A stretch of DNA of 64,000 nt. It comes from Sphingobacterium multivorum. GTDB lineage: Bacteria > Bacteroidota > Bacteroidia > Sphingobacteriales > Sphingobacteriaceae. Within the stretch, counting starts at the first letter, position 1. The number at the start of each line of letters is the position of its first letter. The stretch lies in NCBI RefSeq assembly GCF_039511225.1, contig NZ_CP154261.1, positions 744,001 to 808,000 of the forward strand, read 5' to 3'. A model generated the notes under the pieces. It had not been told where the DNA came from, did not search any database, and saw nothing but the letters and a program-made list of their open reading frames with translations. Of the stretch, positions 1 through 64,000 are shown piece after piece. The position numbers and the translations under genes are program-made.

Positions 1-989
1 GTCCAGGCAAAGGTATTTAATTGATGTGGGGTAAAATCTTCGGACGAAAGGTAATCATTGATGGTATTCTTCATGGCTACGTAATTCTTCACCTGAAGGT
101 AATAGTGTGCTTTTATCTTCTTGAACATCGGTACGAAATCGATGTCTGGATATTTTGCCGCCAGTTCATTTTGATAACTGTCCCAGTTGGGTTCATGTTT
201 GGCATCTATTTTAATCTGGAATAATTCGTTGACGACAACATTGGCCAGCGTGCGGTTGGCAATGCCTGGCGACTCTAATAGAATATCGATTTTCTCTTTA
301 TTGTTGCGGATAAGATTAAAAGCTTTTGAATTGGTGAATTTGGCAGCTGCCAATAAAATATGAACATTTTCCTTTTTGAATAATTCATCCGTGCCCAATG
401 AGTTCGCTAAGGTGTTTTCTGCCTTTCGTGCTGTATTTTCATCGTAAGCGATATTTGCTGCTTTCAGCATCTGTTTGGCCGTATAAATATCTTGGGGTCT
501 TTTCTCGAATTTTTTTAACAGCGTGTAATACTGTGTTTCGGGATTTAGTCCATCCATCACATGCCCGACAAATTCGGGAGCATCACTTGCGCCGACAATC
601 CGGTGTACTGCCTGCCCATTGGGATTAAAGATAAGAAATGTGGGAAAGGATTGAATATTGTATTCGTTGGAAATAGCACGCGCATCGGCATACCATTTTT
701 TGACAGTGGCATTGTCGGATTCTGTGGAATCCATTTGTACCCTAACACTAATGAAGTTCTGATTAATTGGCTGCCCCACCTGCTCTAAAGGAAAGATCTC
801 ATTGCTCATATATTGGCATGGGCCACACCAGGTTGCAAATAGCTCTACGAAGATAAACTTGTTTTCAGCTTGTGCCCGTTCCTTTATCTGTTTCCAACTC
901 AACCCTTCTACAAATTTAACCCCCTTAGTTTGGGCTTGAGCCAAATTCCCGAATAAAATTGTAAGGCATAACGCGATTATACTTCTCAT
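1..989 (-). CDS. Secreted thioredoxin-family protein, 3' end cut off by the window edge
   Basis: The reading frame runs from ATG at 989 to the window edge without a stop, so the C-terminus is missing. The product starts with a signal peptide ending near residue 20 (AQAQ), then a thioredoxin fold with the active site WCGPC at about residues 54-58 and a Phe-Pro-Thr segment that would supply the cis-proline. About 200 further residues, mostly charged and helical, follow the thioredoxin domain. Proteins of this type act in the periplasm as thiol-disulfide oxidoreductases or thiol reductases; the partner cannot be told from here. It is transcribed in the same direction as the upstream C1 peptidase but is separated from it by a strong terminator, so it should have its own promoter. 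Confidence 0.85.
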   Translation of the reverse strand, partial: MRSIIALCLTILFGNLAQAQTKGVKFVEGLSWKQIKERAQAENKFIFVELFATWCGPCQYMSNEIFPLEQVGQPINQNFISVRVQMDSTESDNATVKKWYADARAISNEYNIQSFPTFLIFNPNGQAVHRIVGASDAPEFVGHVMDGLNPETQYYTLLKKFEKRPQDIYTAKQMLKAANIAYDENTARKAENTLANSLGTDELFKKENVHILLAAAKFTNSKAFNLIRNNKEKIDILLESPGIANRTLANVVVNELFQIKIDAKHEPNWDSYQNELAAKYPDIDFVPMFKKIKAHYYLQVKNYVAMKNTINDYLSSEDFTPHQLNTFAW

Positions 990-1046
990 ACTCACTCAAC
1001 AAAAGATTCATAATTATGTTTAAGTTATTAAATTAATCTGAAAACA

Positions 1047-1082
1047 AAAACACCTCTGAAGTATTAATTTCAGAGGTGTTTT
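1047..1082 (-). terminator. Rho-independent terminator after the C1 peptidase gene
   Basis: A perfect inverted repeat with arms 1049-1060 and 1069-1080, extended by A/T pairs, has a loop of about 8 bases. Read on the minus strand it is followed by a T-rich run (TTTTTGTTTT). It lies 20 bases after the peptidase stop codon and ends transcription before the thioredoxin gene. Confidence 0.85.
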
Positions 1083-1100
1083 CGTGGACTGATAAATCGC

Positions 1101-2288
1101 TTATTTGATATTTATCTTCGATTTTAAATCTTTTGTTAGACCGTCTTTATGTAACATCAAAGAAGTTGTTTTATAACGTACAAATTCTTTTGATGCATAT
1201 AAATAACCGTGATAGTCATTTGTGGTGCCCCAAGAGTTTTTAACAATGTAATATTCTTTTCCGTTTTGATCTTTTACAAGACCTACGATATGCATACCGT
1301 GGTCATCTGTCGTTTGCCAGTTGTCGAAAGCTTTTTGTCTTTCTTCCGGTGTTACTTTTAACTCTGGTTTAGGACCAACAAACATCGTTGACTTTTCTTG
1401 ATCTGTCATTTCCTCGAAAGGTTTTTCTGGTACATAAGCTACACCGTTTTTCCAAGAGAACCCTTTTTCTGATACGTCAGTTGCCCAAGCTACCGTATAA
1501 CCTTTTTGTAAAGCATTGTCAATGATGTCCGTTAAATCGTTCATCTTAACATTATAGAAACGGTCGAATGACCAGTTATCTGGAATCAACAATACGAATT
1601 GGCTGTAGTATGGATGGTCGGTCACCGAAGCAATACCTACGTAATCATCCGGATTGATACCGATTACCTGATCTGCAAAGGTGCGCGGTGTATAGGATTT
1701 ACCGTTATAGTCAAATTTCTCAGGTACTTCTCCAAGATAAGAATCCATCGCAGCGGTATACGCTTTTTCCCAGTTTGGCGTTAATGTTTTGCCTTTTACT
1801 ACTGCTCCTAACATCGCATCCAACATATTGGTCATCTCACCAAAGTTGTTACGTGTAGTACCGTAGTGAAGACCTGTGTAAGCAGATTGTGGCATTGTAC
1901 CATATTTACGGAATGAGTTTAATACATCGTGGAATTGACCACCTTCACCCAATGACAATCCGCCATGAAGGCGTACATACGTACGTGCTTTGTCTAAATA
2001 CGTGTTGCGCGCAGTATAAATTTGGGAGATCTCCACTGGTTTTTTACCCATACGGATCATCTCTGACTCCAGGAAAGAGTTACCTGAATAAGACCAACAA
2101 GTACCTGATGAACCTTGGTTTTTGATGGATGTGTTACCTAGATTGATAACTTCAGTAAATGTAAATCCAGATTTGCTATTGTCATTTTGATTTGCTTTTA
2201 GCGCATTGATCAAATTGTCTTGTGCTTGTACTTGGAATGAAGCTGCGAAAAGTGAAGCAGCTAGTACAATCGTTTTATTCCAATTCAT
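1101..2288 (-). CDS. Secreted C1-type cysteine peptidase (aminopeptidase C / bleomycin hydrolase-like)
   Basis: 395 residues. An N-terminal signal peptide ends near residue 22 (QVQAQ). The papain-fold catalytic residues are visible: Cys64 in GTCWSY, His in DDHGMHIVG, and Asn in VKNSWG near the C-terminus. The spacing and the long insertion between Cys and His fit peptidase family C1B (PepC / bleomycin hydrolase), which is usually a cytoplasmic aminopeptidase. Here the signal peptide puts the enzyme in the periplasm or outside, a version common in Bacteroidota. It stands alone, with terminators or gaps on both sides. Substrate specificity cannot be read from the sequence. Confidence 0.85.
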   Translation of the reverse strand: MNWNKTIVLAASLFAASFQVQAQDNLINALKANQNDNSKSGFTFTEVINLGNTSIKNQGSSGTCWSYSGNSFLESEMIRMGKKPVEISQIYTARNTYLDKARTYVRLHGGLSLGEGGQFHDVLNSFRKYGTMPQSAYTGLHYGTTRNNFGEMTNMLDAMLGAVVKGKTLTPNWEKAYTAAMDSYLGEVPEKFDYNGKSYTPRTFADQVIGINPDDYVGIASVTDHPYYSQFVLLIPDNWSFDRFYNVKMNDLTDIIDNALQKGYTVAWATDVSEKGFSWKNGVAYVPEKPFEEMTDQEKSTMFVGPKPELKVTPEERQKAFDNWQTTDDHGMHIVGLVKDQNGKEYYIVKNSWGTTNDYHGYLYASKEFVRYKTTSLMLHKDGLTKDLKSKINIK

Positions 2289-2446
2289 TGTTAGTATTTT
2301 GTTAATTTAGTGTGGTGCTAAATTAAATAAATTAAATTTAGTAAGGTAAATTCCTCTGTAAAATAATTGTTCAAAAAAATCCGCTGTTTTTCTGCTAATC
2401 TTTTGCTGAAGAAAAGGATATGCATAAAGCATAATATCACATAGAA

Positions 2447-2472
2447 ATGGTCAGAAATTTCTTCCTGACCAT
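2447..2472 (-). other. Hairpin downstream of terC, possible weak terminator
   Basis: Imperfect inverted repeat (ATGGTCAGAAA against TTCCTGACCAT, one mismatch, short loop) about 100 bases after the terC stop. There is no clear T-run on either strand. The rest of 2289-2572 shows no gene. Confidence 0.35.
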
Positions 2473-2572
2473 GCTGTTTTGTATCGCTTATAGCTTTGCG
2501 CGGACTACTGGAGTTTTTCGCCGAATAATGACCACGGGTACCTTATTAATCGCAGCTTTAATTGATTGTAAC

Positions 2573-3625
2573 TTAATCAGCCGGTGAAGTTTTTTTTGGA
2601 AAAAGCAGCGAAGCAATGATACTCAATGCAAGTATGCTGACGATAACGATCAACGAATGCGTTGTTGTAAAACCTACTTCGGCCAACCAATGATGCAGCA
2701 ACATCTTTAGACCAATGAAGACCAGCAGAAATGCTAAACCTACTTTGAGGTATTGGAATTTGTGAATAATATTGACCAGAAGGAAGAACATCGATCGCAA
2801 GCCAAGTATTGCAAAAATATTAGAGAAAAATACAACATAGGCGTCTTTGGTCACCGAGAAAATTGCAGGGATAGAATCCACAGCAAAAATCAAATCCGTA
2901 AATTCTATGACCAGTAGTACAAGAAATAGCGGTGTCATATATTTCACGCCGTTCTCTACATGGAAGAAGTGCCCGCCATCCAATTTGGGGGTTACCTTAA
3001 AGTATCGGGAAGCAAATTTAACGACCGGGTGGTTCTGTGGATCCACTTCTTCTTCCTGATTACGGTTGATAAACATTTTGACACCTGTAAAGACCAGAAA
3101 AGCGCCAAAAACATAGAGGATCCAGCCGAATTTAGCAATAAGGGTTGCACCAAGGAAAATAAATAAGAAACGCATTATGATCGCTCCCAAAATTCCCCAT
3201 ACCAAAACTTTATGGTAATAGCGCTCCGGAATACCAAAAGAAGTAAATAATAATACCATCACAAAGATATTATCTACCGATAGGGCATATTCCACAACGT
3301 AACCAGTAAGATATTCCAGCCCAAGATTTTTGTTGTAGAGCTCGAGACTCGCCGCTAAATCACCTGGAATGATTTTAATATCGTGATGGTGTTTGGTAAT
3401 GATTTCTTGAAGGTGGTCCAAGTCATGGATGTTGTGCAATTCAAATCCATAGTGACGAAGGAGCCAATAGAAACCCAAAGAGAATAAGACCCAGATGGCG
3501 CTCATGATGCTAGCCATCTTTAGGCTAACAGGTTTGTCGCCTTTGGAGAATAAGCCTAGATCTATTGCTAGCATAAGTGCAATAAAGATGAGGAATCCGC
3601 CAAAAAACATTAATTCGTGACTCAT
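2573..3625 (-). CDS. TerC/Alx family integral membrane protein
   Basis: 350 residues with about eight to nine hydrophobic segments. The TerC signature is present: acidic membrane residues in EYALSVDNIFVM (about residues 112-123) and again in EFTDLIFAVDSIPAIF (about 240-255), the conserved metal-site sequences of the family. The N-terminal type (MSHELMFFGGFLIFIALM) is that of the longer Alx-like members. Alx/MntX homologues are linked to manganese export and alkaline stress, TerC to tellurite resistance and to metalating exported proteins; which applies here is not known. The ATG starts one base after the stop of the upstream prenyl synthase gene, so the two are almost certainly co-transcribed and translationally coupled. 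Confidence 0.9.
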   Translation of the reverse strand: MSHELMFFGGFLIFIALMLAIDLGLFSKGDKPVSLKMASIMSAIWVLFSLGFYWLLRHYGFELHNIHDLDHLQEIITKHHHDIKIIPGDLAASLELYNKNLGLEYLTGYVVEYALSVDNIFVMVLLFTSFGIPERYYHKVLVWGILGAIIMRFLFIFLGATLIAKFGWILYVFGAFLVFTGVKMFINRNQEEEVDPQNHPVVKFASRYFKVTPKLDGGHFFHVENGVKYMTPLFLVLLVIEFTDLIFAVDSIPAIFSVTKDAYVVFFSNIFAILGLRSMFFLLVNIIHKFQYLKVGLAFLLVFIGLKMLLHHWLAEVGFTTTHSLIVIVSILALSIIASLLFPKKTSPAD

Positions 3626-3626
3626 T

Positions 3627-4598
3627 TTATTTTTTTCTTTCTGTTGTATATTTTACCAGCTGTTCCAACCCCGCCTTGTATTCACTGTCGGGAAAGTCTT
3701 CCAAAATTCGGAAAGCATCTTGTTGGTATTCTAGCATCTTATTTGTAGCATATTCGAGCCCTCCACTCTGGCGGACAAAGTCGATGACTTCGGCCACTTT
3801 GTGTGTGTCTTCATTATGGTTTTTAATCAGATTAATGATCCTTCGCTTTTCACTTGAAGTCACTTGATTCAAAGCATAGATTAACGGTAAGGTCATTTTC
3901 TTCTCTTTGATGTCATTGCCCAGTGGTTTGCCAACGTCATCTAACCCAAAGTCGAATAAATCGTCCTTGATTTGGAATGCAATTCCGATCTTTTCACCAA
4001 ATTGATGAAGCTTATCGATTGTTTCCTGATCTGCATTTGAAGAAGCCGATCCACAGGCACAGCAAGAAGCAATGAGCGAAGCTGTTTTCTTTCGGATGAC
4101 CTCAAAATAAATCGATTCTTCAATATCTAGTTTACGGGCCTTTTCGATTTGAAGCAATTCACCTTCGCTCATCTGATCAACGGCTTCCGATACAATTTTT
4201 AATAAGTGATAATCCTGATGTTTTACAGAAAGGAGCAGTCCCCTTGACAGCAGAAAATCACCCACCAAAACAGCAATTTTATTTTTCCATAAAGCATTGA
4301 TGGAGAAAAAACCTCTGCGTTCGTAGGAGTTATCTACCACATCATCATGTACGAGTGATGCGGTATGCAGCAATTCTACGAGAGCAGCTCCTCTGTAGGT
4401 GGATTCATTGATTCCGTTGCATATCCCAGCAGAAAAGAACACAAACATGGGCCGCATTTGTTTGCCCTTACGTTTGATCAGGTATTGTGTAATGCGATCC
4501 AACAAGGGGACGGAGCTTTTCATTGAAGCTTTGAATTTTTTTTCAAAAGCCTCAAGTTCATGGGCAATAGGACGTTGGATCTCTCTTAATTTTGACAT
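3627..4598 (-). CDS. Trans-polyprenyl diphosphate synthase (octaprenyl-type)
   Basis: 323 residues, the normal length for long-chain E-polyprenyl diphosphate synthases. The first aspartate-rich motif is HDDVVDNS (D85, D86, D89), the second is KDDLFDFG near residue 210, and the KGKQMRP stretch near residue 45 binds isopentenyl diphosphate. It condenses isopentenyl diphosphate onto an allylic primer to make the side chain of menaquinone in the cytoplasm. Chain length cannot be settled from sequence; IspB-like octaprenyl or hexa-/heptaprenyl products are all possible. It sits in a run DUF3108 - DUF3109 - prenyl synthase - terC with short gaps, most likely one transcript. Confidence 0.9.
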   Translation of the reverse strand: MSKLREIQRPIAHELEAFEKKFKASMKSSVPLLDRITQYLIKRKGKQMRPMFVFFSAGICNGINESTYRGAALVELLHTASLVHDDVVDNSYERRGFFSINALWKNKIAVLVGDFLLSRGLLLSVKHQDYHLLKIVSEAVDQMSEGELLQIEKARKLDIEESIYFEVIRKKTASLIASCCACGSASSNADQETIDKLHQFGEKIGIAFQIKDDLFDFGLDDVGKPLGNDIKEKKMTLPLIYALNQVTSSEKRRIINLIKNHNEDTHKVAEVIDFVRQSGGLEYATNKMLEYQQDAFRILEDFPDSEYKAGLEQLVKYTTERKK

Positions 4599-4648
4599 GA
4601 ATTGGGGTGAAATACCAAAATAGTTAAAGCTTAAAGATAGTGATTTTG

Positions 4649-5212
4649 TTACAACTCTTCGACTGCTTTCTCAAGATTTTTGTACCATTCTTCACCATAG
4701 GTGCGGATGAGGGGATCCTTTAAAAATTTAAAGACAGGAACCTGTAATTCTTTACCAAATGAGCATGCATCTTTACAGATATGCCAGCGGTCATAGTGAA
4801 GTACGTCGAATTCGGGATAATGTGTTGTCCTGATAGGATAGAGGTGACACGAAACGGGTTTTCGCCAATGCACCTCGCCAAGTTCGTAAGCTTTTTCGAT
4901 AGCGCATTTTGTAATGCCATTTTCCCAGGTCACATAAGCACATTCTTTATTTCCATCAACACAAGTGGTCGTTAGATCACCATCAACATCGACAACATAC
5001 TTCCCTTGCTCTTCAATCGCTTCAATACCTTTCTCGGTCATATAGGGCTTTACTTTGGGATAAATCTCCTCCAATATAGCCTTTTCACTCTCCAATAAAG
5101 GTGCGCCTGAGTCGCCTTCAATACAACAGATACCTTTACATTTTGATAAATTACACACAAAGTCATTGTTGATTAGATCTTCGTGCACCAATACATTTCC
5201 TACTTCAATCAT
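4649..5212 (-). CDS. DUF3109 family cysteine-rich protein
   Basis: 187 residues, recognised as DUF3109 by the N-terminal CNLSKCKGICCIEGDSG cluster and further cysteines in TTCVDGNKECAY, KCAIEK, SCHLYPIR and HICKDACSFGK. The pattern of paired cysteines resembles that of proteins that bind Fe-S clusters or zinc (YkgJ-like), but no function has been assigned to this family that I know of. There is no signal peptide, so it is probably cytoplasmic. It begins 5 bases after the stop of the DUF3108 gene and is followed after 50 bases by the prenyl synthase, which suggests co-expression with envelope or isoprenoid functions. Confidence 0.85.
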   Translation of the reverse strand: MIEVGNVLVHEDLINNDFVCNLSKCKGICCIEGDSGAPLLESEKAILEEIYPKVKPYMTEKGIEAIEEQGKYVVDVDGDLTTTCVDGNKECAYVTWENGITKCAIEKAYELGEVHWRKPVSCHLYPIRTTHYPEFDVLHYDRWHICKDACSFGKELQVPVFKFLKDPLIRTYGEEWYKNLEKAVEEL

Positions 5213-5217
5213 TCTAA

Positions 5218-6003
5218 TTATTTTGAGTAGCTTGCTCTTTGCCCCAATTTGTATTTTAATCCACTGGCTTCGAGTAATTCTAGTGTTACCGAGCCAATCA
5301 GAATATCTACATTGGCTTTGACCGGAATACGGTTGCCATCATTGGTTACCCACAGATAAAGCTTGCTATTTTTTTTAAAGATACGTCCTGGTTTAATCTC
5401 AGGACTGAATTTGAGACATTCTAAAGTGCCTAATTCCGTTTTTATTTTTTCTATTCCAATATATTGTATGCCTAAGGTGGCAATCTCATCATTCAAAAAA
5501 TAAGTCAGCTTAAAAGATTCTCCCGGTTTAACAGTCGACAGATCTAGATTTCGGGCGAAATAATAGGAAGAAAGCAAGTCGAAAGTCTGATCTACCTTCG
5601 AATTGAAAGTTCCTTTGTTGCCTACAACGCTATTTGTCTCCTGGTTGAAGCGCACCTTATCATTCCGTCTATATCCACCTTCACGAATGTTCTCTGTATA
5701 GTAATACGGTAAAAAAGTCTTGCTGTTGATATACGAGTTGTATTCATTTCTTACGGTATATATCGCAAAGGCGCCAGCAGTTTTGCCAGCAGCGTATAAA
5801 TGAAAGGAAGGATTTCCGGTTCCATCCTTGGTATCCTCAACGGTTAATGTCCCTGTCGCGGCTGAAATAAAGCCATAACGGAGTTTATATTTTAATTTCT
5901 CGCCACCTTTAAATGCCGATTCTTTTAAATGTGGTAAATCTTGAGCGAAAGCAGTACTTACGATAACGGATAAGTAAAGGAGCAAAGTCGATATAAGTTT
6001 CAT
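5218..6003 (-). CDS. DUF3108 domain secreted protein
   Basis: The chosen start is ATG 6003, which gives a classic signal peptide (MKLISTLLLYLSVIVSTAFA) and a 261-residue product; an upstream in-frame start at 6054 would add 17 residues before the signal peptide and is unlikely. The mature part is beta-rich and matches the DUF3108 type: GEKLKYKLRYGFISAATGTL at the N-terminus, an aromatic KLYLWVTNDGNRIPVK segment, and a short LLGSVTLEL-like end. The fold is thought to be a lipocalin-like or LolA-like beta structure in the periplasm; the function is unknown. First gene of the DUF3108 - DUF3109 - prenyl synthase - terC run. Confidence 0.8.
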   Translation of the reverse strand: MKLISTLLLYLSVIVSTAFAQDLPHLKESAFKGGEKLKYKLRYGFISAATGTLTVEDTKDGTGNPSFHLYAAGKTAGAFAIYTVRNEYNSYINSKTFLPYYYTENIREGGYRRNDKVRFNQETNSVVGNKGTFNSKVDQTFDLLSSYYFARNLDLSTVKPGESFKLTYFLNDEIATLGIQYIGIEKIKTELGTLECLKFSPEIKPGRIFKKNSKLYLWVTNDGNRIPVKANVDILIGSVTLELLEASGLKYKLGQRASYSK

Positions 6004-6121
6004 GTACGTAAGTTTACGAAATTTGTTTGAAAAAGAAATGTTAATTTCATTCAAATAAATTTAACTTTTGGAGTTAATGAGACCTTCATGGACGATGACT
6101 TATACTTATTTTAGAGCTGAT

Positions 6122-6643
6122 CTATTTAGGCTGCGTCCGCTTAAATACGGGGACCGTAGAACAAGGTTCACCATACATAATACTCTTGGCCACCTTACTT
6201 AGTTTTACCGTAAACTGCACAAATGTAGATTCTGGAATAAAAATATCACCACAACCTTTCACAACCACACGTTGATCCCGAAATTGTTCCATGTCAATTT
6301 GGTCAATTGCTGCGGCATACTGCATACGCAACAACTCTGCTGAATCCCCGAAGATAACTGTCGCAGCATAGGGTTCCAATTTGTTGGCCAATAACATATA
6401 AGCCCAGGTCGGAACAATAGCATCGGCAGTACACGTAATGGCGACATGTTTACCTGCGTATTGCGACCAATCGTGTGTCTTAATGAATTCGCGGAAGTCC
6501 TTTTCTTTAAGAATCAAGCCATGGAAGAGATTATCTTTAATATCATATACTACATTGTCCGCATTAGGATGGTAGTTGGCCAAGTCAACTGTGACTAACC
6601 CACTTTGCGCAACTTTGTTGACAATAGCTGTTTGAATATCCAT
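6122..6643 (-). CDS. DUF2480 family protein
   Basis: 173 residues without signal peptide or membrane segment. The order of conserved stretches (VDLANYHP, DIKDNLFHGLILKEKDFREF, THDWSQYAGKHVAITCTADAIVPTWAYML, VVVKGCGDIFIPESTFVQFT) is that of DUF2480, a family confined almost entirely to Bacteroidota, with no known function. It lies between a strong terminator of the upstream ppiD-like gene and a 118-base gap before the DUF3108 gene, so it may be transcribed alone. Confidence 0.8.
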   Translation of the reverse strand: MDIQTAIVNKVAQSGLVTVDLANYHPNADNVVYDIKDNLFHGLILKEKDFREFIKTHDWSQYAGKHVAITCTADAIVPTWAYMLLANKLEPYAATVIFGDSAELLRMQYAAAIDQIDMEQFRDQRVVVKGCGDIFIPESTFVQFTVKLSKVAKSIMYGEPCSTVPVFKRTQPK

Positions 6644-6651
6644 ATTTACAT

Positions 6652-6681
6652 AAAAAAAGCCGGACGATAATTCGTCCGGCT
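6652..6681 (-). terminator. Rho-independent terminator after the ppiD-like gene
   Basis: Stem GCCGGACGA / TCGTCCGGC with an extra A-T pair (6658-6667 and 6672-6681), 4-base loop, then seven T residues on the minus strand. It lies 22 bases after the stop of the chaperone gene and just before the DUF2480 start. Confidence 0.9.
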
Positions 6682-6702
6682 ACAAATTTACTTAAAATTC
6701 TT

Positions 6703-8808
6703 TTAAAAGAATTTCACTCTATTGTCAATGATTTCAGCTTTGTCTTGTAATGCGCGGAAAATAGATCCCCAAGCGCGTTGTGCTTTCGCTGCAAGCATTT
6801 GTTTCTTTTGTCCGTTGATATCCGAAATAGCAGCAGGATTGGTAAAACCATTTACTTGTACAACATATACACCTGTATTCCCTTCAATAGCTTTGGAAGG
6901 TTTGTTTGGTTGTAGTCCGAAAACAGTACCAACCACTTTGTTTTCTAATGCAACACCAGGGATAACTGGATTTGCGAAAACAACATTTTCAACGTGAATA
7001 GCTGCTTTACCAACTTTTTGTGCAACTTGATCAATAGAAGATGTACCTGCTAAAGCCTTGTCAAATTTATCTTTCAAGATTTTAGCTTTAACCATATTTC
7101 TTACGGCAGGTTCGATATCTTTCTTAACAGCGTCCAAGGAAAGAGTTCCTTTAGGCTGTATGTCGACCAAGTTTGCTAAGATATAAGAAGTTTCAGTCTC
7201 GAATACTTTATCTGAAATATCGCCTTTTTTAGCTTCGAAAGCCCATTTAATTAAATCACGCGGAGCTTCGGCACCATCTAATACATTATCCATGGCTGTT
7301 ACGCGTGACGCTGTTTTTGCTTCCAAACCAAGTTTTTTCGCTTCTTGAGCAAAGTTCTGTGCTGTAGCTGCAGATAAGAATGCTGTTGCTTTGCTATGTG
7401 CATTGTTCAACGTTTCTTTTCCACTGTTGATCACTTTGTCAATAATGGCAACTTTAGCATATTTTGAACTACCTGTTTGTTTCTCAATTTTGATGATATG
7501 GACGCCAAACTGAGATTTAACAACTTTGATATCACCTGTTTTTCCTTCGAAAACAGCTTTCTCAAATTCAGGAACCATACGGCCTCTGGTAAAAGTACCC
7601 AGTTCACCACCGTTGGTTTTGCTTTCTGGATCCTTGCTAAACTGAACTGCAAGCGCTGCAAAATTGTCTCCTTTTTGAATCAAACTTTTGATCGAGTCAG
7701 CTTTTGCGAGGGCTTTATCAACACCGCCTTCGGCAGCAGGATCCAATAGAATGTGGGATGCTTTCACAGAGTCAGGGCTTACGATCGTCGAAACAACTTT
7801 TGCGATTTCATACGCATTGTTGTTTAAGAAAGGTCCAACTGTCGTTCCAGCTGCAACATTGAATACAACTGAATCTAAAGAAGGACTCAACTGTCCTTTT
7901 TTTACATAAGTAAATGGAAACTTGTTGTCTGAATTGATCGAAGCAAACAAAGAGTCATCTTTGGCAACGATTAAATCTTGTTTCAATTTATTGATCGTCT
8001 CTTTTACGGCCAATGAATCTTTAGCAAGAGGTTTTGCATCGACCATTACGTATTGAATCGCACGTGTTTCCTCTTGTGTTTTGAACATACTTTTATGTTC
8101 ATTATAATATTCTTGGTAATCTGCATCAGTCAATTTAGCATCAGCATCTTTAACAGAAGCGTAATCTAAAAGAATGTATTTGAAGTTTGCCAATTTATTA
8201 CGCTCTTGGTACTCTTCATTTGCTTCCAAAGAAGTAACATACACACTATTCGAAAGCAATTCGCCATATTTACTGCTTAAACGCTCATCTCTAACGCCTT
8301 CAAGTAGTGCTTCCCATTGCTGAGCCACTTGTTGGTTACCTGATGTGTTCATTTGGCTAATAAAAGCACGTAGTTGACTCGGGTCAAATTGCCCTGTTTG
8401 TGGGTTGGTGAATGCTTGAACGATTTGAGGTGAAGGGTTGTTGCCTTGCACTAAATCATTTAATTCGTCTTTACCGACAGTCAAACCGATTTTTTCAATT
8501 TCCTTTTTCAAGATTTCTCTTGACAAAAATTGATTCCATACTTGTTGAACAGCATAGGTTCGCATTTGAGGGGTCACCGCACCGCCCATTTGTTGTTTGA
8601 ACATTTCCTCTGTCTGTTCAACTTGCTTACTGAACTCAGGATATTCAATTTCAGTTCCGTTGACTTCCCCTACACGATTTTGATGTCTCGCCCAAAAAGG
8701 AGCTCCCCCTCGAACGACATCGCCTAGTAAAAATGCTAAAATTGCGATAGCCATAGCTGCGGTCAAGATGACACCAGCTTTGTTACGCAAAAAGCCCATT
8801 AATCCCAT
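6703..8808 (-). CDS. PpiD-like membrane-anchored periplasmic peptidyl-prolyl isomerase / chaperone
   Basis: 701 residues. One membrane anchor near the N-terminus (residues 12-30), then a SurA-N-like helical chaperone region (about 35-190), and a parvulin domain at about residues 345-445 (KASHILLDP, FAALAVQFSKDPESKTNGGELGTFTRGRMVPEFE, QFGVHIIKIE). A second, degenerate parvulin-like or chaperone section follows. This layout is that of PpiD, which stays attached to the inner membrane and assists folding of proteins leaving the Sec translocon. Downstream in the same direction from the OMP-lptC pair, after a 294-base gap without a gene, so it likely has its own promoter. Confidence 0.88.
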   Translation of the reverse strand: MGLMGFLRNKAGVILTAAMAIAILAFLLGDVVRGGAPFWARHQNRVGEVNGTEIEYPEFSKQVEQTEEMFKQQMGGAVTPQMRTYAVQQVWNQFLSREILKKEIEKIGLTVGKDELNDLVQGNNPSPQIVQAFTNPQTGQFDPSQLRAFISQMNTSGNQQVAQQWEALLEGVRDERLSSKYGELLSNSVYVTSLEANEEYQERNKLANFKYILLDYASVKDADAKLTDADYQEYYNEHKSMFKTQEETRAIQYVMVDAKPLAKDSLAVKETINKLKQDLIVAKDDSLFASINSDNKFPFTYVKKGQLSPSLDSVVFNVAAGTTVGPFLNNNAYEIAKVVSTIVSPDSVKASHILLDPAAEGGVDKALAKADSIKSLIQKGDNFAALAVQFSKDPESKTNGGELGTFTRGRMVPEFEKAVFEGKTGDIKVVKSQFGVHIIKIEKQTGSSKYAKVAIIDKVINSGKETLNNAHSKATAFLSAATAQNFAQEAKKLGLEAKTASRVTAMDNVLDGAEAPRDLIKWAFEAKKGDISDKVFETETSYILANLVDIQPKGTLSLDAVKKDIEPAVRNMVKAKILKDKFDKALAGTSSIDQVAQKVGKAAIHVENVVFANPVIPGVALENKVVGTVFGLQPNKPSKAIEGNTGVYVVQVNGFTNPAAISDINGQKKQMLAAKAQRAWGSIFRALQDKAEIIDNRVKFF

Positions 8809-9102
8809 AGTCTGCTTATTGTGTTTATATTGTGTAAATACTTGTATTTCGTTAATTTATGCATAGCATAGCAAAATGCGGTGCAAGATACAATTTTTAT
8901 AAAAAAAAACGGAATATTTTCCTGAATGTAACAAAACAAATTTGAAAACTATTTGTATAAAGTGGATTTTTTTGTGCTCTTTTAGTTCAAATGATTCGTT
9001 TTGAATAACTTAATCGTATAAATAAACTGCCTGGAGCTATCGTCTCGGATCCATGCCTGCTTTTAAACCAAACCGAAATCTGAATTTATGGCCAGCGAAT
9101 AG
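8809..9102. other. Intergenic stretch between lptC and ppiD-like gene
   Basis: No gene seen. The part next to the ppiD-like start is AT-rich; on the minus strand TATCTTGC (plus 8883-8890) resembles a Bacteroidota -7 element (TAnnTTTG) but is one base short, so a promoter is only likely, not shown. Confidence 0.4.
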
Positions 9103-9732
9103 CTATTTACTTAGCGAAGGGAAGAGATTGTTGTTGGTGATGACCGTATACCCAGTTGCATTGGCTATATTGACATGTTTAAAATCTTTGTCTGAAGTAA
9201 ATGATGAACCTTGTAAGTTACCCCGATTATCTCGAAAGAATGCGGTAATGGGAACATGATTATAAAAGGTCATGTTGCTGTTGCTATCGGCCTTACTTTC
9301 GTCGTAGATGATTTCTTCTGTTTTGATAACGGACCCGTCAGCCATGGTAACCACCACATTTTTAGTAAAGACGGTAGTCTTTTCTTTTTCCCGCCGAATA
9401 GCATGGTCGGAAGTGATTCGCTGAGTTTCCTTTAAATTGTCGTCGTAAAAGATGATTTTAATGCTTTTTGGAAATTCATATACTTCGGTACTATCGTGTT
9501 TGATACGCATTTCAGGGGCTGTGAGATTTGCTTTTACCCGTGTGGAATCGCTATAAATAATATCGACGTGACGTGAAATGTCGACCGCCTCTTCCTTTTT
9601 CATATTGGCAATGCGGTCTACCTCTTTTAGATCCGGTTCGCAAGAGGTCAATGAGAGCGCCCCTAGTAAAAATAAGATTACTAGGGGCGATATATTTTGG
9701 AATATGGATGAAGCAAATGTCTTGCGTACCAT
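9103..9732 (-). CDS. lptC: LptC, LPS export periplasmic lipoprotein-like component
   Basis: 209 residues. N-terminal hydrophobic segment followed by a lipobox-like LTSC at residue 31. The mature part shows the LptC beta-jellyroll pattern: YSDSTRVKANLTAPEMRI, YEFPKSIKIIFYDD, ITSDHAIRREKEKTTVFTKNVVVTMADG, LQGSSFTSDKDFKHVNI. LptC takes lipopolysaccharide from LptBFG in the inner membrane and passes it to LptA. Enteric LptC keeps an uncleaved anchor; a possible lipidated anchor, as here, is common in Bacteroidota. It begins 8 bases after the stop of an outer-membrane beta-barrel gene, so the two share a transcript. Confidence 0.85.
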   Translation of the reverse strand: MVRKTFASSIFQNISPLVILFLLGALSLTSCEPDLKEVDRIANMKKEEAVDISRHVDIIYSDSTRVKANLTAPEMRIKHDSTEVYEFPKSIKIIFYDDNLKETQRITSDHAIRREKEKTTVFTKNVVVTMADGSVIKTEEIIYDESKADSNSNMTFYNHVPITAFFRDNRGNLQGSSFTSDKDFKHVNIANATGYTVITNNNLFPSLSK

Positions 9733-9740
9733 CGTATTAA

Positions 9741-11066
9741 TTAATCTAAAGGCGGTTTTCTAAACCAGCGGTCATTTAGGGTAAAGCCGATATTAAAGTT
9801 AATATAGCGTTCACGTAGGAGGCTATTGCTGATTTTGCCCATTTGGCCAAATTCTGCAGAGAAGTTTATTTTAGAGAAGGCTCCTGAAAATTGATTTCTT
9901 GCCAAGGGCAATCCAATACCTACAGTAACCGCCATATCGTTGATATTCTGGTCGCTTAAGAAATATTGTGTTTTATTATACCTGAAACCAACTCGATAGT
10001 CTACTTGGTTCAGATATTTAAGCGAAGTAACATCTGGTGTAATCTGACCACCAATCGCTACGCCATAATTCTTCCGTAGTTCGTTTTCACCCGCTCTTGT
10101 CTGAAATCTTGACCAATCGGCATATTTAAAATCGGCCCCGATTAACCATCGGTTGTTACGTGCAAGGGTAATCCCTACATTATGTCGCAACGGAAGCGTC
10201 AGATGCCTGCTGCTACGGTCAGAAACATAGGTACTATCTAAAGGGATATTTTGGTTGTCTGGATCCGTTGAAGGCGTAACCCGTGTGTTAAAAATTGTTG
10301 CTCTTTCTTTGATGTCATTATTGAGTGATCCCGAATAACCAACGATCAACGAGTATTCTCTATTTAAAGGTTGTTCGTATTGCAAACCGTAATCAAAGAT
10401 AATCCCTTGGATTTCGCGCTTATTTTGTTGTTGTGTATTTAATGCTCCGGATGAAGGCAAAAACTCTACACGGCTATAGTCATTTAATGTTCCAAATAAA
10501 TAAGACATATTGGCACCAATACTCAGACCTTTTACAATGCGTACCCCCCAACCTGCATAGGCTTTAGTTAAACCACCTTCGCCCGTAAAAACTTTGGTAT
10601 AAGGGTCAGAATTGACCGTTCCCGTTGAAGATGTCCGATAGCCGATATCGGAGTAAGGAAGGATACCCAAACTGATACCACCAAATCGTTTCATTGGGAA
10701 AGTCATGGTGATGTGGCTAAAGGCAAAATCAGCGGTATTATCGGATCTTGTCGTCGAATTTAACTGCGTGTAATTCCCATATAATCCTGCGTCAAAGGTC
10801 GTAAACTGTGTAGCAGAATAAGATGCAGGGTTGCTTGGGTTGGTATTATACACGCCATTGATTCTCCGGACAGCGGTATTGACACCTCCCATCCCTCTAT
10901 ATTGTGGCAATAAATCTTCACGCATCTGACCAAGTCCAAATTGAGAATAAGGTGATGCGGATGTCGTTTTTTGTGCAAATGCGGTAGTAGAACTAGCTAA
11001 AATTCCACCTGCTAACAACAGTTGGAGTGATTTATTTCTTAGAGAGCTTGTAAAGCGTTTCTGCAT
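9741..11066 (-). CDS. Outer-membrane beta-barrel protein (FadL/OmpP1-like architecture)
   Basis: ATG 11066 is preferred over the in-frame TTG at 11072 and gives 441 residues. A signal peptide ends at about residue 32 (TTAFAQ). The N-terminus of the mature form (SPYSQFGLGQ...RGMGGVNTA, then NPSNPASYS) looks like the FadL/OmpP1 plug region, and the rest is alternating amphipathic strands with the C-terminal strand pattern of a barrel. Substrate unknown. It precedes lptC with an 8-base gap. Pairing of this type of barrel with lptC suggests a role in outer-membrane assembly or lipid traffic, but that is inference. Confidence 0.75.
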   Translation of the reverse strand: MQKRFTSSLRNKSLQLLLAGGILASSTTAFAQKTTSASPYSQFGLGQMREDLLPQYRGMGGVNTAVRRINGVYNTNPSNPASYSATQFTTFDAGLYGNYTQLNSTTRSDNTADFAFSHITMTFPMKRFGGISLGILPYSDIGYRTSSTGTVNSDPYTKVFTGEGGLTKAYAGWGVRIVKGLSIGANMSYLFGTLNDYSRVEFLPSSGALNTQQQNKREIQGIIFDYGLQYEQPLNREYSLIVGYSGSLNNDIKERATIFNTRVTPSTDPDNQNIPLDSTYVSDRSSRHLTLPLRHNVGITLARNNRWLIGADFKYADWSRFQTRAGENELRKNYGVAIGGQITPDVTSLKYLNQVDYRVGFRYNKTQYFLSDQNINDMAVTVGIGLPLARNQFSGAFSKINFSAEFGQMGKISNSLLRERYINFNIGFTLNDRWFRKPPLD

Positions 11067-11241
11067 GGTCAATCTATAAAATTGAGAAACTAATGTTTAC
11101 TTAGTTTTAGTGAAATTTTCGAGTTATCTGACTCTTATATTAAATGTTCTTTGCTTTTAATCGCATACAAAACTATTCAATTTTTGCGAGCTTGTTAAGC
11201 CGATTTTGTTAAAAAAGGTTAAACGCTTATTGCACAAAGGT

Positions 11242-12225
11242 TTAGAAAAACTGAAAGTAGATTATGGTCAGTGTTATGATGGCGTATACAACTTCAAAAA
11301 ACCATTTCTTTTTGGCATAAGTGAAATAATAAGCCATATAAATAGCGATTGACGGGGCACAAAGTAAAAAATGGGCCTCCGTTAGTTTTTTGTTCCAGTA
11401 AAAAGAGACTATCGCAAGGCATAACATAAAAAACAACAGTTGAAATGACTTGCGAATATGCACGACACTTTTGAAAAAATTGTCTTTTAATACCAAAAGG
11501 AAGAGTATTAACGTAAAGATGACCGGGACGAGTACCAAATAATCGACTAACTGAATGCGAATAGCAGTAGGGAATTTGTAGGTAAACGGTAGCCAAATGG
11601 TATAAAATTGCTCCATTTTACCCATCCAAAGATAGATAACCGCTAAGATAAAATAGACTGTTGCTAGACCAAGTAAAGGGGTGATCCACTCGCGCCAATT
11701 AAATGGCCTAAAAATGAGTAGGCCTATCCATAATAAGAAGAACATACTCAGAAAAGGGAAGTAGATCAGACTTCCTATACCTACAATCATACCGAGGTCA
11801 AACATTTCGGCTTTGACATCTGTCTGCCGATAGAGGGAGAGCAACTTGCTTAACATCCATATCGAAATAAAATTACAGATGAGCGTTGGAGACAGTACCA
11901 AAAATGGTAAAAATAGGCTGGCCAGTGTCATGTACATCAACGCAACCAAGAAACTGGGCTTACCCAGCAGGTTAAAATGGCTTGTGATGCGATTGAGTAT
12001 CGTTGCCTGAGAAATCGTCAAGATCAGTGTGATAAAAACATTGGTCGAAGGAGAGAGGTTGATTAAGTTGTTTTCTCCCAAAAGATTCCCCAAGGCAGGT
12101 TCAAAGATTACAGAATCAAGTTTGTCCGGAAGGTGAAGAAATATGCCTAAGCATAAAACAAAACCCACGATGGATAGAAATAAAATATTGATGGGTGAAT
12201 AATTTCTAAACTGACTTATAATCAT
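11242..12225 (-). CDS. DUF6427 family multi-pass membrane protein
   Basis: 327 residues, almost entirely hydrophobic, with roughly nine to ten membrane segments. The start MIISQFRNYSPINILFLSIV and the central FRPFNWREWITPLLG match DUF6427, a Bacteroidota family without known function. It starts 20 bases after the stop of the CcmD-like gene, so it appears to be the last gene of the cytochrome c maturation operon. A link to haem or cytochrome assembly is possible by context only. Confidence 0.75.
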   Translation of the reverse strand: MIISQFRNYSPINILFLSIVGFVLCLGIFLHLPDKLDSVIFEPALGNLLGENNLINLSPSTNVFITLILTISQATILNRITSHFNLLGKPSFLVALMYMTLASLFLPFLVLSPTLICNFISIWMLSKLLSLYRQTDVKAEMFDLGMIVGIGSLIYFPFLSMFFLLWIGLLIFRPFNWREWITPLLGLATVYFILAVIYLWMGKMEQFYTIWLPFTYKFPTAIRIQLVDYLVLVPVIFTLILFLLVLKDNFFKSVVHIRKSFQLLFFMLCLAIVSFYWNKKLTEAHFLLCAPSIAIYMAYYFTYAKKKWFFEVVYAIITLTIIYFQFF

Positions 12226-12245
12226 TGTATACGATCAATAAAATG

Positions 12246-12455
12246 CTATTTATTCTTTTTTTCCAATTTGCTGATACGACGATCGAGCAAGAAAAGGAAG
12301 AAAGCCAAACCCAGAAAAATGACCAACATGACCAATACAACAACGTAGATCTTACCTTCGCTACGTAATCCAGTCGCCATCTCGACATCATCCTGTGCAA
12401 ATGTGCTCAAAGTTGATAAGAGTAGTAAGGCGATTGACAATGTTATTTTTTTCAT
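12246..12455 (-). CDS. ccmD: CcmD-like small membrane protein
   Basis: 69 residues: an N-terminal signal-like segment ending near AQDD, then one membrane helix (about residues 37-58), then a short basic tail (DRRISKLEKKNK). That architecture and the position directly after ccmC are those of the CcmD-like proteins of Bacteroidota. In proteobacteria CcmD stabilises the CcmC-haem-CcmE complex. The identification rests on size, topology and neighbourhood more than on sequence identity. Confidence 0.7.
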   Translation of the reverse strand: MKKITLSIALLLLSTLSTFAQDDVEMATGLRSEGKIYVVVLVMLVIFLGLAFFLFLLDRRISKLEKKNK

Positions 12456-12602
12456 TTGTTTAAAATATTATTCGTGTCCTTTTCATTGTTATGTATGATT
12501 CGATACACGCTATTTGATTTATGTAATATTCTGTTTTTTACTGATTGGGTTCTACCGGATTTCTTTATTTTAGAAATAAAGTGCGGTATTAGCCGTTCAA
12601 TT

Positions 12603-13265
12603 TTATGCGTTCAAATCTTTCTTTTCGAGCAAACGTACTCTATAGCGAAGTGAACAGATCCATGCTGCAATCATTGGCCAGCCAATCATCGCTGCATAAA
12701 ATGTAGGACGAAGTTCGCTGCTCATTTTTAAATCGCCAAAAGCGGCGTTTCCACCACTTCCAGGGTGAAGAGAGTCTGTCATCTTTGGTAGAATATAAAG
12801 TAGCACGATGATAATTGGAAATGCAAAGATATTGTACACAGCTGATATTTTGGCTCTTTTTTGCTCTTCTTCCAATGCATTGCGGAGCACCAAATAGGCT
12901 AGATACATCAGTGTTGCTATGGCAGAACCATTAAGCTTCGGGTCGTTTGGCCAAGGCTCTCCCCAGGTGATGTTTGCCCAAAGCATACCTGTTGCAAGTC
13001 CAAGAAAACAAAATGTTATTCCGGTATTAACAGCTTCAATGGCCATTAAATCATACTCCTGTTTGCCCGTATTGAGGTATTTGATACTATAAATAACAGA
13101 AACCAGGTACATAACGAACATAGCCGACCACATTGGGACATGAAAATAAACGTTGCGTATGCTTTCGTGAAGGATGAATAGGCGGGGAACAGGTCCCAAA
13201 AGACCATTGATAATGACCGCACAGATAATCATTACCGCTAATATTTTCCACCATTTTTTTCTCAT
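12603..13265 (-). CDS. ccmC: Cytochrome c maturation protein CcmC (haem handling)
   Basis: 220 residues with six membrane segments. A periplasmic-side WGEPWPNDP segment takes the place of the tryptophan-rich WWD motif, and HVPMW (histidine at about residue 42) and a second His in the last third (SLHPG) are candidate haem ligands. CcmC loads haem onto the chaperone CcmE in the inner membrane. It follows ccmB after 37 bases and precedes the CcmD-like gene. Confidence 0.85.
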   Translation of the reverse strand: MRKKWWKILAVMIICAVIINGLLGPVPRLFILHESIRNVYFHVPMWSAMFVMYLVSVIYSIKYLNTGKQEYDLMAIEAVNTGITFCFLGLATGMLWANITWGEPWPNDPKLNGSAIATLMYLAYLVLRNALEEEQKRAKISAVYNIFAFPIIIVLLYILPKMTDSLHPGSGGNAAFGDLKMSSELRPTFYAAMIGWPMIAAWICSLRYRVRLLEKKDLNA

Positions 13266-13302
13266 GGATAAATTGAATTTAGTTTGTTCTCAATTCTGAC
13301 AC

Positions 13303-13962
13303 TTAATCTCGCCAAAGGTACGGAAATAACAATAAAGAAATAGTGATGGTGATTATATTAATTGCAAGTAATACGATTATTTCTTTGCTGCTGGAAGCCC
13401 TTTCCAGGCCTTCTATTGCATTGCGGGATAGCTTGATTAATACGATTAACAGTGGGATAATGGCGGGGAAACTCAAGATGGCCATTAAGGTGCTGTTGTT
13501 GCCCGCTTTGGAGCTGATCCCGGAGATCATGGTAAAGACGGTGGCAAAACTGATGCTGCCTAAGATGACCGAAATGAAGTAAAGTGTTGGATCACCGACA
13601 GGGTTTCTGAATATCGTCGAATAGACAAAATACGCAATGATCGCCAGCAGGGTCATCATCATCATATTGTAAATGACTTTCGCTAAAATGATCGCTCTGG
13701 GATCAACCAGTGAATAGTAGTAAAGTTGCCGGTTTGGGTTTTCTTGGACGAAGCTTTTGTTGATTGCATTGATCGAAGCGAAGAGCATAATGATCCAAAA
13801 TAATGCATTCCATGTAGCCGTATCAACTGATTTGAACGCTTGATAGCAAACGAAAACAGTTGATACGACATATAGTAGAATTCCGTTAATAGCATATTTT
13901 GAACGCCATTCCAGAATGATGTCTTTAAGAATTAAAGTTTTTACCTGTTGCAGCAAAGTCAT
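13303..13962 (-). CDS. ccmB: Haem exporter membrane subunit CcmB
   Basis: 219 residues from ATG 13962, six membrane segments. The N-terminus (LILKDIILEWRSKYAINGIL) and SFVQENPNRQLYYYSLVDPRAI are typical of CcmB, the permease partner of the ATPase CcmA that drives release of holo-CcmE. An in-frame TTG at 13971 is less likely, because the consensus promoter just upstream would place the transcript start at or inside it. No ccmA is present in the window; in Bacteroidota it is often elsewhere in the genome. First gene of ccmB-ccmC-ccmD-DUF6427. Confidence 0.87.
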   Translation of the reverse strand: MTLLQQVKTLILKDIILEWRSKYAINGILLYVVSTVFVCYQAFKSVDTATWNALFWIIMLFASINAINKSFVQENPNRQLYYYSLVDPRAIILAKVIYNMMMMTLLAIIAYFVYSTIFRNPVGDPTLYFISVILGSISFATVFTMISGISSKAGNNSTLMAILSFPAIIPLLIVLIKLSRNAIEGLERASSSKEIIVLLAINIITITISLLLFPYLWRD

Positions 13963-13976
13963 ATGCAGCAAAGATA

Positions 13977-14007
13977 CAAATGTATTTTGACCACGGGAGT
14001 GACCAAA
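13977..14007 (-). promoter_or_regulatory. Consensus Bacteroidota promoter for the ccm operon
   Basis: On the minus strand TTTG (plus 14004-14007), a spacer of exactly 19 bases, then TACATTTG (plus 13977-13984). This is a full match to the -33 TTTG / -7 TAnnTTTG consensus. A second -7-like box, TATCTTTG, overlaps at 13969-13976. The position supports the ccmB start at 13962. Confidence 0.75.
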
Positions 14008-14039
14008 ACCATCAATTCTTAAAAAAGCTGTTTTTTTAC

Positions 14040-14438
14040 TTATGCGTTAGAAATTTTGGATTTTGCAGCATCAGTTGTATTGTCGATTTTGCTTGCCAAA
14101 TTTTGAGCGGCATTGTTGGCGTGGTCCAAAGCTTCTCTGCCGGCTTCTTTTGCTTTGTTTTTCAGTGCATCTGCATCATCCGATGCTTTGCTGAAAGCTG
14201 CTTGTGCTTTTGATTTCAAATGGTCTAATTCAGCCGAAGCTCTGTTCGCTAGCTTTTGTGCCTTTTTAGCTTCTTTTTTTGAAAGATCTTTCAATGACTT
14301 AGTTAAGCTTTTAATGCCGTCATTTGCACGATCTAATTGTTTTTTCCCATCATCAGTTCCTAAAAGATACCATGCAGCAGCTCCCGCAGCTAATCCTACC
14401 AAAGCAAATGCCACTAATCCATTTTTGCTATTTTTCAT
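14040..14438 (-). CDS. YtxH-type small protein with membrane anchor and long Ala/Lys-rich helix
   Basis: 132 residues. One N-terminal glycine/alanine-rich membrane segment (GLVAFALVGLAAGAAAWYLL), then a GTDDGKKQLD stretch typical of YtxH-domain proteins, then about 95 residues of alanine-, lysine- and aspartate-rich heptads that should form a long amphipathic helix or coiled coil. Such proteins are often induced by general stress; the function is unknown. It lies downstream of the MsbA-like exporter with a 103-base gap and may be transcribed separately. Confidence 0.7.
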   Translation of the reverse strand: MKNSKNGLVAFALVGLAAGAAAWYLLGTDDGKKQLDRANDGIKSLTKSLKDLSKKEAKKAQKLANRASAELDHLKSKAQAAFSKASDDADALKNKAKEAGREALDHANNAAQNLASKIDNTTDAAKSKISNA

Positions 14439-14541
14439 AATTCTTCTATTTTGTTATATATTCAAATGATAATCAAGTATGATACCAAATGAACAATCCC
14501 AGGGTGAATTTGTTTAAAAAGAATCAATAATTAACAAAATT

Positions 14542-16377
14542 TTACATATCAATTTTCTGCTGCTTTGATTGCAGATTATAGAGGTGCTGATAAAGACCGC
14601 TTTCTTTTTGGAGCAGTTCAACGTGCGTGCCGCTCTCAGACACGATTCCATTTTCGACAACGATAATTTTATCGGCATCAATAATGGTCGATAGTCGGTG
14701 TGCAATAATGATCGAGGTGCGTCCACGCATTAATTCTTCCAACGCCTCCTGCACTTGTCTTTCTGATTCTGAGTCTAGGGAAGAAGTGGCTTCGTCCAAG
14801 ATAAGGATTGCGGGATCTTTTAATAGTGCACGCGCAATGGCAATCCGTTGGCGCTGACCACCAGAGAGTTTAACGCCACGTTCACCAACTAAGGTGTCAT
14901 AGCTTTCGGGGAAATTTAATATAAATTGATGTGCGTTGGCACGTTTTGCAGCCGCTATTATTTCATCTTCCGTGGCATCGAGCTTACCATAGGCTATATT
15001 TTCACGTATTGTTCCGCCAAACAGCAAAACATCTTGCGGCACGATAGCGACCTGGTTGCGGATATCGCAAAGTTCAAAATCGGATGCCGGTTTGTCATCG
15101 TAATATACTTCCCCTTTATTGGCTGTGTAGAATTGTAGAATCAATGAAGCTATTGTTGATTTTCCGGTTCCACTCGGTCCAACGATGGCTATTTTATCGC
15201 CAGCATTGGCTGTAAAGTTGATGTCTTTCAGAATTTCAATATCAGGGCGGCTTGGATAGGCAAAGGAAACATGGTTGAAGCTCAGTTTTCCGGTCATGGT
15301 CTTGTGCACTTCCTTGCAAGTTGGTTTTACATTGAGGTGTTCTTGGGGCTCATCTAAAATTTCCAAGATCCGTTCACTGGCGCCCAAAGAGCGTTGGATA
15401 TTGGCATAGAGTTCGGGGAAACTGCCCATGGAGCCTGCAACAAACATCGAATACAAGATATAGGTAGTCAGGTCGCCTACAGTCATTTCATGGATAGAAA
15501 CCAATGCTGCGCCGTACCAGATGACAGCAATCACCGCACCGAAAATACAGAAAATAATAAAAGAGGCAAAAGCACCACGGAAAGTAGCCCCTTTGACCGC
15601 TAATTTTACCACTGAATCCATCTGATTGCTGTAGCGATTAAACTCGAAGTACTCATTCACAAAGGCCTTTACGTTGCTTATTCCCAGTAGGGTCTCTTGG
15701 ACAATACTGTTTGACTCGGCCATTTTATCCTGAGCTTGTCGAGACAATTCGCGGATGAATTTTCCGAAAATAATGGCCGCCACAACGATAATCGGTAAAA
15801 TACAAAGGTTCATGAGGGCAAGTTTGGGCGATACCCAAACCAAAAGGAACACACCGAAACAAAGACTAATCAACTGTCTTAGGATTTCAGCCAATGTTGT
15901 TGTTAACGTATCCTGAATTTGTGAAAGGTCTGCAGACAAGCGGCTGTTTAATTCCCCTACACGACGATTGGCGAAAAATTCAATTGGCAAAGAAATCAGC
16001 TTAAGATAAGTGTCCTTGCGTAATGTGGATAACGTACGTTCAGCAATCTCAACAAAAATTCGGATACGAAAAAAAGAGACGACCGATAGAAAAGACAGAA
16101 TAATAAAGGCAATTCCACCGATATAATAAACATGTGGTGCAAGCCATGGGTAAGTTTGCTTGCCTTGCGCAGCATCAATCATCGCACCGAGCAAAGCCGG
16201 AAAGGCGAGCATGGCCAAACTGGATAATACCAAGAAAAACATGCCGACCCCAAATTTAAACCGATAAGGTTTTAAATAGGTCATCAATTTAGATGCTCTT
16301 AATAGGAGCTCTTTATTCAATTTTGGTTTTGGTAGATCTTCTTCTTGTTTATTACCGCTGTTGAATCCTCTTGCCAT
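14542..16377 (-). CDS. MsbA-like ABC exporter (fused membrane and ATPase domains)
   Basis: 611 residues. Six-helix ABC transporter membrane domain at about residues 45-340, then a nucleotide-binding domain with Walker A GPSGTGKST, a Q-loop region (VAIVPQD), the signature LSGGQRQR, Walker B ILILDEATSSLD and the switch histidine in AHRLS. It works as a homodimer in the inner membrane. The closest known relatives are MsbA-type lipid A and lipid exporters and multidrug half-transporters; the substrate cannot be assigned from sequence. Start ATG 16377 is supported by a -7 promoter element 30 bases upstream. Confidence 0.9.
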   Translation of the reverse strand: MARGFNSGNKQEEDLPKPKLNKELLLRASKLMTYLKPYRFKFGVGMFFLVLSSLAMLAFPALLGAMIDAAQGKQTYPWLAPHVYYIGGIAFIILSFLSVVSFFRIRIFVEIAERTLSTLRKDTYLKLISLPIEFFANRRVGELNSRLSADLSQIQDTLTTTLAEILRQLISLCFGVFLLVWVSPKLALMNLCILPIIVVAAIIFGKFIRELSRQAQDKMAESNSIVQETLLGISNVKAFVNEYFEFNRYSNQMDSVVKLAVKGATFRGAFASFIIFCIFGAVIAVIWYGAALVSIHEMTVGDLTTYILYSMFVAGSMGSFPELYANIQRSLGASERILEILDEPQEHLNVKPTCKEVHKTMTGKLSFNHVSFAYPSRPDIEILKDINFTANAGDKIAIVGPSGTGKSTIASLILQFYTANKGEVYYDDKPASDFELCDIRNQVAIVPQDVLLFGGTIRENIAYGKLDATEDEIIAAAKRANAHQFILNFPESYDTLVGERGVKLSGGQRQRIAIARALLKDPAILILDEATSSLDSESERQVQEALEELMRGRTSIIIAHRLSTIIDADKIIVVENGIVSESGTHVELLQKESGLYQHLYNLQSKQQKIDM

Positions 16378-16406
16378 ATCCGCTACTTCAAATTTTGTTG
16401 CGAGGA

Positions 16407-16414
16407 CAAATGTA
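16407..16414 (-). promoter_or_regulatory. -7 promoter element for the ABC exporter gene
   Basis: TACATTTG on the minus strand, an exact TAnnTTTG, 30 bases before the start codon. No clear TTTG lies at the right distance upstream, so the -33 element is weak or absent. Confidence 0.45.
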
Positions 16415-16537
16415 AAGAGATTAAAAATATTTTGCTATCATACTTTAGTCAATTTTTTGAGCTGAATCGTACTTTTTCTGATTTAAACGGCTGTTTTAAG
16501 TGGCGTGTCGTTGTGCAAATGCTTGTGTTGTGCTGCT

Positions 16538-17092
16538 TTATCCTAAATTTTGTCGCTTCGAAGCTGTTTGTTGCGCGTTAAATTTATAGAGCAAATATCC
16601 TAATACGGCGATAACAAGTAAGGCGATATAGAGTAGTATATGGCTTATACCTCCGTTGCCGGATGTTTTGTCAATCTGTGCCCGCAATTTCTCGTTCTCT
16701 TTTTGGAGCTTACTTATGGTGCCTATATAGGCTGATACCTGCTTGTCGTAATCTGTTGCCAATTGTTGGAATTTGTCCTTCTCAAAATCTTTGATTTTCA
16801 ATAGTTTTTGAGTCTCTAAGAAAATATTGTTGTCGGTGATAACAATATCTTTAAGGATATCAATGCTCTTTTGCATGTCACCTTTTGATTTGAAAAGGCC
16901 AAAAAGCCCTGTTTTTTGAGTGAGGCTCGTGTCATAGGCGCCGAATTTCTGTTGACGGGCATCGAGTAGGTCATTTACACGACTTCGTTGGACCTCAAAA
17001 GAGCTGGAGTCAGGGTTGTTTTGCGACTTGGCCTGTTCAAAGAAGCAAAATAGAACGGCGATTGGAAGTAGGAATTTTAAAAATTTCATCAT
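16538..17092 (-). CDS. Uncharacterised envelope protein with coiled coil and C-terminal membrane helix
   Basis: 184 residues. A signal peptide ends near residue 24 (AKSQ), a predicted coiled coil spans about residues 95-140 (DFEKDKFQQL through KLQKENEKLRAQI), and one membrane helix lies at about 150-168 (ILLYIALLVIAVLGYLLYKF), followed by a short basic tail. This suggests an inner-membrane protein with a periplasmic coiled coil. I do not recognise a family. ATG codons at 17092 and 17089 are both possible starts. A 157-base gap separates it from the SAM hydrolase-type gene upstream. Confidence 0.65.
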   Translation of the reverse strand: MMKFLKFLLPIAVLFCFFEQAKSQNNPDSSSFEVQRSRVNDLLDARQQKFGAYDTSLTQKTGLFGLFKSKGDMQKSIDILKDIVITDNNIFLETQKLLKIKDFEKDKFQQLATDYDKQVSAYIGTISKLQKENEKLRAQIDKTSGNGGISHILLYIALLVIAVLGYLLYKFNAQQTASKRQNLG

Positions 17093-17249
17093 GTAATTGG
17101 ACGATCTATTTAATCAAATCTATAGTTAAACTAACGTTGATGGTAAAATTTTATTTTGCCACGGAGCTACACCTGCAATTTTAGCCTTGTGGTCAGTTTG
17201 ACCAAGGATAAAAAAATGGAGCGAAAGCACGACAAATGAATTTATGAAA

Positions 17250-18038
17250 TTAATCTTTAAATTCTATACGAATAACATTAGAATCGTCATCATGAAGTCC
17301 GAGTAGCTGGCTGGCATTACCTTTATTGATGGCGATTTCAAGGTAGTTAGAAATGCCAAATAAACAAAGTTTCTCTCCTTCTCCCACTTCATTGTAATGC
17401 CAGGAAAGATTGGTAATGGTTTCATTGCGTTTGAAATAAAGGACGAAATGACGTCCTTTTTGAACTTTATTGAAAAGATCTTTGGAAATATTGGTGATGG
17501 CATTACCAAAAGCATCAACATAAATGACGTTGCCTCGGATCATGTCTTTATCAAAGATGGGCTGCAAAGTTACTTTTTCGATGAGCTGTTGCATTGAAGT
17601 ACCGATTTCTTTCAGTTTGCCCCCCTTAGCAATATGACAGGCGGATTTAGAAAGAATATCTGCGAGCGGAAAGTGTAGATACCGAAGGTCTTGCATTAAG
17701 TTGAGCTCATAGAGTTCCTGTGGTTCGTTGCCATTCAACAATAAGCTGAAAATACCGTTGTCGGCTCCGACGAAATAATGATCGTTGTATTTCATACCGA
17801 TATATTTCGACTCTTCATGAAACAGGGTGTTAATGCCGATAATATGTACGGTTCCTTTAGGGAAATAATGATAAGCGTTGCCTAATACAAAGGCCGCCCG
17901 AGGGATATTGAATGCTGGAATTTCGTGGGTAATATCAACAATATTGGCACCGGACAATTGCGATAAAAGACTACCCTTTAACGCGGCTTGATAAAAATCT
18001 TTGTGTCCTAAGTCTGTTGTTAATGTAATTACTGCCAT
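17250..18038 (-). CDS. SAM hydroxide adenosyltransferase-type protein (DUF62 family)
   Basis: 262 residues, no signal peptide. The N-terminus has the family motif TLTTDLGHKDFYQAALKG, followed by VDITHEIPAFNIPRAAFVL and the FVGADNGIFSLL segment, and ends with a beta-rich domain (GEGEKLCLFGISNYLEIAINKGNA). The family includes fluorinase and chlorinase, but widespread bacterial and archaeal members use water or hydroxide to split S-adenosylmethionine into adenosine and methionine. The genomic context gives no hint of halogenation, so the hydrolase activity is far more likely. Divergent from phoH. Confidence 0.85.
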   Translation of the reverse strand: MAVITLTTDLGHKDFYQAALKGSLLSQLSGANIVDITHEIPAFNIPRAAFVLGNAYHYFPKGTVHIIGINTLFHEESKYIGMKYNDHYFVGADNGIFSLLLNGNEPQELYELNLMQDLRYLHFPLADILSKSACHIAKGGKLKEIGTSMQQLIEKVTLQPIFDKDMIRGNVIYVDAFGNAITNISKDLFNKVQKGRHFVLYFKRNETITNLSWHYNEVGEGEKLCLFGISNYLEIAINKGNASQLLGLHDDDSNVIRIEFKD

Positions 18039-18389
18039 TATAATCTAAATCCTAGATTGAATTGCTGTCGAATTCCCTTAAATATACCCTTAAATTTATC
18101 TAAATAGTGGACAAAATTACTATTTATCAGATGATTTATAAAGCTAATTGGATAACTTATTTTGAATCTGTCTTTTTTCGATTGATATACACAAACATAG
18201 CGAAGATTTTATGTATAACGAAATCTTTGTGTCCCTTTGTGGACGGTCTCCATAAGCTTCTAAATCATCGTCGTTTGTACACTGTATCTTCTTGGTTGTT
18301 TCGTTAGAATACGTTAATTTTGAATAGTATTATACAGAAACGATATTGTGTAATGGCTACAATCTAATTAATTCTAAATAGGATAAAAT
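18039..18389. other. Divergent intergenic region between the SAM hydrolase-type gene and phoH
   Basis: 351 AT-rich bases, no gene seen. A minus-strand TATATTTA about 50 bases before the DUF62 start matches the -7 consensus at seven of eight positions. On the plus strand TTTG at 18318-18321 lies 21 bases from a poor -7 candidate. Promoters for both genes must lie here but neither is clear. Confidence 0.4.
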
Positions 18390-19355
18390 TTGAACGAATT
18401 ACTAATTGCATTAGATGGTCTGAATTTGCCCATATTATGGGGAGCAGACAATGAGCACTTCGATTATTTGAAGAAGCAATTCCCAAAACTGCGGATTGTA
18501 GCTCGCGGGAGTGAAATGAAGGTGTTGGGAGACGCGAAGGAATTGGATCTGTTTGAGCAATCGTTTAAGGAAGTCATGGCTCATCTGGAGAAATTTAACA
18601 ACATTACTTTATTGGATTTTGAAAATCTCCTTGGCGCAAGTGCAGGTTCTGCTGTTCAGCAGGAAAAAGAACTTGCGGCCAAACATGCAGCCTTTGGATC
18701 CGAACCGATCGTGTATGGGCCTAATGGCCTTATTGTACGCGCACGTACGGCCAACCAACGGAAGATGGTGGATAGTATTTCGAAAAATGATATCTTATTT
18801 GCTATCGGACCGGCGGGTACAGGAAAGACCTATACGGCGGTTGCATTAGCTGTCAGGGCACTTCGAAATAAAGAAATCAAAAGGATTATTCTAACAAGAC
18901 CAGCTGTCGAGGCGGGTGAAAACCTCGGTTTTTTACCGGGCGATTTAAAGGAGAAGGTAGACCCCTATTTGAGACCGCTCTATGATGCATTGGACGATAT
19001 GATTCCAGCAGAAAAGCTAAAAGGTTACCTGGAAAATCGGACTATTGAAGTTGCACCTCTAGCGTTTATGCGTGGACGAACATTGGACAACTGCTTTGTG
19101 ATTCTGGACGAAGCTCAGAATGCAACGGATATGCAGCTGAAGATGTTTTTGACACGTATGGGGCCAACGGCAAAATTTATCGTTACAGGTGATATGACAC
19201 AGGTAGATTTACCGAAAAAAAATCAATCTGGATTGTCTACTTCAATTCGCCTATTGGAGAATATCGAAGGAATAGACATTATCCACCTCAGCGGTGGAGA
19301 TGTGGTTCGCCATAAACTGGTTCGCCGCATCCTCGAAGCGTATGGCGATATTTAA
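18390..19355 (+). CDS. PhoH family ATPase (PhoH-like / YbeZ)
   Basis: 321 residues. The start is a TTG at 18390 that follows an in-frame stop (18384-18386) by one codon; no ATG upstream is possible and the product MNELLIALDGLNLPILWG... matches the usual start of the family. KH-like N-terminal part (about 1-110), then the PhoH ATPase domain with Walker A AIGPAGTGKTYTA (near 140), Walker B VILDEAQNA (near 240) and TGDMTQVDLP. PhoH2/YbeZ proteins are ATPases linked to ribosome maturation and RNA turnover together with YbeY. Upstream of purC but with a 200-base gap. Confidence 0.88.
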   Translation: MNELLIALDGLNLPILWGADNEHFDYLKKQFPKLRIVARGSEMKVLGDAKELDLFEQSFKEVMAHLEKFNNITLLDFENLLGASAGSAVQQEKELAAKHAAFGSEPIVYGPNGLIVRARTANQRKMVDSISKNDILFAIGPAGTGKTYTAVALAVRALRNKEIKRIILTRPAVEAGENLGFLPGDLKEKVDPYLRPLYDALDDMIPAEKLKGYLENRTIEVAPLAFMRGRTLDNCFVILDEAQNATDMQLKMFLTRMGPTAKFIVTGDMTQVDLPKKNQSGLSTSIRLLENIEGIDIIHLSGGDVVRHKLVRRILEAYGDI

Positions 19356-19532
19356 TCGGTCTATGCTGCAAACGTATGATTTGGGATATCTCAGTTTGGC
19401 ATGGGTACGAAAGGTGCCGACTGATATAGTTCAATTAGCCTTATTAAAAGGCAAATCGAGTACAGCGAGCTCTTAAATAAATGCGCTGCATTTATGAATG
19501 CCATTGAACGCAGTCATAAATGAACAATTACT

Positions 19533-19540
19533 TATATTTG
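19533..19540 (+). promoter_or_regulatory. -7 promoter element for purC
   Basis: TATATTTG, exact match to TAnnTTTG, 16 bases before ATG 19556. It places transcription start near 19546, downstream of the in-frame ATG at 19520, and so favours the start at 19556. No good TTTG was found at the -33 distance. Confidence 0.5.
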
Positions 19541-19555
19541 AATTTTACGTTGAAC

Positions 19556-20506
19556 ATGAATGCTATAAAAGAAACAAATTTCAATTTCGAAAACCAGACT
19601 GCTTTTTACCGGGGAAAAGTACGTGACGTGTATACGATTGCCGATACGTATTTGGCGATGGTTGCCTCAGACCGTATTTCGGCATTTGATGTGGTACTTC
19701 CGCGTCCTATTCCTTATAAAGGACAGGTGTTGAATCAAATTGCAGCCAAATTTTTAAAAGCTACGGCTGATATTATTCCAAATTGGGTCGTGTCTGTTCC
19801 GGATCCAAGTGTAACTATCGGTCAGCTATGCGAGCCGTTTAAAGTTGAAATGGTTATTCGGGGCTACTTGTCAGGACACGCTTGGCGCGAATATGCTGCG
19901 GGTAAACGGGAAGTATGTGGTGAGGCATTGCCAGAAGGACTGAAAGAAAATGACAAATTGCCTGAGCCAATTATTACACCGACAACAAAGGCTGCTGTTG
20001 GACATGATGAGGATATTTCACGTGCCGATATCTTGAAAAAAGGCATCGTAAGCGAAGAAGACTATGTTCAATTGGAGCAATACACCAAAGCGTTGTTCCA
20101 AAGGGGGACCGAAATTGCCGCACAAAGAGGGCTTATTTTGGTGGATACAAAATATGAGTTTGGAAAAAAAGATGGGAAAATTGTGCTGATCGACGAGATC
20201 CACACACCAGATTCTTCCCGTTATTTTTATGCGGAAGGTTATGCGGAACGTCAGGAAAAAGGTGAGGCACAAAAGCAATTGTCGAAGGAGTTTGTTCGCA
20301 AATGGTTAATTGAAAACGGCTTCCAAGGGAAAGACGGTCAGGTTGTCCCGGAGATGACGGATGAGATTGTCACTTCCATTTCTGAACGTTATATTGAGCT
20401 ATACGAGCATATCGTCGGAGAGAAGTTTGTGTATCCGGATCAGGAAAATGTACTGGAACGTGTGGAAAGAAATGTGGCAAAGGCCTTGAAAACGCTAAAT
20501 TATTAG
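19556..20506 (+). CDS. purC: Phosphoribosylaminoimidazole-succinocarboxamide synthase
   Basis: 316 residues from ATG 19556; an in-frame ATG at 19520 would add 12 residues but lies upstream of the predicted transcript start. SAICAR synthase motifs are clear: [54 protein letters not shown] and [16 protein letters not shown]. The enzyme joins CAIR and aspartate with ATP in de novo purine synthesis, in the cytoplasm. The length is that of the longer, eukaryote-like/Bacteroidota form rather than the roughly 240-residue E. coli form. It is not part of a visible purine operon here. Confidence 0.95.
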
Positions 20507-20539
20507 TACATTGTATCCTCAAACAAAGGAGATAGACTA

Positions 20540-20920
20540 ATGAAGTATACCATTGATAAGCACGATCGCTATATTGTCATAGAACCTCATGTCGATGTGA
20601 TTGACGCGGATAATGCCGCTAAACTCAAAGGGGAGTTTTTGTTGCGGAATACGATTGGACAACGGAATATCGTTTTGGATATGATCCACGTTAAGCAAAC
20701 GGACGAGGTTGGTATTCGATTAGGCGTGCTTGCCCATCGTTTATGTCAGTCTGTTGGTGGCATATTTATTTTGGTTAATCTTTGTCCAACGTTAATGGAT
20801 ATGGTTCGTGTGTCGCATTTGGATAAATCGCTGAAAATAGCACCATCTTTAAAGGTGGCGGAAGATTTAATCTTTGCACACGAATTGGAATCTGAGTATC
20901 GGGGGGCAATCGAGGATTAA
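20540..20920 (+). CDS. STAS-domain protein lacking the usual phospho-acceptor serine
   Basis: 126 residues, a single STAS domain (residues about 1-110). A good ribosome-binding sequence AAAGGAG ends 8 bases before the ATG. In anti-sigma antagonists such as SpoIIAA the loop is DSSG with a serine that is phosphorylated; the matching stretch here is TDEVGIRLG, so the serine is replaced. It could therefore act as a constitutive binding partner or as a structural STAS unit rather than a phospho-switch. It lies 33 bases after purC and ends 1 base before rnz, so it is likely co-transcribed with RNase Z. Confidence 0.75.
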   Translation: MKYTIDKHDRYIVIEPHVDVIDADNAAKLKGEFLLRNTIGQRNIVLDMIHVKQTDEVGIRLGVLAHRLCQSVGGIFILVNLCPTLMDMVRVSHLDKSLKIAPSLKVAEDLIFAHELESEYRGAIED

Positions 20921-20921
20921 T

Positions 20922-21833
20922 ATGAAGTTTGAAGTTCTGATATTAGGAAATAGCTCGGCCACACCGATGTTTGATCGTCATCCGACTAGCCAAGTGTTGA
21001 ACTTTAATGAGCAATTGTTTTTGATCGACTGTGGAGAAGGTACACAAATGCAACTTAGCCGATACGGCATCAAAAGCAATCGTTTAGGACATATATTTAT
21101 TAGCCATCTGCATGGGGATCATTATTTGGGTTTGGTGGGGCTGCTTTCATCGATGCACCTTGTCGGCCGAAAAAGTGATCTCCATTTGTATGGGCCACCT
21201 GCGTTAAAGGAAATTTTAGACGTGCAATTTTTGCATTCCGAGACTATTTTACGCTATAATCTTGTTTTTCATCCGATTTCACCCGAACAGCCGGGTGTCA
21301 TTTTTGAAAACAGAACATTAAAAGTAAGCACTTTTCCATTAAAGCATCGTATTGCCTGTACAGGCTTTCGTTTTGATGAGGGGCCCCGTGCACGAACATT
21401 GCTTGGCGATGTCGTACAGGAACTGAATATACCCACCGCTTATTTTCCGATGATCAAAAAAGGATTTGATTACGTCGATGAAAGTGGTAAAGTATATACT
21501 GCAGATGACCTGAGCCTTCCTGCTCCCTTATCGCGCAGTTATGTGTATTGTTCGGATACCGTACGGACGCCGGAATACCTGCCTTATGTGCAAAAGGCTA
21601 ATCTGATGTATCATGAGTCCACATTCTTGCACGATATGGTCGACCGCGCAAAAGAGACATTTCACACCACAGCGCTGGAGGCTGGAGAGATCGCCCAGGA
21701 AACTCATGCAAAGAAGTTGCTATTGGGTCATTATTCAGCGCGGTACAGAGATTTAAATCCCCTATTGGAAGAAGCGAGAACCGTATTCCCAAATACGGAA
21801 CTCTCTGTGGAAGGTCGGTGGTTTTCCGTTTAA
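20922..21833 (+). CDS. rnz: Ribonuclease Z
   Basis: 303 residues from ATG 20922, which follows the STAS stop codon by one base; a longer in-frame version from 20874 would overlap that gene and is rejected. Metallo-beta-lactamase fold with the zinc motif SHLHGDHYLG (H62, H64, D66, H67), further ligands in YCSDT and GHYSARYRD, and the exosite-type insertion GFRFDEGPRAR typical of tRNase Z. It cuts the 3' trailer from tRNA precursors, in the cytoplasm. Confidence 0.93.
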   Translation: MKFEVLILGNSSATPMFDRHPTSQVLNFNEQLFLIDCGEGTQMQLSRYGIKSNRLGHIFISHLHGDHYLGLVGLLSSMHLVGRKSDLHLYGPPALKEILDVQFLHSETILRYNLVFHPISPEQPGVIFENRTLKVSTFPLKHRIACTGFRFDEGPRARTLLGDVVQELNIPTAYFPMIKKGFDYVDESGKVYTADDLSLPAPLSRSYVYCSDTVRTPEYLPYVQKANLMYHESTFLHDMVDRAKETFHTTALEAGEIAQETHAKKLLLGHYSARYRDLNPLLEEARTVFPNTELSVEGRWFSV

Positions 21834-21901
21834 TTTTTTTGAATTTTCTCTGATATCCCAACGATAAACGAGTTAACACCTATGAATAATTGCTTATTAT
21901 A

Positions 21902-21932
21902 TTGCATATGATGAACAATTTATCTAAGTTTA
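21902..21932 (+). promoter_or_regulatory. Candidate promoter of the histidine operon
   Basis: TTG at 21902-21904, 20-base spacer, TAAGTTTA at 21925-21932 (seven of eight to TAnnTTTG), 19 bases before hisC. No histidine-rich leader peptide or attenuator hairpin was seen. Confidence 0.35.
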
Positions 21933-21951
21933 CGGCTCTAATTTTTTTATA

Positions 21952-23010
21952 ATGGATAATCCATTCAACTTAAACAACCTACTACGGGAAAATATTAAGA
22001 AGCTCGTACCTTATTCATCCGCAAGAGATGAATTTAAAGGGGAGGCATCCATATTGATTGATGCCAATGAAAATCCTTTTGGATCCCCCTTAAACCATGA
22101 TTACAACCGATATCCAGACCCTCTCCAACATCAAGTTAAAGCAAAACTTTCTAAAATAAAAGGTGTACCATCAGAGAATATCTTTTTGGGAAATGGAAGT
22201 GATGAAGCTATTGATATTTTATACCGTGCATTTTGTACCCCTGGTGTTGACAATGTCATATTAGTTCCGCCAACCTACGGGATGTATGAAGTTTCTGCGA
22301 ACATCAATGATGTTGCTTTCAAAAAGGTAAACCTTACTGCTGATTACCAGCTGGATTTGGATGGTATTGCCAATGCAATAGACGCACATACTAAACTGAT
22401 TTTTATCTGTTCTCCGAATAATCCAACCGGAAACTCAATCCGTCGTCAGGATATTGAAACAATCCTGAATAATTTTCAGGGGCTTGTGGTAGTGGATGAG
22501 GCCTATATTAATTTTTCTGCTGTCAAATCATTTACGCAAGAACTGGCTGAATACCCCAATCTAGTGGTATTGCAGACCTTATCCAAAGCCTGGGGGCTTG
22601 CGGCCCTACGCTTGGGTATGGCTTTTGCCAGTAAAGAGATTATCGCTGTTTACAATAAAATAAAACCACCCTATAACATTAATCAGGCGACACAAGATAT
22701 TGTATTGGAAGCCTTAGATCAGGTTGATCAAGTCAATGACTGGATCAAGGAAACGGTGGCAGAGCGCGAAAAACTTGTGCGTGAATTGCTTGAGCTGGAT
22801 TATGTGCAGCATATCACACCTTCTGATGCCAATTTTATTTTGGTCAAGATGGATCAACCTCGGGAGGTTTACGATTACCTCGTCCAATATGGAATCATCG
22901 TTAGGGATCGATCTAAAGTCGAACTGTGTGAAGGTTGTCTACGGATCACAGTCGGTACACCGGCTGAAAATAAAACATTGTTAGAAAAACTTAATCAAAT
23001 CAATAAATAA
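21952..23010 (+). CDS. hisC: Histidinol-phosphate aminotransferase
   Basis: 352 residues, aminotransferase class I/II fold. Pyridoxal phosphate lysine K212 in [14 protein letters not shown], substrate and cofactor motifs [24 protein letters not shown] and VVDEAYINF. It converts imidazole-acetol phosphate to histidinol phosphate. First gene of the his cluster here: hisC-hisB-hisH-hisA-hisF-hisIE. hisG and hisD, which often lead such operons in Bacteroidota, are not in the window. Confidence 0.95.
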
Positions 23011-23014
23011 TACT

Positions 23015-24154
23015 ATGCCTGATAACTTAAAACGTGTACTGTTTATAGACCGCGACGGAACATTGATTTTGGAACCAGAAGATGAACAAATCGATTCTTT
23101 TGCCAAATTAAAATTCTATCCTGGTGCTTTGCAGTATCTACCACGTATCGCAAAAGAGCTGGATTTCGAATTGATCTTGGTTTCCAACCAAGATGGTTTA
23201 GGAACGTCTTCCCATCCGGAAGAGAATTTCTGGCCAGTCCATCATTTTGTGATTGATACGTTTGCAGGAGAAGGCGTAGTGTTTGCCGAGGAACATATTG
23301 ATAAAACCTTTCCACACGAGAATGCGGAAACCCGAAAACCGGGAGTTGGTATGCTTGGGGCCTATTTTGATGCGTCGAAATACGATTTGAGCCAATCTTT
23401 CGTCATCGGCGATCGTGTGAACGATGTTAAATTGGCGCAAAACCTCGGCGCAAAGGCAATTTGGCTGCGTGCTAACGATCAATTAGGTGCTTTGGAAAAC
23501 CTTGCGATAGATTCGACTGTTATAGCTTTAGAGACAACGGATTGGAAGACGGTATACGAATTCCTTAAATTGGGTACGCGCACTGCCGAACATCATCGGA
23601 AAACAAATGAAACGGATATTTTTATCCAATTGAATCTGGATGGTTCGGGTAAGTCTGACATTGAAACGGGATTGCCGTTTTTCGACCATATGCTGGATCA
23701 ATTGGCTAGACATGGAGCACTTGATCTGACCATTAAGGCGAAAGGGGATCTTCATATCGACGAGCATCATACCATCGAAGATACCGGTATTGCGCTGGGC
23801 GAGATCTTTTTGAAGGTTTTAGGGGATAAACGTGGAATTGAGCGCTACTCCTATACGTTGCCGATGGATGATTGTTTGGCTCAGGTTGCATTGGATTTTG
23901 GTGGTCGCAACTGGATTGTGTGGGATGCGGCATTTAAACGGGAGAAGATCGGCGATATGCCTACGGAAATGTTTTTCCACTTCTTTAAATCTTTTTCAGA
24001 TGCTTCACGATCGAATTTAAACATTAAAGCAGAAGGTGACAACGAGCACCATAAGATCGAAGCGATCTTCAAGGCTTTTGCTAAATCTATCAAGAAAGCG
24101 GTAAGACGTGATGCCGACCATATGCAATTGCCAAGTACAAAAGGAGTATTGTAA
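23015..24154 (+). CDS. hisB: Bifunctional histidinol-phosphatase / imidazoleglycerol-phosphate dehydratase
   Basis: 379 residues, two domains as in the enteric HisB fusion. The N-terminal HAD phosphatase (about 1-165) has FIDRDGTL with D12 and D14 and [12 protein letters not shown]. The C-terminal dehydratase (about 190-379) has the metal-binding [30 protein letters not shown] and [16 protein letters not shown] motifs. It catalyses steps six and eight of histidine synthesis. It starts 4 bases after hisC. Confidence 0.95.
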
Positions 24155-24155
24155 G

Positions 24156-24755
24156 ATGATAGGAATTATTAATTATGGTGCGGGGAATATTTTCTCGTTG
24201 ACAGCGGCACTGGATCGCGTTGGGCTTACCTATGGTATGGTCAATACCGCCGATGAGATCGATCAATACGATCGTATCATCATTCCTGGAGTGGGGCATG
24301 CTGGCGCAGCGATGGACAAACTACAGGAATCGGGATTGGTGCCCTATATCAAAAAGCTAAAAAAGCCTGTGTTGGGTATTTGTGTTGGTATGCAATTGCT
24401 GACGGCTTTTTCAGAAGAAGGAAATGCCGAAATGTTAAAGCTATTTCCTTTGAAGACCTTACATTTTGATGCCGAAAAGTCGGGTAAAGTACCACATATG
24501 GGCTGGAATAGTGTTTCCGTGCCAGCAAACAGTCCTTTATTTGCACATATTGAAGACCAGACTTATTTTTATTTTGTCCACTCGTACTTTATCGAATTCG
24601 ATGCGACATATACCGCGGCGAAATGTGTCTATGGACAGCCTTTTTCGGCTGCAATTTCCAAAGACAATTTCTTTGGCGTACAATTTCATCCAGAGAAATC
24701 TGGAAAAGCAGGAGAGCAGCTGCTGCTCAATTTTTCAACTATTCAAATTGATTAA
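24156..24755 (+). CDS. hisH: Imidazole glycerol phosphate synthase, glutamine amidotransferase subunit
   Basis: 199 residues from ATG 24156. This start is chosen because AAGGAG (24141-24146) lies 9 bases ahead and the product then begins MIGIINYGAGN, the normal HisH start; an in-frame start at 24108 lies inside hisB. Class I amidotransferase triad: Cys76 in GICVGMQL, and His and Glu in VQFHPEKSG. It supplies ammonia to HisF. The stop of hisB is one base before the start. Confidence 0.95.
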   Translation: MIGIINYGAGNIFSLTAALDRVGLTYGMVNTADEIDQYDRIIIPGVGHAGAAMDKLQESGLVPYIKKLKKPVLGICVGMQLLTAFSEEGNAEMLKLFPLKTLHFDAEKSGKVPHMGWNSVSVPANSPLFAHIEDQTYFYFVHSYFIEFDATYTAAKCVYGQPFSAAISKDNFFGVQFHPEKSGKAGEQLLLNFSTIQID

Positions 24756-24767
24756 AAATATTCGACT

Positions 24768-25520
24768 ATGTATATCATTCCAGCAATAGATGTCTTGGAC
24801 AAAAAAGTTGTCCGCTTGAGAGAGGGTAACTACAATGACGTTACAACGTATGCGATTAGTTTAGAAGAGCAAATCGAAACCTACCGTGCAAATGGTACGG
24901 AACTCGTCCATATCATTGATTTAAATGGTGCAAAAGGAGACTTCAGCAATCAGGCCTATTTATTTGATATCATCCAAAAGACAGATATGAAAATTCAGTA
25001 TGGCGGTGGTGTAAGAAGTATCGAAAAGGTTAAGGAATTGGTTGATGCCGGGATTTATCGCGTTATTGTCGGAACACAGGCAATCACAAATCCTTCATTC
25101 TTGGAGGAGCTGGCTACGTTGAACGAAGGTAAAGTAAAATATGCCGACCACATCGTTATTGCAATCGACGTTTTGGATGAGGTAATCAAATACTCGGGTT
25201 GGTTGGAAAGTTCGCCAATCAAATTGATCGAATATATTGATAAATGCTTGGTTTTAGGATTCTTTAGGTTCTTATGTACCGATATTAGTAAAGATGGAAA
25301 ATTGGGCGGTGCAGGCGTTGAACTGTACCAAAAGTTGTTGAGCCATTCTCCGATTATCAAGTTAATAGCTTCTGGCGGGATCAGTTCAATGGACGATATT
25401 CAGAAACTTCAGGAATTGGGTAGTGTAGAATCTGTTGTCGTTGGTAAAGCAATCTATGAAAATAGAATTTCGATCGATGAAATCAAAGATTGGAATTTAA
25501 AATCGTTAATCAGATTTTAA
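24768..25520 (+). CDS. hisA: ProFAR isomerase
   Basis: 250 residues, TIM barrel. Catalytic aspartate D8 in [14 protein letters not shown], phosphate-binding QYGGGVRS and ASGGISS loops, and a second catalytic Asp in [10 protein letters not shown]. It isomerises the aminoaldose ProFAR to PRFAR. The middle part ([20 protein letters not shown]) is somewhat unlike the enteric enzyme but typical of Bacteroidota HisA. 12 bases after hisH and 1 base before hisF. Confidence 0.94.
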
Positions 25521-25521
25521 A

Positions 25522-26274
25522 ATGCTGGCAAAACGTATAATTCCCTGTTTGGATGTCAAAGATGGGCGGACGGTAAAAGGAGTCAATTTTGTGGATCTGC
25601 GCGATGCAGGTGATCCTGTTGAATTGGCCTATGAATATTCTCAACAAGGGGCTGATGAACTCGTTTTCCTAGATATTACAGCAACGCACGAGGGGCGTAA
25701 AACGACAATTGATCTGGTCAAAGCAGTCGCACGTCAAGTGAATATTCCCTTTACAATCGGCGGTGGTATCAATGAAATCAGAGATGCTGATATCTTGTTG
25801 AATGCAGGTGCAGACAAAATATCCATCAATTCCGCTGCAGTACGCAATCCTGCTCTTATCAACCAAATGGCTGCAGCTTTTGGTGCACAATTTGTTGTGG
25901 TTGCTGTAGATACCCGGTCGATCGAAGGTCACAATTTTGTTCATCTAAGCGGCGGACGCATTAAGACGGAATTGGACACAGCGGATTGGATCCTTGAAGC
26001 GCAGGAACGTGGAGCAGGAGAGATCCTGTTGACGTCAATGGATCATGATGGAACAAAAAATGGCTTTGACAATGGTTTTTTAAAAACAATAAACGACCAG
26101 ATTCATATTCCACTGATTGCTTCTGGCGGTGCCGGTAATCAACAGCATTTTGTCGATGTTTTTCAACAGGCTAACGTGGATGCTGCCCTGGCGGCATCGG
26201 TCTTCCATTATGGTGAAATATTGATCCCCGATCTTAAAGCTACCTTACGCCAAAATGGTATTGTCGTAAGATAG
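25522..26274 (+). CDS. hisF: Imidazole glycerol phosphate synthase, cyclase subunit
   Basis: 250 residues, TIM barrel with D11 in [15 protein letters not shown] and the second catalytic Asp near 130 in VVAVDTRS; phosphate loops TIGGGINE and ASGGAGN are present. Together with HisH it forms imidazole glycerol phosphate and AICAR, the latter feeding purine synthesis. One base separates it from hisA. Confidence 0.95.
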
Positions 26275-26397
26275 AATAGCGGAGTAAAGATCGATAATCA
26301 AAGGGGTGGAAGTTATAAACTTGCTGAAAGAAATCCTGAGAAATTAAACTGGGCTCATGGCTCTTCGAAAATAATTAAAAATTGAAATACTAAAATC

Positions 26398-26982
26398 ATG
26401 TTAGATTTTGCAAAAAGTGACGGCCTTGTTCCAGTGATTGTGCAGGACTTCCAAACATTGGAAGTGTTGATGTTAGGCTATATGAACGAGGAAGCTTGGC
26501 AGAAGACACAAGCAGAGAAACGCGTTACGTTTTTCTCCCGAAGCAAAAATCGCCTCTGGACAAAAGGAGAGGAAAGTGGAAACTTTTTGAATGTAAAAAG
26601 TATCCATGTTGATTGCGATAAGGATACTGTTTTGATCAAAGCAGAACCAATGGGACCTACCTGTCATACAGGGAGCAGAAGTTGTTTTAATACAGACTTC
26701 AACCAAAACTTTCTGTTGGAGCTGGAGCGTATCGTCAACCATCGCTATGAACATCCTTCTGACGAATCTTATGTCAATCGTCTGCGTTCTCGCGGTATCA
26801 ATAAGATTGCGCAAAAGGTTGGCGAGGAAGCCGTAGAAACAGTCATTGCAGCATTGACCGAAACGGATACTGATTTTATTAATGAAACTTCAGACTTATT
26901 GTTTCATTTGATCGTATTGTTGCGTGAGAAAGGATTTTCTTTGGAAACAATTGCGAAAAACCTCGAGAGCAGACATCAATAG
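26398..26982 (+). CDS. hisI: Bifunctional phosphoribosyl-AMP cyclohydrolase / phosphoribosyl-ATP pyrophosphatase
   Basis: 194 residues, often named hisIE. The HisI domain (about 1-105) has the zinc and metal motifs RSKNRLWTKGEESGN, VDCDKDT and GPTCHTGSRSCF. The HisE domain (about 105-194) has KVGEEAVETVIAAL and the acidic NETSDLLFHLIVLL helix. It carries out steps two and three of histidine synthesis. A 123-base gap after hisF carries no gene; no terminator was seen there, so read-through is likely. Confidence 0.94.
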   Translation: MLDFAKSDGLVPVIVQDFQTLEVLMLGYMNEEAWQKTQAEKRVTFFSRSKNRLWTKGEESGNFLNVKSIHVDCDKDTVLIKAEPMGPTCHTGSRSCFNTDFNQNFLLELERIVNHRYEHPSDESYVNRLRSRGINKIAQKVGEEAVETVIAALTETDTDFINETSDLLFHLIVLLREKGFSLETIAKNLESRHQ

Positions 26983-27060
26983 GTATTTGGACGACGGCAT
27001 CAGCGTTGAACAAAATCTGAAGCGGAAAGAAGGCTTTAAGCTAAGATGACAAAATAATCT

Positions 27061-27098
27061 AAGAAGTGCAGTATATTTGTGGATATACTGCACTTCTT
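27061..27098 (+). terminator. Terminator hairpin after the his operon
   Basis: Perfect 16-base stem (27061-27076 and 27083-27098) with a 6-base loop, 79 bases after hisIE. The following bases are only moderately T-rich (GTGTCT), but stem strength makes it the likely end of the his transcript. Confidence 0.65.
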
Positions 27099-27240
27099 GT
27101 GTCTACAGGCTAGCAATATGTATTGCTGTATTGATCTTTCTGGATCACAGCTCAGTCAGCGGAGAATTCGGTCCTATAACATAAAAAAAATAGGCTTAAA
27201 ACAGGTGCTCCGAATAGAGAAGGCGTTTTAGCGAATTACT

Positions 27241-28143
27241 ATGGATATTACATTAAAATCGACGTTATCAGGGCATCAAAACCCTATTTTTTGTGTAGAG
27301 AAGGGCTATTATGCGCATACATTTTTTACGGCTGGTAACGATAAGGGCGTTGTCGAATGGGATATTGAACAGAATGCATTTAAGCGTATTCTCTGCGCGG
27401 TAAGTTCATCGGTTTACGCTTTACGGTTGATCCCGGGGACGCCGATTCTGGCCATAGCCTTGCGTGAGGGTAAACTGCTTTTTGTAGATGTCGAAGAGCA
27501 AAAGCTTGTAGCAAGTATACAGCTGAGCAACAAAGCTATTTTTGCATTGGCTTATATGTCCTGGAAAAATGAGCTTCTGGCAGTAGGTGAAGAGGGAACA
27601 TTGTACGTTATTAATCTGGCAACTTATAAAAGCATTTATGAGAAGCGTATATCCCCAACAACAATTCGCGCAATTGCAATTGATGAAGGACTTGGACGGA
27701 TAGCATTGGGCGATAAAGATGGTAAGGTTTATACCTTGGACAGTGCTGATTTTCATATTATTGCGGATTCAAAATTGCATAGTATGCCCGCAACGTCTCT
27801 TGCATTTATTCCTCATAAATTGTTAAGCGGTGGACGGGATGCGCAATTGGTGATTTCAGACCCCAATCAATTGACAACTAATTTTTCCTTTGTACCTCAC
27901 CTTTTTACCGTATACGGAATATATCCCCATCCTGAGGCGCCAATTTTTGCTACTGTCAGTCGCGACAAATCGTTGAAATTTTGGTCCACAGCCGATTTTG
28001 CACTATTGAAAAATATGAGTCGCGAGAAGATGCAAGATGGCCATCATTTATCTGTAAATGCGGGAGCATGGTCCGAAAATGGGCAATATTTCTTTAGCGT
28101 CAGCGATGACAAACTAGTGAAAGTCTGGGAATTTCATGTATAA
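27241..28143 (+). CDS. WD40-repeat beta-propeller protein
   Basis: 300 residues without signal peptide or membrane segment. Repeated WD40 blades are visible: LSGHQNPIFCVEKG...FFTAGNDKGVVEWDI, LLSGGRDAQLVISD, IFATVSRDKSLKFWS and FFSVSDDKLVKVWEF; the spacing fits a single seven-bladed propeller filling the whole protein. Such a stand-alone propeller is likely a cytoplasmic scaffold or adaptor. The partner is unknown, and neighbours (his operon before, lipoprotein after) do not help. The start is ATG 27241 after a 258-base gap holding the his terminator. Confidence 0.82.
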   Translation: MDITLKSTLSGHQNPIFCVEKGYYAHTFFTAGNDKGVVEWDIEQNAFKRILCAVSSSVYALRLIPGTPILAIALREGKLLFVDVEEQKLVASIQLSNKAIFALAYMSWKNELLAVGEEGTLYVINLATYKSIYEKRISPTTIRAIAIDEGLGRIALGDKDGKVYTLDSADFHIIADSKLHSMPATSLAFIPHKLLSGGRDAQLVISDPNQLTTNFSFVPHLFTVYGIYPHPEAPIFATVSRDKSLKFWSTADFALLKNMSREKMQDGHHLSVNAGAWSENGQYFFSVSDDKLVKVWEFHV

Positions 28144-28266
28144 AAGATCGGGCAGGAAGTGCGGACTAACTTAGGGGCATAAAAAGTAAAGTCATTTGTA
28201 GCGAATTCATAATTATATCGTTAACTATGGTAATTATAAATTTAATTGACCTTATAGTTATATTTT

Positions 28267-29487
28267 ATGAAAAGAATTTGGCTTATCCTATTAGGCTGTA
28301 TAGCGCTTTCGAGCTGTGATAAAATCGAAAGTAAAGGAATGTATCTAGCTAGCGTGCCCATATTCGAAACAATGGAAAGTATACGGGCTAAAGCTAATCC
28401 CGTAAGCAGCCCTACGACAATTGTTCAAACCGGAAAGATTTATATTTATCAAGATTACTTGTTTATAAATGAGCCAGGGAAAGGAGTTCATATCTTTAAT
28501 AATGTTGATCCGTCAAAACCCCTGGCGATGGCATTCTTAAGTATTCCCGGCAATGTGGATCTTGCGGTTCTAGATGGAAAGCTGTATGCGGATAGTTTTA
28601 CAGATTTGTTGACCTTCGATCTCGAAAATCCTGCATCTCCAAAATTATTGACACGAAATAAGGATGTGTTTAAGATGTTGCTTCAAATGGATTACCTGAA
28701 TAATACTGCCGATCGCATCATTACGGGATACCGAGATAGCCTGGTAAGCTATAGCCAAAAAGATAAATATTCACCTTATGACCGAAAAGAACCTCTCTAT
28801 AACGAGACCAATTCGGGCTCGGGACAGGGCGGATCCATGGCGCGATTTACCATTGCCAATAAACATCTATATGCCGTGGACCAAACGACGTTGCACCTTT
28901 TTGACGTGCAAAATGCGAGTAAACCTGCCTATGTAAAGGATATCAAAATAGGGCCTGGTATCGAAACAATTTTTCCCTTTAAAAACAACCTGTTTATCGG
29001 CTCCAATACAGGCATGGTGATTTATGATATCACGACGGCATCAGCTCCCGTAGAGCTGTCGCGTTATGCACATATTCGTGCCTGTGATCCTGTCGTTGTC
29101 AATGAGAAATATGCCTTTGTAACCTTACGTGCAGGCGTGGTATGTGGGGGGCAGCAAAATTTGTTGGAAGTTATCGATATCCAAGATCTGACGAAACCGA
29201 TGCTGAAACATAGCTTCACTTTGGAGAATCCTTACGGACTGGCGCTATCGGACCACACGCTGTATATCTGTGATGGAAAATTCGGGTTGAAGTCATTCGA
29301 TGCCAGTGATGTTAGTCAAATAGGTAATAAGCTTTTAGAAACTCACAAAGACCTGATGAGTATGGATGTTATCGCTGGACCAAAATCGCTAATTATTGTT
29401 GGAGAAAAAGGTGTACATCAATATGATTATAGCAATAAGGCCAAATTGAAGGAATTGAGCATTATTCCTGTTATTAGATCCAATTAA
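28267..29487 (+). CDS. Surface lipoprotein with LVIVD-type propeller repeats
   Basis: 406 residues. Signal peptide with lipobox LSSC (C17). The mature part repeats the pattern seen in LVIVD proteins: GVHIFNNVDPSKPLAMAFL, LLTFDLENPASPKLL, LHLFDVQNASKPAYV, MVIYDITTASAPVEL, LEVIDIQDLTKPML and LKSFDASDVSQIG, i.e. about six beta-propeller blades. It is probably anchored in the outer membrane. Function unknown. It precedes an outer-membrane barrel gene by 31 bases and the two are probably one transcript, so they may act as a pair. Confidence 0.82.
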   Translation: MKRIWLILLGCIALSSCDKIESKGMYLASVPIFETMESIRAKANPVSSPTTIVQTGKIYIYQDYLFINEPGKGVHIFNNVDPSKPLAMAFLSIPGNVDLAVLDGKLYADSFTDLLTFDLENPASPKLLTRNKDVFKMLLQMDYLNNTADRIITGYRDSLVSYSQKDKYSPYDRKEPLYNETNSGSGQGGSMARFTIANKHLYAVDQTTLHLFDVQNASKPAYVKDIKIGPGIETIFPFKNNLFIGSNTGMVIYDITTASAPVELSRYAHIRACDPVVVNEKYAFVTLRAGVVCGGQQNLLEVIDIQDLTKPMLKHSFTLENPYGLALSDHTLYICDGKFGLKSFDASDVSQIGNKLLETHKDLMSMDVIAGPKSLIIVGEKGVHQYDYSNKAKLKELSIIPVIRSN

Positions 29488-29518
29488 GACACTATTTCAA
29501 GAGCTTCATTATTCTGAT

Positions 29519-30121
29519 ATGAAAAGACTTTCGATTGCCATTTTGGCTCTTCTCGGGTATTTAACTGTTGATGCCCAAACAAAAAAATATACAAATCATA
29601 ATGAATTTTCGGTTATTACTTATGGCCCTGCTTTTCTCGAATCTGGATTTGGCCTACATACATTCCATGGGGTGCAGCTCCATGAAAATATCGCTCTGGG
29701 TTTAAATACAGGGGTGGATAGGTATCCTGTAAACAATGAAGGATCAAAATGGTTTTTACCACTCTCAGCCAAAGTAAATTATGTGGAATTCCCTGACAGA
29801 AAACGTAGTTTTTTTGCAGGATTGGATTTAGGCTATAGTTTTGCTTTCTTGAATAAAAATCTAGTCGAGAGCAATTTAAAATATGAATATCAGGGTGGCT
29901 TGTTGGTAAATCCACAGTTAGGTTGGCGCTTTAAATTTAAGAATTCAGCGAAATATTGGTCTTTGGCAACAGGATATCGGTATCAGCACTATAGCCGAAA
30001 GGATACTTATACGCGACCCTCAGCAAGTTTGCCAGACACTAGCATAGGGTATGGAACAACACAAATGGATAAAAAATATGATCTGCACCGTTTTACTTTA
30101 CAGGTAGGATTTGGTTTTTAG
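29519..30121 (+). CDS. Small outer-membrane beta-barrel protein
   Basis: 200 residues. Signal peptide ending near residue 19 (VDAQT), then alternating hydrophobic and polar strands with many aromatic residues and a C-terminal strand ending in Phe (FTLQVGFGF), as in outer-membrane barrels; eight strands would fit the length. No family name can be given. Downstream partner of the LVIVD lipoprotein. Confidence 0.7.
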   Translation: MKRLSIAILALLGYLTVDAQTKKYTNHNEFSVITYGPAFLESGFGLHTFHGVQLHENIALGLNTGVDRYPVNNEGSKWFLPLSAKVNYVEFPDRKRSFFAGLDLGYSFAFLNKNLVESNLKYEYQGGLLVNPQLGWRFKFKNSAKYWSLATGYRYQHYSRKDTYTRPSASLPDTSIGYGTTQMDKKYDLHRFTLQVGFGF

Positions 30122-30175
30122 GTATCTATCGGATGTTTTTTTTATTAACAGGTGTCGATAGCTTGAAATGTAAAA

Positions 30176-30231
30176 AAATAGCGTAAGTATACGGTTCGTT
30201 TTTCAAATTTAGACCGATACTAACGCTATTT
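30176..30231. terminator. Bidirectional terminator between convergent genes
   Basis: Long imperfect inverted repeat (AAATAGCGT...CGGT against ACCG...ACGCTATTT, one mismatch and one bulge) between the barrel gene and the convergent fRMsr gene. A run of seven A before it gives a T-run on the minus strand, and CTCTTTT follows on the plus strand. Confidence 0.75.
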
Positions 30232-30253
30232 CACTCTTTTTTGTGGAGCTTAC

Positions 30254-30730
30254 CTATTCGCTGTCTAAAAGCTGTAATACCTGCGTAAGGTATTTCTCAT
30301 CGACTTCATCAAAACTATTTAATTCACTGCTGTCAACGTCCAGCACACCGATAATCTGTCCCTGTTTAAAAACGGGTAGCACTATTTCGGACCGCGAGAG
30401 CGAACTACAAGCAATGTGTCCCGGAAATTGCTCCACATCAGGAACAATCAATGTTTTTTCCTGTGCCCAAGCACCCCCACATACTCCACGACCTTTCTTG
30501 ATACGCGTGCATGCAACGGGTCCTTGAAAAGGGCCTAATACGAGCTCGTCTCCATCGACAAGATAGAAACCAACCCAGAAAAAATTGAATTGTTCTTTCA
30601 GTGCAGCAGCGATGTTAGCCAAATTGGCAATTTGATTAGGCTCGCCTTGCAAAAGTCCTCCAATTTGAGGAAGTAAATTTTGATATTGTTCTTCTTTGCT
30701 ACCTTTAGCTATTTGTAAATCCTCTGCCAT
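30254..30730 (-). CDS. Free methionine-(R)-sulfoxide reductase (GAF domain)
   Basis: 158 residues, a single GAF domain. The three conserved cysteines of fRMsr are present: C74 in PVACTRI, C84 in GRGVCGGAW and C108 in HIACSS. It reduces free methionine-R-sulfoxide in the cytoplasm with thioredoxin as electron donor, as part of oxidative-stress repair. Monocistronic: the hexosaminidase gene upstream has its own terminator. Confidence 0.9.
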   Translation of the reverse strand: MAEDLQIAKGSKEEQYQNLLPQIGGLLQGEPNQIANLANIAAALKEQFNFFWVGFYLVDGDELVLGPFQGPVACTRIKKGRGVCGGAWAQEKTLIVPDVEQFPGHIACSSLSRSEIVLPVFKQGQIIGVLDVDSSELNSFDEVDEKYLTQVLQLLDSE

Positions 30731-30844
30731 AAAAATCTATGTAAAAAATAATCATGCATTTGCTACCAGGACTACAATGCCAAAGATGTTTTGCCAGTCC
30801 GGAAAGCTTCACGACATATTGAGTCCCAACCTGCATGAAATGAA

Positions 30845-30889
30845 AAAGCGCTAATACGCTGTTCAAAGTTAACAGAATATTAGCGCTTT
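30845..30889 (-). terminator. Terminator after the GH20 gene
   Basis: Perfect 12-base outer stem (AAAGCGCTAATA with TATTAGCGCTTT) and an inner 5-base stem (CTGTT/AACAG). On the minus strand it ends in TTTTT. Located 19 bases after the gene's stop codon. Confidence 0.8.
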
Positions 30890-30907
30890 CGCATCAGGCA
30901 AATGTTA

Positions 30908-32764
30908 TTATTTCTTTGTGTTGATAATGTTCACCCGAATATAGTTGCTTCTTTTGCCGGAAGGCGTTACAACAACTGCTTTGAAAATACGTTCTTTACC
31001 ATTAGGAACCGTAATTTTCACTGGACCTGTATATTCTAAATCTAATTCCGAAGGATCATAGTTGTCCAATGTGTAATAAATTTTGGCTCCTTCAACAGAA
31101 GGTTTCAGCCCACGGATCGTATATTCTGAAGCATAGACGGTGCTGTCTGTGATGCCATATACTTCTGGTACACGATAGAATGTATTGGTTTGGTCAAGTT
31201 TAGCCAGCTGATTTGCTGCACGCTGTTCTGAGAAATTTTTCCAGTTCTTTTTCTCAGGCTGTGTCCAGGCAATTTCAGAAAGTGCTAAAACGCGTGGTAG
31301 TACTGTAAATTCGACTTTATTGGATGATCCAATATACTCTGTCCAAATATTTGCTTGTACACCTAAAACGTGTTTCTTGTTGTTTTCAGCAATTTTGCTA
31401 GGCATTGGGTCCGACGAATATACTTTGCTCAATGTGGAAAGTCCGCCGATACTTAAAGGTTCTCTGTTTTGATCAGGACCTTGTTTATGATCGAAGTATA
31501 GACCATAGCTGTTTGCCGTAATGATTACATCGTGACCTTGATTGGCTGCATCAATCGCACCTTGGTCGCCTCTCCAGCTCATGACAGTCGCATTAGGCGC
31601 TAAACCGCCCTCTAAGATCTCATCCCATCCAATGATACGTTTACCTTTGCTATTGATATATTTTTCCATACGTTGGATAAAATAGCTCTGTAACTCGTGT
31701 TCATCTTTGAGGTTGTTATCTTTGATTCTTTTTTGACAAAATGGACATGTTTTCCATTTTGTTTTTGGACATTCATCACCACCGATGTGGATATATTCGC
31801 TCGGGAATAGGGGAATGACTTCGTCAATGACATCTTCCAATAACTTGAATGTTTCTTCTTTTCCGGCACAGAAAACATCGTCAAACACGCCCCAAGTCTG
31901 CGCAGCCGTGTAAGGTCCTGGCTTATCACCACAGCCCAATTCTGGATAAGCCGAAAGTGCTGCTAACGCATGTCCTGGCATCTCGATTTCTGGGATAACC
32001 GTTACATATTTAGCTTTTGCATAAGCAACCACTTCTTTGATTTGGTCTTGGGTATAGAAACCACCATAAGGCGTGTTGTCATAATCGCCATCTGTCTTGT
32101 AGTTACCCAGCAGCGTTTGCTTGCGGTAACCGCCAATCTGAGTCAATTTTGGGTGTGATTTGATCTCGATACGCCAGCCTTGGTCGTCTGTCAAATGCCA
32201 ATGAAACGTATTCAATTTGTAAGAAGCCAGAATATCAATGTATTTTTTTACAAACTCTACGGGAAAGAAGTGGCGGCCAACATCGAGATGTAATCCACGG
32301 TAAGCAAAGCGAGGTTCATCCTGGATTGAAGCTTGTTGAATTTCGATGCTCGCCTTTTTATCCACAGGTAGCAACTGGATCAACGATTGCATACCGTAAA
32401 ATAGACCAGCAGCTTTTCCGTTAATTGTCGCACGGTCTGAACTAATGTTAAGTTCATACGCCTCAGCATTAGTGGATTTTGCGTTTTTGGAGGAGAAATA
32501 GATGCTATTGCTGCTCGCTGATTTCACTAGGGATAAATTGAGATTGTAGTTGCTTTTTAGGAACTCCTGAAATAATGTTGCAACTTTTTTGTCCTCTTCG
32601 CTATCAAAGGCGATCTTGGTGTTAGCGTTGATTTTAAATGTACCATTTTTAATTTGAACCTGTTGCGGTAAGGGCACAATGTTCAAGGTAGCATCTTTCT
32701 TTTCTTGCGCAAATACTGCTGCTCCTATACTTAGGGCCAGCGCAAGTGAAAATAATTTCTTCAT
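30908..32764 (-). CDS. Beta-N-acetylhexosaminidase, glycoside hydrolase family 20
   Basis: 618 residues. Signal peptide to about residue 19, GH20b N-terminal domain (about 25-145), catalytic barrel (about 150-500) with AYRGLHLDVGRHFFP, FHWHLTDDQGWRIEIK and the catalytic Asp-Glu pair in HIGGDECPK (near residue 325), and a C-terminal chitobiase-like domain (YASEYTIRGLKPSVEG). It removes terminal GlcNAc or GalNAc in the periplasm by substrate-assisted catalysis. Substrates could be host glycans, chitin oligomers or peptidoglycan fragments. It stands alone rather than in a PUL. Confidence 0.92.
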   Translation of the reverse strand: MKKLFSLALALSIGAAVFAQEKKDATLNIVPLPQQVQIKNGTFKINANTKIAFDSEEDKKVATLFQEFLKSNYNLNLSLVKSASSNSIYFSSKNAKSTNAEAYELNISSDRATINGKAAGLFYGMQSLIQLLPVDKKASIEIQQASIQDEPRFAYRGLHLDVGRHFFPVEFVKKYIDILASYKLNTFHWHLTDDQGWRIEIKSHPKLTQIGGYRKQTLLGNYKTDGDYDNTPYGGFYTQDQIKEVVAYAKAKYVTVIPEIEMPGHALAALSAYPELGCGDKPGPYTAAQTWGVFDDVFCAGKEETFKLLEDVIDEVIPLFPSEYIHIGGDECPKTKWKTCPFCQKRIKDNNLKDEHELQSYFIQRMEKYINSKGKRIIGWDEILEGGLAPNATVMSWRGDQGAIDAANQGHDVIITANSYGLYFDHKQGPDQNREPLSIGGLSTLSKVYSSDPMPSKIAENNKKHVLGVQANIWTEYIGSSNKVEFTVLPRVLALSEIAWTQPEKKNWKNFSEQRAANQLAKLDQTNTFYRVPEVYGITDSTVYASEYTIRGLKPSVEGAKIYYTLDNYDPSELDLEYTGPVKITVPNGKERIFKAVVVTPSGKRSNYIRVNIINTKK

Positions 32765-33150
32765 GCGTGAGATTATAACTGAAATAAGAAGTCCTAAAAA
32801 TAGGTGAATAAATACGTTTTAGCAAAGAGGAAATGTAACAAATAGGGTGTGAAAACACTGTTGAAAGTGTTTTTGGGCACTTAGAAGTAGTTTGGATAAT
32901 AACGTGTTTGGGGTAGATCAATCGTTTGTTTAGTCTGTTAAAGGGGATATTTTATTTCGGGAATAGTATCCAAATTTAGGTGAAAAAATTTATGCCTTTT
33001 AACTGTATCTATCCCTGTTCTACGGAGCAGCTGTTCAGTAGCGGGCACAACGGAATCTGCTTTTCTGGAAACAGTCCCTCAAACGCCATTTTGAAAATGG
33101 CTATAATTGGTTGATACCAAATTCAAAATAAGCATAATATTTAATCAATT

Positions 33151-33251
33151 TTTAGACAGTACTTACTCAGTGCTTATTCAGTCTTCACTGACTAATCACT
33201 GAGCAAGCACTGAACAATCACTGAACAAGCACTGAATAAACAGTGTCAAAA
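33151..33251. repeat. Head-to-head array of 11-bp repeats
   Basis: Counting exact registers, three 11-bp units on the minus strand (TTTAGACAGTA, CTTACTCAGTG, CTTATTCAGTC; 33151-33183) are followed after two bases (33184-33185) by five units on the plus strand from 33186: CACTGACTAAT, CACTGAGCAAG, CACTGAACAAT, CACTGAACAAG, CACTGAATAAA, and a partial sixth (33241-33251). The consensus is CACTGARYAAK. The two arms are inverse complements, so the block can fold as a hairpin or cruciform. Confidence 0.9.
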
Positions 33252-33407
33252 GACGACATTTGATCCCTATTTAATGCCCGTTTGCTGTATCTAAAAACCA
33301 AAGCGAAAAGAAGGAAAGGGCTACGCCTTTGTAAAGAATAAATCGCTGTCGTGATGCTTCCTTTTTAGTCCTCGATTTATTGTAAAACTGAGGTTCGGGA
33401 AATGACA

Positions 33408-33427
33408 AAGGAACCCGAAGGTTCCTT
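33408..33427 (+). terminator. Perfect hairpin with CGAA loop
   Basis: Eight-base stem, tetraloop CGAA, followed by TATATCTTTT on the plus strand. It could terminate a plus-strand transcript; on the minus strand, downstream of ruvA, it lacks a T-run. Confidence 0.45.
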
Positions 33428-33509
33428 ATATCTTTTAGGCTACAGCATGAACAGCACGTATCCTTTATCTAATGATTAATATCGGATATGTTCAGCAAAT
33501 GTTTATGCA

Positions 33510-34091
33510 TTAAAGTCGTTTCAACGCTAATTTGATCATATCCTCTACGGAAAGATTGCTTTCGGTCTTTAAAATGGTATTTAGCACCTTCTCTGCCGCG
33601 ACTTTGTTGAATCCGAGCATCACTAGTGCTGACAATGCTTCGTCCGGAACTGATTGGGATTGGATCGGGGATGCCAAAGCTTCGAAGCCCTGTTTTTTTA
33701 ATTTATCCTGAAGTTCCAGTATAAGACGTTGTGCTGTTTTAGGACCAATTCCTTTAATCTTTTGAATGAGGGCAACCTGGCCATTGACGATGGCAGACTG
33801 GATCTCATCGGGTGTGTTTGACGATAGGATCATACGGCCTGTATTGGGGCCAATACCGGAAACAGAGATCAAATTTTCGAATAATTTTTTCTCGCCTTCA
33901 GTTGCAAAGCCATAAAGCGTGTGTGAGTCTTCCCGAACTTGAAGTGAAATAAATAGTTTACAGTTTTGCTGATCCTTGATTTGGGAGAAGGTATAGAGCG
34001 AGATGTGGACATAATAACCAATCCCACTCACATCGATAACAACATGAGTGGGGGCTTTATATGCTAATTTTCCATTGAAATATTCGTACAT
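33510..34091 (-). CDS. ruvA: Holliday junction branch migration complex subunit RuvA
   Basis: 193 residues. OB-fold N-terminal domain (MYEYFNGKLAYKAPTHVVID...), two helix-hairpin-helix motifs (ISVSGIGPNTG and IKGIGPKTAQRL at about 72-125) and the C-terminal three-helix domain (DEALSALVMLGFNKVAAEKV) that contacts RuvB. It binds four-way junctions as a tetramer and loads the RuvB motor. 32 bases downstream of maeB, so possibly co-transcribed. Confidence 0.95.
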   Translation of the reverse strand: MYEYFNGKLAYKAPTHVVIDVSGIGYYVHISLYTFSQIKDQQNCKLFISLQVREDSHTLYGFATEGEKKLFENLISVSGIGPNTGRMILSSNTPDEIQSAIVNGQVALIQKIKGIGPKTAQRLILELQDKLKKQGFEALASPIQSQSVPDEALSALVMLGFNKVAAEKVLNTILKTESNLSVEDMIKLALKRL

Positions 34092-34123
34092 AGTATACGA
34101 ATATAGGAAGATTTTAAGCTATT

Positions 34124-36406
34124 CTATAAATTTTTAAGATGTGCTTGTACATCTACTACGGCAATGGTAACCATATTGACGATTTCGCGCACCGAGCTAT
34201 CCAATTGCAATACGTGAATTGGTTTGTTCATACCCAAAAGGATTGGACCTACAGCCTCAGCTTCACCAACTTCTTGCAATAATTTATAAGCGATATTTCC
34301 GGACTCCAAATTAGGGAATACAAGTGTATTCGCCGATTTTCCATTCAAGCAGCTGAATGGGAAGTTTGCGGTCAACATTTCGCTGTTCAAGGCGAAGTTT
34401 GCTTGTAAATCACCATCAGCAATAATCTCTGGATGTTGATCGTGTAGAATCTGCGCTGCTGCTCTTACTTTTGTTGGCGTTTTTCCTTCACTTGAACCAA
34501 AATTAGAGTAAGATAGTAATGCAATACGTGGCTGAATGTTCATACGTTTCACAGCTTTATCCAGTAACAGGGTAATGTCTGCCAATTCTTGTGCTGTAGG
34601 GTCTTCATTTACGGTTGTATCGCCCATGAAGATTGGTCCTTTTTTGGTTAACATCATGTACATACCCGCCACACGGCTGCCTGGCTTAGCACCGATTACA
34701 TGCAATGCCGGACGGATTGTATTTGCATAATTTTTGGTCATACCGGAAATTAGGGTGTCAGCTTCGCCAAATTCCACTAAAGAGGCACCAAAATAGTTAC
34801 GATCGTACATCAACTTACGAGCGTCGTATTTTGAAATACCACGACGTTGTCTTTTGCTATAAAGATGCTCAATAAATTTCTTCGAGCGCTCCGTTTCGCC
34901 ATCTACTTCAGCAACCGGGTCGATAATTTCAAGGCCATCCAGTTCAAAAGCATATTCTTTGATTAGACGTTCGATTTTATCTTTTCTACCCAAAAGAATT
35001 GGAATAGCGATGCCTTCTTCTTTAACAATCTGTGCTGCACGCAACGTTTTGTAATTGTCTGCTTCTGCAAAAACAACACGTTTAGGATCTCTTTTAGCAG
35101 CCATGGTCAAATTGCGCATAATCGCATCATCTTTACCCAGACGTTTACGTAAAGCGTCGCTGTATTGATCCCAGTCTTCGATTACGGTCTGTGCTACACC
35201 TGATGCGATGGCAGCTTTTGCAACAGCCATGGAAACTTCAGTGATCAAACGCGGATCGGTAGGTTTTGGAATGATATACTCTTCCGAGAATTTTAAATTG
35301 CTGGTGTTATAGGCTTGATTTACTTCTTCTGGAACAGGTTGTTTCGCCAAGTCTGCAATTGCACGCACTGCAGCAATTTTCATTTCCTCGTTAATTGCAG
35401 TTGCACGTACGTCTAAAGCACCACGGAATATATAGGGGAAACCCAATACATTGTTTACTTGGTTAGGATAGTCTGAACGACCCGTACCCATGATAATATC
35501 GTTACGTGTTGCCATCGCCAGATCGTAAGCAATCTCAGGATTTGGATTTGCCATCGCCAATACAATTGGGTTTGGAGCCATCGATAACAACATTTCTGCC
35601 GACATGACGTCTGCTGCCGATAGACCGATAAATACATCTGAATCTTTTACCGCATCTGCTAGGGTGCGAATATCGCGATCTGTTGCATATTGTGCTTTCA
35701 TACTGTCTAGATTTTCTCTATCCGTACGGATTACACCTTTGCTATCCAGCATCACAATATTTTCTTTGCTGGCACCTACAGAAATATACATTGCCGTACA
35801 TGACATTGCAGCTGCTCCAGCACCATTTACGACGATTTTTACTTTTGAAATATCTTTACCGATAATTTCACAGGCATTGATCAATGCTGCACCTGAGATG
35901 ATTGCAGTTCCATGTTGGTCATCGTGCATCACCGGGATGTTCATTTCTTCTTTTAGACGGCGTTCGATTTCAAAACATTCTGGTGCTTTGATATCTTCGA
36001 GGTTGATACCTCCAAAAGTAGGCTCCAATGCTTTAACGATATTGACGAATTCATCGACATTTTTGGTGTCCACTTCAATGTCAAATACATCAATGTCGGC
36101 AAAAATTTTGAATAATAAACCTTTACCTTCCATGACTGGTTTACCAGCTTGGGCGCCGATATCGCCTAAGCCCAATACTGCTGTACCATTACTGATCACA
36201 GCAACAAGGTTTCCTTTTGCAGTATATTTATAAGCATCTTCTTTGTTCTCAGCAATAGCCAAACATGGCTCCGCTACACCAGGAGAGTATGCTAATGATA
36301 AGTCTCTTTGCGAATTTGTTGGTTTGGTCGGAACAACAGCTATTTTACCAGGTCTACCCATTGCGTGGTAGTTTAATGCTGCCTGTTTACGATTAGTGTT
36401 ACTCAT
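34124..36406 (-). CDS. maeB: NADP-dependent malic enzyme with phosphotransacetylase-like domain
   Basis: 760 residues, the usual length of MaeB. The malic enzyme part (about 1-420) has SLAYSPGVAEPCLAI, VMEGKGLLFK, PVMHDDQHGTAI and the nucleotide motif VVNGAGAAAMSC. The C-terminal half (about 430-760) is a phosphotransacetylase-like domain (KRVVFAEADNYKTLRAA, DGDLQANFALN). It converts malate to pyruvate with NADPH production; the PTA-like domain is regulatory, binding acetyl-CoA. A long antisense frame lies across it but is not a gene. Confidence 0.95.
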   Translation of the reverse strand: MSNTNRKQAALNYHAMGRPGKIAVVPTKPTNSQRDLSLAYSPGVAEPCLAIAENKEDAYKYTAKGNLVAVISNGTAVLGLGDIGAQAGKPVMEGKGLLFKIFADIDVFDIEVDTKNVDEFVNIVKALEPTFGGINLEDIKAPECFEIERRLKEEMNIPVMHDDQHGTAIISGAALINACEIIGKDISKVKIVVNGAGAAAMSCTAMYISVGASKENIVMLDSKGVIRTDRENLDSMKAQYATDRDIRTLADAVKDSDVFIGLSAADVMSAEMLLSMAPNPIVLAMANPNPEIAYDLAMATRNDIIMGTGRSDYPNQVNNVLGFPYIFRGALDVRATAINEEMKIAAVRAIADLAKQPVPEEVNQAYNTSNLKFSEEYIIPKPTDPRLITEVSMAVAKAAIASGVAQTVIEDWDQYSDALRKRLGKDDAIMRNLTMAAKRDPKRVVFAEADNYKTLRAAQIVKEEGIAIPILLGRKDKIERLIKEYAFELDGLEIIDPVAEVDGETERSKKFIEHLYSKRQRRGISKYDARKLMYDRNYFGASLVEFGEADTLISGMTKNYANTIRPALHVIGAKPGSRVAGMYMMLTKKGPIFMGDTTVNEDPTAQELADITLLLDKAVKRMNIQPRIALLSYSNFGSSEGKTPTKVRAAAQILHDQHPEIIADGDLQANFALNSEMLTANFPFSCLNGKSANTLVFPNLESGNIAYKLLQEVGEAEAVGPILLGMNKPIHVLQLDSSVREIVNMVTIAVVDVQAHLKNL

Positions 36407-36430
36407 TACGATTTTATTAATTTAAGGCTA

Positions 36431-36461
36431 CAAATCTATCATTCTTTTTGATAATTGGAAA
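36431..36461 (-). promoter_or_regulatory. Promoter candidate for maeB
   Basis: TAGATTTG on the minus strand (plus 36431-36438), exact to the -7 consensus, with TTTC 19 bases upstream (plus 36458-36461), three of four to TTTG. 25 bases before the start codon. Confidence 0.5.
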
Positions 36462-36499
36462 TATTTGCCAATATCTTATTATAATTAGACAATAATATG

Positions 36500-37924
36500 T
36501 TACTTCAGGACATCCAATAGTTTAAACATTTGCTGACGCATGCTGGACGCCGCTCCTGCATAGTTGTTGACCAGTAAAGTATAAGTAAACGACTGCCCTG
36601 TTTTATTGGTATGCACACCTGTATAACCAAGTACGCCGCCAATTGTTCCACTTTTCATCTTCATATTGTTATAGGTGGGAAGACTTTCGTAGAAGGCAGG
36701 ATACCAACTCTGTTTTTGTGCATACTGCATAATCTTATTCATCGCTGATGTAGTCACTCGATTTTGAGGCGAGAGTCCCGAACCGTCCATACTATTGAGT
36801 TCACTGGATTTTATGCCTAATTTGGCATTCCAATATTTTTGTACATAATACGCGCCATCTTCGGTGCCCGTTTTCCCAGCTGTTGTATAAGCAATCGCTT
36901 TCAACAAGGCCTCCCCGTAAAGGTTGATACTCTTTTGGTTAAACCAGTAGACGATTTTATCTAAGGTCGGAGATAAATGGATATCGAGGGTCTGTTTTTT
37001 TGAAATATCAACTGAATCCATCTTGGTCCCGGTAGCAGGTAGTTCGCTGGCGGTAATACCGTTGTTACTTAGTACTTCATTTAATTGATAAGCGAGATCA
37101 TAGGCCGGGTCTGGCGAAGAGAGCTCGATTGTTTTCTTGAGGTCCTGTCCATAGGTGCCGCGCACAAATATCTTGGTTGAATAGGGGGCAGCGTAGGCGT
37201 ACACATTGTCACCACTTCCTGTTTTGCCTGTGGTCGTTTCATTGATAATTTCCAGATACGGAACTGGTGTTGTGTAATTGGCGATTTCAGCTTTAGCTCC
37301 GACTTTGGTGCTTGGCAGAAAATTTATGCCAAAGGCATTTTCACACCAATTGAGGGAAGAAATTCCAGCACCATAGTAATTGCCCATGTCGGTCCAGATC
37401 CAGCCCCCTGGAAGCTGGTTGCCATTGTAAAGCCGGTCATCGGCGATGATTGCGCCATTTATACTTTTAATACCGGCATTCTGGACTGCTGTAAGCCACT
37501 TGTTCAGTATCGTTGTTGCTTGAGTCTCCGGGTAGCGGGCGCTGCCGAGGGTAGGATCTCCCGTACCTGTCACTATAATATTTCCGTTTAACACTCCGTT
37601 CTCATCGATTTCACCTGTATAATACAGGGTTGTTTTGAACTGAAAATTCTTGCCCAGGAAGTCCAAGGCCGTAGCCGAAGTGATGACCTTCATGGTGGAG
37701 GCGGTCGCCAATCCGACGTTCTCATTTGCTGCGAATACAGTCTGGCCTGTTTTTGCGTCGAAAACGGTCAATGAGCTCAAACCATTTCTGAGGTTTTCCT
37801 GATTTTGAAATTGCGTGAATGCATCCTGAATTTTACTACGAAGATCCTGCGCATATACTGGCGTAGCAACGGTCGTTAACGTGTAGGCAGAAAAAGCAAT
37901 GGCACTTAGCACAAATTGGTTCAT
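36500..37924 (-). CDS. dacB: D-alanyl-D-alanine carboxypeptidase/endopeptidase, PBP4 type
   Basis: 474 residues. Signal peptide to about residue 25 (VYAQ), then peptidase family S13 motifs: SxxK as S76-T-M-K79, SxN as SSLN within GAGISSLNWCEN (near 190), and the KTG-type motif as MKSGT near residue 415. The extra domain between SxxK and SxN is of normal size. It trims or cleaves peptide cross-links in peptidoglycan in the periplasm. Monocistronic, divergent from the Xaa-Pro aminopeptidase gene. Confidence 0.92.
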   Translation of the reverse strand: MNQFVLSAIAFSAYTLTTVATPVYAQDLRSKIQDAFTQFQNQENLRNGLSSLTVFDAKTGQTVFAANENVGLATASTMKVITSATALDFLGKNFQFKTTLYYTGEIDENGVLNGNIIVTGTGDPTLGSARYPETQATTILNKWLTAVQNAGIKSINGAIIADDRLYNGNQLPGGWIWTDMGNYYGAGISSLNWCENAFGINFLPSTKVGAKAEIANYTTPVPYLEIINETTTGKTGSGDNVYAYAAPYSTKIFVRGTYGQDLKKTIELSSPDPAYDLAYQLNEVLSNNGITASELPATGTKMDSVDISKKQTLDIHLSPTLDKIVYWFNQKSINLYGEALLKAIAYTTAGKTGTEDGAYYVQKYWNAKLGIKSSELNSMDGSGLSPQNRVTTSAMNKIMQYAQKQSWYPAFYESLPTYNNMKMKSGTIGGVLGYTGVHTNKTGQSFTYTLLVNNYAGAASSMRQQMFKLLDVLK

Positions 37925-38158
37925 ATATCATGTTTTATAGTCCTATGGTATATCCAGCTTATCTTCGATAAGCTTGTTGACACGGTTATTTTTTATTCGT
38001 GTTTGAAAATCATGGATATTCCTTTGGATGTATTGTCATTACTGGGACGCTGCCAATTTTAGGGAAAAGCGTCCGCTGTAGTTCGTTTGTTTTATTTGGC
38101 TTAAAGTTAGGCATTCGACCCTAAAAAATCCTAACTTGCATAAAATTGTATAGACGAC

Positions 38159-39934
38159 ATGAAGCATATCGAAAAATTAGCTGCCATTCGTGAGGCGATG
38201 AAGGTTCAGGGAATCGATGGATATATCATTCCATCTTCAGATCCTCATATTAGTGAATATCTACCGGAGCGTTATAAATGTATTGCCTGGGCGTCTGGTT
38301 TTACCGGATCAGCAGGGACGTTGGCAATCACACAGGATTTTGCCGGCCTTTGGACCGATTCTCGTTATTTTGTCCAAGCAGCAGAGCAATTGGCGGGAAC
38401 AGGCTTTGAATTGGTGAAATTGAAAGTGCAAGGTGCAGCGGAGTATGCAGATTGGTTGGGCGAACAGTTGGGCGCTGGTGCTAAAGTTGCTTTTGACGGC
38501 AATCTCGCTTCTTTATTAGTGGCTCAATCTGTTCAGCATACTTTGGAGCCTTTGGAGATCAAAGTAGATGGTCATGTTGACCTGTTGTCGTCATTATGGG
38601 AAGGACGACCAGCGCTGCCTAAGGCACAGGCCTACCTGCTGGGTGAAAATATTACGGGACAGTCGACGGTTTCTAAAATTGAAGCTGTTCGTGCGGAGAT
38701 GAAAAAGAATAGAACGGAAGCTCATCTGATCTCATCTTTGGATGACTTGGCCTGGTTATTAAACATCCGTGGTCAAGATGTACCATGTAACCCTGTTGTT
38801 TTGGGATTTGTATTTATTACCCCAGAAAATGCAACGCTTTATATCGAACCTTCGAAGTTGACAACTCAGGCAACTGAAGAACTTAAAGGCTATGGAGTAA
38901 GTGTTTCGGCTTATGAAGATATTTTTAAAGCGATTCCTTCATTGGATGTTGCTTCAATTTTAATTGATCCTAAACGTACCTGTTTTGCTGTTTACGATAG
39001 CATACCTAAACAGGTTAAGATTGTTGAGAAAATAAACCCCTCGACAAGTTTAAAAGCGATTAAGAACAAGGTTGAAGTTGAAAATAACCGCCATACCTTT
39101 GTGAAAGACGGTATAGCGTTGACGCGTTTCTTCAAATGGTTGGAAGAAAATGTCTCCTCTGGTGAGCTTTCCGAATTATCTATTGCGGAGAAATTACGTG
39201 GATTTCGCGAAAGTCAAGATGGTTTTGTCGACGTCTCATTCACGACAATTGCGGGATACTTGGATCACGGTGCCCTACCGCATTATTCAGCCAATGAAAA
39301 ATCGAACTATATATTACAACCTAAAGGTTTACTATTGGTCGATTCTGGCGGACAATATACTACTGGTACAACGGATATTACAAGGGTGGTAACGCTTGGT
39401 GGTCTTACGCAGGAGGAAAAAGAGGATTATACGCTTGTACTCAAGGGAACAATAGAAGGCTCTCAGGCCATTTTCCCTACTGGAACCCGCGGCTACCAGA
39501 TCGATGCCATTACGCGTCGCCCATTGTGGGAAACATTACGCAATTATGGACATGGTACAGGACATGGCGTCGGTTTCTTCCTAAACGTTCACGAGGGGCC
39601 GCAAGTGTTCAATGCAGCTGCAATAGATGTTGCTGTTGAACCAGGGATGATTACATCGATCGAGCCCGGATTGTATCGCGTAGGCAAACATGGTATCCGC
39701 ATTGAAAACCTTGTGTTGACCCGTAAAGCGGGTTCTTCCGAATTTGGAGACTTTCTGGATTTTGAGACACTAACAATATGTTATATCGCAACTGATTTAA
39801 TCGAAAAATCCCTATTGGATAAGAAACATATTGCTTGGTTGAATAACTATAATCAGTGGGTGTTTGATCAATTATCGACTCATCTTACTGCTGAGGAAAA
39901 GAATTGGTTGGCAGACAAGTGCCAGGCGATTTAA
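38159..39934 (+). CDS. Xaa-Pro aminopeptidase (M24B)
   Basis: 591 residues, the long three-domain form. Two creatinase N-like domains (about 1-300) precede the pita-bread metallopeptidase domain, with metal ligands in LLVDSGGQYTTGTTDITR (two Asp), GTGHGVGFFLNVHEGP (His), TSIEPGLY (Glu) and GIRIENLVL (Glu), and the C-terminal DUF-like helical tail. There is no signal peptide, so it is cytoplasmic. It removes N-terminal residues before proline. Followed after 63 bases by a strong terminator. Confidence 0.93.
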   Translation: MKHIEKLAAIREAMKVQGIDGYIIPSSDPHISEYLPERYKCIAWASGFTGSAGTLAITQDFAGLWTDSRYFVQAAEQLAGTGFELVKLKVQGAAEYADWLGEQLGAGAKVAFDGNLASLLVAQSVQHTLEPLEIKVDGHVDLLSSLWEGRPALPKAQAYLLGENITGQSTVSKIEAVRAEMKKNRTEAHLISSLDDLAWLLNIRGQDVPCNPVVLGFVFITPENATLYIEPSKLTTQATEELKGYGVSVSAYEDIFKAIPSLDVASILIDPKRTCFAVYDSIPKQVKIVEKINPSTSLKAIKNKVEVENNRHTFVKDGIALTRFFKWLEENVSSGELSELSIAEKLRGFRESQDGFVDVSFTTIAGYLDHGALPHYSANEKSNYILQPKGLLLVDSGGQYTTGTTDITRVVTLGGLTQEEKEDYTLVLKGTIEGSQAIFPTGTRGYQIDAITRRPLWETLRNYGHGTGHGVGFFLNVHEGPQVFNAAAIDVAVEPGMITSIEPGLYRVGKHGIRIENLVLTRKAGSSEFGDFLDFETLTICYIATDLIEKSLLDKKHIAWLNNYNQWVFDQLSTHLTAEEKNWLADKCQAI

Positions 39935-39997
39935 CACTCAAAAGAGATAACGACAGTGGTTATCCGCTGGGCACAACACGAAGTTGCCAACATAAAC

Positions 39998-40042
39998 GGC
40001 CCCCCACTCATTAGGTAAAAAAGGTTTGGGGGGCCTTTTTTT
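39998..40042 (+). terminator. Strong terminator between convergent genes
   Basis: GC-rich stem GGCCCCCCA (39998-40006) with TGGGGGGCC (40027-40035) and seven T. The T-run overlaps the stop codon (40041-40043) of the convergent response regulator by two bases, so the two genes share their 3' boundary. Confidence 0.9.
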
Positions 40043-40448
40043 AATCGGGTTTTTTCAAAATCTCATAAATGGATTCTTTTCCAAAAGGTTTCAGAATAAA
40101 ACCGCTTATAAAAGGGTAATTTGCCAGTTGCTCCTGATCGTTTTTGCTCGTGGAGGAACTGACAATAAAAATGTTGGTTTGCTTGATGAAGTCGGTCCGG
40201 TTTTCAAGCACATCCATTAACTCCCAACCAGTCATAAATGGCATATTGATGTCCACAAAGAGTATTGCTGGCATCAACGACTGGCTGAGGTCATTGTTAT
40301 CCAAAAAATCCAATGCGTCCAGGGCATTTTGGAAGGAATGAAAGTCAATCTCGTATTCGGTAAATCCCTGTAGCATATGGGCGAAAATAGTCCGTAAAAT
40401 GGCATTATCATCAATGAGAATGATCGTTCTTTTGGTTTCAGGAGTCAT
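40041..40448 (-). CDS. Single-domain response regulator (CheY-like)
   Basis: 135 residues, one receiver domain and no output domain. Acidic pair DD near 13-14 (IILIDDNAI), phospho-acceptor Asp in ILFVDINMPFM, Ser-Ser in FIVSSSTSK and the conserved Lys in ILKPFG. It would take a phosphate from a histidine kinase and act by protein contact. The multi-PAS kinase gene lies upstream in the same direction with a 159-base gap and is the obvious partner. Confidence 0.9.
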   Translation of the reverse strand: MTPETKRTIILIDDNAILRTIFAHMLQGFTEYEIDFHSFQNALDALDFLDNNDLSQSLMPAILFVDINMPFMTGWELMDVLENRTDFIKQTNIFIVSSSTSKNDQEQLANYPFISGFILKPFGKESIYEILKKPD

Positions 40449-40607
40449 GGTCTTTTTGATTAATAATTGTTTTTCATCGTGTCAATAAACCTCATCTTCG
40501 TTTTGATTGACAGCGCAGTTTTTCTTTCACTCTTTTATTTATGAGATCACGCTGTCCAGGATCGTAGCAGTTATTTTCTGCTAACAGGATTGAACGCTGA
40601 TTTTTTA

Positions 40608-42503
40608 TTATAGCTGTATCAGCGGATCTGTATATGCTTTTTCTAAAAATTTGACATAAAAGGTGCTACCCGAATCGATTTTACTTTGTACATCGATCTT
40701 TCCGCCCAATGATTCGATCTGATATCTAATGAGGAACAATCCGACACCTTTACTCTCAAATCCACGGTGAAAAACCTTTTTGAACATAAACAGCTCCGAT
40801 TTGTATTTTGGCAAGTTAATACCCAATCCGTTGTCTTTAACCGTTAATAACGTTCCTTCTTGTTCCTGATGCGTATGTATTTCGATCTTAGGGGCTCGGT
40901 CTGTCGCTGTAAATCGGAGCGCATTACTGATGAGGTTGCTGAAAATACTTTCCAGATAAATCTTAGGATAATAAATGTCTTTTACATTGAATTCGATGGA
41001 AATTATTGCATTTTTTTGCTGTATTTCTTCCATAAATTGCTGCTGCACTTTTTTGAATATATCTAAAAAATTACATTGTTCATAAATCAGTGAATTGTTT
41101 GATTTGATATCAAGTATTCCGTCCAAATTATGTAACGTTTCAGTCAGATCGTCACTGCTAGTATGCAGCAGGTTCATAAAATCAGCCTTTATTTTTTCAT
41201 CATGCGTTAACTTAATTTCGGCAATAAGCATCTGTATATTGCTGAGTGGGCCTTTTAGGTCATGAGCGAGGATGTTCGCAAATTCTTCCAGTTGCCGTAT
41301 TTTGGTTTCAAGATCTATTTTGACTAAATCCGATTCAATTTTTTGCCTTTTTAGGATTTCGATATTCTTTTTTGATTCGGAAATATCCTGAACCTGGACG
41401 ATGAGAAATTGTGCGGTATTGGTATTATCAAAAACTGCCGCAACCGTTACAGAACACCATACAAAATGGCCTAATTTATGTATATAGCGTTTTTGAAGCG
41501 TAAATGCGTCGATTTCACCCCTGACAAGTTTTTCTCTAAGTTCAACATCTTTGTTTATATCATCGGGGTGCGTCCTATCAGTAAACTTGGTTTTCGACAT
41601 TTCTTCATGCGAATAACCAAGAATTTTGGTTAACATATTATTGGATTCTATGGAGTAGCCTTCGAGACTTGTCAATGAAATTCCCAGACCTGATAAATAA
41701 AATGCTTGATTAAACTTGTGTTCATTGAATTTACTTTTTTCATTGGACTCGACTTGTTTTGTAATGTCGGAAATAACCAGGGCTACCCGGTTCTGAGCCC
41801 TATGTATGGGTTTAATCTGTAAACGATACCATTTGTCCTTGTGCTCGTTTAAATTGGATTGAAAATCCATCTTAAGTTCGCGGTCCAATTTTAATGAATT
41901 TTGTATTAATTGGACAGTGGGTATAGCAAGATCTGGCGGAAAGAGTTCTGTGAGACTCTTGTTTAGAAATTCTTCGGGACTGTAGAACAAGAGATCTGGA
42001 TTGTTGGTCCAGTAGTTTTTAAATACCCCGGCATCGGTTACCTCAAATACGAGATCATTTAATGAGGCAACAAGCAATTGAAGTTGGTGTTGCTTATCTT
42101 CCAGGACGCGGTTTTTATTGACCAATTTCGATACATCTATTAATGAAATTAAAAGACCTTTTTTATTGTCTTCTATCATAACATGAACATCGAATTGATA
42201 CCATTTAAACTCTTGATCCTTTTTTCGTCCTAGGATAATTTCATTTTGGTCTTGGTTTTTGGAAAGAGCAGTAAAAAATGGCGTTTCTGAAGGCGACAAT
42301 ACCGAAAGATCATCTGCTCTGTAAAACGTAATTAATTGATGTATTTTGTAGGTATCTGCCGTACTATCGAGGTCTAAAAGTTCTTGAGCCCTTTTGTTGA
42401 ATAGTAAAATAGTGCCATCATCTGTGGTCGTGATTGTTCCCTCCAACCTTGTATTTACAGTTTGATCAAAAAGCATAGATAAAGAGTCCCGCTGCTGATG
42501 CAT
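40608..42503 (-). CDS. Soluble multi-PAS sensor histidine kinase
   Basis: 631 residues, no membrane segment. Three PAS domains (about 15-125, 135-250 and 265-390; the third has the clear YSHEEM...HPDD pattern with a PAC-like end). Then a HisKA-type dimerisation region with the H-box EFANILAHDLKGPLSN and an ATPase domain with N-box NLISNALRF, G1 VKDNGLGIN and G2 KGVGLFLIRYQIE. It autophosphorylates in response to a cytoplasmic signal and should pass the phosphate to the adjacent CheY-like regulator. The ligand of the PAS domains is unknown. Confidence 0.92.
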   Translation of the reverse strand: MHQQRDSLSMLFDQTVNTRLEGTITTTDDGTILLFNKRAQELLDLDSTADTYKIHQLITFYRADDLSVLSPSETPFFTALSKNQDQNEIILGRKKDQEFKWYQFDVHVMIEDNKKGLLISLIDVSKLVNKNRVLEDKQHQLQLLVASLNDLVFEVTDAGVFKNYWTNNPDLLFYSPEEFLNKSLTELFPPDLAIPTVQLIQNSLKLDRELKMDFQSNLNEHKDKWYRLQIKPIHRAQNRVALVISDITKQVESNEKSKFNEHKFNQAFYLSGLGISLTSLEGYSIESNNMLTKILGYSHEEMSKTKFTDRTHPDDINKDVELREKLVRGEIDAFTLQKRYIHKLGHFVWCSVTVAAVFDNTNTAQFLIVQVQDISESKKNIEILKRQKIESDLVKIDLETKIRQLEEFANILAHDLKGPLSNIQMLIAEIKLTHDEKIKADFMNLLHTSSDDLTETLHNLDGILDIKSNNSLIYEQCNFLDIFKKVQQQFMEEIQQKNAIISIEFNVKDIYYPKIYLESIFSNLISNALRFTATDRAPKIEIHTHQEQEGTLLTVKDNGLGINLPKYKSELFMFKKVFHRGFESKGVGLFLIRYQIESLGGKIDVQSKIDSGSTFYVKFLEKAYTDPLIQL

Positions 42504-42633
42504 TATTCAACCATATTTAGGGTTAATTTTCTCATTTAAAAGTATAAGCAACTCATTGAGTACTTAATTTGCAAAATTGGTAACTTTTACCCCAAAATAA
42601 TAAATAAATATTAAAATATGTAACTTTTTATAT

Positions 42634-42689
42634 AAAATACTAGCAGGTATATTGTTATGCATACATAACAATATACCTGCTAGTATTTT
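42634..42689 (-). terminator. 26-bp perfect inverted repeat, terminator of the PUL transcript
   Basis: Arms 42634-42659 and 42664-42689 are perfect complements separated by 4 bases. The outer ends are AAAA/TTTT, so a T-run closes the stem on either strand. It lies 27 bases after the fucosidase stop and about 130 bases upstream of the histidine kinase start. A terminator is the simplest reading; stem length is far above what is needed. Confidence 0.7.
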
Positions 42690-42716
42690 ACCTCTTCTGT
42701 GCCTAAGACCTTCTGT

Positions 42717-44510
42717 CTAATTCTTAATTTTTTCTAGCCACATCCAGTTGAACCAAAGTGGTTGTACTTGTTTACTATTAAAGGTGATGATATACTTTCC
42801 GGGCTTATCGAATTTAAATTTGCCGATGCGGTTTTCGACAAATTCTTCTGTATAATTGTTTTCATTGGGCTCGACCACCATTTTGTTTGTAGGAGCAAAA
42901 CTTCCTTCCAACCGCTGATTGGTCGTGCTGACTTCAAAAACACTGTTTTCTTTATTGGGATTATGTGCTGAAAAATCGAGTGAGTAGACGCCAGCTTCGG
43001 GGATGGTTACCTCCCAATCGATCTTAGTATCCCCCGTCAGGATCGCATGCGTTGGATTTTTGCCGTTATAGCGTACAATTTTGAGTCCTTGGTTCAGGCT
43101 ATTGGTTGATTTCAATGAAAAGCCACCAAAGGTTGATTCTGAGACCGTATTTTTGTCTAGTTCCACCGGCCCATTAAAGGTTAATTTAACTTCTGAAACA
43201 TAATGATCCGGCTGCGCGTCAGGCAATTGGATATGGATTAAACTGAGACTCTGATCAAATTTTAGTGCCGTTGATACACTTCCCTTCATCAGGGAAACCT
43301 GTTCTGGTGTCGATTTGATTCCTGTAATCCGAAGTGTATGGTCTAAGGGCCAATTAAAGACGTGTGCATACACGACTGTTTTTTGCCCTTCTTTTTTGGT
43401 TGTCAGGTAACCCCAATCGAACTGGTTGTTTTTTAGATCAAGGCCGGTGCTGCCGTAGATGCCTTCTCCGTATGTGTTTAGCCAATTTCCGACTTCGTGC
43501 AGACGACTGACACTTTCGTAGGGCACTGTTCCATTGGCACGTGGTCCGATATTTAAGGTGAACCCGCCGTTGAGACTTACATTGGAGATTAAGGACTGGA
43601 AAATTTGACTGGTTGATTTCCATTCATTTTCCTGGCCATTGTATCCCCAAGAATGGGCAATCGTCCCAGGGGTTTCCCAGGGATGGTTAATATAATTGCT
43701 GCCAAATTGGTTGTCACCTAATGTCTCGAAATCCACATTCTCTGCATCCGTAGGAAGACCTAGACGTGAATTAATCAGGCAATTAGGTTGAAGTTCACGG
43801 ATAAGTTTGACAACTTGAAGTAATTGTTCTTTTTTAATAATAGATTTTTGATAAGGGATCCACATGTCGAACCATATCAATGCAATATCGCCATAATTGG
43901 TCATCAGTTCGCGCAGTTGAGGGATGACTTTTTCTTGCCAATATTGATTGTATTGGGCATCGGTAACATGTCCCGACAGCTCCTGCTGATGGTTCCAACC
44001 GTATGGATGTTCCCAGTCAATCCAATGTGAATAATAAAAACCCAATTTCATGCCGTGCTTTCTACAGGCTACTGCAATATCTTTGATGACATCCCGATTG
44101 GAACCACTCAATTGTGGAAGGCTATAATGACCAACTTTTGTGTCCCAAAGAGCAACACCATCGTGATGTTTGGCGGTGATGATAATGTATTTCATCCCAG
44201 CTTCTTTTGCTAGAAGAACCCATTGCTCAGGATCTATTTTACTCCAGTCGAAACGTTTTGCCAAGGTACCGTATTCTTCTTTGGAGACGCGGTTGCGATA
44301 TCTTAACCACTCGGCATAGTTATTCATATAACGCAAAGGTTCGCCCTTCCACATGCCTTCAGCAGCACTGTATAGTCCCCAATGAATGAACATGCCAAAG
44401 CGGGCATCTTTAAACCATGAGGCTTTTTCAGAAGTTTGTGCAAATAGTTTGGCCGAAATACTGAATAGCAATAATGACAGAATCAGTAGTCGCTTGATTG
44501 ATGGTATCAT
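42717..44510 (-). CDS. Alpha-L-fucosidase, glycoside hydrolase family 29
   Basis: 597 residues. Signal peptide to about residue 25. GH29 catalytic barrel with ARFGMFIHWGLYS, ITAKHHDGVALWDT, GFYYSHWIDW and the nucleophile Asp215 in ALIWFDMW. A C-terminal region (about 460-597) of beta-rich sequence (VTIPEAGVYSLDFSAHNP, GKFKFDKPGKYIITF, WFNWMWLEKI) looks like a carbohydrate-binding module. The enzyme removes fucose with retention of configuration, probably in the periplasm. Last gene of the PUL; a 166-base gap with a terminator separates it from the phosphatase gene upstream. Confidence 0.92.
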   Translation of the reverse strand: MIPSIKRLLILSLLLFSISAKLFAQTSEKASWFKDARFGMFIHWGLYSAAEGMWKGEPLRYMNNYAEWLRYRNRVSKEEYGTLAKRFDWSKIDPEQWVLLAKEAGMKYIIITAKHHDGVALWDTKVGHYSLPQLSGSNRDVIKDIAVACRKHGMKLGFYYSHWIDWEHPYGWNHQQELSGHVTDAQYNQYWQEKVIPQLRELMTNYGDIALIWFDMWIPYQKSIIKKEQLLQVVKLIRELQPNCLINSRLGLPTDAENVDFETLGDNQFGSNYINHPWETPGTIAHSWGYNGQENEWKSTSQIFQSLISNVSLNGGFTLNIGPRANGTVPYESVSRLHEVGNWLNTYGEGIYGSTGLDLKNNQFDWGYLTTKKEGQKTVVYAHVFNWPLDHTLRITGIKSTPEQVSLMKGSVSTALKFDQSLSLIHIQLPDAQPDHYVSEVKLTFNGPVELDKNTVSESTFGGFSLKSTNSLNQGLKIVRYNGKNPTHAILTGDTKIDWEVTIPEAGVYSLDFSAHNPNKENSVFEVSTTNQRLEGSFAPTNKMVVEPNENNYTEEFVENRIGKFKFDKPGKYIITFNSKQVQPLWFNWMWLEKIKN

Positions 44511-44623
44511 AAAGGTTGTTCTGTTTTTTGACTTACAAGATAGGCAAAAAATCGAATATCGATCCTTAAATCGGTTTTGAAGTGGCTGTGAGGTATGGAG
44601 TGTAGTTTTTGAAAAAATTGAAA

Positions 44624-44647
44624 ACCCTTCGTATTTAAACGAAGGGT
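44624..44647 (-). terminator. Terminator after the phosphatase fusion gene
   Basis: Stem ACCCTTCGT (44624-44632) with ACGAAGGGT (44639-44647) and a T-rich tail on the minus strand (TTTTCAATTTTTTC). It may separate the fucosidase from the rest of the PUL or allow partial read-through. Confidence 0.8.
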
Positions 44648-44676
44648 CTTTGTTTAGTATTAAAGCTTTAACGCGA

Positions 44677-46530
44677 TTATTTCAAGTTAAAGGCCTGGAT
44701 AATCTTTTTAAAAACGGCTGTATTGTTGTAGATGCCAATAAAATTTTGCGCACCTGGTCCATAAGCAAAGACAGGTACCATAATATTGGTATGATCATCG
44801 CTGCTGAAATTGCCCCTAACAGTTCCCTTTTTATAATTGGCATCCAACAGGGATAGTCCTCCCGTTTCGTGATCTGCCGTGACAATGACGAGTGTTTCAC
44901 CATCTTGATCCGCAAATTTTAGGGCTTCCCCGACAAGCCGATCAAAGTCATGCTGTTCGGTAACAACATAAGGGAGATCGTTGGCATGGGCTCCATAGTC
45001 AATCTGTGCACCCTCGGCCATGATAAAGAAGCCATTTTTATTTTTAGACAAAAGCTCAATCGTTTTTGAGAGGGAAGTTTTTAGCATTTCTCCCCGTCCA
45101 TCGAGTATTCTTCTTGTCGCAGAATCCGCCAGGAGTACGAGCTGTTTGCCTGATGTCGCTTTTTCAAAATCACCTAAATTTTGCTGAAGCTGATAACCTT
45201 TTGCTGTCAGTTGCTTCATCAGCGTGTTATCCTTGTTGTTGAGGAAGCTTTCGCGACGGGATCCAACGAGAATATCCACATGGCTATTTTTGAAATCTGC
45301 CGCAATTTCCTGCGACATGGTCCGATCGATCTGATGTGCATAAAATGCAGCCGGAGTAGCATCTGTAATATCTCCCGCACTGATGATACCGCTTTTGATC
45401 CCGTGTTGAGCAAGTGTATCAGGAATAGCGCTCAACAATTTACCGTCTGCATCCACGCCAATGTAACGGTTATTGGTTTTATGTCCAGTAGCCAAAGCTG
45501 TCCCGCCCGCAGCGGAGTCTGTAAAATCCGAGTTGGATGCTTCGGTGCGCGAAAGACCAATATGTTTCATATTGATGATATTGGACTGACCAAAATTGGC
45601 ACTTAAACCTGCTTGTATTTGGGCTAAGCCCATTCCATCACCAATAAGTAAAATAACATTCTTGACCTTGCTCGTTGCACCATCATTTTTATAGGTTGGC
45701 TGATAGGGAATGTAGGCCTTTGGATTTGCGTATTCGACTTTAGCGTTGTTTAAATAGAAATTCTTAAGTGCAGTAGGGTGGTCTGTATTGATCCAGTCTA
45801 CCCCCATATGACCAAGCTCTTTCCAACTATTGGGACTATCTTTCGTAGCCCAAAAACGAAAGGGTTTACCTAATTTATGCGCTTTGTCTATTACAGATTT
45901 CATCTTTTCAAGGTCGGGCGGAGTGGGAGTCCCTTTGCCATTCCAGACAGAATACTGCTTAATATCCTGACTGATCATCCCAATATGTTTGAGCTGTGCC
46001 GGCGTATAGTCTTTTTCCGGCCTACCATCAAAATAAATCATCGATGGATAATTGTCGAACTTTTCGGGCGGTGGGATTTCACCGCTGACGACGATTTTAA
46101 TGGCGGAAGGATTTTTCTGCTGGTCGAAAACAGATTCGTTGCCCTTCAAATCGGCTAACAATTTAGACAATACCTGTTCGTAATTTTCCTTAATATCAAT
46201 CACAAGCTGCAAGGTTTGCTCAGGTTTGGCATAAGGTTTATTGCCGTTCTCCTTAAAGAAGGCAATTAAAGGGTCGATGTAAAGTTTTTTTAACGTCTTC
46301 CCTGGTTTGATTTCGCTGCTTTCATGAGCAACGTAGAGCTCTCCATTGCGGTAGAAGACGTCCGCTTCGATAGAGCCCATTCCAGCATAGTAAGCCTCCA
46401 ACAGCGGAATTTGTTGTTTGTAATCATTGTGGCTATGACCTGCATTGGCAGTCAGTTTCTGTTGTGCAGAAACTGACTGAATGCTTAGGCCGGCAAATAA
46501 CAGCCACATTAATTTAGTGTTTTTTACCAT
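44677..46530 (-). CDS. Fusion of glycerophosphodiester phosphodiesterase-like and alkaline phosphatase domains
   Basis: 617 residues. Signal peptide to about residue 23 (SVSAQQ). Residues about 27-258 form a PLC-like/GDPD barrel: GHSHNDYKQ with H32 and H34, SIEADVFY with E55 and D57, and HMGVDWINTDHP at the end. Residues about 288-617 are an alkaline phosphatase: VILLIGDGMG, nucleophile serine S339 in FTDSAAGGTALATG, AEGAQIDYGAHAND and TADHETGG. The first part could split phosphodiesters and the second release the phosphate, in the periplasm. It overlaps the stop of the SusD gene by 7 bases, so it belongs to the SusC/SusD transcript. Confidence 0.9.
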   Translation of the reverse strand: MVKNTKLMWLLFAGLSIQSVSAQQKLTANAGHSHNDYKQQIPLLEAYYAGMGSIEADVFYRNGELYVAHESSEIKPGKTLKKLYIDPLIAFFKENGNKPYAKPEQTLQLVIDIKENYEQVLSKLLADLKGNESVFDQQKNPSAIKIVVSGEIPPPEKFDNYPSMIYFDGRPEKDYTPAQLKHIGMISQDIKQYSVWNGKGTPTPPDLEKMKSVIDKAHKLGKPFRFWATKDSPNSWKELGHMGVDWINTDHPTALKNFYLNNAKVEYANPKAYIPYQPTYKNDGATSKVKNVILLIGDGMGLAQIQAGLSANFGQSNIINMKHIGLSRTEASNSDFTDSAAGGTALATGHKTNNRYIGVDADGKLLSAIPDTLAQHGIKSGIISAGDITDATPAAFYAHQIDRTMSQEIAADFKNSHVDILVGSRRESFLNNKDNTLMKQLTAKGYQLQQNLGDFEKATSGKQLVLLADSATRRILDGRGEMLKTSLSKTIELLSKNKNGFFIMAEGAQIDYGAHANDLPYVVTEQHDFDRLVGEALKFADQDGETLVIVTADHETGGLSLLDANYKKGTVRGNFSSDDHTNIMVPVFAYGPGAQNFIGIYNNTAVFKKIIQAFNLK

Positions 46531-48044
46531 CCTGCATTTTGTTTAATGACGCCGGAACTGTTGTCGATCTCGCGTTGTGGAACTGCCCAGACATCATGTA
46601 CTTGCGGATTGAAATTTCTAGCCGGCCAAATTACAGCACCATCAAAATCGTGTAGCGGTTTGGCATAGGTAGCTTGCGCATCGCCCCATCTGACCAAATC
46701 GCGGTGACGGTCTGCCCATTCACCAGCAAGTTCATTGCGGCGCTCACGTTTTAGGTCTACGAGGGTCATTCCGCTTTTTGCGATTAAACCAGCTCTTTTT
46801 CTAATTTTATTTAATTCGGTATCACCAGCACCAGCGCCATTTAAATTAATGGCCGCCTCAGCTTTAATCAATAATACTTCGGCATAACGCATCAAGGGTA
46901 CATTGAGGTCTGTAGTGCCGTTGTCACCATTTGGATTGACATGTGTTGGAATAGGGTTGGCATATGAAAATGGTTCCATGTACTTTTTGAACTGATAGTT
47001 CGAAGTCGCGCCACCGTCTTTAGTAAATGTACGTTCTGCGCCAAAAAACTGGAATTTGTCTCCTGGTTTCAAGATTGTTGCTTCACGACGCAAGTCACCT
47101 GTTTCAAAAGAATCGTAAAGTTCTTTTGTCGGCAGATAGTAACCCCAGCCGTTGTAAATTCCCCAAGCTTTGTTGGTCAACATCACACCTGGAAGTTTGC
47201 TGCCCCAGCCAGTACCGCCACCATTAGGTGTACAGACCACCGACCAGATATATTCTTTGGACCAGTTGTTGGCGGCTTTAAACACATCCACAAAGTTGGT
47301 CAATAATTCATGTTTGCCCGAACTGATCACCATATCCGCGTACTTCGCTGCATTGGTATAATCTTTTTTGTACAGATACACTTTTGATAAATAGGCCCAT
47401 GCAGCTGTTTTGTGGGCTTTACCATAATCGGTATCCTTCATCTCAGAAAAATAAGGAAGGTTGTCGGCCGCTTTTAATAGCAGTGAAATGATGTAATCGT
47501 AGTTTTCATTAACGTTGTTGGCTCTGGCTACCGGAACGGAAGCATCTGTTTCAGGTGTAACAATAGGAACACCCGCTTTGTCGTTACCATAGTTTGCGGC
47601 GAGCTGAAAATAAACCAGGCCTGCATTGAAATAGGCGTCACCAATGATCTGTTTTTTTCGAGCTTCATCCATGGAGATATTGGGAACATTCACAATAATA
47701 TCGTTGGCCCTTTTTATAATCGCATAACGCATGCTCCATTGCGATTCTGTATAACCGCCACCGATGTAATTGCGGTTGAAATTTTTGATATTGTCGGCTT
47801 CGGGTTTGTTACGTCCGGTCACCATGTCGTCACTGGCATTAATAAACCAGAACATTCCACGACCATAATAATCCTCTTCGTTGTACTTTTCATACATACC
47901 AGCTTCTGCTTTGATCGCATCTTGTTCCGTTTTCCAGAAATTCTGTGCAGACGGGGAGCCCTCTGGCGTTATATCTAACTGTTTGTTGCACGATGCAAAA
48001 AATGCTAGTGCAGCTATTGCAAGGTATTTTATATTCGTTTTCAT
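46524..48044 (-). CDS. SusD/RagB family surface lipoprotein
   Basis: 506 residues. Lipobox FASC with C19. SusD features: N-terminal LDITPEGS and SAQNFWKTEQDAIKAEAGMY, TPR-like helices, GDAYFNAGLVYFQLAANYG, LMRYAEVLLIKAEAAI and the C-terminal ELAGEWADRHRDLVRWG. It binds glycans at the cell surface and forms the lid of the SusC transporter encoded immediately upstream. The specific glycan cannot be told. Confidence 0.95.
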   Translation of the reverse strand: MKTNIKYLAIAALAFFASCNKQLDITPEGSPSAQNFWKTEQDAIKAEAGMYEKYNEEDYYGRGMFWFINASDDMVTGRNKPEADNIKNFNRNYIGGGYTESQWSMRYAIIKRANDIIVNVPNISMDEARKKQIIGDAYFNAGLVYFQLAANYGNDKAGVPIVTPETDASVPVARANNVNENYDYIISLLLKAADNLPYFSEMKDTDYGKAHKTAAWAYLSKVYLYKKDYTNAAKYADMVISSGKHELLTNFVDVFKAANNWSKEYIWSVVCTPNGGGTGWGSKLPGVMLTNKAWGIYNGWGYYLPTKELYDSFETGDLRREATILKPGDKFQFFGAERTFTKDGGATSNYQFKKYMEPFSYANPIPTHVNPNGDNGTTDLNVPLMRYAEVLLIKAEAAINLNGAGAGDTELNKIRKRAGLIAKSGMTLVDLKRERRNELAGEWADRHRDLVRWGDAQATYAKPLHDFDGAVIWPARNFNPQVHDVWAVPQREIDNSSGVIKQNAGW

Positions 48045-48101
48045 TTTTTTTTTTTTATTTTTTAGGGCAGATAAGTATAACTTATCTGCATTGTTTTAAG
48101 A

Positions 48102-51100
48102 TTAGAAATTGACATTTAAACCAACAATAAAGCTTCGGGCTTGTGGATAACGGCCGACATCAAGACCATTGTTATCCATCCCAATTTCTGGGTCAAAACC
48201 TGTATATTTTGTAATGGTGAACAGATTATTGGCCGTTGCATAAATGCGTACGTTACCCGTCTTAAATTTGCTTGCAATTGATTTTGGTAAAGTGTAGCCT
48301 AATGTAACGTTACGAATGCGGAGGTAAGAACCGTTTTCAATGTAAAAATCAGATGCATTGAAGTTTCCGTTAGCATCTGAGGTGGAAATGATTGGCACTT
48401 TACCGTTTGGATTTTCTGGAGACCAGGCATCCAAAATACCCGTTAACTTATTGTAAGAAGGGCCGCTTGCACTATACGTTGTTCTTTTGATAGCGTTGAA
48501 AAGCTTGTTGCCTTGAACCCCCTGAGCAAAAATATTGAAATCAAAATCCTTATAATTCGCATTAAAGCTCAATCCATAAGAGAAATCCGGGTATGCACTG
48601 CCCGCAAAATAACGATCTTCAGGTCCGATTGAACCATTGCCATCAATGTCTACAAATTTGAAATCTCCCGCTTTTGCATTCGGCTGAATTTTTTGTCCAT
48701 TGGCGTTTTTGTAATTATCAGCTTCGGCTTGACTCTGGAAGATACCATCTGTTTTGAGCACATAGTAGCTGTAGAGCGGTTGACCGACGGTAATAGAGAG
48801 CGGAGCCAATTCATTTCTGAAATTAGTACCCACAGCAATGGTGTTCAAGCCCGGTGCTAATTCTTCAACCTTGTTGTTTAATTTGGTTAAGGTTGCATTG
48901 ATGGAATATGTAAAGTCGGAATTTCTTGAACTATTGTAGGTCAATCCTAGCTCAATACCCCTGTCTTTGACTAAACCCGCGTTGATCGTTTGACTATTTA
49001 AGCCTGCTGTACCTGGTAGTGAACGGGTTAAGATCATTTTATTTGTTTCCTTAATAAAATAATCGGCGACTAAGTTAAAATGGTTGAAAATTCCCAAATC
49101 TAAACCTATATTAGTCTGTTTACTTTCTGCCCAAGTGAGGTTCTTGTTGGCCAGAATCGTTTGTACGTATCCTTTTTGTAAGGTTGGTGTTTGACCGAAA
49201 TAACTTTGTGTCGATGCTAGTAGCGGGTTGACAGCTGCAGCTGACAAACTACCGAGATTACCTAAAATACCATAGCTACCGCGTAATTTTAATTGATCTA
49301 ACCAGGTTGCTGATTTTAAAAACTCTTCTTTGCTGATTACCCATCCTGCTGATGCAGAAGCGTAGTTTTTAAATCTATTTTCCTTTGTCAACATGGATGA
49401 CCCATCGCGTCTACCAATCAACGATAATAAATATTTATCATTGTAACTGTAGTTTGCTCGTAAGAATAGCGAGGATATTGCTGTTGAAGCGTAGCCACTT
49501 TCTGAAGGTTGAATGGTATTGGCATTTGTTAAATAACGGTATTGTTTGGACTCATCATCAAAGCCTGCCCCGGAAGTATATAGATAGGTGTTTTTTGTCT
49601 TTTGGAAGGTATAACCACCGGTTAGGTCAAGTTGATGCTTGTCGAAAGAAGTTTTGTAATTTAAAACTTGTTCTGCAAGGATATCGTTTGCATCATCAGC
49701 TCGTTCAACTAGACTATTGCTCAAAACGGGTTTACCTATTTCAGGACGTCGTGGTGTAAAACTTTTATATCTAGCGTTTGATTTAGTAATACTTAAGTTG
49801 GATCTGAATGTTAAGCCTTTTGCCAATTGGATGCTCGCATACGGATTGACAACAAGGACATTGACCGGATTGTTGATGTCGATGCGCATCAGTTCGGCAA
49901 CAGGGTTAATGATATCACCGTAATCGCCCGGGAATGGCCCTGGTAGACCGGCGAAGCTTCCGTCTGCATTGTAAGGGGTTCCATTGGTTGGATAATAAAT
50001 GGCAGACAATAGCGCTCCTGTATAATCGCTACTCGTATTGGCGCCATTTCCATTGGTACTGCTGTAGGATAAGTTTTCACCAACTTTCAACCAAGGGGTG
50101 AGTTGATGTTCTGAATTTATCCGGAAATTATAGCGCTTGGTTTTCGTATTTAGGACAATACCTTCGGCGTTGCGGTAATTGAAACTGAGGTAAAAACTAG
50201 ATTTTTCGCTACCACCATTAATTGCAGCATTGTAATCCTGTAGTGCTGCATTTCTAAAAACTTCATCCATCCAGTTTGTTTTGGTCACTAGACCCTCTGG
50301 GTATTTGGCTGGATCAAAAGCAGGTAGGATCGTAGTTCCACCATTTTTTGCAGCTGTTGCAGCGACTTCGGCACGTTGTTCGGCATTTAGCGGCTGTAAT
50401 TTTCGCCAAGCGCTTTGTTGGCCTAACTTGGCATCAACGCTAATTTGCATCTGTCCTTTTTTTCCTTTTTTAGTGGTGATCAGTACCACACCACCAGAAG
50501 CTCTAGCACCATAGATCGCTGCAGAAGCATCCTTTAATACGGAAATAGACTCAATGTCGTTGGGATTTAATTGTGGAGTACCTAGGAAAATGGAACCATC
50601 AATAACATAGAGTACACTTTCACCATTGATACCACCAGCACCGCGGATATTGATACGGGGCGAAGCAGTTGGGTCACCACCTTCGTTTGTGACAATAACA
50701 CCTGGTGATTTACCGGCCAATACTTCTCCAACACTGTTGACAGACCTAGACGATAATTTGTCAAGTGAAACCAAGCTTACAGCGCCCGTTAATGTCTCTT
50801 TTTTCTGCGTTCCATAACCAACAACAACAACTTCGGATAGGGTCGAACGTTCTTCGCTTAGCGTTACATTAATAACTTCATTTTCGCCAACTGCGACTTC
50901 CTTGGAATGGAATCCGACCATCGAAAAAGAAAGTACAGCTTGCGGTCCTGCCTCGATTCGGAAGGCTCCTTTTGTATCTGTTGTCGTTCCAACCTGCGTA
51001 CCAACTACTTTTACAGAAACACCTGCGATTGCAGTTCCCAATGTGTCCCGTACAAAACCTGTCACGATACGATCTGCCTTCATGTTTGCTTGTGTGTTCA

Positions 51101-51446
51101 AGATTACATAGTCCTCTTTTTCCACCGCATTGATTCCAAGCTTATTCAAAAGAGAGCGAACTGGTTCAGTTTTAAAACTGCCGCTTAAGACCGTGTTACG
51201 TTCTTGCAATAGATCAGGATTGTAAACAAAATGAAGGCCTGAAAGACTCTCGATTTTGTGTAGAATCACATCGAGTTTCTCGCCCTTGCTTATTTTGATG
51301 TTTACACTGCTTTTGTCCAGACGTTGGGCCATGCTTGGGGAGGCCATCAATGAACTGCAGAATACCGAAGTAATCGAAAATGCGATGCAGGGATACTTCA
51401 TGATCCGATAAAAAGAGAATTCTCTTTTGAATGCAGGTGTTTTCAT
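48102..51446 (-). CDS. SusC/RagA TonB-dependent transporter with signalling domain
   Basis: 1114 residues from ATG 51446 (an ATG at 51479 would add 11). Signal peptide with positive start; STN secretin/TonB short N-terminal domain (GEKLDVILHKIESLSGLHFVY), a carboxypeptidase-like beta domain (VTGFVRDTLGTAIAGVSVKV), the SusC-type plug (VVVGYGTQKKETLTGAVS, YVIDGSIF, VLKDASAAIYGARASGGVVLITTKKG) and a barrel ending in FIVGLNVNF. The STN domain fits control through the adjacent FecR-type anti-sigma and ECF sigma factor. It moves large ligands across the outer membrane together with SusD. Confidence 0.94.
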   Translation of the reverse strand: MKTPAFKREFSFYRIMKYPCIAFSITSVFCSSLMASPSMAQRLDKSSVNIKISKGEKLDVILHKIESLSGLHFVYNPDLLQERNTVLSGSFKTEPVRSLLNKLGINAVEKEDYVILNTQANMKADRIVTGFVRDTLGTAIAGVSVKVVGTQVGTTTDTKGAFRIEAGPQAVLSFSMVGFHSKEVAVGENEVINVTLSEERSTLSEVVVVGYGTQKKETLTGAVSLVSLDKLSSRSVNSVGEVLAGKSPGVIVTNEGGDPTASPRINIRGAGGINGESVLYVIDGSIFLGTPQLNPNDIESISVLKDASAAIYGARASGGVVLITTKKGKKGQMQISVDAKLGQQSAWRKLQPLNAEQRAEVAATAAKNGGTTILPAFDPAKYPEGLVTKTNWMDEVFRNAALQDYNAAINGGSEKSSFYLSFNYRNAEGIVLNTKTKRYNFRINSEHQLTPWLKVGENLSYSSTNGNGANTSSDYTGALLSAIYYPTNGTPYNADGSFAGLPGPFPGDYGDIINPVAELMRIDINNPVNVLVVNPYASIQLAKGLTFRSNLSITKSNARYKSFTPRRPEIGKPVLSNSLVERADDANDILAEQVLNYKTSFDKHQLDLTGGYTFQKTKNTYLYTSGAGFDDESKQYRYLTNANTIQPSESGYASTAISSLFLRANYSYNDKYLLSLIGRRDGSSMLTKENRFKNYASASAGWVISKEEFLKSATWLDQLKLRGSYGILGNLGSLSAAAVNPLLASTQSYFGQTPTLQKGYVQTILANKNLTWAESKQTNIGLDLGIFNHFNLVADYFIKETNKMILTRSLPGTAGLNSQTINAGLVKDRGIELGLTYNSSRNSDFTYSINATLTKLNNKVEELAPGLNTIAVGTNFRNELAPLSITVGQPLYSYYVLKTDGIFQSQAEADNYKNANGQKIQPNAKAGDFKFVDIDGNGSIGPEDRYFAGSAYPDFSYGLSFNANYKDFDFNIFAQGVQGNKLFNAIKRTTYSASGPSYNKLTGILDAWSPENPNGKVPIISTSDANGNFNASDFYIENGSYLRIRNVTLGYTLPKSIASKFKTGNVRIYATANNLFTITKYTGFDPEIGMDNNGLDVGRYPQARSFIVGLNVNF

Positions 51447-51513
51447 TTTTTTGTAATGATTAGGTAATGAATTACGCATGGTGACTAAGATGTTTTAGGT
51501 AAATTTTTAGACA

Positions 51514-52461
51514 TTATTTGTGGACTTTAAATATTTTATCCTTTTCAATCGTACTGTACTTGAGGTGATGTAGGCTGCAGATGATATCCAGTATTTCTGC
51601 CGGATTTTGTGTGCTATTGAATGTAGCTGTTGTTTTTAAAGGCGAAAGTGAAGTGTCTTTTAAGATAATTTCGATGTTGTAGACATATTCCAGTCTTTTT
51701 ACCACTTCCTTAAGTGGTGTTCCATCAAACGCAATGGCTACGGCTGTATTTTTTTCTACTAGGTTGCGCGATGATTGTTTGGTCTCTTTATCATAGCGTA
51801 GACTTTGGTTTTTGGTTAATATGCCGAGGATCTTATCATTTTGCTCCACAACAACCTTACCCGTAGCGACGGTGACTTCGACTTGATCGGAAGCCTGATA
51901 AGCTTTTATCCGAAAAGAGGTTCCTAATACTTTAACTGCTAGCTTCGATGCAAGCTGTACCTGAAATGGATGCTTCTCGTCGTGGGCAATGTCAAAGAAG
52001 GCTTCCCCCTCAGTAAGTGCTATTTCACGGATATTGCCCTTGAATTTACTTGGATAGCTGATTTTTGAAGATGGTTCGAGGATAATTTCCGAACCATCTG
52101 CCAAGACAATCTTTTTATGTTCCCCTGCAAGAGTTGTTGTGACGATCTGCGCAGATGCTGTGATAGGTTGATTATTTACTTTCCAATAAAGAAGTCCTAT
52201 GGAAGCAATCATTAAAATAGCGGCTGCTATTTTGAATACAGGTGAATACAGCCGGGAAGGTCGTTTACTTCCCTTTTCTGAAATACTGGACTGAATATTG
52301 GCCAATAATTGTTCGCGCAGTGCAGCTTTTCGTTCCTGCGGAACTTTTTTTGCAGCGTTATCCAGTTGGGCGTACCAATCTTCGACTTGCTTAATCTCGG
52401 CGGCGGTAGCCTCTCCATTTAAATATTTTTGCAGTAACTGCTTTGCTTTTTCTTCCCTCAT
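51514..52461 (-). CDS. FecR-family anti-sigma factor
   Basis: ATG 52461 gives 315 residues and is preferred to an in-frame GTG at 52476. N-terminal cytoplasmic sigma-binding part (about 1-75), one membrane helix (about 78-95, IAAAILMIASIGLLYW), FecR domain (LADGSEIILEPSSKISYPSKF, REIALTEGEAFFDIAHDEKHPFQVQ) and a C-terminal DUF4974/STN-like domain (VVKRLEYVYNIEIILKD). It holds the sigma factor at the membrane until the TonB-dependent receptor reports substrate. It lies between the sigma gene and SusC. Confidence 0.93.
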   Translation of the reverse strand: MREEKAKQLLQKYLNGEATAAEIKQVEDWYAQLDNAAKKVPQERKAALREQLLANIQSSISEKGSKRPSRLYSPVFKIAAAILMIASIGLLYWKVNNQPITASAQIVTTTLAGEHKKIVLADGSEIILEPSSKISYPSKFKGNIREIALTEGEAFFDIAHDEKHPFQVQLASKLAVKVLGTSFRIKAYQASDQVEVTVATGKVVVEQNDKILGILTKNQSLRYDKETKQSSRNLVEKNTAVAIAFDGTPLKEVVKRLEYVYNIEIILKDTSLSPLKTTATFNSTQNPAEILDIICSLHHLKYSTIEKDKIFKVHK

Positions 52462-52557
52462 TTGAATACATGTCACTTCAAATGGGAAATGGTACTAGTC
52501 GAAAATATTAGGAGTATATTAAATTATTGTTAACACTCAAAAAAATGGAGGAACTGC

Positions 52558-53085
52558 CTAAGAGAGGCTTTTTTTGAGCAGTTTCATGGCCGAGGTAATT
52601 TGATTCTTGACAGTTTGTACGGAGACATTCAACTCGCTCGCAATTTCCTTGATAGACTTTTCTTGCTTTCGGCTCATGGTGACGACCAGTCGCATACGTT
52701 CGGGAAGCAGCATCAAAGCTTCTTCAACTTTTTGCTGCGCGTCTTTTAGGATTAGTAGGTCGTCCGCTGAATCCGCATATCGTTGGTTCATTAAAGTCGC
52801 TAGTTCGGCTTTATGTCCATCTTTAACTGTCGTATTCCGAAAATGGTTGATTACTTTGAATTTGACAGCCCCATGTAGATAGGCTGCAAGACCACCAGAT
52901 ATGATGACCTGCTCACGGTGTTCCCACAGCGAAATGAAGATTTCCTGGGTAATGTCCTGAGCCACATTTTCGTCGCCTATTTTCTTAAAAGCTGCATCAA
53001 ATATGGCTTCCCAGTACAGATTAAAAATCTGTTCCATGGCAAAGTGGTCACCTCGCTTTAATGATGCTATCAATAATTCGCTCAC
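52558..53085 (-). CDS. ECF RNA polymerase sigma factor (FecI-like, Bacteroidota type)
   Basis: 175 residues with start GTG 53085; the nearest ATG would remove part of region 2. Sigma region 2 (FNLYWEAIFDAAFKKIGDENVAQDITQEIFISLWEHRE pattern, cited in part) and region 4 (LPERMRLVVTMSRKQEKSIKEIA plus the HTH LNVSVQTVKNQI) are complete. It directs transcription of the PUL when released by FecR. A -7 box (TAGCTTTG) lies 20 bases upstream. Confidence 0.93.
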   Translation of the reverse strand: MSELLIASLKRGDHFAMEQIFNLYWEAIFDAAFKKIGDENVAQDITQEIFISLWEHREQVIISGGLAAYLHGAVKFKVINHFRNTTVKDGHKAELATLMNQRYADSADDLLILKDAQQKVEEALMLLPERMRLVVTMSRKQEKSIKEIASELNVSVQTVKNQITSAMKLLKKSLS

Positions 53086-53104
53086 AAGATCAGTTTTAAT
53101 TGGA

Positions 53105-53112
53105 CAAAGCTA
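53105..53112 (-). promoter_or_regulatory. -7 promoter element for the sigma factor gene
   Basis: TAGCTTTG on the minus strand, an exact TAnnTTTG, 20 bases before the GTG start. No convincing -33 TTTG was seen, consistent with a weak housekeeping promoter. Confidence 0.4.
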
Positions 53113-53211
53113 ATAACTCAGTATTCCTTTAAAGTTAATAAATCTTAAAGAGTATATTTTGTCTGTTATAAATTAATCTTGGTAATTTTTGCTGAGATTG
53201 AGCGGTATTTT

Positions 53212-54675
53212 TTATTCTTTATATTCCTTGCCCGTAGCAATGTTAATAAAATAGCCATCGTCCCGATTGCGCTCATTTTTATGTTGTACCCACCCGTTGG
53301 GATTGATGGTCATGTAGCTTTTGTTGCCGATTCGTTGTTTTGTCTTGTTGTTGTATAAAGTATAGCGACCATCTTTATGCTCCTGTAATGCAAAGATTTG
53401 TCGTTTACCATCTAAGGTTTCAATATGTTGGAAATCGGGGTTTATATCCCAAGTCTTTGTACTTGAATTCCATAGGCCTTTTGTAGGTTCCAGATCACCT
53501 CGTTTTACATCAATTAAATAAAGATCTTCTGATGAATCGATGTACTTTATTTTTCCGGTCTTCCAATTCTTTTCCAGGGCATTCGAGGTGAGTAACATGT
53601 GTTTGTCTGGCCAGACCAAATTACCCACCTGATCCAGGATATAGAAATTCGAGGCTTTGATGGTGTCCAATAAGTTGCCATCTTTATCCATATATAACCA
53701 ATCATAAGCCCAGATGGCATGATCGTAGTTAAATCTTCCTAGAATAAAATAGGGCGAATTAGTCACCGAATAAACTAAGGATATTTCTTTTAGAAAGGCA
53801 ATCTGTGTCACATTGGCTTGTCTAATTTGTTTTGGAAAAGCTTTGTCGTATTGTGGAAAGGCATATATGCTGCCTGTATTATTGTCCTTTAGTAGTTTGG
53901 GAATTGCTGGGCTGTAGCGCTCCTGATTGATAGAATCGAGCTGTATGGCCTCATTTTTCCAAAGAAGGTCTATTTTGTCTATGCCTGTCAAAGCGGATAA
54001 AACCGGTTTTTTGCTTCGGATATCAAGGATGGCAAAACTGTTTGCTGATGCTGGAATATAACGTCCGTTTTCCAAGGGCATTTTAATGTGTTCTTCTATT
54101 TTCTTAAGTTTTTGATCTTTTAGCAGATACAGGTTCCCATTGAGGATCAGTTGCTTGTCGTCTAAGGGGTAAGTTGCAAGGTTATATTCGTTCTCATCGT
54201 AAGGAATATCTTTTTTGAGCAGAATCTGATTACTTTCCAATACCCGTATTTCAAGCTTGACATAAGTAGCTGTTTTCTTGATATAACTGCTTAGGATATT
54301 CCAGTCCCATTTCCAGAAGGGCAATTTCTTTTCATATTCCTGGCGTTTCATCAGAAGAGTCAGCTGCTTGAGGTCTAAGAGCTGTAAATCTGTGTCGGAA
54401 TAATGTTCGATAAATTCACCTTTGCTGTTAATGATCCCCGTTTGATCCTTTTCATTGGCTACCAGTGCATATCCTGTGGACGTGAAAGGCTGAGCCCAAT
54501 GGAACTCTTGGGATAGCTTCTTCTGGAATGCACTGTCGACAAAGACAAACTGCTTGTTTTTGGTTTGATAGGGAATCCATTTAACCCGGTCATTTTTTGC
54601 GATTATGGCGGATTCCTGTGCACATGCTGTGATACATAGCATAGTTGTTATACTTAGCAATAATGATTTGATCAT
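53212..54675 (-). CDS. Uncharacterised lipoprotein with WG-repeat-like features
   Basis: 487 residues. Signal peptide with lipobox ITAC (C18). The mature part contains loosely repeated units around phrases such as YALVANEKDQTGIINSKGEFI, FVFVDSAFQKKLSQEF and WLYMDKDGNLLDTI, which resemble WG (KWG) repeats and are likely beta-structured. No catalytic motif was seen. It is the gene upstream of the PUL sigma factor in the same direction with a 126-base gap, so it may or may not belong to the PUL. Confidence 0.65.
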   Translation of the reverse strand: MIKSLLLSITTMLCITACAQESAIIAKNDRVKWIPYQTKNKQFVFVDSAFQKKLSQEFHWAQPFTSTGYALVANEKDQTGIINSKGEFIEHYSDTDLQLLDLKQLTLLMKRQEYEKKLPFWKWDWNILSSYIKKTATYVKLEIRVLESNQILLKKDIPYDENEYNLATYPLDDKQLILNGNLYLLKDQKLKKIEEHIKMPLENGRYIPASANSFAILDIRSKKPVLSALTGIDKIDLLWKNEAIQLDSINQERYSPAIPKLLKDNNTGSIYAFPQYDKAFPKQIRQANVTQIAFLKEISLVYSVTNSPYFILGRFNYDHAIWAYDWLYMDKDGNLLDTIKASNFYILDQVGNLVWPDKHMLLTSNALEKNWKTGKIKYIDSSEDLYLIDVKRGDLEPTKGLWNSSTKTWDINPDFQHIETLDGKRQIFALQEHKDGRYTLYNNKTKQRIGNKSYMTINPNGWVQHKNERNRDDGYFINIATGKEYKE

Positions 54676-54933
54676 CCTTTTTTCTATAAATTGAACCTGG
54701 TTGTTTGTAAGTAGCCCGTGTATTGTTGCGGTTACTAGCTTGTTGATTACAGGTATTTAAACTATACGCTTACTAAACCATTGGGTTTGGAAGCTAAAGT
54801 AGGGGAAACAATCGTTAGAAAAATAGCCGATTTCAGTGATTATCTTGAAGATTCAAAAGGAAGGGAATTTTTCCTTTGCTGGATTTGTAAATTATCGTCA
54901 AGAGAGGCCAATAATGAATATGCTTTTTCCTTT

Positions 54934-54960
54934 GAGCCGATTAATTTGGTTAATCGGCTC
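54934..54960. repeat. Perfect 11-bp inverted repeat before the Fic remnant
   Basis: GAGCCGATTAA (54934-54944), loop TTTGG, TTAATCGGCTC (54950-54960). It ends 3 bases before the ATG of the Fic remnant. There is no T-run on either side, so it is not a typical terminator; it may be an operator or the scar of a rearrangement. Confidence 0.7.
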
Positions 54961-54963
54961 AAT

Positions 54964-55169
54964 ATGTATAACTGGCAATATAAAGAGTGGCCTAATTTGA
55001 GCAGGGAATTGAAGGTTTTATTGGCGGGATGACTGCAAAAAAATATATCTCTATTACACGGACCTCAAAAGCTACTGCGACTAGGGATCTGCAAAGGTTG
55101 CAGGAACTGGGGATAGTTGAACAGTTGGGACATGGGAGATCTGTACGGTACGAACTCATACTTTCTTAA
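54964..55169 (+). pseudogene. Remnant of a Fic-family gene with the catalytic core deleted
   Basis: Two short overlapping frames. The first, from ATG 54964, reads MYNWQYKEWPNLSRELKV and stops at 55032; WQxKEWPNL is how the DUF4172 N-terminus of many Fic proteins begins. The second, ATG 55029 to 55169 (46 residues), reads MTAKKYISITRTSKATATRD and on to GHGRSVRYELIL, which is the C-terminal winged-helix end of the same kind of Fic protein. The Fic domain itself (HPFxxGNGR) is missing, and the two parts are joined out of frame through an ATGA overlap. An intact family member would be about 330-370 residues, so about 800-900 bases seem lost. Confidence 0.7.
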
Positions 55170-55198
55170 CCCCGGGCATAAAGTCCTCGGTGCTTCTA

Positions 55199-56290
55199 TT
55201 ACTTTTTAGTAACCGGAACCAAAATAACCTCCCCTTTATTGGTTTGATACCAGTATCTGTTGCCAAGGTCATCTTCGAAATCATGGCTCACCCGGGATTT
55301 ATCCACCTTTTTGAAACTTTTTACATCTGGTCCGTTGAATATTTTATTGCCAATGAAAATATGTTTGGCATCCTTGGCAACGGCAAACTTGAGGACCTCA
55401 AAAGTCTTTGGATCTGCTTCTGAAAATATCTGTTGCTTATAATAGACATGATTTTTGTCGCGTGACCAAGTGGCGTTTCCGTTTGATCCTTCTAATAATT
55501 CAAAGCTGCCCGCATCGACCGCAGGGTATCCAAATTTCTTTCCCGAAATAACTATCAATTGGTCAATGATTACTGTTTTCTCATTAAGGAATTTGATTTC
55601 CTTTGACGAAGGAATATCGATTTCCAACAGACCGATACGTTGATAAGGTTCATAATAAAGCAACTTTTTACCATCCAGTAGGGTATATGCTGCATTGAGC
55701 GCCTCAATCTTATCTGTTTTATAGTGGATCGAAAGAATACCTTTGTCCGTAACAACATAAAGCTGATTTTTATCTTTTACAAAGTTGCTGTTGACAACGC
55801 TGAAAGTCGCATAGTCGACGTGAAGGGGTTGATACTTATAAAAGTAATGTGCTTTGTCTTTAGCTAGTGCCGGCAGTTGATCATATAACGTCGTATAAGT
55901 TGCCGGATCGGCTCCATCAATAATGGTGAGCTGGTTTTGGCTGCAATCGGAAGTAGCCGAAGCAAAACCTTCAAACTTGAATACGTGTCGTTGATCGACA
56001 GGAATCCTGTTTTTCAGTTGAAAGGTCTTTACGTCGACGAGTTGTTGGGGGCAGCCCATGAAATAGAGGTGATCTTTATCGCGGGCATAGACATCTTTAA
56101 TCACTGAAAAACTAGCTACATCGGCAACGGTCTTTCTCGACCCTCTTTCAAAACCATTGCCGCCCGGTATAAAATAAATTGCACCGCTCTTTTTGTAGTA
56201 AGCTTCAGACAAAGGACTCACTTGCTCTTTGCAGGAAAAGAGCAGACCTATCAAAGCACTTATTAGTCCCATTTTTAAGCTATTTTTCAT
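55199..56290 (-). CDS. DKNYY-repeat lipoprotein
   Basis: 363 residues from ATG 56290 (a TTG at 56299 is in frame but unlikely). Lipobox LFSC with C20. At least five DKNYY-type motifs are visible: YARDKDHLYF, LAKDKAHYFYK, FVKDKNQLYV, WSRDKNHVYY and VAKDAKHIFIG. Such repeats form beta units of unknown function in secreted bacterial proteins. It converges with the Fic remnant, ending 30 bases after it. It is similar in kind, though not obviously in sequence, to the other repeat lipoprotein at 53212-54675. Confidence 0.8.
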   Translation of the reverse strand: MKNSLKMGLISALIGLLFSCKEQVSPLSEAYYKKSGAIYFIPGGNGFERGSRKTVADVASFSVIKDVYARDKDHLYFMGCPQQLVDVKTFQLKNRIPVDQRHVFKFEGFASATSDCSQNQLTIIDGADPATYTTLYDQLPALAKDKAHYFYKYQPLHVDYATFSVVNSNFVKDKNQLYVVTDKGILSIHYKTDKIEALNAAYTLLDGKKLLYYEPYQRIGLLEIDIPSSKEIKFLNEKTVIIDQLIVISGKKFGYPAVDAGSFELLEGSNGNATWSRDKNHVYYKQQIFSEADPKTFEVLKFAVAKDAKHIFIGNKIFNGPDVKSFKKVDKSRVSHDFEDDLGNRYWYQTNKGEVILVPVTKK

Positions 56291-56299
56291 AACTGTCAA

Positions 56300-56834
56300 T
56301 GCTATGTTCTATAGCAATTATAAAAGATCTATTCGGCTAAAGATAACAGAAGTATATAAGTAATCTATCGATTGTTTACAATTCGCTTCTCGCCATTTAT
56401 AATTCGTGTATTTAAAGCACTATTGGATTTTCTTATTGGCTATTTTTAAACATACAAAAGTGAAATCTAAAAAATAATTTGTTTTAAAATTGTTAATTTA
56501 TATATTTGTATATATTAACTATATAATTGTATTGTTATTGTTTTTCTTGTAATTGAATTACAAAGTGTTTAGTTACCAAATTACCAGCGGTAGCTCATCA
56601 CTTTTTCATGAAGTGAAAGTTTCGATACATTTTTAATTGTGGTGCTGGTATTTCCTAAAAAACCAAGGGGCGAACGTCTAGCTATTAAAACGTGTTGAAC
56701 CCTATGTAGTCTCCTTGGATATTATACTATCTTTTTTACAAATTAAGTATTGATTATTTGCAATAATAGTCTGTAACAGTTTGACCTGTTGGTCTGTTTT
56801 ATTGCGCCAATTTTTTAACCTTAAATCATTTAGT
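56300..56834. other. AT-rich leader and promoter region of the HEPN/SNF2 cluster
   Basis: About 535 bases. A consensus promoter (56478-56508) leaves a leader of about 320 bases before ATG 56835. The leader has a small hairpin near 56599-56618 (CACTT...AAGTG) but no gene. Upstream of the promoter there is only AT-rich sequence shared with the divergent lipoprotein gene, for which a TATCTTTA box lies near 56336. Confidence 0.5.
56478..56508 (+). promoter_or_regulatory. Consensus Bacteroidota promoter for the HEPN/SNF2 cluster
   Basis: TTTG at 56478-56481, a spacer of exactly 19 bases, then TATATTTG at 56501-56508: a full match to the consensus. The predicted start is near 56513. Confidence 0.75.
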
Positions 56835-58562
56835 ATGGAAATTAATAGCCAATTAATTATTGATCGGCTTTCCCAGCGTATGGATCTCGATTGTGCCTAT
56901 GTCATTAAATATCAATTTCTCGATCAGGAATCCCATCATTTAGTTTTAGCGCTTAAACCCGTGAGTGGACTTTCACACAAAGTGCTAAAACCTATTGTGG
57001 AGTTGTGCTTGATGGATCAGGAGAACATTTCATTTGAATTGATTTTTGCGCCAGAATTGAAGAATAAAATAAAGCTTGGGAGCTTATTTTATTGTTATGC
57101 GATCTTGCCTCAGCATGAGATTTTTAGTAGTACACGAAGTAGTTCTGTCATCAGTAAAGGAAAGGAAATACGTGGCATATTGGATCTCTCGGAAAAGTAT
57201 TATGAGAAGGCGACCGCTGTATCCGCGGAGTTTTTACAGGGAGCACAAACATTTGCAGAAATAGCCAATTATCCGCGTGCTTTATTTATGGTTCACCAAA
57301 GTTTGGAAAGTCATTTGAAACTGCTTCAGGTAATGGTAGAAGGTAAGGGAAATAATGTACATAGTCTTGACAGTCGAATTCGGAGCCTGCATACGCATTT
57401 TCCGATGTTCAAATCGGTCTTTATGGGCGAGACAGACGAAGATAAGATGCGTTTTGCATTACTGGATAGTTCTTTTAATGCTGTTAATCAAAATAGAGAC
57501 CTGGATATTTCGGCCGTAGATGCTTCGCAACTATATGATCGTTGTCTCGTATTGCAGGCTGCAATAGAAAAGTTGTTTCGCTACTTTACGGAAGCTTTAC
57601 AGGCTGTATACGATGCGCTTGTGACGGCAGAAGGTGCTGCGCAAGCGGCGCTAGAAAAGAGCAAGCTGGCTAAAATGAAGGAACAAGAGCAAGTCGAAGC
57701 TGGTGCAGACTTTCATAGTTTCCCCTGGCCAGCGCAGTATCAGAGCGATGTACAGGAGTTGTTGCATCAGATCCGTCAGGAAAATAATCCCGAACAAATG
57801 ATGTTGCTCAATTATTATGTCAGCGATACTCATGGAAAAGGGCTGTTTGACTTTCCTCGTCAGGAAAATGGAAAAGCCGAGATCTATCTTGTTGTGATAA
57901 AAAAGAAATTGGGTCACTGTCACTTTCGAAAAGTAGCTTACGGTCAAGTTACTGCAGTTGTAGCTTTTTTGAATACGGACTTTCTGGAGACAAAACTCAA
58001 CGAAGGTAGTCGATTCTCTCATATCATCTGGAATGAATCTGTTGTTCTCTACCGCCATTCGCGTTATAAACCGACTTATTCGGTTGTGCCTGTCGATTGG
58101 CATAGTACCTTATTTAAGATCTCAATTTCATGGGGGCGGAATTCAAAACTCATGCAGGATCTTTTGGCTGTTTTTTCTTCTGAAAACCTTTCTAGTGCCC
58201 AATTGGCTGTATTATTCTTAAATCAGTTGACTTCTATTGGATTATATAGCTATCTGTATCTCCGAATCGGTTATGCACCGATGAATGTCACCATTGCAGA
58301 CCTCGTGGATTGGACCTGTATCTGTGATAAAAAGGTGAAAGAATTTTTTACAACAAGAAGTGAGGTGGAGGAAATATTGAATGCAGAGCTGTTAAAACAC
58401 ATGAAAGGGCGGGTCTATGAGCTTCCTGCACAATTGGCTCAGCTTGATATGGACTACTTTAAGTCAAAAGCGAAAGAAATTACGGATTTCTTTGTCGATC
58501 TCTGCGATCAGAGCATACGGTATATGGAGTTGAAATCGGAGGTTAAGTCCAATAAACAATAA
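56835..58562 (+). CDS. Protein with two nucleotidyltransferase-like plus HEPN-like modules
   Basis: 575 residues from ATG 56835; an in-frame TTG at 56781 would add 18 and is rejected. The first half (about 25-260) has a small alpha/beta part (HHLVLALKPVSG...FELIFAPELKNKI...SLFYCYAILPQHEIFSS) followed by a HEPN-like helical bundle (RALFMVHQSLESHLKLLQVM, GNNVHSLDSRI) with a possible R-x4-H at R181/H186. After an Ala/Lys/Glu-rich helical linker (255-300) the pattern repeats: IYLVVIKKK...VVAFLNTDFLETKLNEGSRF...VVLYRHS, then LAVLFLNQLTSIGLYSYLYL. The second copy lacks the central histidine. HEPN domains with nucleotidyltransferase partners are common in toxin-antitoxin and defence proteins; function here is inferred only. 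It is 10 bases from the helicase gene. Confidence 0.7.
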   Translation: MEINSQLIIDRLSQRMDLDCAYVIKYQFLDQESHHLVLALKPVSGLSHKVLKPIVELCLMDQENISFELIFAPELKNKIKLGSLFYCYAILPQHEIFSSTRSSSVISKGKEIRGILDLSEKYYEKATAVSAEFLQGAQTFAEIANYPRALFMVHQSLESHLKLLQVMVEGKGNNVHSLDSRIRSLHTHFPMFKSVFMGETDEDKMRFALLDSSFNAVNQNRDLDISAVDASQLYDRCLVLQAAIEKLFRYFTEALQAVYDALVTAEGAAQAALEKSKLAKMKEQEQVEAGADFHSFPWPAQYQSDVQELLHQIRQENNPEQMMLLNYYVSDTHGKGLFDFPRQENGKAEIYLVVIKKKLGHCHFRKVAYGQVTAVVAFLNTDFLETKLNEGSRFSHIIWNESVVLYRHSRYKPTYSVVPVDWHSTLFKISISWGRNSKLMQDLLAVFSSENLSSAQLAVLFLNQLTSIGLYSYLYLRIGYAPMNVTIADLVDWTCICDKKVKEFFTTRSEVEEILNAELLKHMKGRVYELPAQLAQLDMDYFKSKAKEITDFFVDLCDQSIRYMELKSEVKSNKQ

Positions 58563-58568
58563 AGGAGG
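58562..58568 (+). promoter_or_regulatory. Strong Shine-Dalgarno before the helicase gene
   Basis: AAGGAGG, overlapping the last base of the upstream stop codon and ending 4 bases before ATG 58573. It indicates independent, efficient initiation on the shared transcript; most genes in this window lack so complete a match. Confidence 0.7.
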
Positions 58569-58572
58569 ATTT

Positions 58573-61500
58573 ATGGAAAATAGTGTTGAAAATCTGGAGT
58601 TAGTAACAGATGTTGTTCCGATTATACCTGACAAAGAGAAGAATAGCTTTATTATTCCTTGGGAAAACCAAGAGGATCTTTATATTTCATCAGACTACTT
58701 TCTTAAGCTCTATAAAGGAGAAATACCACTGACGGATTTTCAGCTTTATAGTTACAGCGTTAGGATAATCAAAGTCAACAAGTTTAAATGGCCATTTTCT
58801 CTAAGAAGAGACGGAAATTATAAAAACAAAAATCTCAAAATTGATCTCGAGATCCGAGAAATCGGATTGAAGGTTAAGTGCGATTGTAAAAAGCGTCATG
58901 ATAGTCTGTGTGATTATGTAATTATTGGACTTTATCGTAAGTTTTTAGTCAGTAATAAATTCTTACATGATTTATATGCAAAAGATATTGCCATCCTACC
59001 CGAAAGTCAGCATAAGTACTTTCAATTGGGTATTTCTAGGCTATATTACCGCAAGGACAAGGTTTGTATTGAAAATCATAGTCAATTTGGTCAGGTATAT
59101 AATTATTTCGACCACCAGGAGCTTGAATCGGAATTGCTAGATGCAGCATCTGAAAACCGATGGATGGAACAGCATGAGGCGCCTTTTCCGAATTTTATGT
59201 ATGTTATTCCTAGAGAGCGTCAGGTGGACGGACTGCCCTTTTTAATACCTTTTGAAATAAACAGTAAGATAAATTATTTAGGAGAATTTGGTAATAAGTT
59301 GGCGAATTTTGCTGATAGTGATGTTTTAAAAATCGATTTATGTCGTAAGATTTTAGCTTTTTCCAAAAGTCCACAAAGACAATTAGGGGATAGGGAAAAA
59401 GATGAGATGCGAAATGACGCTGATCGTGTGGAGAAGGATTTTATCATCAGTGCTTGGCGTAAACTTTTGGAAGGAAAATCGGATCAAAGATTACGTGTTG
59501 CTTTTGTCGATAGAAATAATTTTAAAACTACAATTGAAAACTTCAAATATCCATCCAAATATCGTACAACGTATCGGAATGTGATTTTGGCGGGCGATGA
59601 TCTTAGTCTGAAATTTCATTTGAAAGAAGGCAGCGATCACCTGCTTCTATCGTTAATTCTTGTCTACAAAGGAAAGGAGTTGAAAGACTATACATCCGAA
59701 TGTCGGTCCAATTTCTTCTTTATCAATCTAAATGAAGACGAGTGTCTTTTTGTTGATAATCTTCAAAAGGAGTTTGTATTACGTTTCTTTTACAGTATTT
59801 CTACTAAAATAACGGTGTTAAAGCGGGACTATGAAGACTTCTTTACGCGTATGTTGATTCCATTGTCAACATCCTTTCACATAGACCTTGAACCTTTAAA
59901 CAAGGATACAGTTTTTATTTCTAATACCGCTCATCATGTGCCTCAATTTAAGGTTGTGGTGGAGAAAGACGACGATGATCATTTAAATTTCGAATTGAAA
60001 GCTATGCTGAGTGAAAAGGAAGAATATGTAATTCCATATGGAGGAAACTTGATTTTAAAACCGGAAAATGGAACCTGCCTGTATACGGAGAGAGATCTTG
60101 TTGGCGAGCATGAGTTTAATACCTTTATTGAAGCACAGTTGCCAAATTTGAAAAGCTGCACCAATAGAATGGTTAAGCGCTTGGAATGGCAGGCGCATAG
60201 CAACAGAAATAGACTGTATGAATTTATAAAAAAATGTAAGAGCAAGGGGTACAAAACTATTCTGAACAATATTTCAAAGGGAGCTTATTTGCTGCCACAC
60301 CAACTGAAATGGGAAGTATTGGATATTCGTCAGGACAATAATGTATTTTCCATTTACATGATTTTCAAATTTGGAACAACGACCTATTTACCGGGAGAGT
60401 TTGAAGAAAAGATCATAAACGACTACAGTAGCATCCAATTGGCAGATAAATCTTTCGGATATATTAAAGCCTCAGATAAAGCATTATTTGATGTGCTGTT
60501 TAATTATGCGCTGGTTGAAACCGACTGTCTTAAACTCACTTCAGCCCAATTGCTATCTTTCCAAACACGGCTGGATCGAATTGATCCCCGTATTATTCAA
60601 AATAGCCTAGCTGAACGTCGAAAGAAACTGTTGGATACGGATGAAATAGCCCTGTTGGATGTTCCAAAAGCGATCCAGGCAGAGTTGCGCCCTTACCAAC
60701 AGGCAGGGTTTAGCTGGATGGTATTCTTAAGCGATTTTCAATGGGGCGGTATCTTGGCTGATGATATGGGATTAGGGAAAACATTACAGGCAATAACGCT
60801 TTTGGAATATTTCTATCAAAATAATCCAAAGGCAGCCCCCTCAATTATTATTGTACCCAATTCCCTACTATTCAATTGGCTGGCTGAATTCAAGAAATTT
60901 TCTCCAAATCGTCGAACATCTATTTATCATGGACAAAAAAGGAGGGAAGTCACGGAAATAGAGAACGAATCCATCTTAATTACAACCTATGGAACAGTTA
61001 TGATGGAGCTTGACTTTCTTAAATCCCAGTCCTTTAGTTACATGATTTTAGATGAGTCGCAGGCGATAAAAAATCGTCATTCAAAAAGATTTAAATCGCT
61101 AACTGAGCTAAAATCTTGCTATCGCATAGCGATGACGGGAACACCTATCGAAAATGGAGTGGAGGATATCTACGCACAGATGAGTATGGTCAACCCGGGT
61201 TTTTTTGGAACTTATGGCAGTTTCAATAACACTTATCGAGGGATCAAAGATGAAAATACAGCGCAAACAACTATTCTTGGGCTTCAAAAGATGATTCAAC
61301 CTTTTGTCCTTCGGCGTACAAAAAAACAGGTTGCTTTGGACCTTCCTGAAAAGACCGAAACAATTCTGTATATGGATATGCTTCCGGAGCAAAGAAAGAT
61401 ATACGATAAGGTCAGAAAGATATTCAAGGGGGAGATTGAAAGTAATCTGAATAGTGCCGATTCCACAAAATCCAAATTTTTGGCGATAGAGGCGCTGCAA

Positions 61501-62070
61501 AAACTACGACAGCTGTGCAATTCGCCCATGCTGATGAAAGATGGTGGCTTCGGTCATGATTCGATCAAATTGGATTTTATTGATGAGATCATGGATGAAG
61601 TAGCTCCGAATCATAAGATTCTTCTCTTTTCGGCGTATACGTCCATGCTAAAGCTCGTGGCACAACGAATCGAAAATAAGGGTATAGCGTATGCCTATCT
61701 TGATGGTAAGATGAATCAGGATCAGCGGCAAAATGCGGTCGAAAGATTTCAGAACGAGAACGGATGCCGTGTGTTTTTAATCAGCCTCAAAGCCGGAGGA
61801 ACAGGCTTGAATCTGACCGCAGCTGATTATGTTTATATTTTGGATCCCTGGTGGAATCCCGCTGCCGAAGCACAAGCTATCGATCGTTGTTACCGTATAG
61901 GACAAGATAAACATGTGATGGCTTATAAGATTGTCTGTCGGGATTCCGTTGAGGAGCACATCTTAGCACTCCAAGAAAGTAAAAAACGAATATCCGAAGG
62001 ACTGATTTTAGATGAGGCTAATCTAATGAAGTCGATCAGTAAAGATGAGCTGCTTAAATTATTTGAATAA
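58573..62070 (+). CDS. Large SNF2-family helicase with SWIM-like cysteine cluster
   Basis: 1165 residues. N-terminal region with a SWIM-like CxC...C group (C103, C105, C113, with H109), where the last ligand is not the usual CxH. A long middle part (about 130-690) resembles the helicase-associated region of bacterial HepA/SNF2 proteins. The SNF2 ATPase has Walker A DDMGLGKTLQ (near 730-740), motif II ILDESQAIKN (near 826), motif III MTGTPIENG, and the C-terminal lobe with AYLDGKMNQDQR, SLKAGGTGLNLTAADYV, DPWWNPAAEAQAIDRCYRIGQ (near 1103, cited in part). It should translocate on duplex DNA or remodel protein-DNA complexes. SNF2 helicases occur in DISARM, Zorya and related defence systems, but no partner of those systems is here. 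Confidence 0.9.
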   Translation: MENSVENLELVTDVVPIIPDKEKNSFIIPWENQEDLYISSDYFLKLYKGEIPLTDFQLYSYSVRIIKVNKFKWPFSLRRDGNYKNKNLKIDLEIREIGLKVKCDCKKRHDSLCDYVIIGLYRKFLVSNKFLHDLYAKDIAILPESQHKYFQLGISRLYYRKDKVCIENHSQFGQVYNYFDHQELESELLDAASENRWMEQHEAPFPNFMYVIPRERQVDGLPFLIPFEINSKINYLGEFGNKLANFADSDVLKIDLCRKILAFSKSPQRQLGDREKDEMRNDADRVEKDFIISAWRKLLEGKSDQRLRVAFVDRNNFKTTIENFKYPSKYRTTYRNVILAGDDLSLKFHLKEGSDHLLLSLILVYKGKELKDYTSECRSNFFFINLNEDECLFVDNLQKEFVLRFFYSISTKITVLKRDYEDFFTRMLIPLSTSFHIDLEPLNKDTVFISNTAHHVPQFKVVVEKDDDDHLNFELKAMLSEKEEYVIPYGGNLILKPENGTCLYTERDLVGEHEFNTFIEAQLPNLKSCTNRMVKRLEWQAHSNRNRLYEFIKKCKSKGYKTILNNISKGAYLLPHQLKWEVLDIRQDNNVFSIYMIFKFGTTTYLPGEFEEKIINDYSSIQLADKSFGYIKASDKALFDVLFNYALVETDCLKLTSAQLLSFQTRLDRIDPRIIQNSLAERRKKLLDTDEIALLDVPKAIQAELRPYQQAGFSWMVFLSDFQWGGILADDMGLGKTLQAITLLEYFYQNNPKAAPSIIIVPNSLLFNWLAEFKKFSPNRRTSIYHGQKRREVTEIENESILITTYGTVMMELDFLKSQSFSYMILDESQAIKNRHSKRFKSLTELKSCYRIAMTGTPIENGVEDIYAQMSMVNPGFFGTYGSFNNTYRGIKDENTAQTTILGLQKMIQPFVLRRTKKQVALDLPEKTETILYMDMLPEQRKIYDKVRKIFKGEIESNLNSADSTKSKFLAIEALQKLRQLCNSPMLMKDGGFGHDSIKLDFIDEIMDEVAPNHKILLFSAYTSMLKLVAQRIENKGIAYAYLDGKMNQDQRQNAVERFQNENGCRVFLISLKAGGTGLNLTAADYVYILDPWWNPAAEAQAIDRCYRIGQDKHVMAYKIVCRDSVEEHILALQESKKRISEGLILDEANLMKSISKDELLKLFE

Positions 62071-62088
62071 CCAATTACAAAATAAATT

Positions 62089-62781
62089 ATGAAAACAGAA
62101 TCTATTCTAAAAACTTCCTATTCGGGAATGATGTATTCACACGATTTTCAGCTTTGGTACACCTATCTTAAGCGGCGTATTCAACAAGAGTGGAGGCCGG
62201 AGGAACTGTCGTTTTTACTGGGGAAAGCCGATCACGCTTATTTGGATTTTGAGAAAATGTATCAAGTTCGAAAATTTTTAATACAAGAGTCCATCCTGCT
62301 CGACCGCATCTATGCAAGCTCCTGCATAGAAGCGATGGAATTCCACCGTGAAAAATATGAAGTTTCCGAAGAGCGTCTCGTGCGCCTACATATCGAAGAG
62401 GATGAGGTAAAATGGAGTTATACGCTCGAACTACCTTGGCAGTTTGTAGCTGGAGATAATAAACCCGCTGCTCCAAAATTACAATTTGAAGAATGGAAGG
62501 CTGAAAAGGACCTTCAGATAGAATCGGATGCAATGTTGCATGTACGACAGAAAATTAACCTCCTTTTGGATGTGGATTTCTTCAGATCGGGGGCTTCTCC
62601 CTATCAGTTGTTTCGGAAAGTTAAGGATACGGGATTGGCTCACCTCCGGATTTATCCAAGACATTTGAAAAATGTACTGTATGGACTCATTCAGCAAAAT
62701 AAATTGGTCATCATAAATGTGGAAGGAAGGTATTCTTTTTATCCAGTTGATAGAAAGGGAGAGCATGCAATATTTAATTAG
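62089..62781 (+). CDS. Uncharacterised protein with HTH-like start and winged-helix-like end
   Basis: 230 residues, no signal peptide. Residues about 24-57 (LKRRIQQEWRPEELSFLLGK...) follow the helix pattern of an XRE-type HTH with a loose recognition helix. The middle is polar and mixed. Residues about 165-225 (SPYQLFRKVKDTGL...LKNVLYGLIQQNKLV...RYSFYPV) read as a winged-helix domain. It begins 18 bases after the helicase stop and is almost surely the third gene of the same transcript. It may be a regulator of the cluster or a DNA-targeting subunit of the helicase. I recognise no named family. Confidence 0.65.
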   Translation: MKTESILKTSYSGMMYSHDFQLWYTYLKRRIQQEWRPEELSFLLGKADHAYLDFEKMYQVRKFLIQESILLDRIYASSCIEAMEFHREKYEVSEERLVRLHIEEDEVKWSYTLELPWQFVAGDNKPAAPKLQFEEWKAEKDLQIESDAMLHVRQKINLLLDVDFFRSGASPYQLFRKVKDTGLAHLRIYPRHLKNVLYGLIQQNKLVIINVEGRYSFYPVDRKGEHAIFN

Positions 62782-62938
62782 TGGTGGTGAGAGATAAAAC
62801 AACGTACACAGCATAAGGCTATGTTAAGTTTGATCAACCTTGTAAAATACGACGATCAAAATGTGGACCTAGCTAGTCACTGGCAAGGTACCTATAGTGA
62901 TTATAACATGCAATCAAAATGAATCGCTATATTTAAGC

Positions 62939-63250
62939 ATGCACGCAAAACCCGAACAACGTAAAACATCAATAGTGCCGACATTATACAACGTCCTTGT
63001 TGGTACTATTGGTGTTTTTGCTATTTTGACAGTTTGTTTCTATCATAATGATCTGGACGTCGACGGTAATTTAACCGTAGGATTTCCCTGGATATTCTTT
63101 CGGAAAGGGAGTGGCTATAGCCTGGATCTTAATGAGCAGGTCGGATACCACGAATTTGAACCTCTAAAATTGATCGGCAATATTCTTTTTTCTGCAACAC
63201 TGGCTCTGATGATCTTCTGGATATATCGCGCCACCATAAGAAAGCGCTAG
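62939..63250 (+). CDS. Small two-helix membrane protein
   Basis: 103 residues from ATG 62939 (an in-frame GTG at 62897 is less likely). Basic N-terminus (MHAKPEQRKTS), membrane helix at about 17-36 (NVLVGTIGVFAILTVCFY), a loop of about 40 residues with GFPWIFFRKGSGYSLDL, a second helix at about 78-97, and a basic tail RATIRKR. Both ends are predicted inside. No family recognised. It lies 157 bases after the three-gene cluster; whether it belongs with it is open. Confidence 0.6.
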   Translation: MHAKPEQRKTSIVPTLYNVLVGTIGVFAILTVCFYHNDLDVDGNLTVGFPWIFFRKGSGYSLDLNEQVGYHEFEPLKLIGNILFSATLALMIFWIYRATIRKR

Positions 63251-63310
63251 AAATTTTATAAATTTCATAAAGAATGCCAAGAATACATTCGCTAGTTTCA
63301 GGCTCCTTGA

Positions 63311-63661
63311 CTATAATAAATTATTCTCCTTAATAAGGTTTCTGTAATACTGTAAACTTTCCTCTAAATAAGAAATATAACTCTCTTTGTCGCGTAAAAG
63401 CTGCTTTTCCTTTGCTAAGGGTAATTTTTCTTGCTTTAACTGAGCTGTCGGAGAATTGATCAGACTATTCATATCCGTGTTTAATATATCCGCAATTTGC
63501 TGTAAACGCTCAATGTCTATCTTCGTTGTTCCAATCTCAAGGTTCTGATAGGCTTTTAATGATATATATAATTGTTCAGCCATTGCCCGTTGGGAAATCT
63601 TGAGATATTTCCTACGCTCTTTAACGGCTTTGATAATTTCTTGTGATGTAACATTGCTCAT
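63311..63661 (-). CDS. XRE-family transcriptional regulator with C-terminal coiled coil
   Basis: 116 residues from ATG 63661; the longer in-frame version lies upstream of the predicted transcript start. HTH_3 domain at about 8-65 (IKAVKERRKYLKISQRAMAE, QNLEIGTTKIDIERLQQIADIL) and a charged C-terminal helix (LKQEKLPLAKEKQLLRDKESYISYLEESLQYY) that likely makes a dimer coiled coil, as in small Bacteroidota XRE proteins. Its promoter overlaps an operator-like dyad, so it probably represses itself, and a copy of the dyad precedes the divergent gene at 63938. Confidence 0.87.
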   Translation of the reverse strand: MSNVTSQEIIKAVKERRKYLKISQRAMAEQLYISLKAYQNLEIGTTKIDIERLQQIADILNTDMNSLINSPTAQLKQEKLPLAKEKQLLRDKESYISYLEESLQYYRNLIKENNLL

Positions 63662-63706
63662 GGTTAATAGAATGCAAATTAATGTGAATACAGGGTTTGG
63701 TATAAA

Positions 63707-63714
63707 CAAAGATA
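63707..63714 (-). promoter_or_regulatory. -7 promoter element for the XRE regulator
   Basis: TATCTTTG on the minus strand, exact to TAnnTTTG, 45 bases before ATG 63661. The -33 region (around plus 63734-63737) is occupied by the operator-like dyad instead of TTTG. Confidence 0.6.
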
Positions 63715-63733
63715 AGTATTTTGAAAATATAAT

Positions 63734-63748
63734 CTACTTATGTAGTAG
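63734..63748. promoter_or_regulatory. Operator-like dyad CTAC-N7-GTAG, site 1
   Basis: CTACTTATGTAGTAG. It covers the -33 region of the XRE promoter. The flanking bases (T before, T after) are shared with site 2. Confidence 0.55.
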
Positions 63749-63891
63749 TCTTTATTTTTATTTATTTAAAAATCACTGCTGTCCTCCTCGTAAAGCCTTC
63801 TTCGTAAAGGCGTATTAAATCTTCGTAGCACCATTTAATATAGGAACATTTTCTACCTAACTGTTGGAAATGAATAGTCAAACCACTTATT

Positions 63892-63921
63892 TTTGAATAG
63901 TCTACTTATTTGGTAGTTTTT
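63892..63921 (+). promoter_or_regulatory. Promoter candidate for the gene at 63938
   Basis: TTTG at 63892-63895, 18-base spacer, TAGTTTTT at 63914-63921 (seven of eight to TAnnTTTG). The second dyad lies in the spacer. Confidence 0.4.
63902..63916. promoter_or_regulatory. Operator-like dyad CTAC-N7-GTAG, site 2
   Basis: CTACTTATTTGGTAG, identical to site 1 at 13 of 15 positions. It lies between the -33 and -7 boxes of the promoter for the gene at 63938. A direct repeat GAATAGTC (63872-63879 and 63895-63902) is next to it. Confidence 0.55.
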
Positions 63922-63937
63922 ATAAAATAATAAACAT

Positions 63938-64000
63938 ATGACTAAAGTATTTACATTGATTGCATCGCTCACTTTCTCTACAGCGATTATGGCGCAGCAT
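63938..64000 (+). CDS. Secreted protein, first 21 codons only
   Basis: ATG 63938 opens a frame that runs off the window: MTKVFTLIASLTFSTAIMAQH, a signal peptide with its cleavage site near MAQ. Nothing can be said of the mature protein. The dyad repeat ties its control to the XRE gene. Confidence 0.6.
   Translation, partial: MTKVFTLIASLTFSTAIMAQH

Follow-up and report, generated by a model that had tools for sequence, protein, structure and literature searches.

The repeat block at 33157-33247 of the window, the whole 64,000-nucleotide stretch analysed here from genome G000, appears with modest confidence and on comparison of related sequences to be a scattered and decaying copy of the regulatory DNA found upstream of DUF6266 genes, where arrays of short repeats would serve as phased operators that are probably read by the DUF6266 protein. 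The array would act as a multi-site operator on which bound protein subunits line up along a single face of the helix and reverse direction at the centre, and it would control the adjacent DUF6266 promoter. The binder would most likely be DUF6266 itself, acting in autoregulation and/or the upkeep of copies, a step proposed less firmly than the operator role. Solo copies, which stand apart from any such gene, could be by-products of some copying process and extra candidate binding sites. The solo copy in the window probably serves no vital function by itself, and its interest lies in the gene family to which it points.

The block lies in an ORF-free gap of 745 bases (32765-33509) between two minus-strand genes, presumably ruvA and a GH20-like hexosaminidase gene. 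Read from the sequence, it consists of two opposed arms of 11-bp units arranged around a 2-bp TT centre (33184-33185). On the plus strand, the short arm (33157-33183) carries two full units, CAGTACTTACT (33157-33167) and CAGTGCTTATT (33168-33178), and the partial unit CAGTC (33179-33183), all in the reverse-complement orientation CAGTRCTTAYT. The long arm (33186-33240, plus strand) holds five units of the form CACTGARYRAK, namely CACTGACTAAT (33186-33196), CACTGAGCAAG (33197-33207), CACTGAACAAT (33208-33218), CACTGAACAAG (33219-33229) and CACTGAATAAA (33230-33240), and is followed by CAGTGTC up to 33247. Alignment of the 20 copies in the genome places a terminal half unit, CAGTGTCAAAA, at 33241-33251 (plus strand), an edge at which the family consensus is CACTGTctAAA. 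A tandem repeat finder recovered the short arm at 33157-33182 with period 11 and the long arm at 33185-33236 with periods 11 and 22. Sequence and ORF coordinates thus bear out the head-to-head 11-bp block described in an earlier sequence-only reading of this gap, and the unit consensus given there, CACTGARYAAK, was nearly right but slightly narrow, the genome-wide form being CACTGARYRAK. Identity at lag 11 reaches 0.78 at the block (66-nt window), the top value in the 64 kb, and the other lags tested, apart from 22, gave at most about 0.57. In 40 first-order Markov sequences of 64 kb, which served as the null for lag-11 identity, the mean was 0.52 and no run exceeded 0.62.

Because of the head-to-head layout the block can fold, and it does so beyond shuffled sequences (DNA z -3.5, RNA z -3.9). 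A hairpin formed by the two arms had been proposed, and both strands are indeed foldable, but only part of the long arm pairs: pairing is limited to the short arm and the first long-arm units, and the remaining long arm is unpaired. This foldability, together with the very long stems (25-84 pairs) found in the array-rich genome G054, is what would be expected if a structural or regulatory RNA were transcribed over 33150-33440 with the arms as its stem. Several observations make such an RNA highly improbable. Pairing within copies is no stronger than pairing between swapped arms (-19.8 vs -19.6 kcal/mol for the A type, to which the window copy belongs, p 0.29; p 0.99 in G054), RNAalifold returned 4 near-invariant pairs with no compensatory change, no Rfam family matched at threshold, and the DUF6266 promoter is located after the array. 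The suggestion that the stem ends in the hairpin at 33408-33427 also lacks support: this hairpin (found by scan, no strand assigned) is a terminator-like structure after ruvA, outside the element, and at orthologous sites it is kept both where another array type is present (locus L052) and where no array is present (L059). The lack of covariation between the arms of individual copies favours a role at the level of DNA. Ten or eleven bases correspond to about one turn of B-DNA, and the period of 10 seen in other genera suits B-DNA rather than the 11-bp turn of an A-form RNA helix. The helical phasing, with period 11 or 10, likewise fits the multi-site binding array that the sequence-only reading had listed among its options, and the units would then be candidate protein contacts on one DNA face.

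A DNA search of G000 with the consensus recovered 20 copies of an element of about 200-335 bp (E <1e-27), and a genome pattern scan found further arrays, including some built from other 11-bp units. Besides the array, the aligned copies have in common some 110 bases to one side, and to the other they extend up to 225 bases from the anchor, with the fullest reaching about 335 bp. All copies are intergenic and lie between unrelated genes in every combination of gene directions and in both orientations; the sole ORF overlaps are with two spurious ORFs, 75 and 77 aa long. The A-type element was found in 25 of 94 genomes of the genus Sphingobacterium; a scan of 16 genomes from other genera for its array pattern gave no hit. 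The block is therefore neither unique nor missing from close relatives, and the idea of a dispersed genus-specific element holds. Chance slippage that left no family behind would explain why unit number shifts by multiples of 11 between species, but the 20 copies with conserved flanks in G000 and their orthologues in relatives refute it and leave it a negligible probability. The spread of copies over the whole G000 chromosome might instead point to matS- or parS-like chromosome-organising sites bound by a nucleoid protein. This is extremely improbable, as copies occur in both orientations and all neighbour arrangements, the A type is missing from most genomes of the genus, and the copies are polymorphic with conservation no higher than that of their flanks.

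In the window, BLAST and alignments delimit a degenerate A-type solo element at 33090-33370 (minus strand), which in the orientation of its parent gene comprises array, promoter region and first codons. The genus consensus matches 33114-33353 (G000:C1:777114-777353) with E 4.5e-60. Alignment to the parent copy upstream of the DUF6266 gene at L242 identifies 33111-33156 (minus strand) as the remnant of the region from array to gene start, where the parent promoter lies. By-eye comparison with the gene starts at L019 and L242 further identifies 33047-33104 (minus strand) as a decayed DUF6266 gene start, ATAGCCATTTTCAAAATGGCGTTTGAGGGACTGTTTCC..., for which the intact parent reads ATGGCAATCGTTAAAAATGGTGTTAATGGAACTGTTTCC.... 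Longer gene remnants with a weak protein match (tblastn E 0.002-0.04) are present at the ruvA site in L049, L050 and L207. More generally, the conserved border of the A type is the reverse complement of the gene start ATGGCAATC(A/G)T(C/T)AAAAATGG, and in solo copies the similarity either ends sharply near codon 7 of the DUF6266 gene or runs on as a decayed remnant. An apparent leftward extension of the element by 120 bp was rejected, as it is the DUF6266 coding start in orthologous gene loci. Adjoining the remnant gene start in the window is a near-perfect 22-bp palindrome, CTACGGAGCAGCTGTTCAGTAG (33020-33041).

An intact A-type gene, encoding a 219-aa protein of the PF19781/DUF6266 family, is present at L019 in G000, where an A-type copy lies directly upstream of it (Pfam PF19781, E 1.4e-13), and other species have the gene at about 15 loci. 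The association extends well beyond the A type: DUF6266 genes of the Sphingobacteriaceae are often preceded by a head-to-head array whose short repeats are one helical turn apart (11 bp, or 10 bp in some genera). With an array scored as lag-11 identity of at least 0.55 within 450 nt, a statistic calibrated on downstream controls and applied with the kinship of loci unweighted, 25 of 30 DUF6266 loci in the genus have an upstream array, compared with 0 of 30 downstream controls. At the same 30 loci lag 22 was found in 18, and the remaining lags in 0-3. Among 26 DUF6266 loci from other genera, 10 showed lag 10 and 9 showed lag 11, and none of the controls did. Arrays start near -180 in the A, B, C and several other DUF6266 lineages. 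G000 itself has five DUF6266 genes, among them those at G000:C1:2832740, 5616841 and 5452390, each with a cognate array. Four of the five are preceded by an array (degenerate at L239), and the remaining one stands second in a tandem pair. Such pairs, in which a DUF6266 gene is followed directly by a diverged second one lacking its own array, were seen at L219, L222, L236, L239 and others. The A-type element was present in all 24 genomes with an A-type gene and in 1 of 70 without it, a co-occurrence that follows phylogeny and in part counts the gene's own upstream region. Gene and array do part in places: no clear array precedes either DUF6266 gene of G049 or the two of G054's three that were examined, though these genomes are array-rich, and in G000 there are B-type solos but no DUF6266 gene with a B-type array. 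The gene family is present in 133 of 300 sampled Sphingobacteriaceae genomes, sometimes in many copies. A first look at three other Sphingobacteriaceae genomes (G515, G491 and G431) gave 37-44 DUF6266 candidates each, with 10 scored per genome, and these counts possibly reflect a strongly amplified DUF6266 family.

Across species the array unit matches the subfamily of the DUF6266 gene, not the genome. A-type genes are accompanied by CTTGTTCAGTG, MARVKNG genes by TTTATTCGGAT, MARFLKG genes by TTCGACAG-like units, the MAVIKNG gene by CTTCTTCGGTG and the MGILEDG gene by TTAGGGTTTA. Because the unit follows the gene rather than the genome, DUF6266 would be the likeliest binder, although a cis region inherited together with its gene would produce this match too, without recognition by the protein. 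The units are related to each other, as in CTTATTCAGTG (A), CTTCTTCGGTG (C) and CTTATTCGGAC (B).

In several DUF6266 genes a Bacteroidetes-type promoter can be recognised by eye after the array, for example TTG-N21-TATGTTTG in L239. As this promoter follows the array, the array would lie outside the transcript that starts there. In a type III toxin-antitoxin-like arrangement the tandem repeats would be an RNA antitoxin upstream of a DUF6266 toxin. In type III systems tandem repeats of about 36 nt immediately precede a small gene. The array system resembles them in this placement, in having repeats specific to each gene and in its several paralogues per genome. It differs from them in its repeat length of 11 nt, in its protein family (a Pfam scan of the A-type protein gave no match to ToxN, CptN or TenpN families), in its dispersed gene-less solos, which are atypical of such systems, and in the location of the array upstream of the likely promoter. 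A toxin-antitoxin role is accordingly highly improbable.

The protein itself gives few clues. PF19781 was the single match above threshold in a Pfam scan of the A-type protein, with no helix-turn-helix, other DNA-binding or transposase domain; searches of PHROGs and NCBIfam gave no match, no relative with a solved structure was found, and a search of a literature library found no paper mentioning DUF6266. A viral or plasmid origin of the family was considered and rejected, as DUF6266 had no matches in viral contigs or plasmids. It is a tentative possibility, less likely than not, that DUF6266 proteins form a novel class that binds or mobilises nucleic acids in a sequence-specific way by reading phased tandem repeats, with paralogues that would each have co-evolved with their own 10-11 bp code while spreading solo arrays, in parallel with but unrelated to RAYT/REPIN systems. 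The comparisons already tie a large uncharacterised family to a concrete and testable DNA target, a gene-specific array with one-helical-turn spacing. If DUF6266 does read its array, the many natural pairs of protein and unit would form a data set for a new DNA-recognition code, and the system would be a second, independent bacterial example of co-evolution between a gene and dispersed repeats.

Solo arrays are changeable. At the ruvA site the same array as in the window is present in close relatives (L049, L050, L051, L053), a B-type array (unit ATTCGGACYTY, a type found in 39 of the 94 genus genomes) takes its place in L052, L054-L058 and L060, and no array is present in L059 and L061-L063. 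G000 and S. multivorum (G005, NCTC11343) differ here in the array region, within flanks that are 97-98% identical. At 15 sites compared between these two genomes the array is present in both, and its length differs by exactly 11 or 22 bases in 6 of them. Identity within solo arrays (0.9475) is like that of their flanks (0.930-0.949), substitutions are equally frequent, and this two-species comparison gave no sign of purifying selection on the solo arrays. Such behaviour is minisatellite-like and gives no hint of strong constraint. From two sites that are A-type in G000, L014 and L027, the element is missing in S. multivorum, so that these sites are polymorphic between the species. Copies therefore do come and go. 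A third candidate, L249, was rejected as an empty site in S. multivorum, as it has an array in both species. At L027 (3780-4181; G000:C1 about 4855100-4855500) the counterpart of the A-type solo in S. multivorum is about 700 bp of other sequence that resembles coding DNA, and similarity between the two genomes resumes just past the solo.

Alternatively, the array unit could be a REPIN- or MITE-like replicator copied by DUF6266 or by some transposase, with the gene-linked array as its master and promoter regulation secondary or absent. This account overlaps with the operator explanation and differs from it in making copying, not an operator role, the purpose. It would fit the roughly 20 copies of which one is gene-linked, the A-type copies missing at L014 and L027 in S. 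multivorum, the abrupt end of similarity around codon 7, a weak inverted match of the two A-type ends seen by eye (CC....TGAT.(T)ATTRCC), and a layout like that of RAYT/REPIN, with opposed arms, dispersed solos and a cognate gene that has a unit of its own (PMC3116915). Against it, neither the element ends nor the two polymorphic sites, where segments have been replaced in S. multivorum, revealed a target-site duplication or a clean empty site; G000 has no match to the Y1 transposase family (PF01797), DUF6266 has no similarity to transposases, and there were no plasmid or viral contig matches. Furthermore, B-type solos consist of the array alone whereas A-type solos also include the leader, so no single mobile unit emerges. 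Such a selfish miniature element is on the whole unlikely, and the operator explanation is retained.

Among known systems, the closest in layout is RAYT/REPIN of Pseudomonas and E. coli, in which gene paralogues each have their own repeat type in adjacent non-coding DNA (PMC3116915, PMC8266576). The array system shares with it head-to-head repeats, dispersed extragenic solos, a copy beside the cognate gene and a repeat type that follows the gene. The RAYT/REPIN gene, however, encodes a Y1 (HuH) transposase, whereas here it is DUF6266 in a genome with no Y1_Tnp match; its repeats are single REPs of about 20 bp rather than tandem 10-11 bp units in helical phase, and the layout described here is read from sequence, so that transposition would at most be a possible process behind it. 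Within Bacteroidota, the BrickBuilt MITE of Porphyromonas gingivalis has a 23-nt unit, terminal repeats like those of the IS5 family and a reported 4-bp target duplication (PMC4596501). At the level of a solo copy it resembles the present element in having about 19 intergenic copies per genome, a minisatellite within a leader/tail element, a unit number that varies between strains and long predicted stem-loops; it differs in unit length (23 nt vs 11 nt) and unit sequence, and the passages cited note no linked gene family (PMC4596501). By the tests made, the array system is a member of neither family and is formally RAYT/REPIN-like without the transposase. For the operator role the nearest likeness is to CarH operators and SARP boxes, where tandem 11-bp direct repeats at a promoter are bound on one DNA face with one unit per turn (PMC9304148, PMC10936776). 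The arrays here are likewise tandem repeats of about 11 bp in helical phase next to promoters recognised by eye. CarH and SARP sites, in contrast, have 2-5 repeats in one direction and are bound through known DNA-binding domains (PMC9304148, PMC10936776), whereas here two opposed arms have up to 5-7 units each and DUF6266 has no recognisable DNA-binding domain.

Arrays of mixed or unusual composition were also encountered. L313 in S. multivorum (G005:C3:534787) and L012 in G000 (G000:C1:1069049) are the same site with near-identical flanks; the former carries a hybrid array with a B-type long arm and a C-type short arm and the latter a pure C-type array, a contrast that suggests stepwise conversion of units. 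At L311 (about 2080-2290; G005:C9:1520480-1520690) an array of unit TTTCTTTGGTG adjoins an A-type array and is missing at the corresponding G000 site. G054 contains dozens of arrays, which form inverted repeats of great length that mostly keep an 11-base register. At 20 of its array loci (L159-L178) these are dispersed and imperfect, with units GGACCTTGTTC inside and GTTCCACTCTC outside. Finally, a genome labelled Flavobacteriaceae bacterium PS02338 carries an 11-bp array of GGTGGAGTTGA in 4.5 copies (L127:1014-1063).
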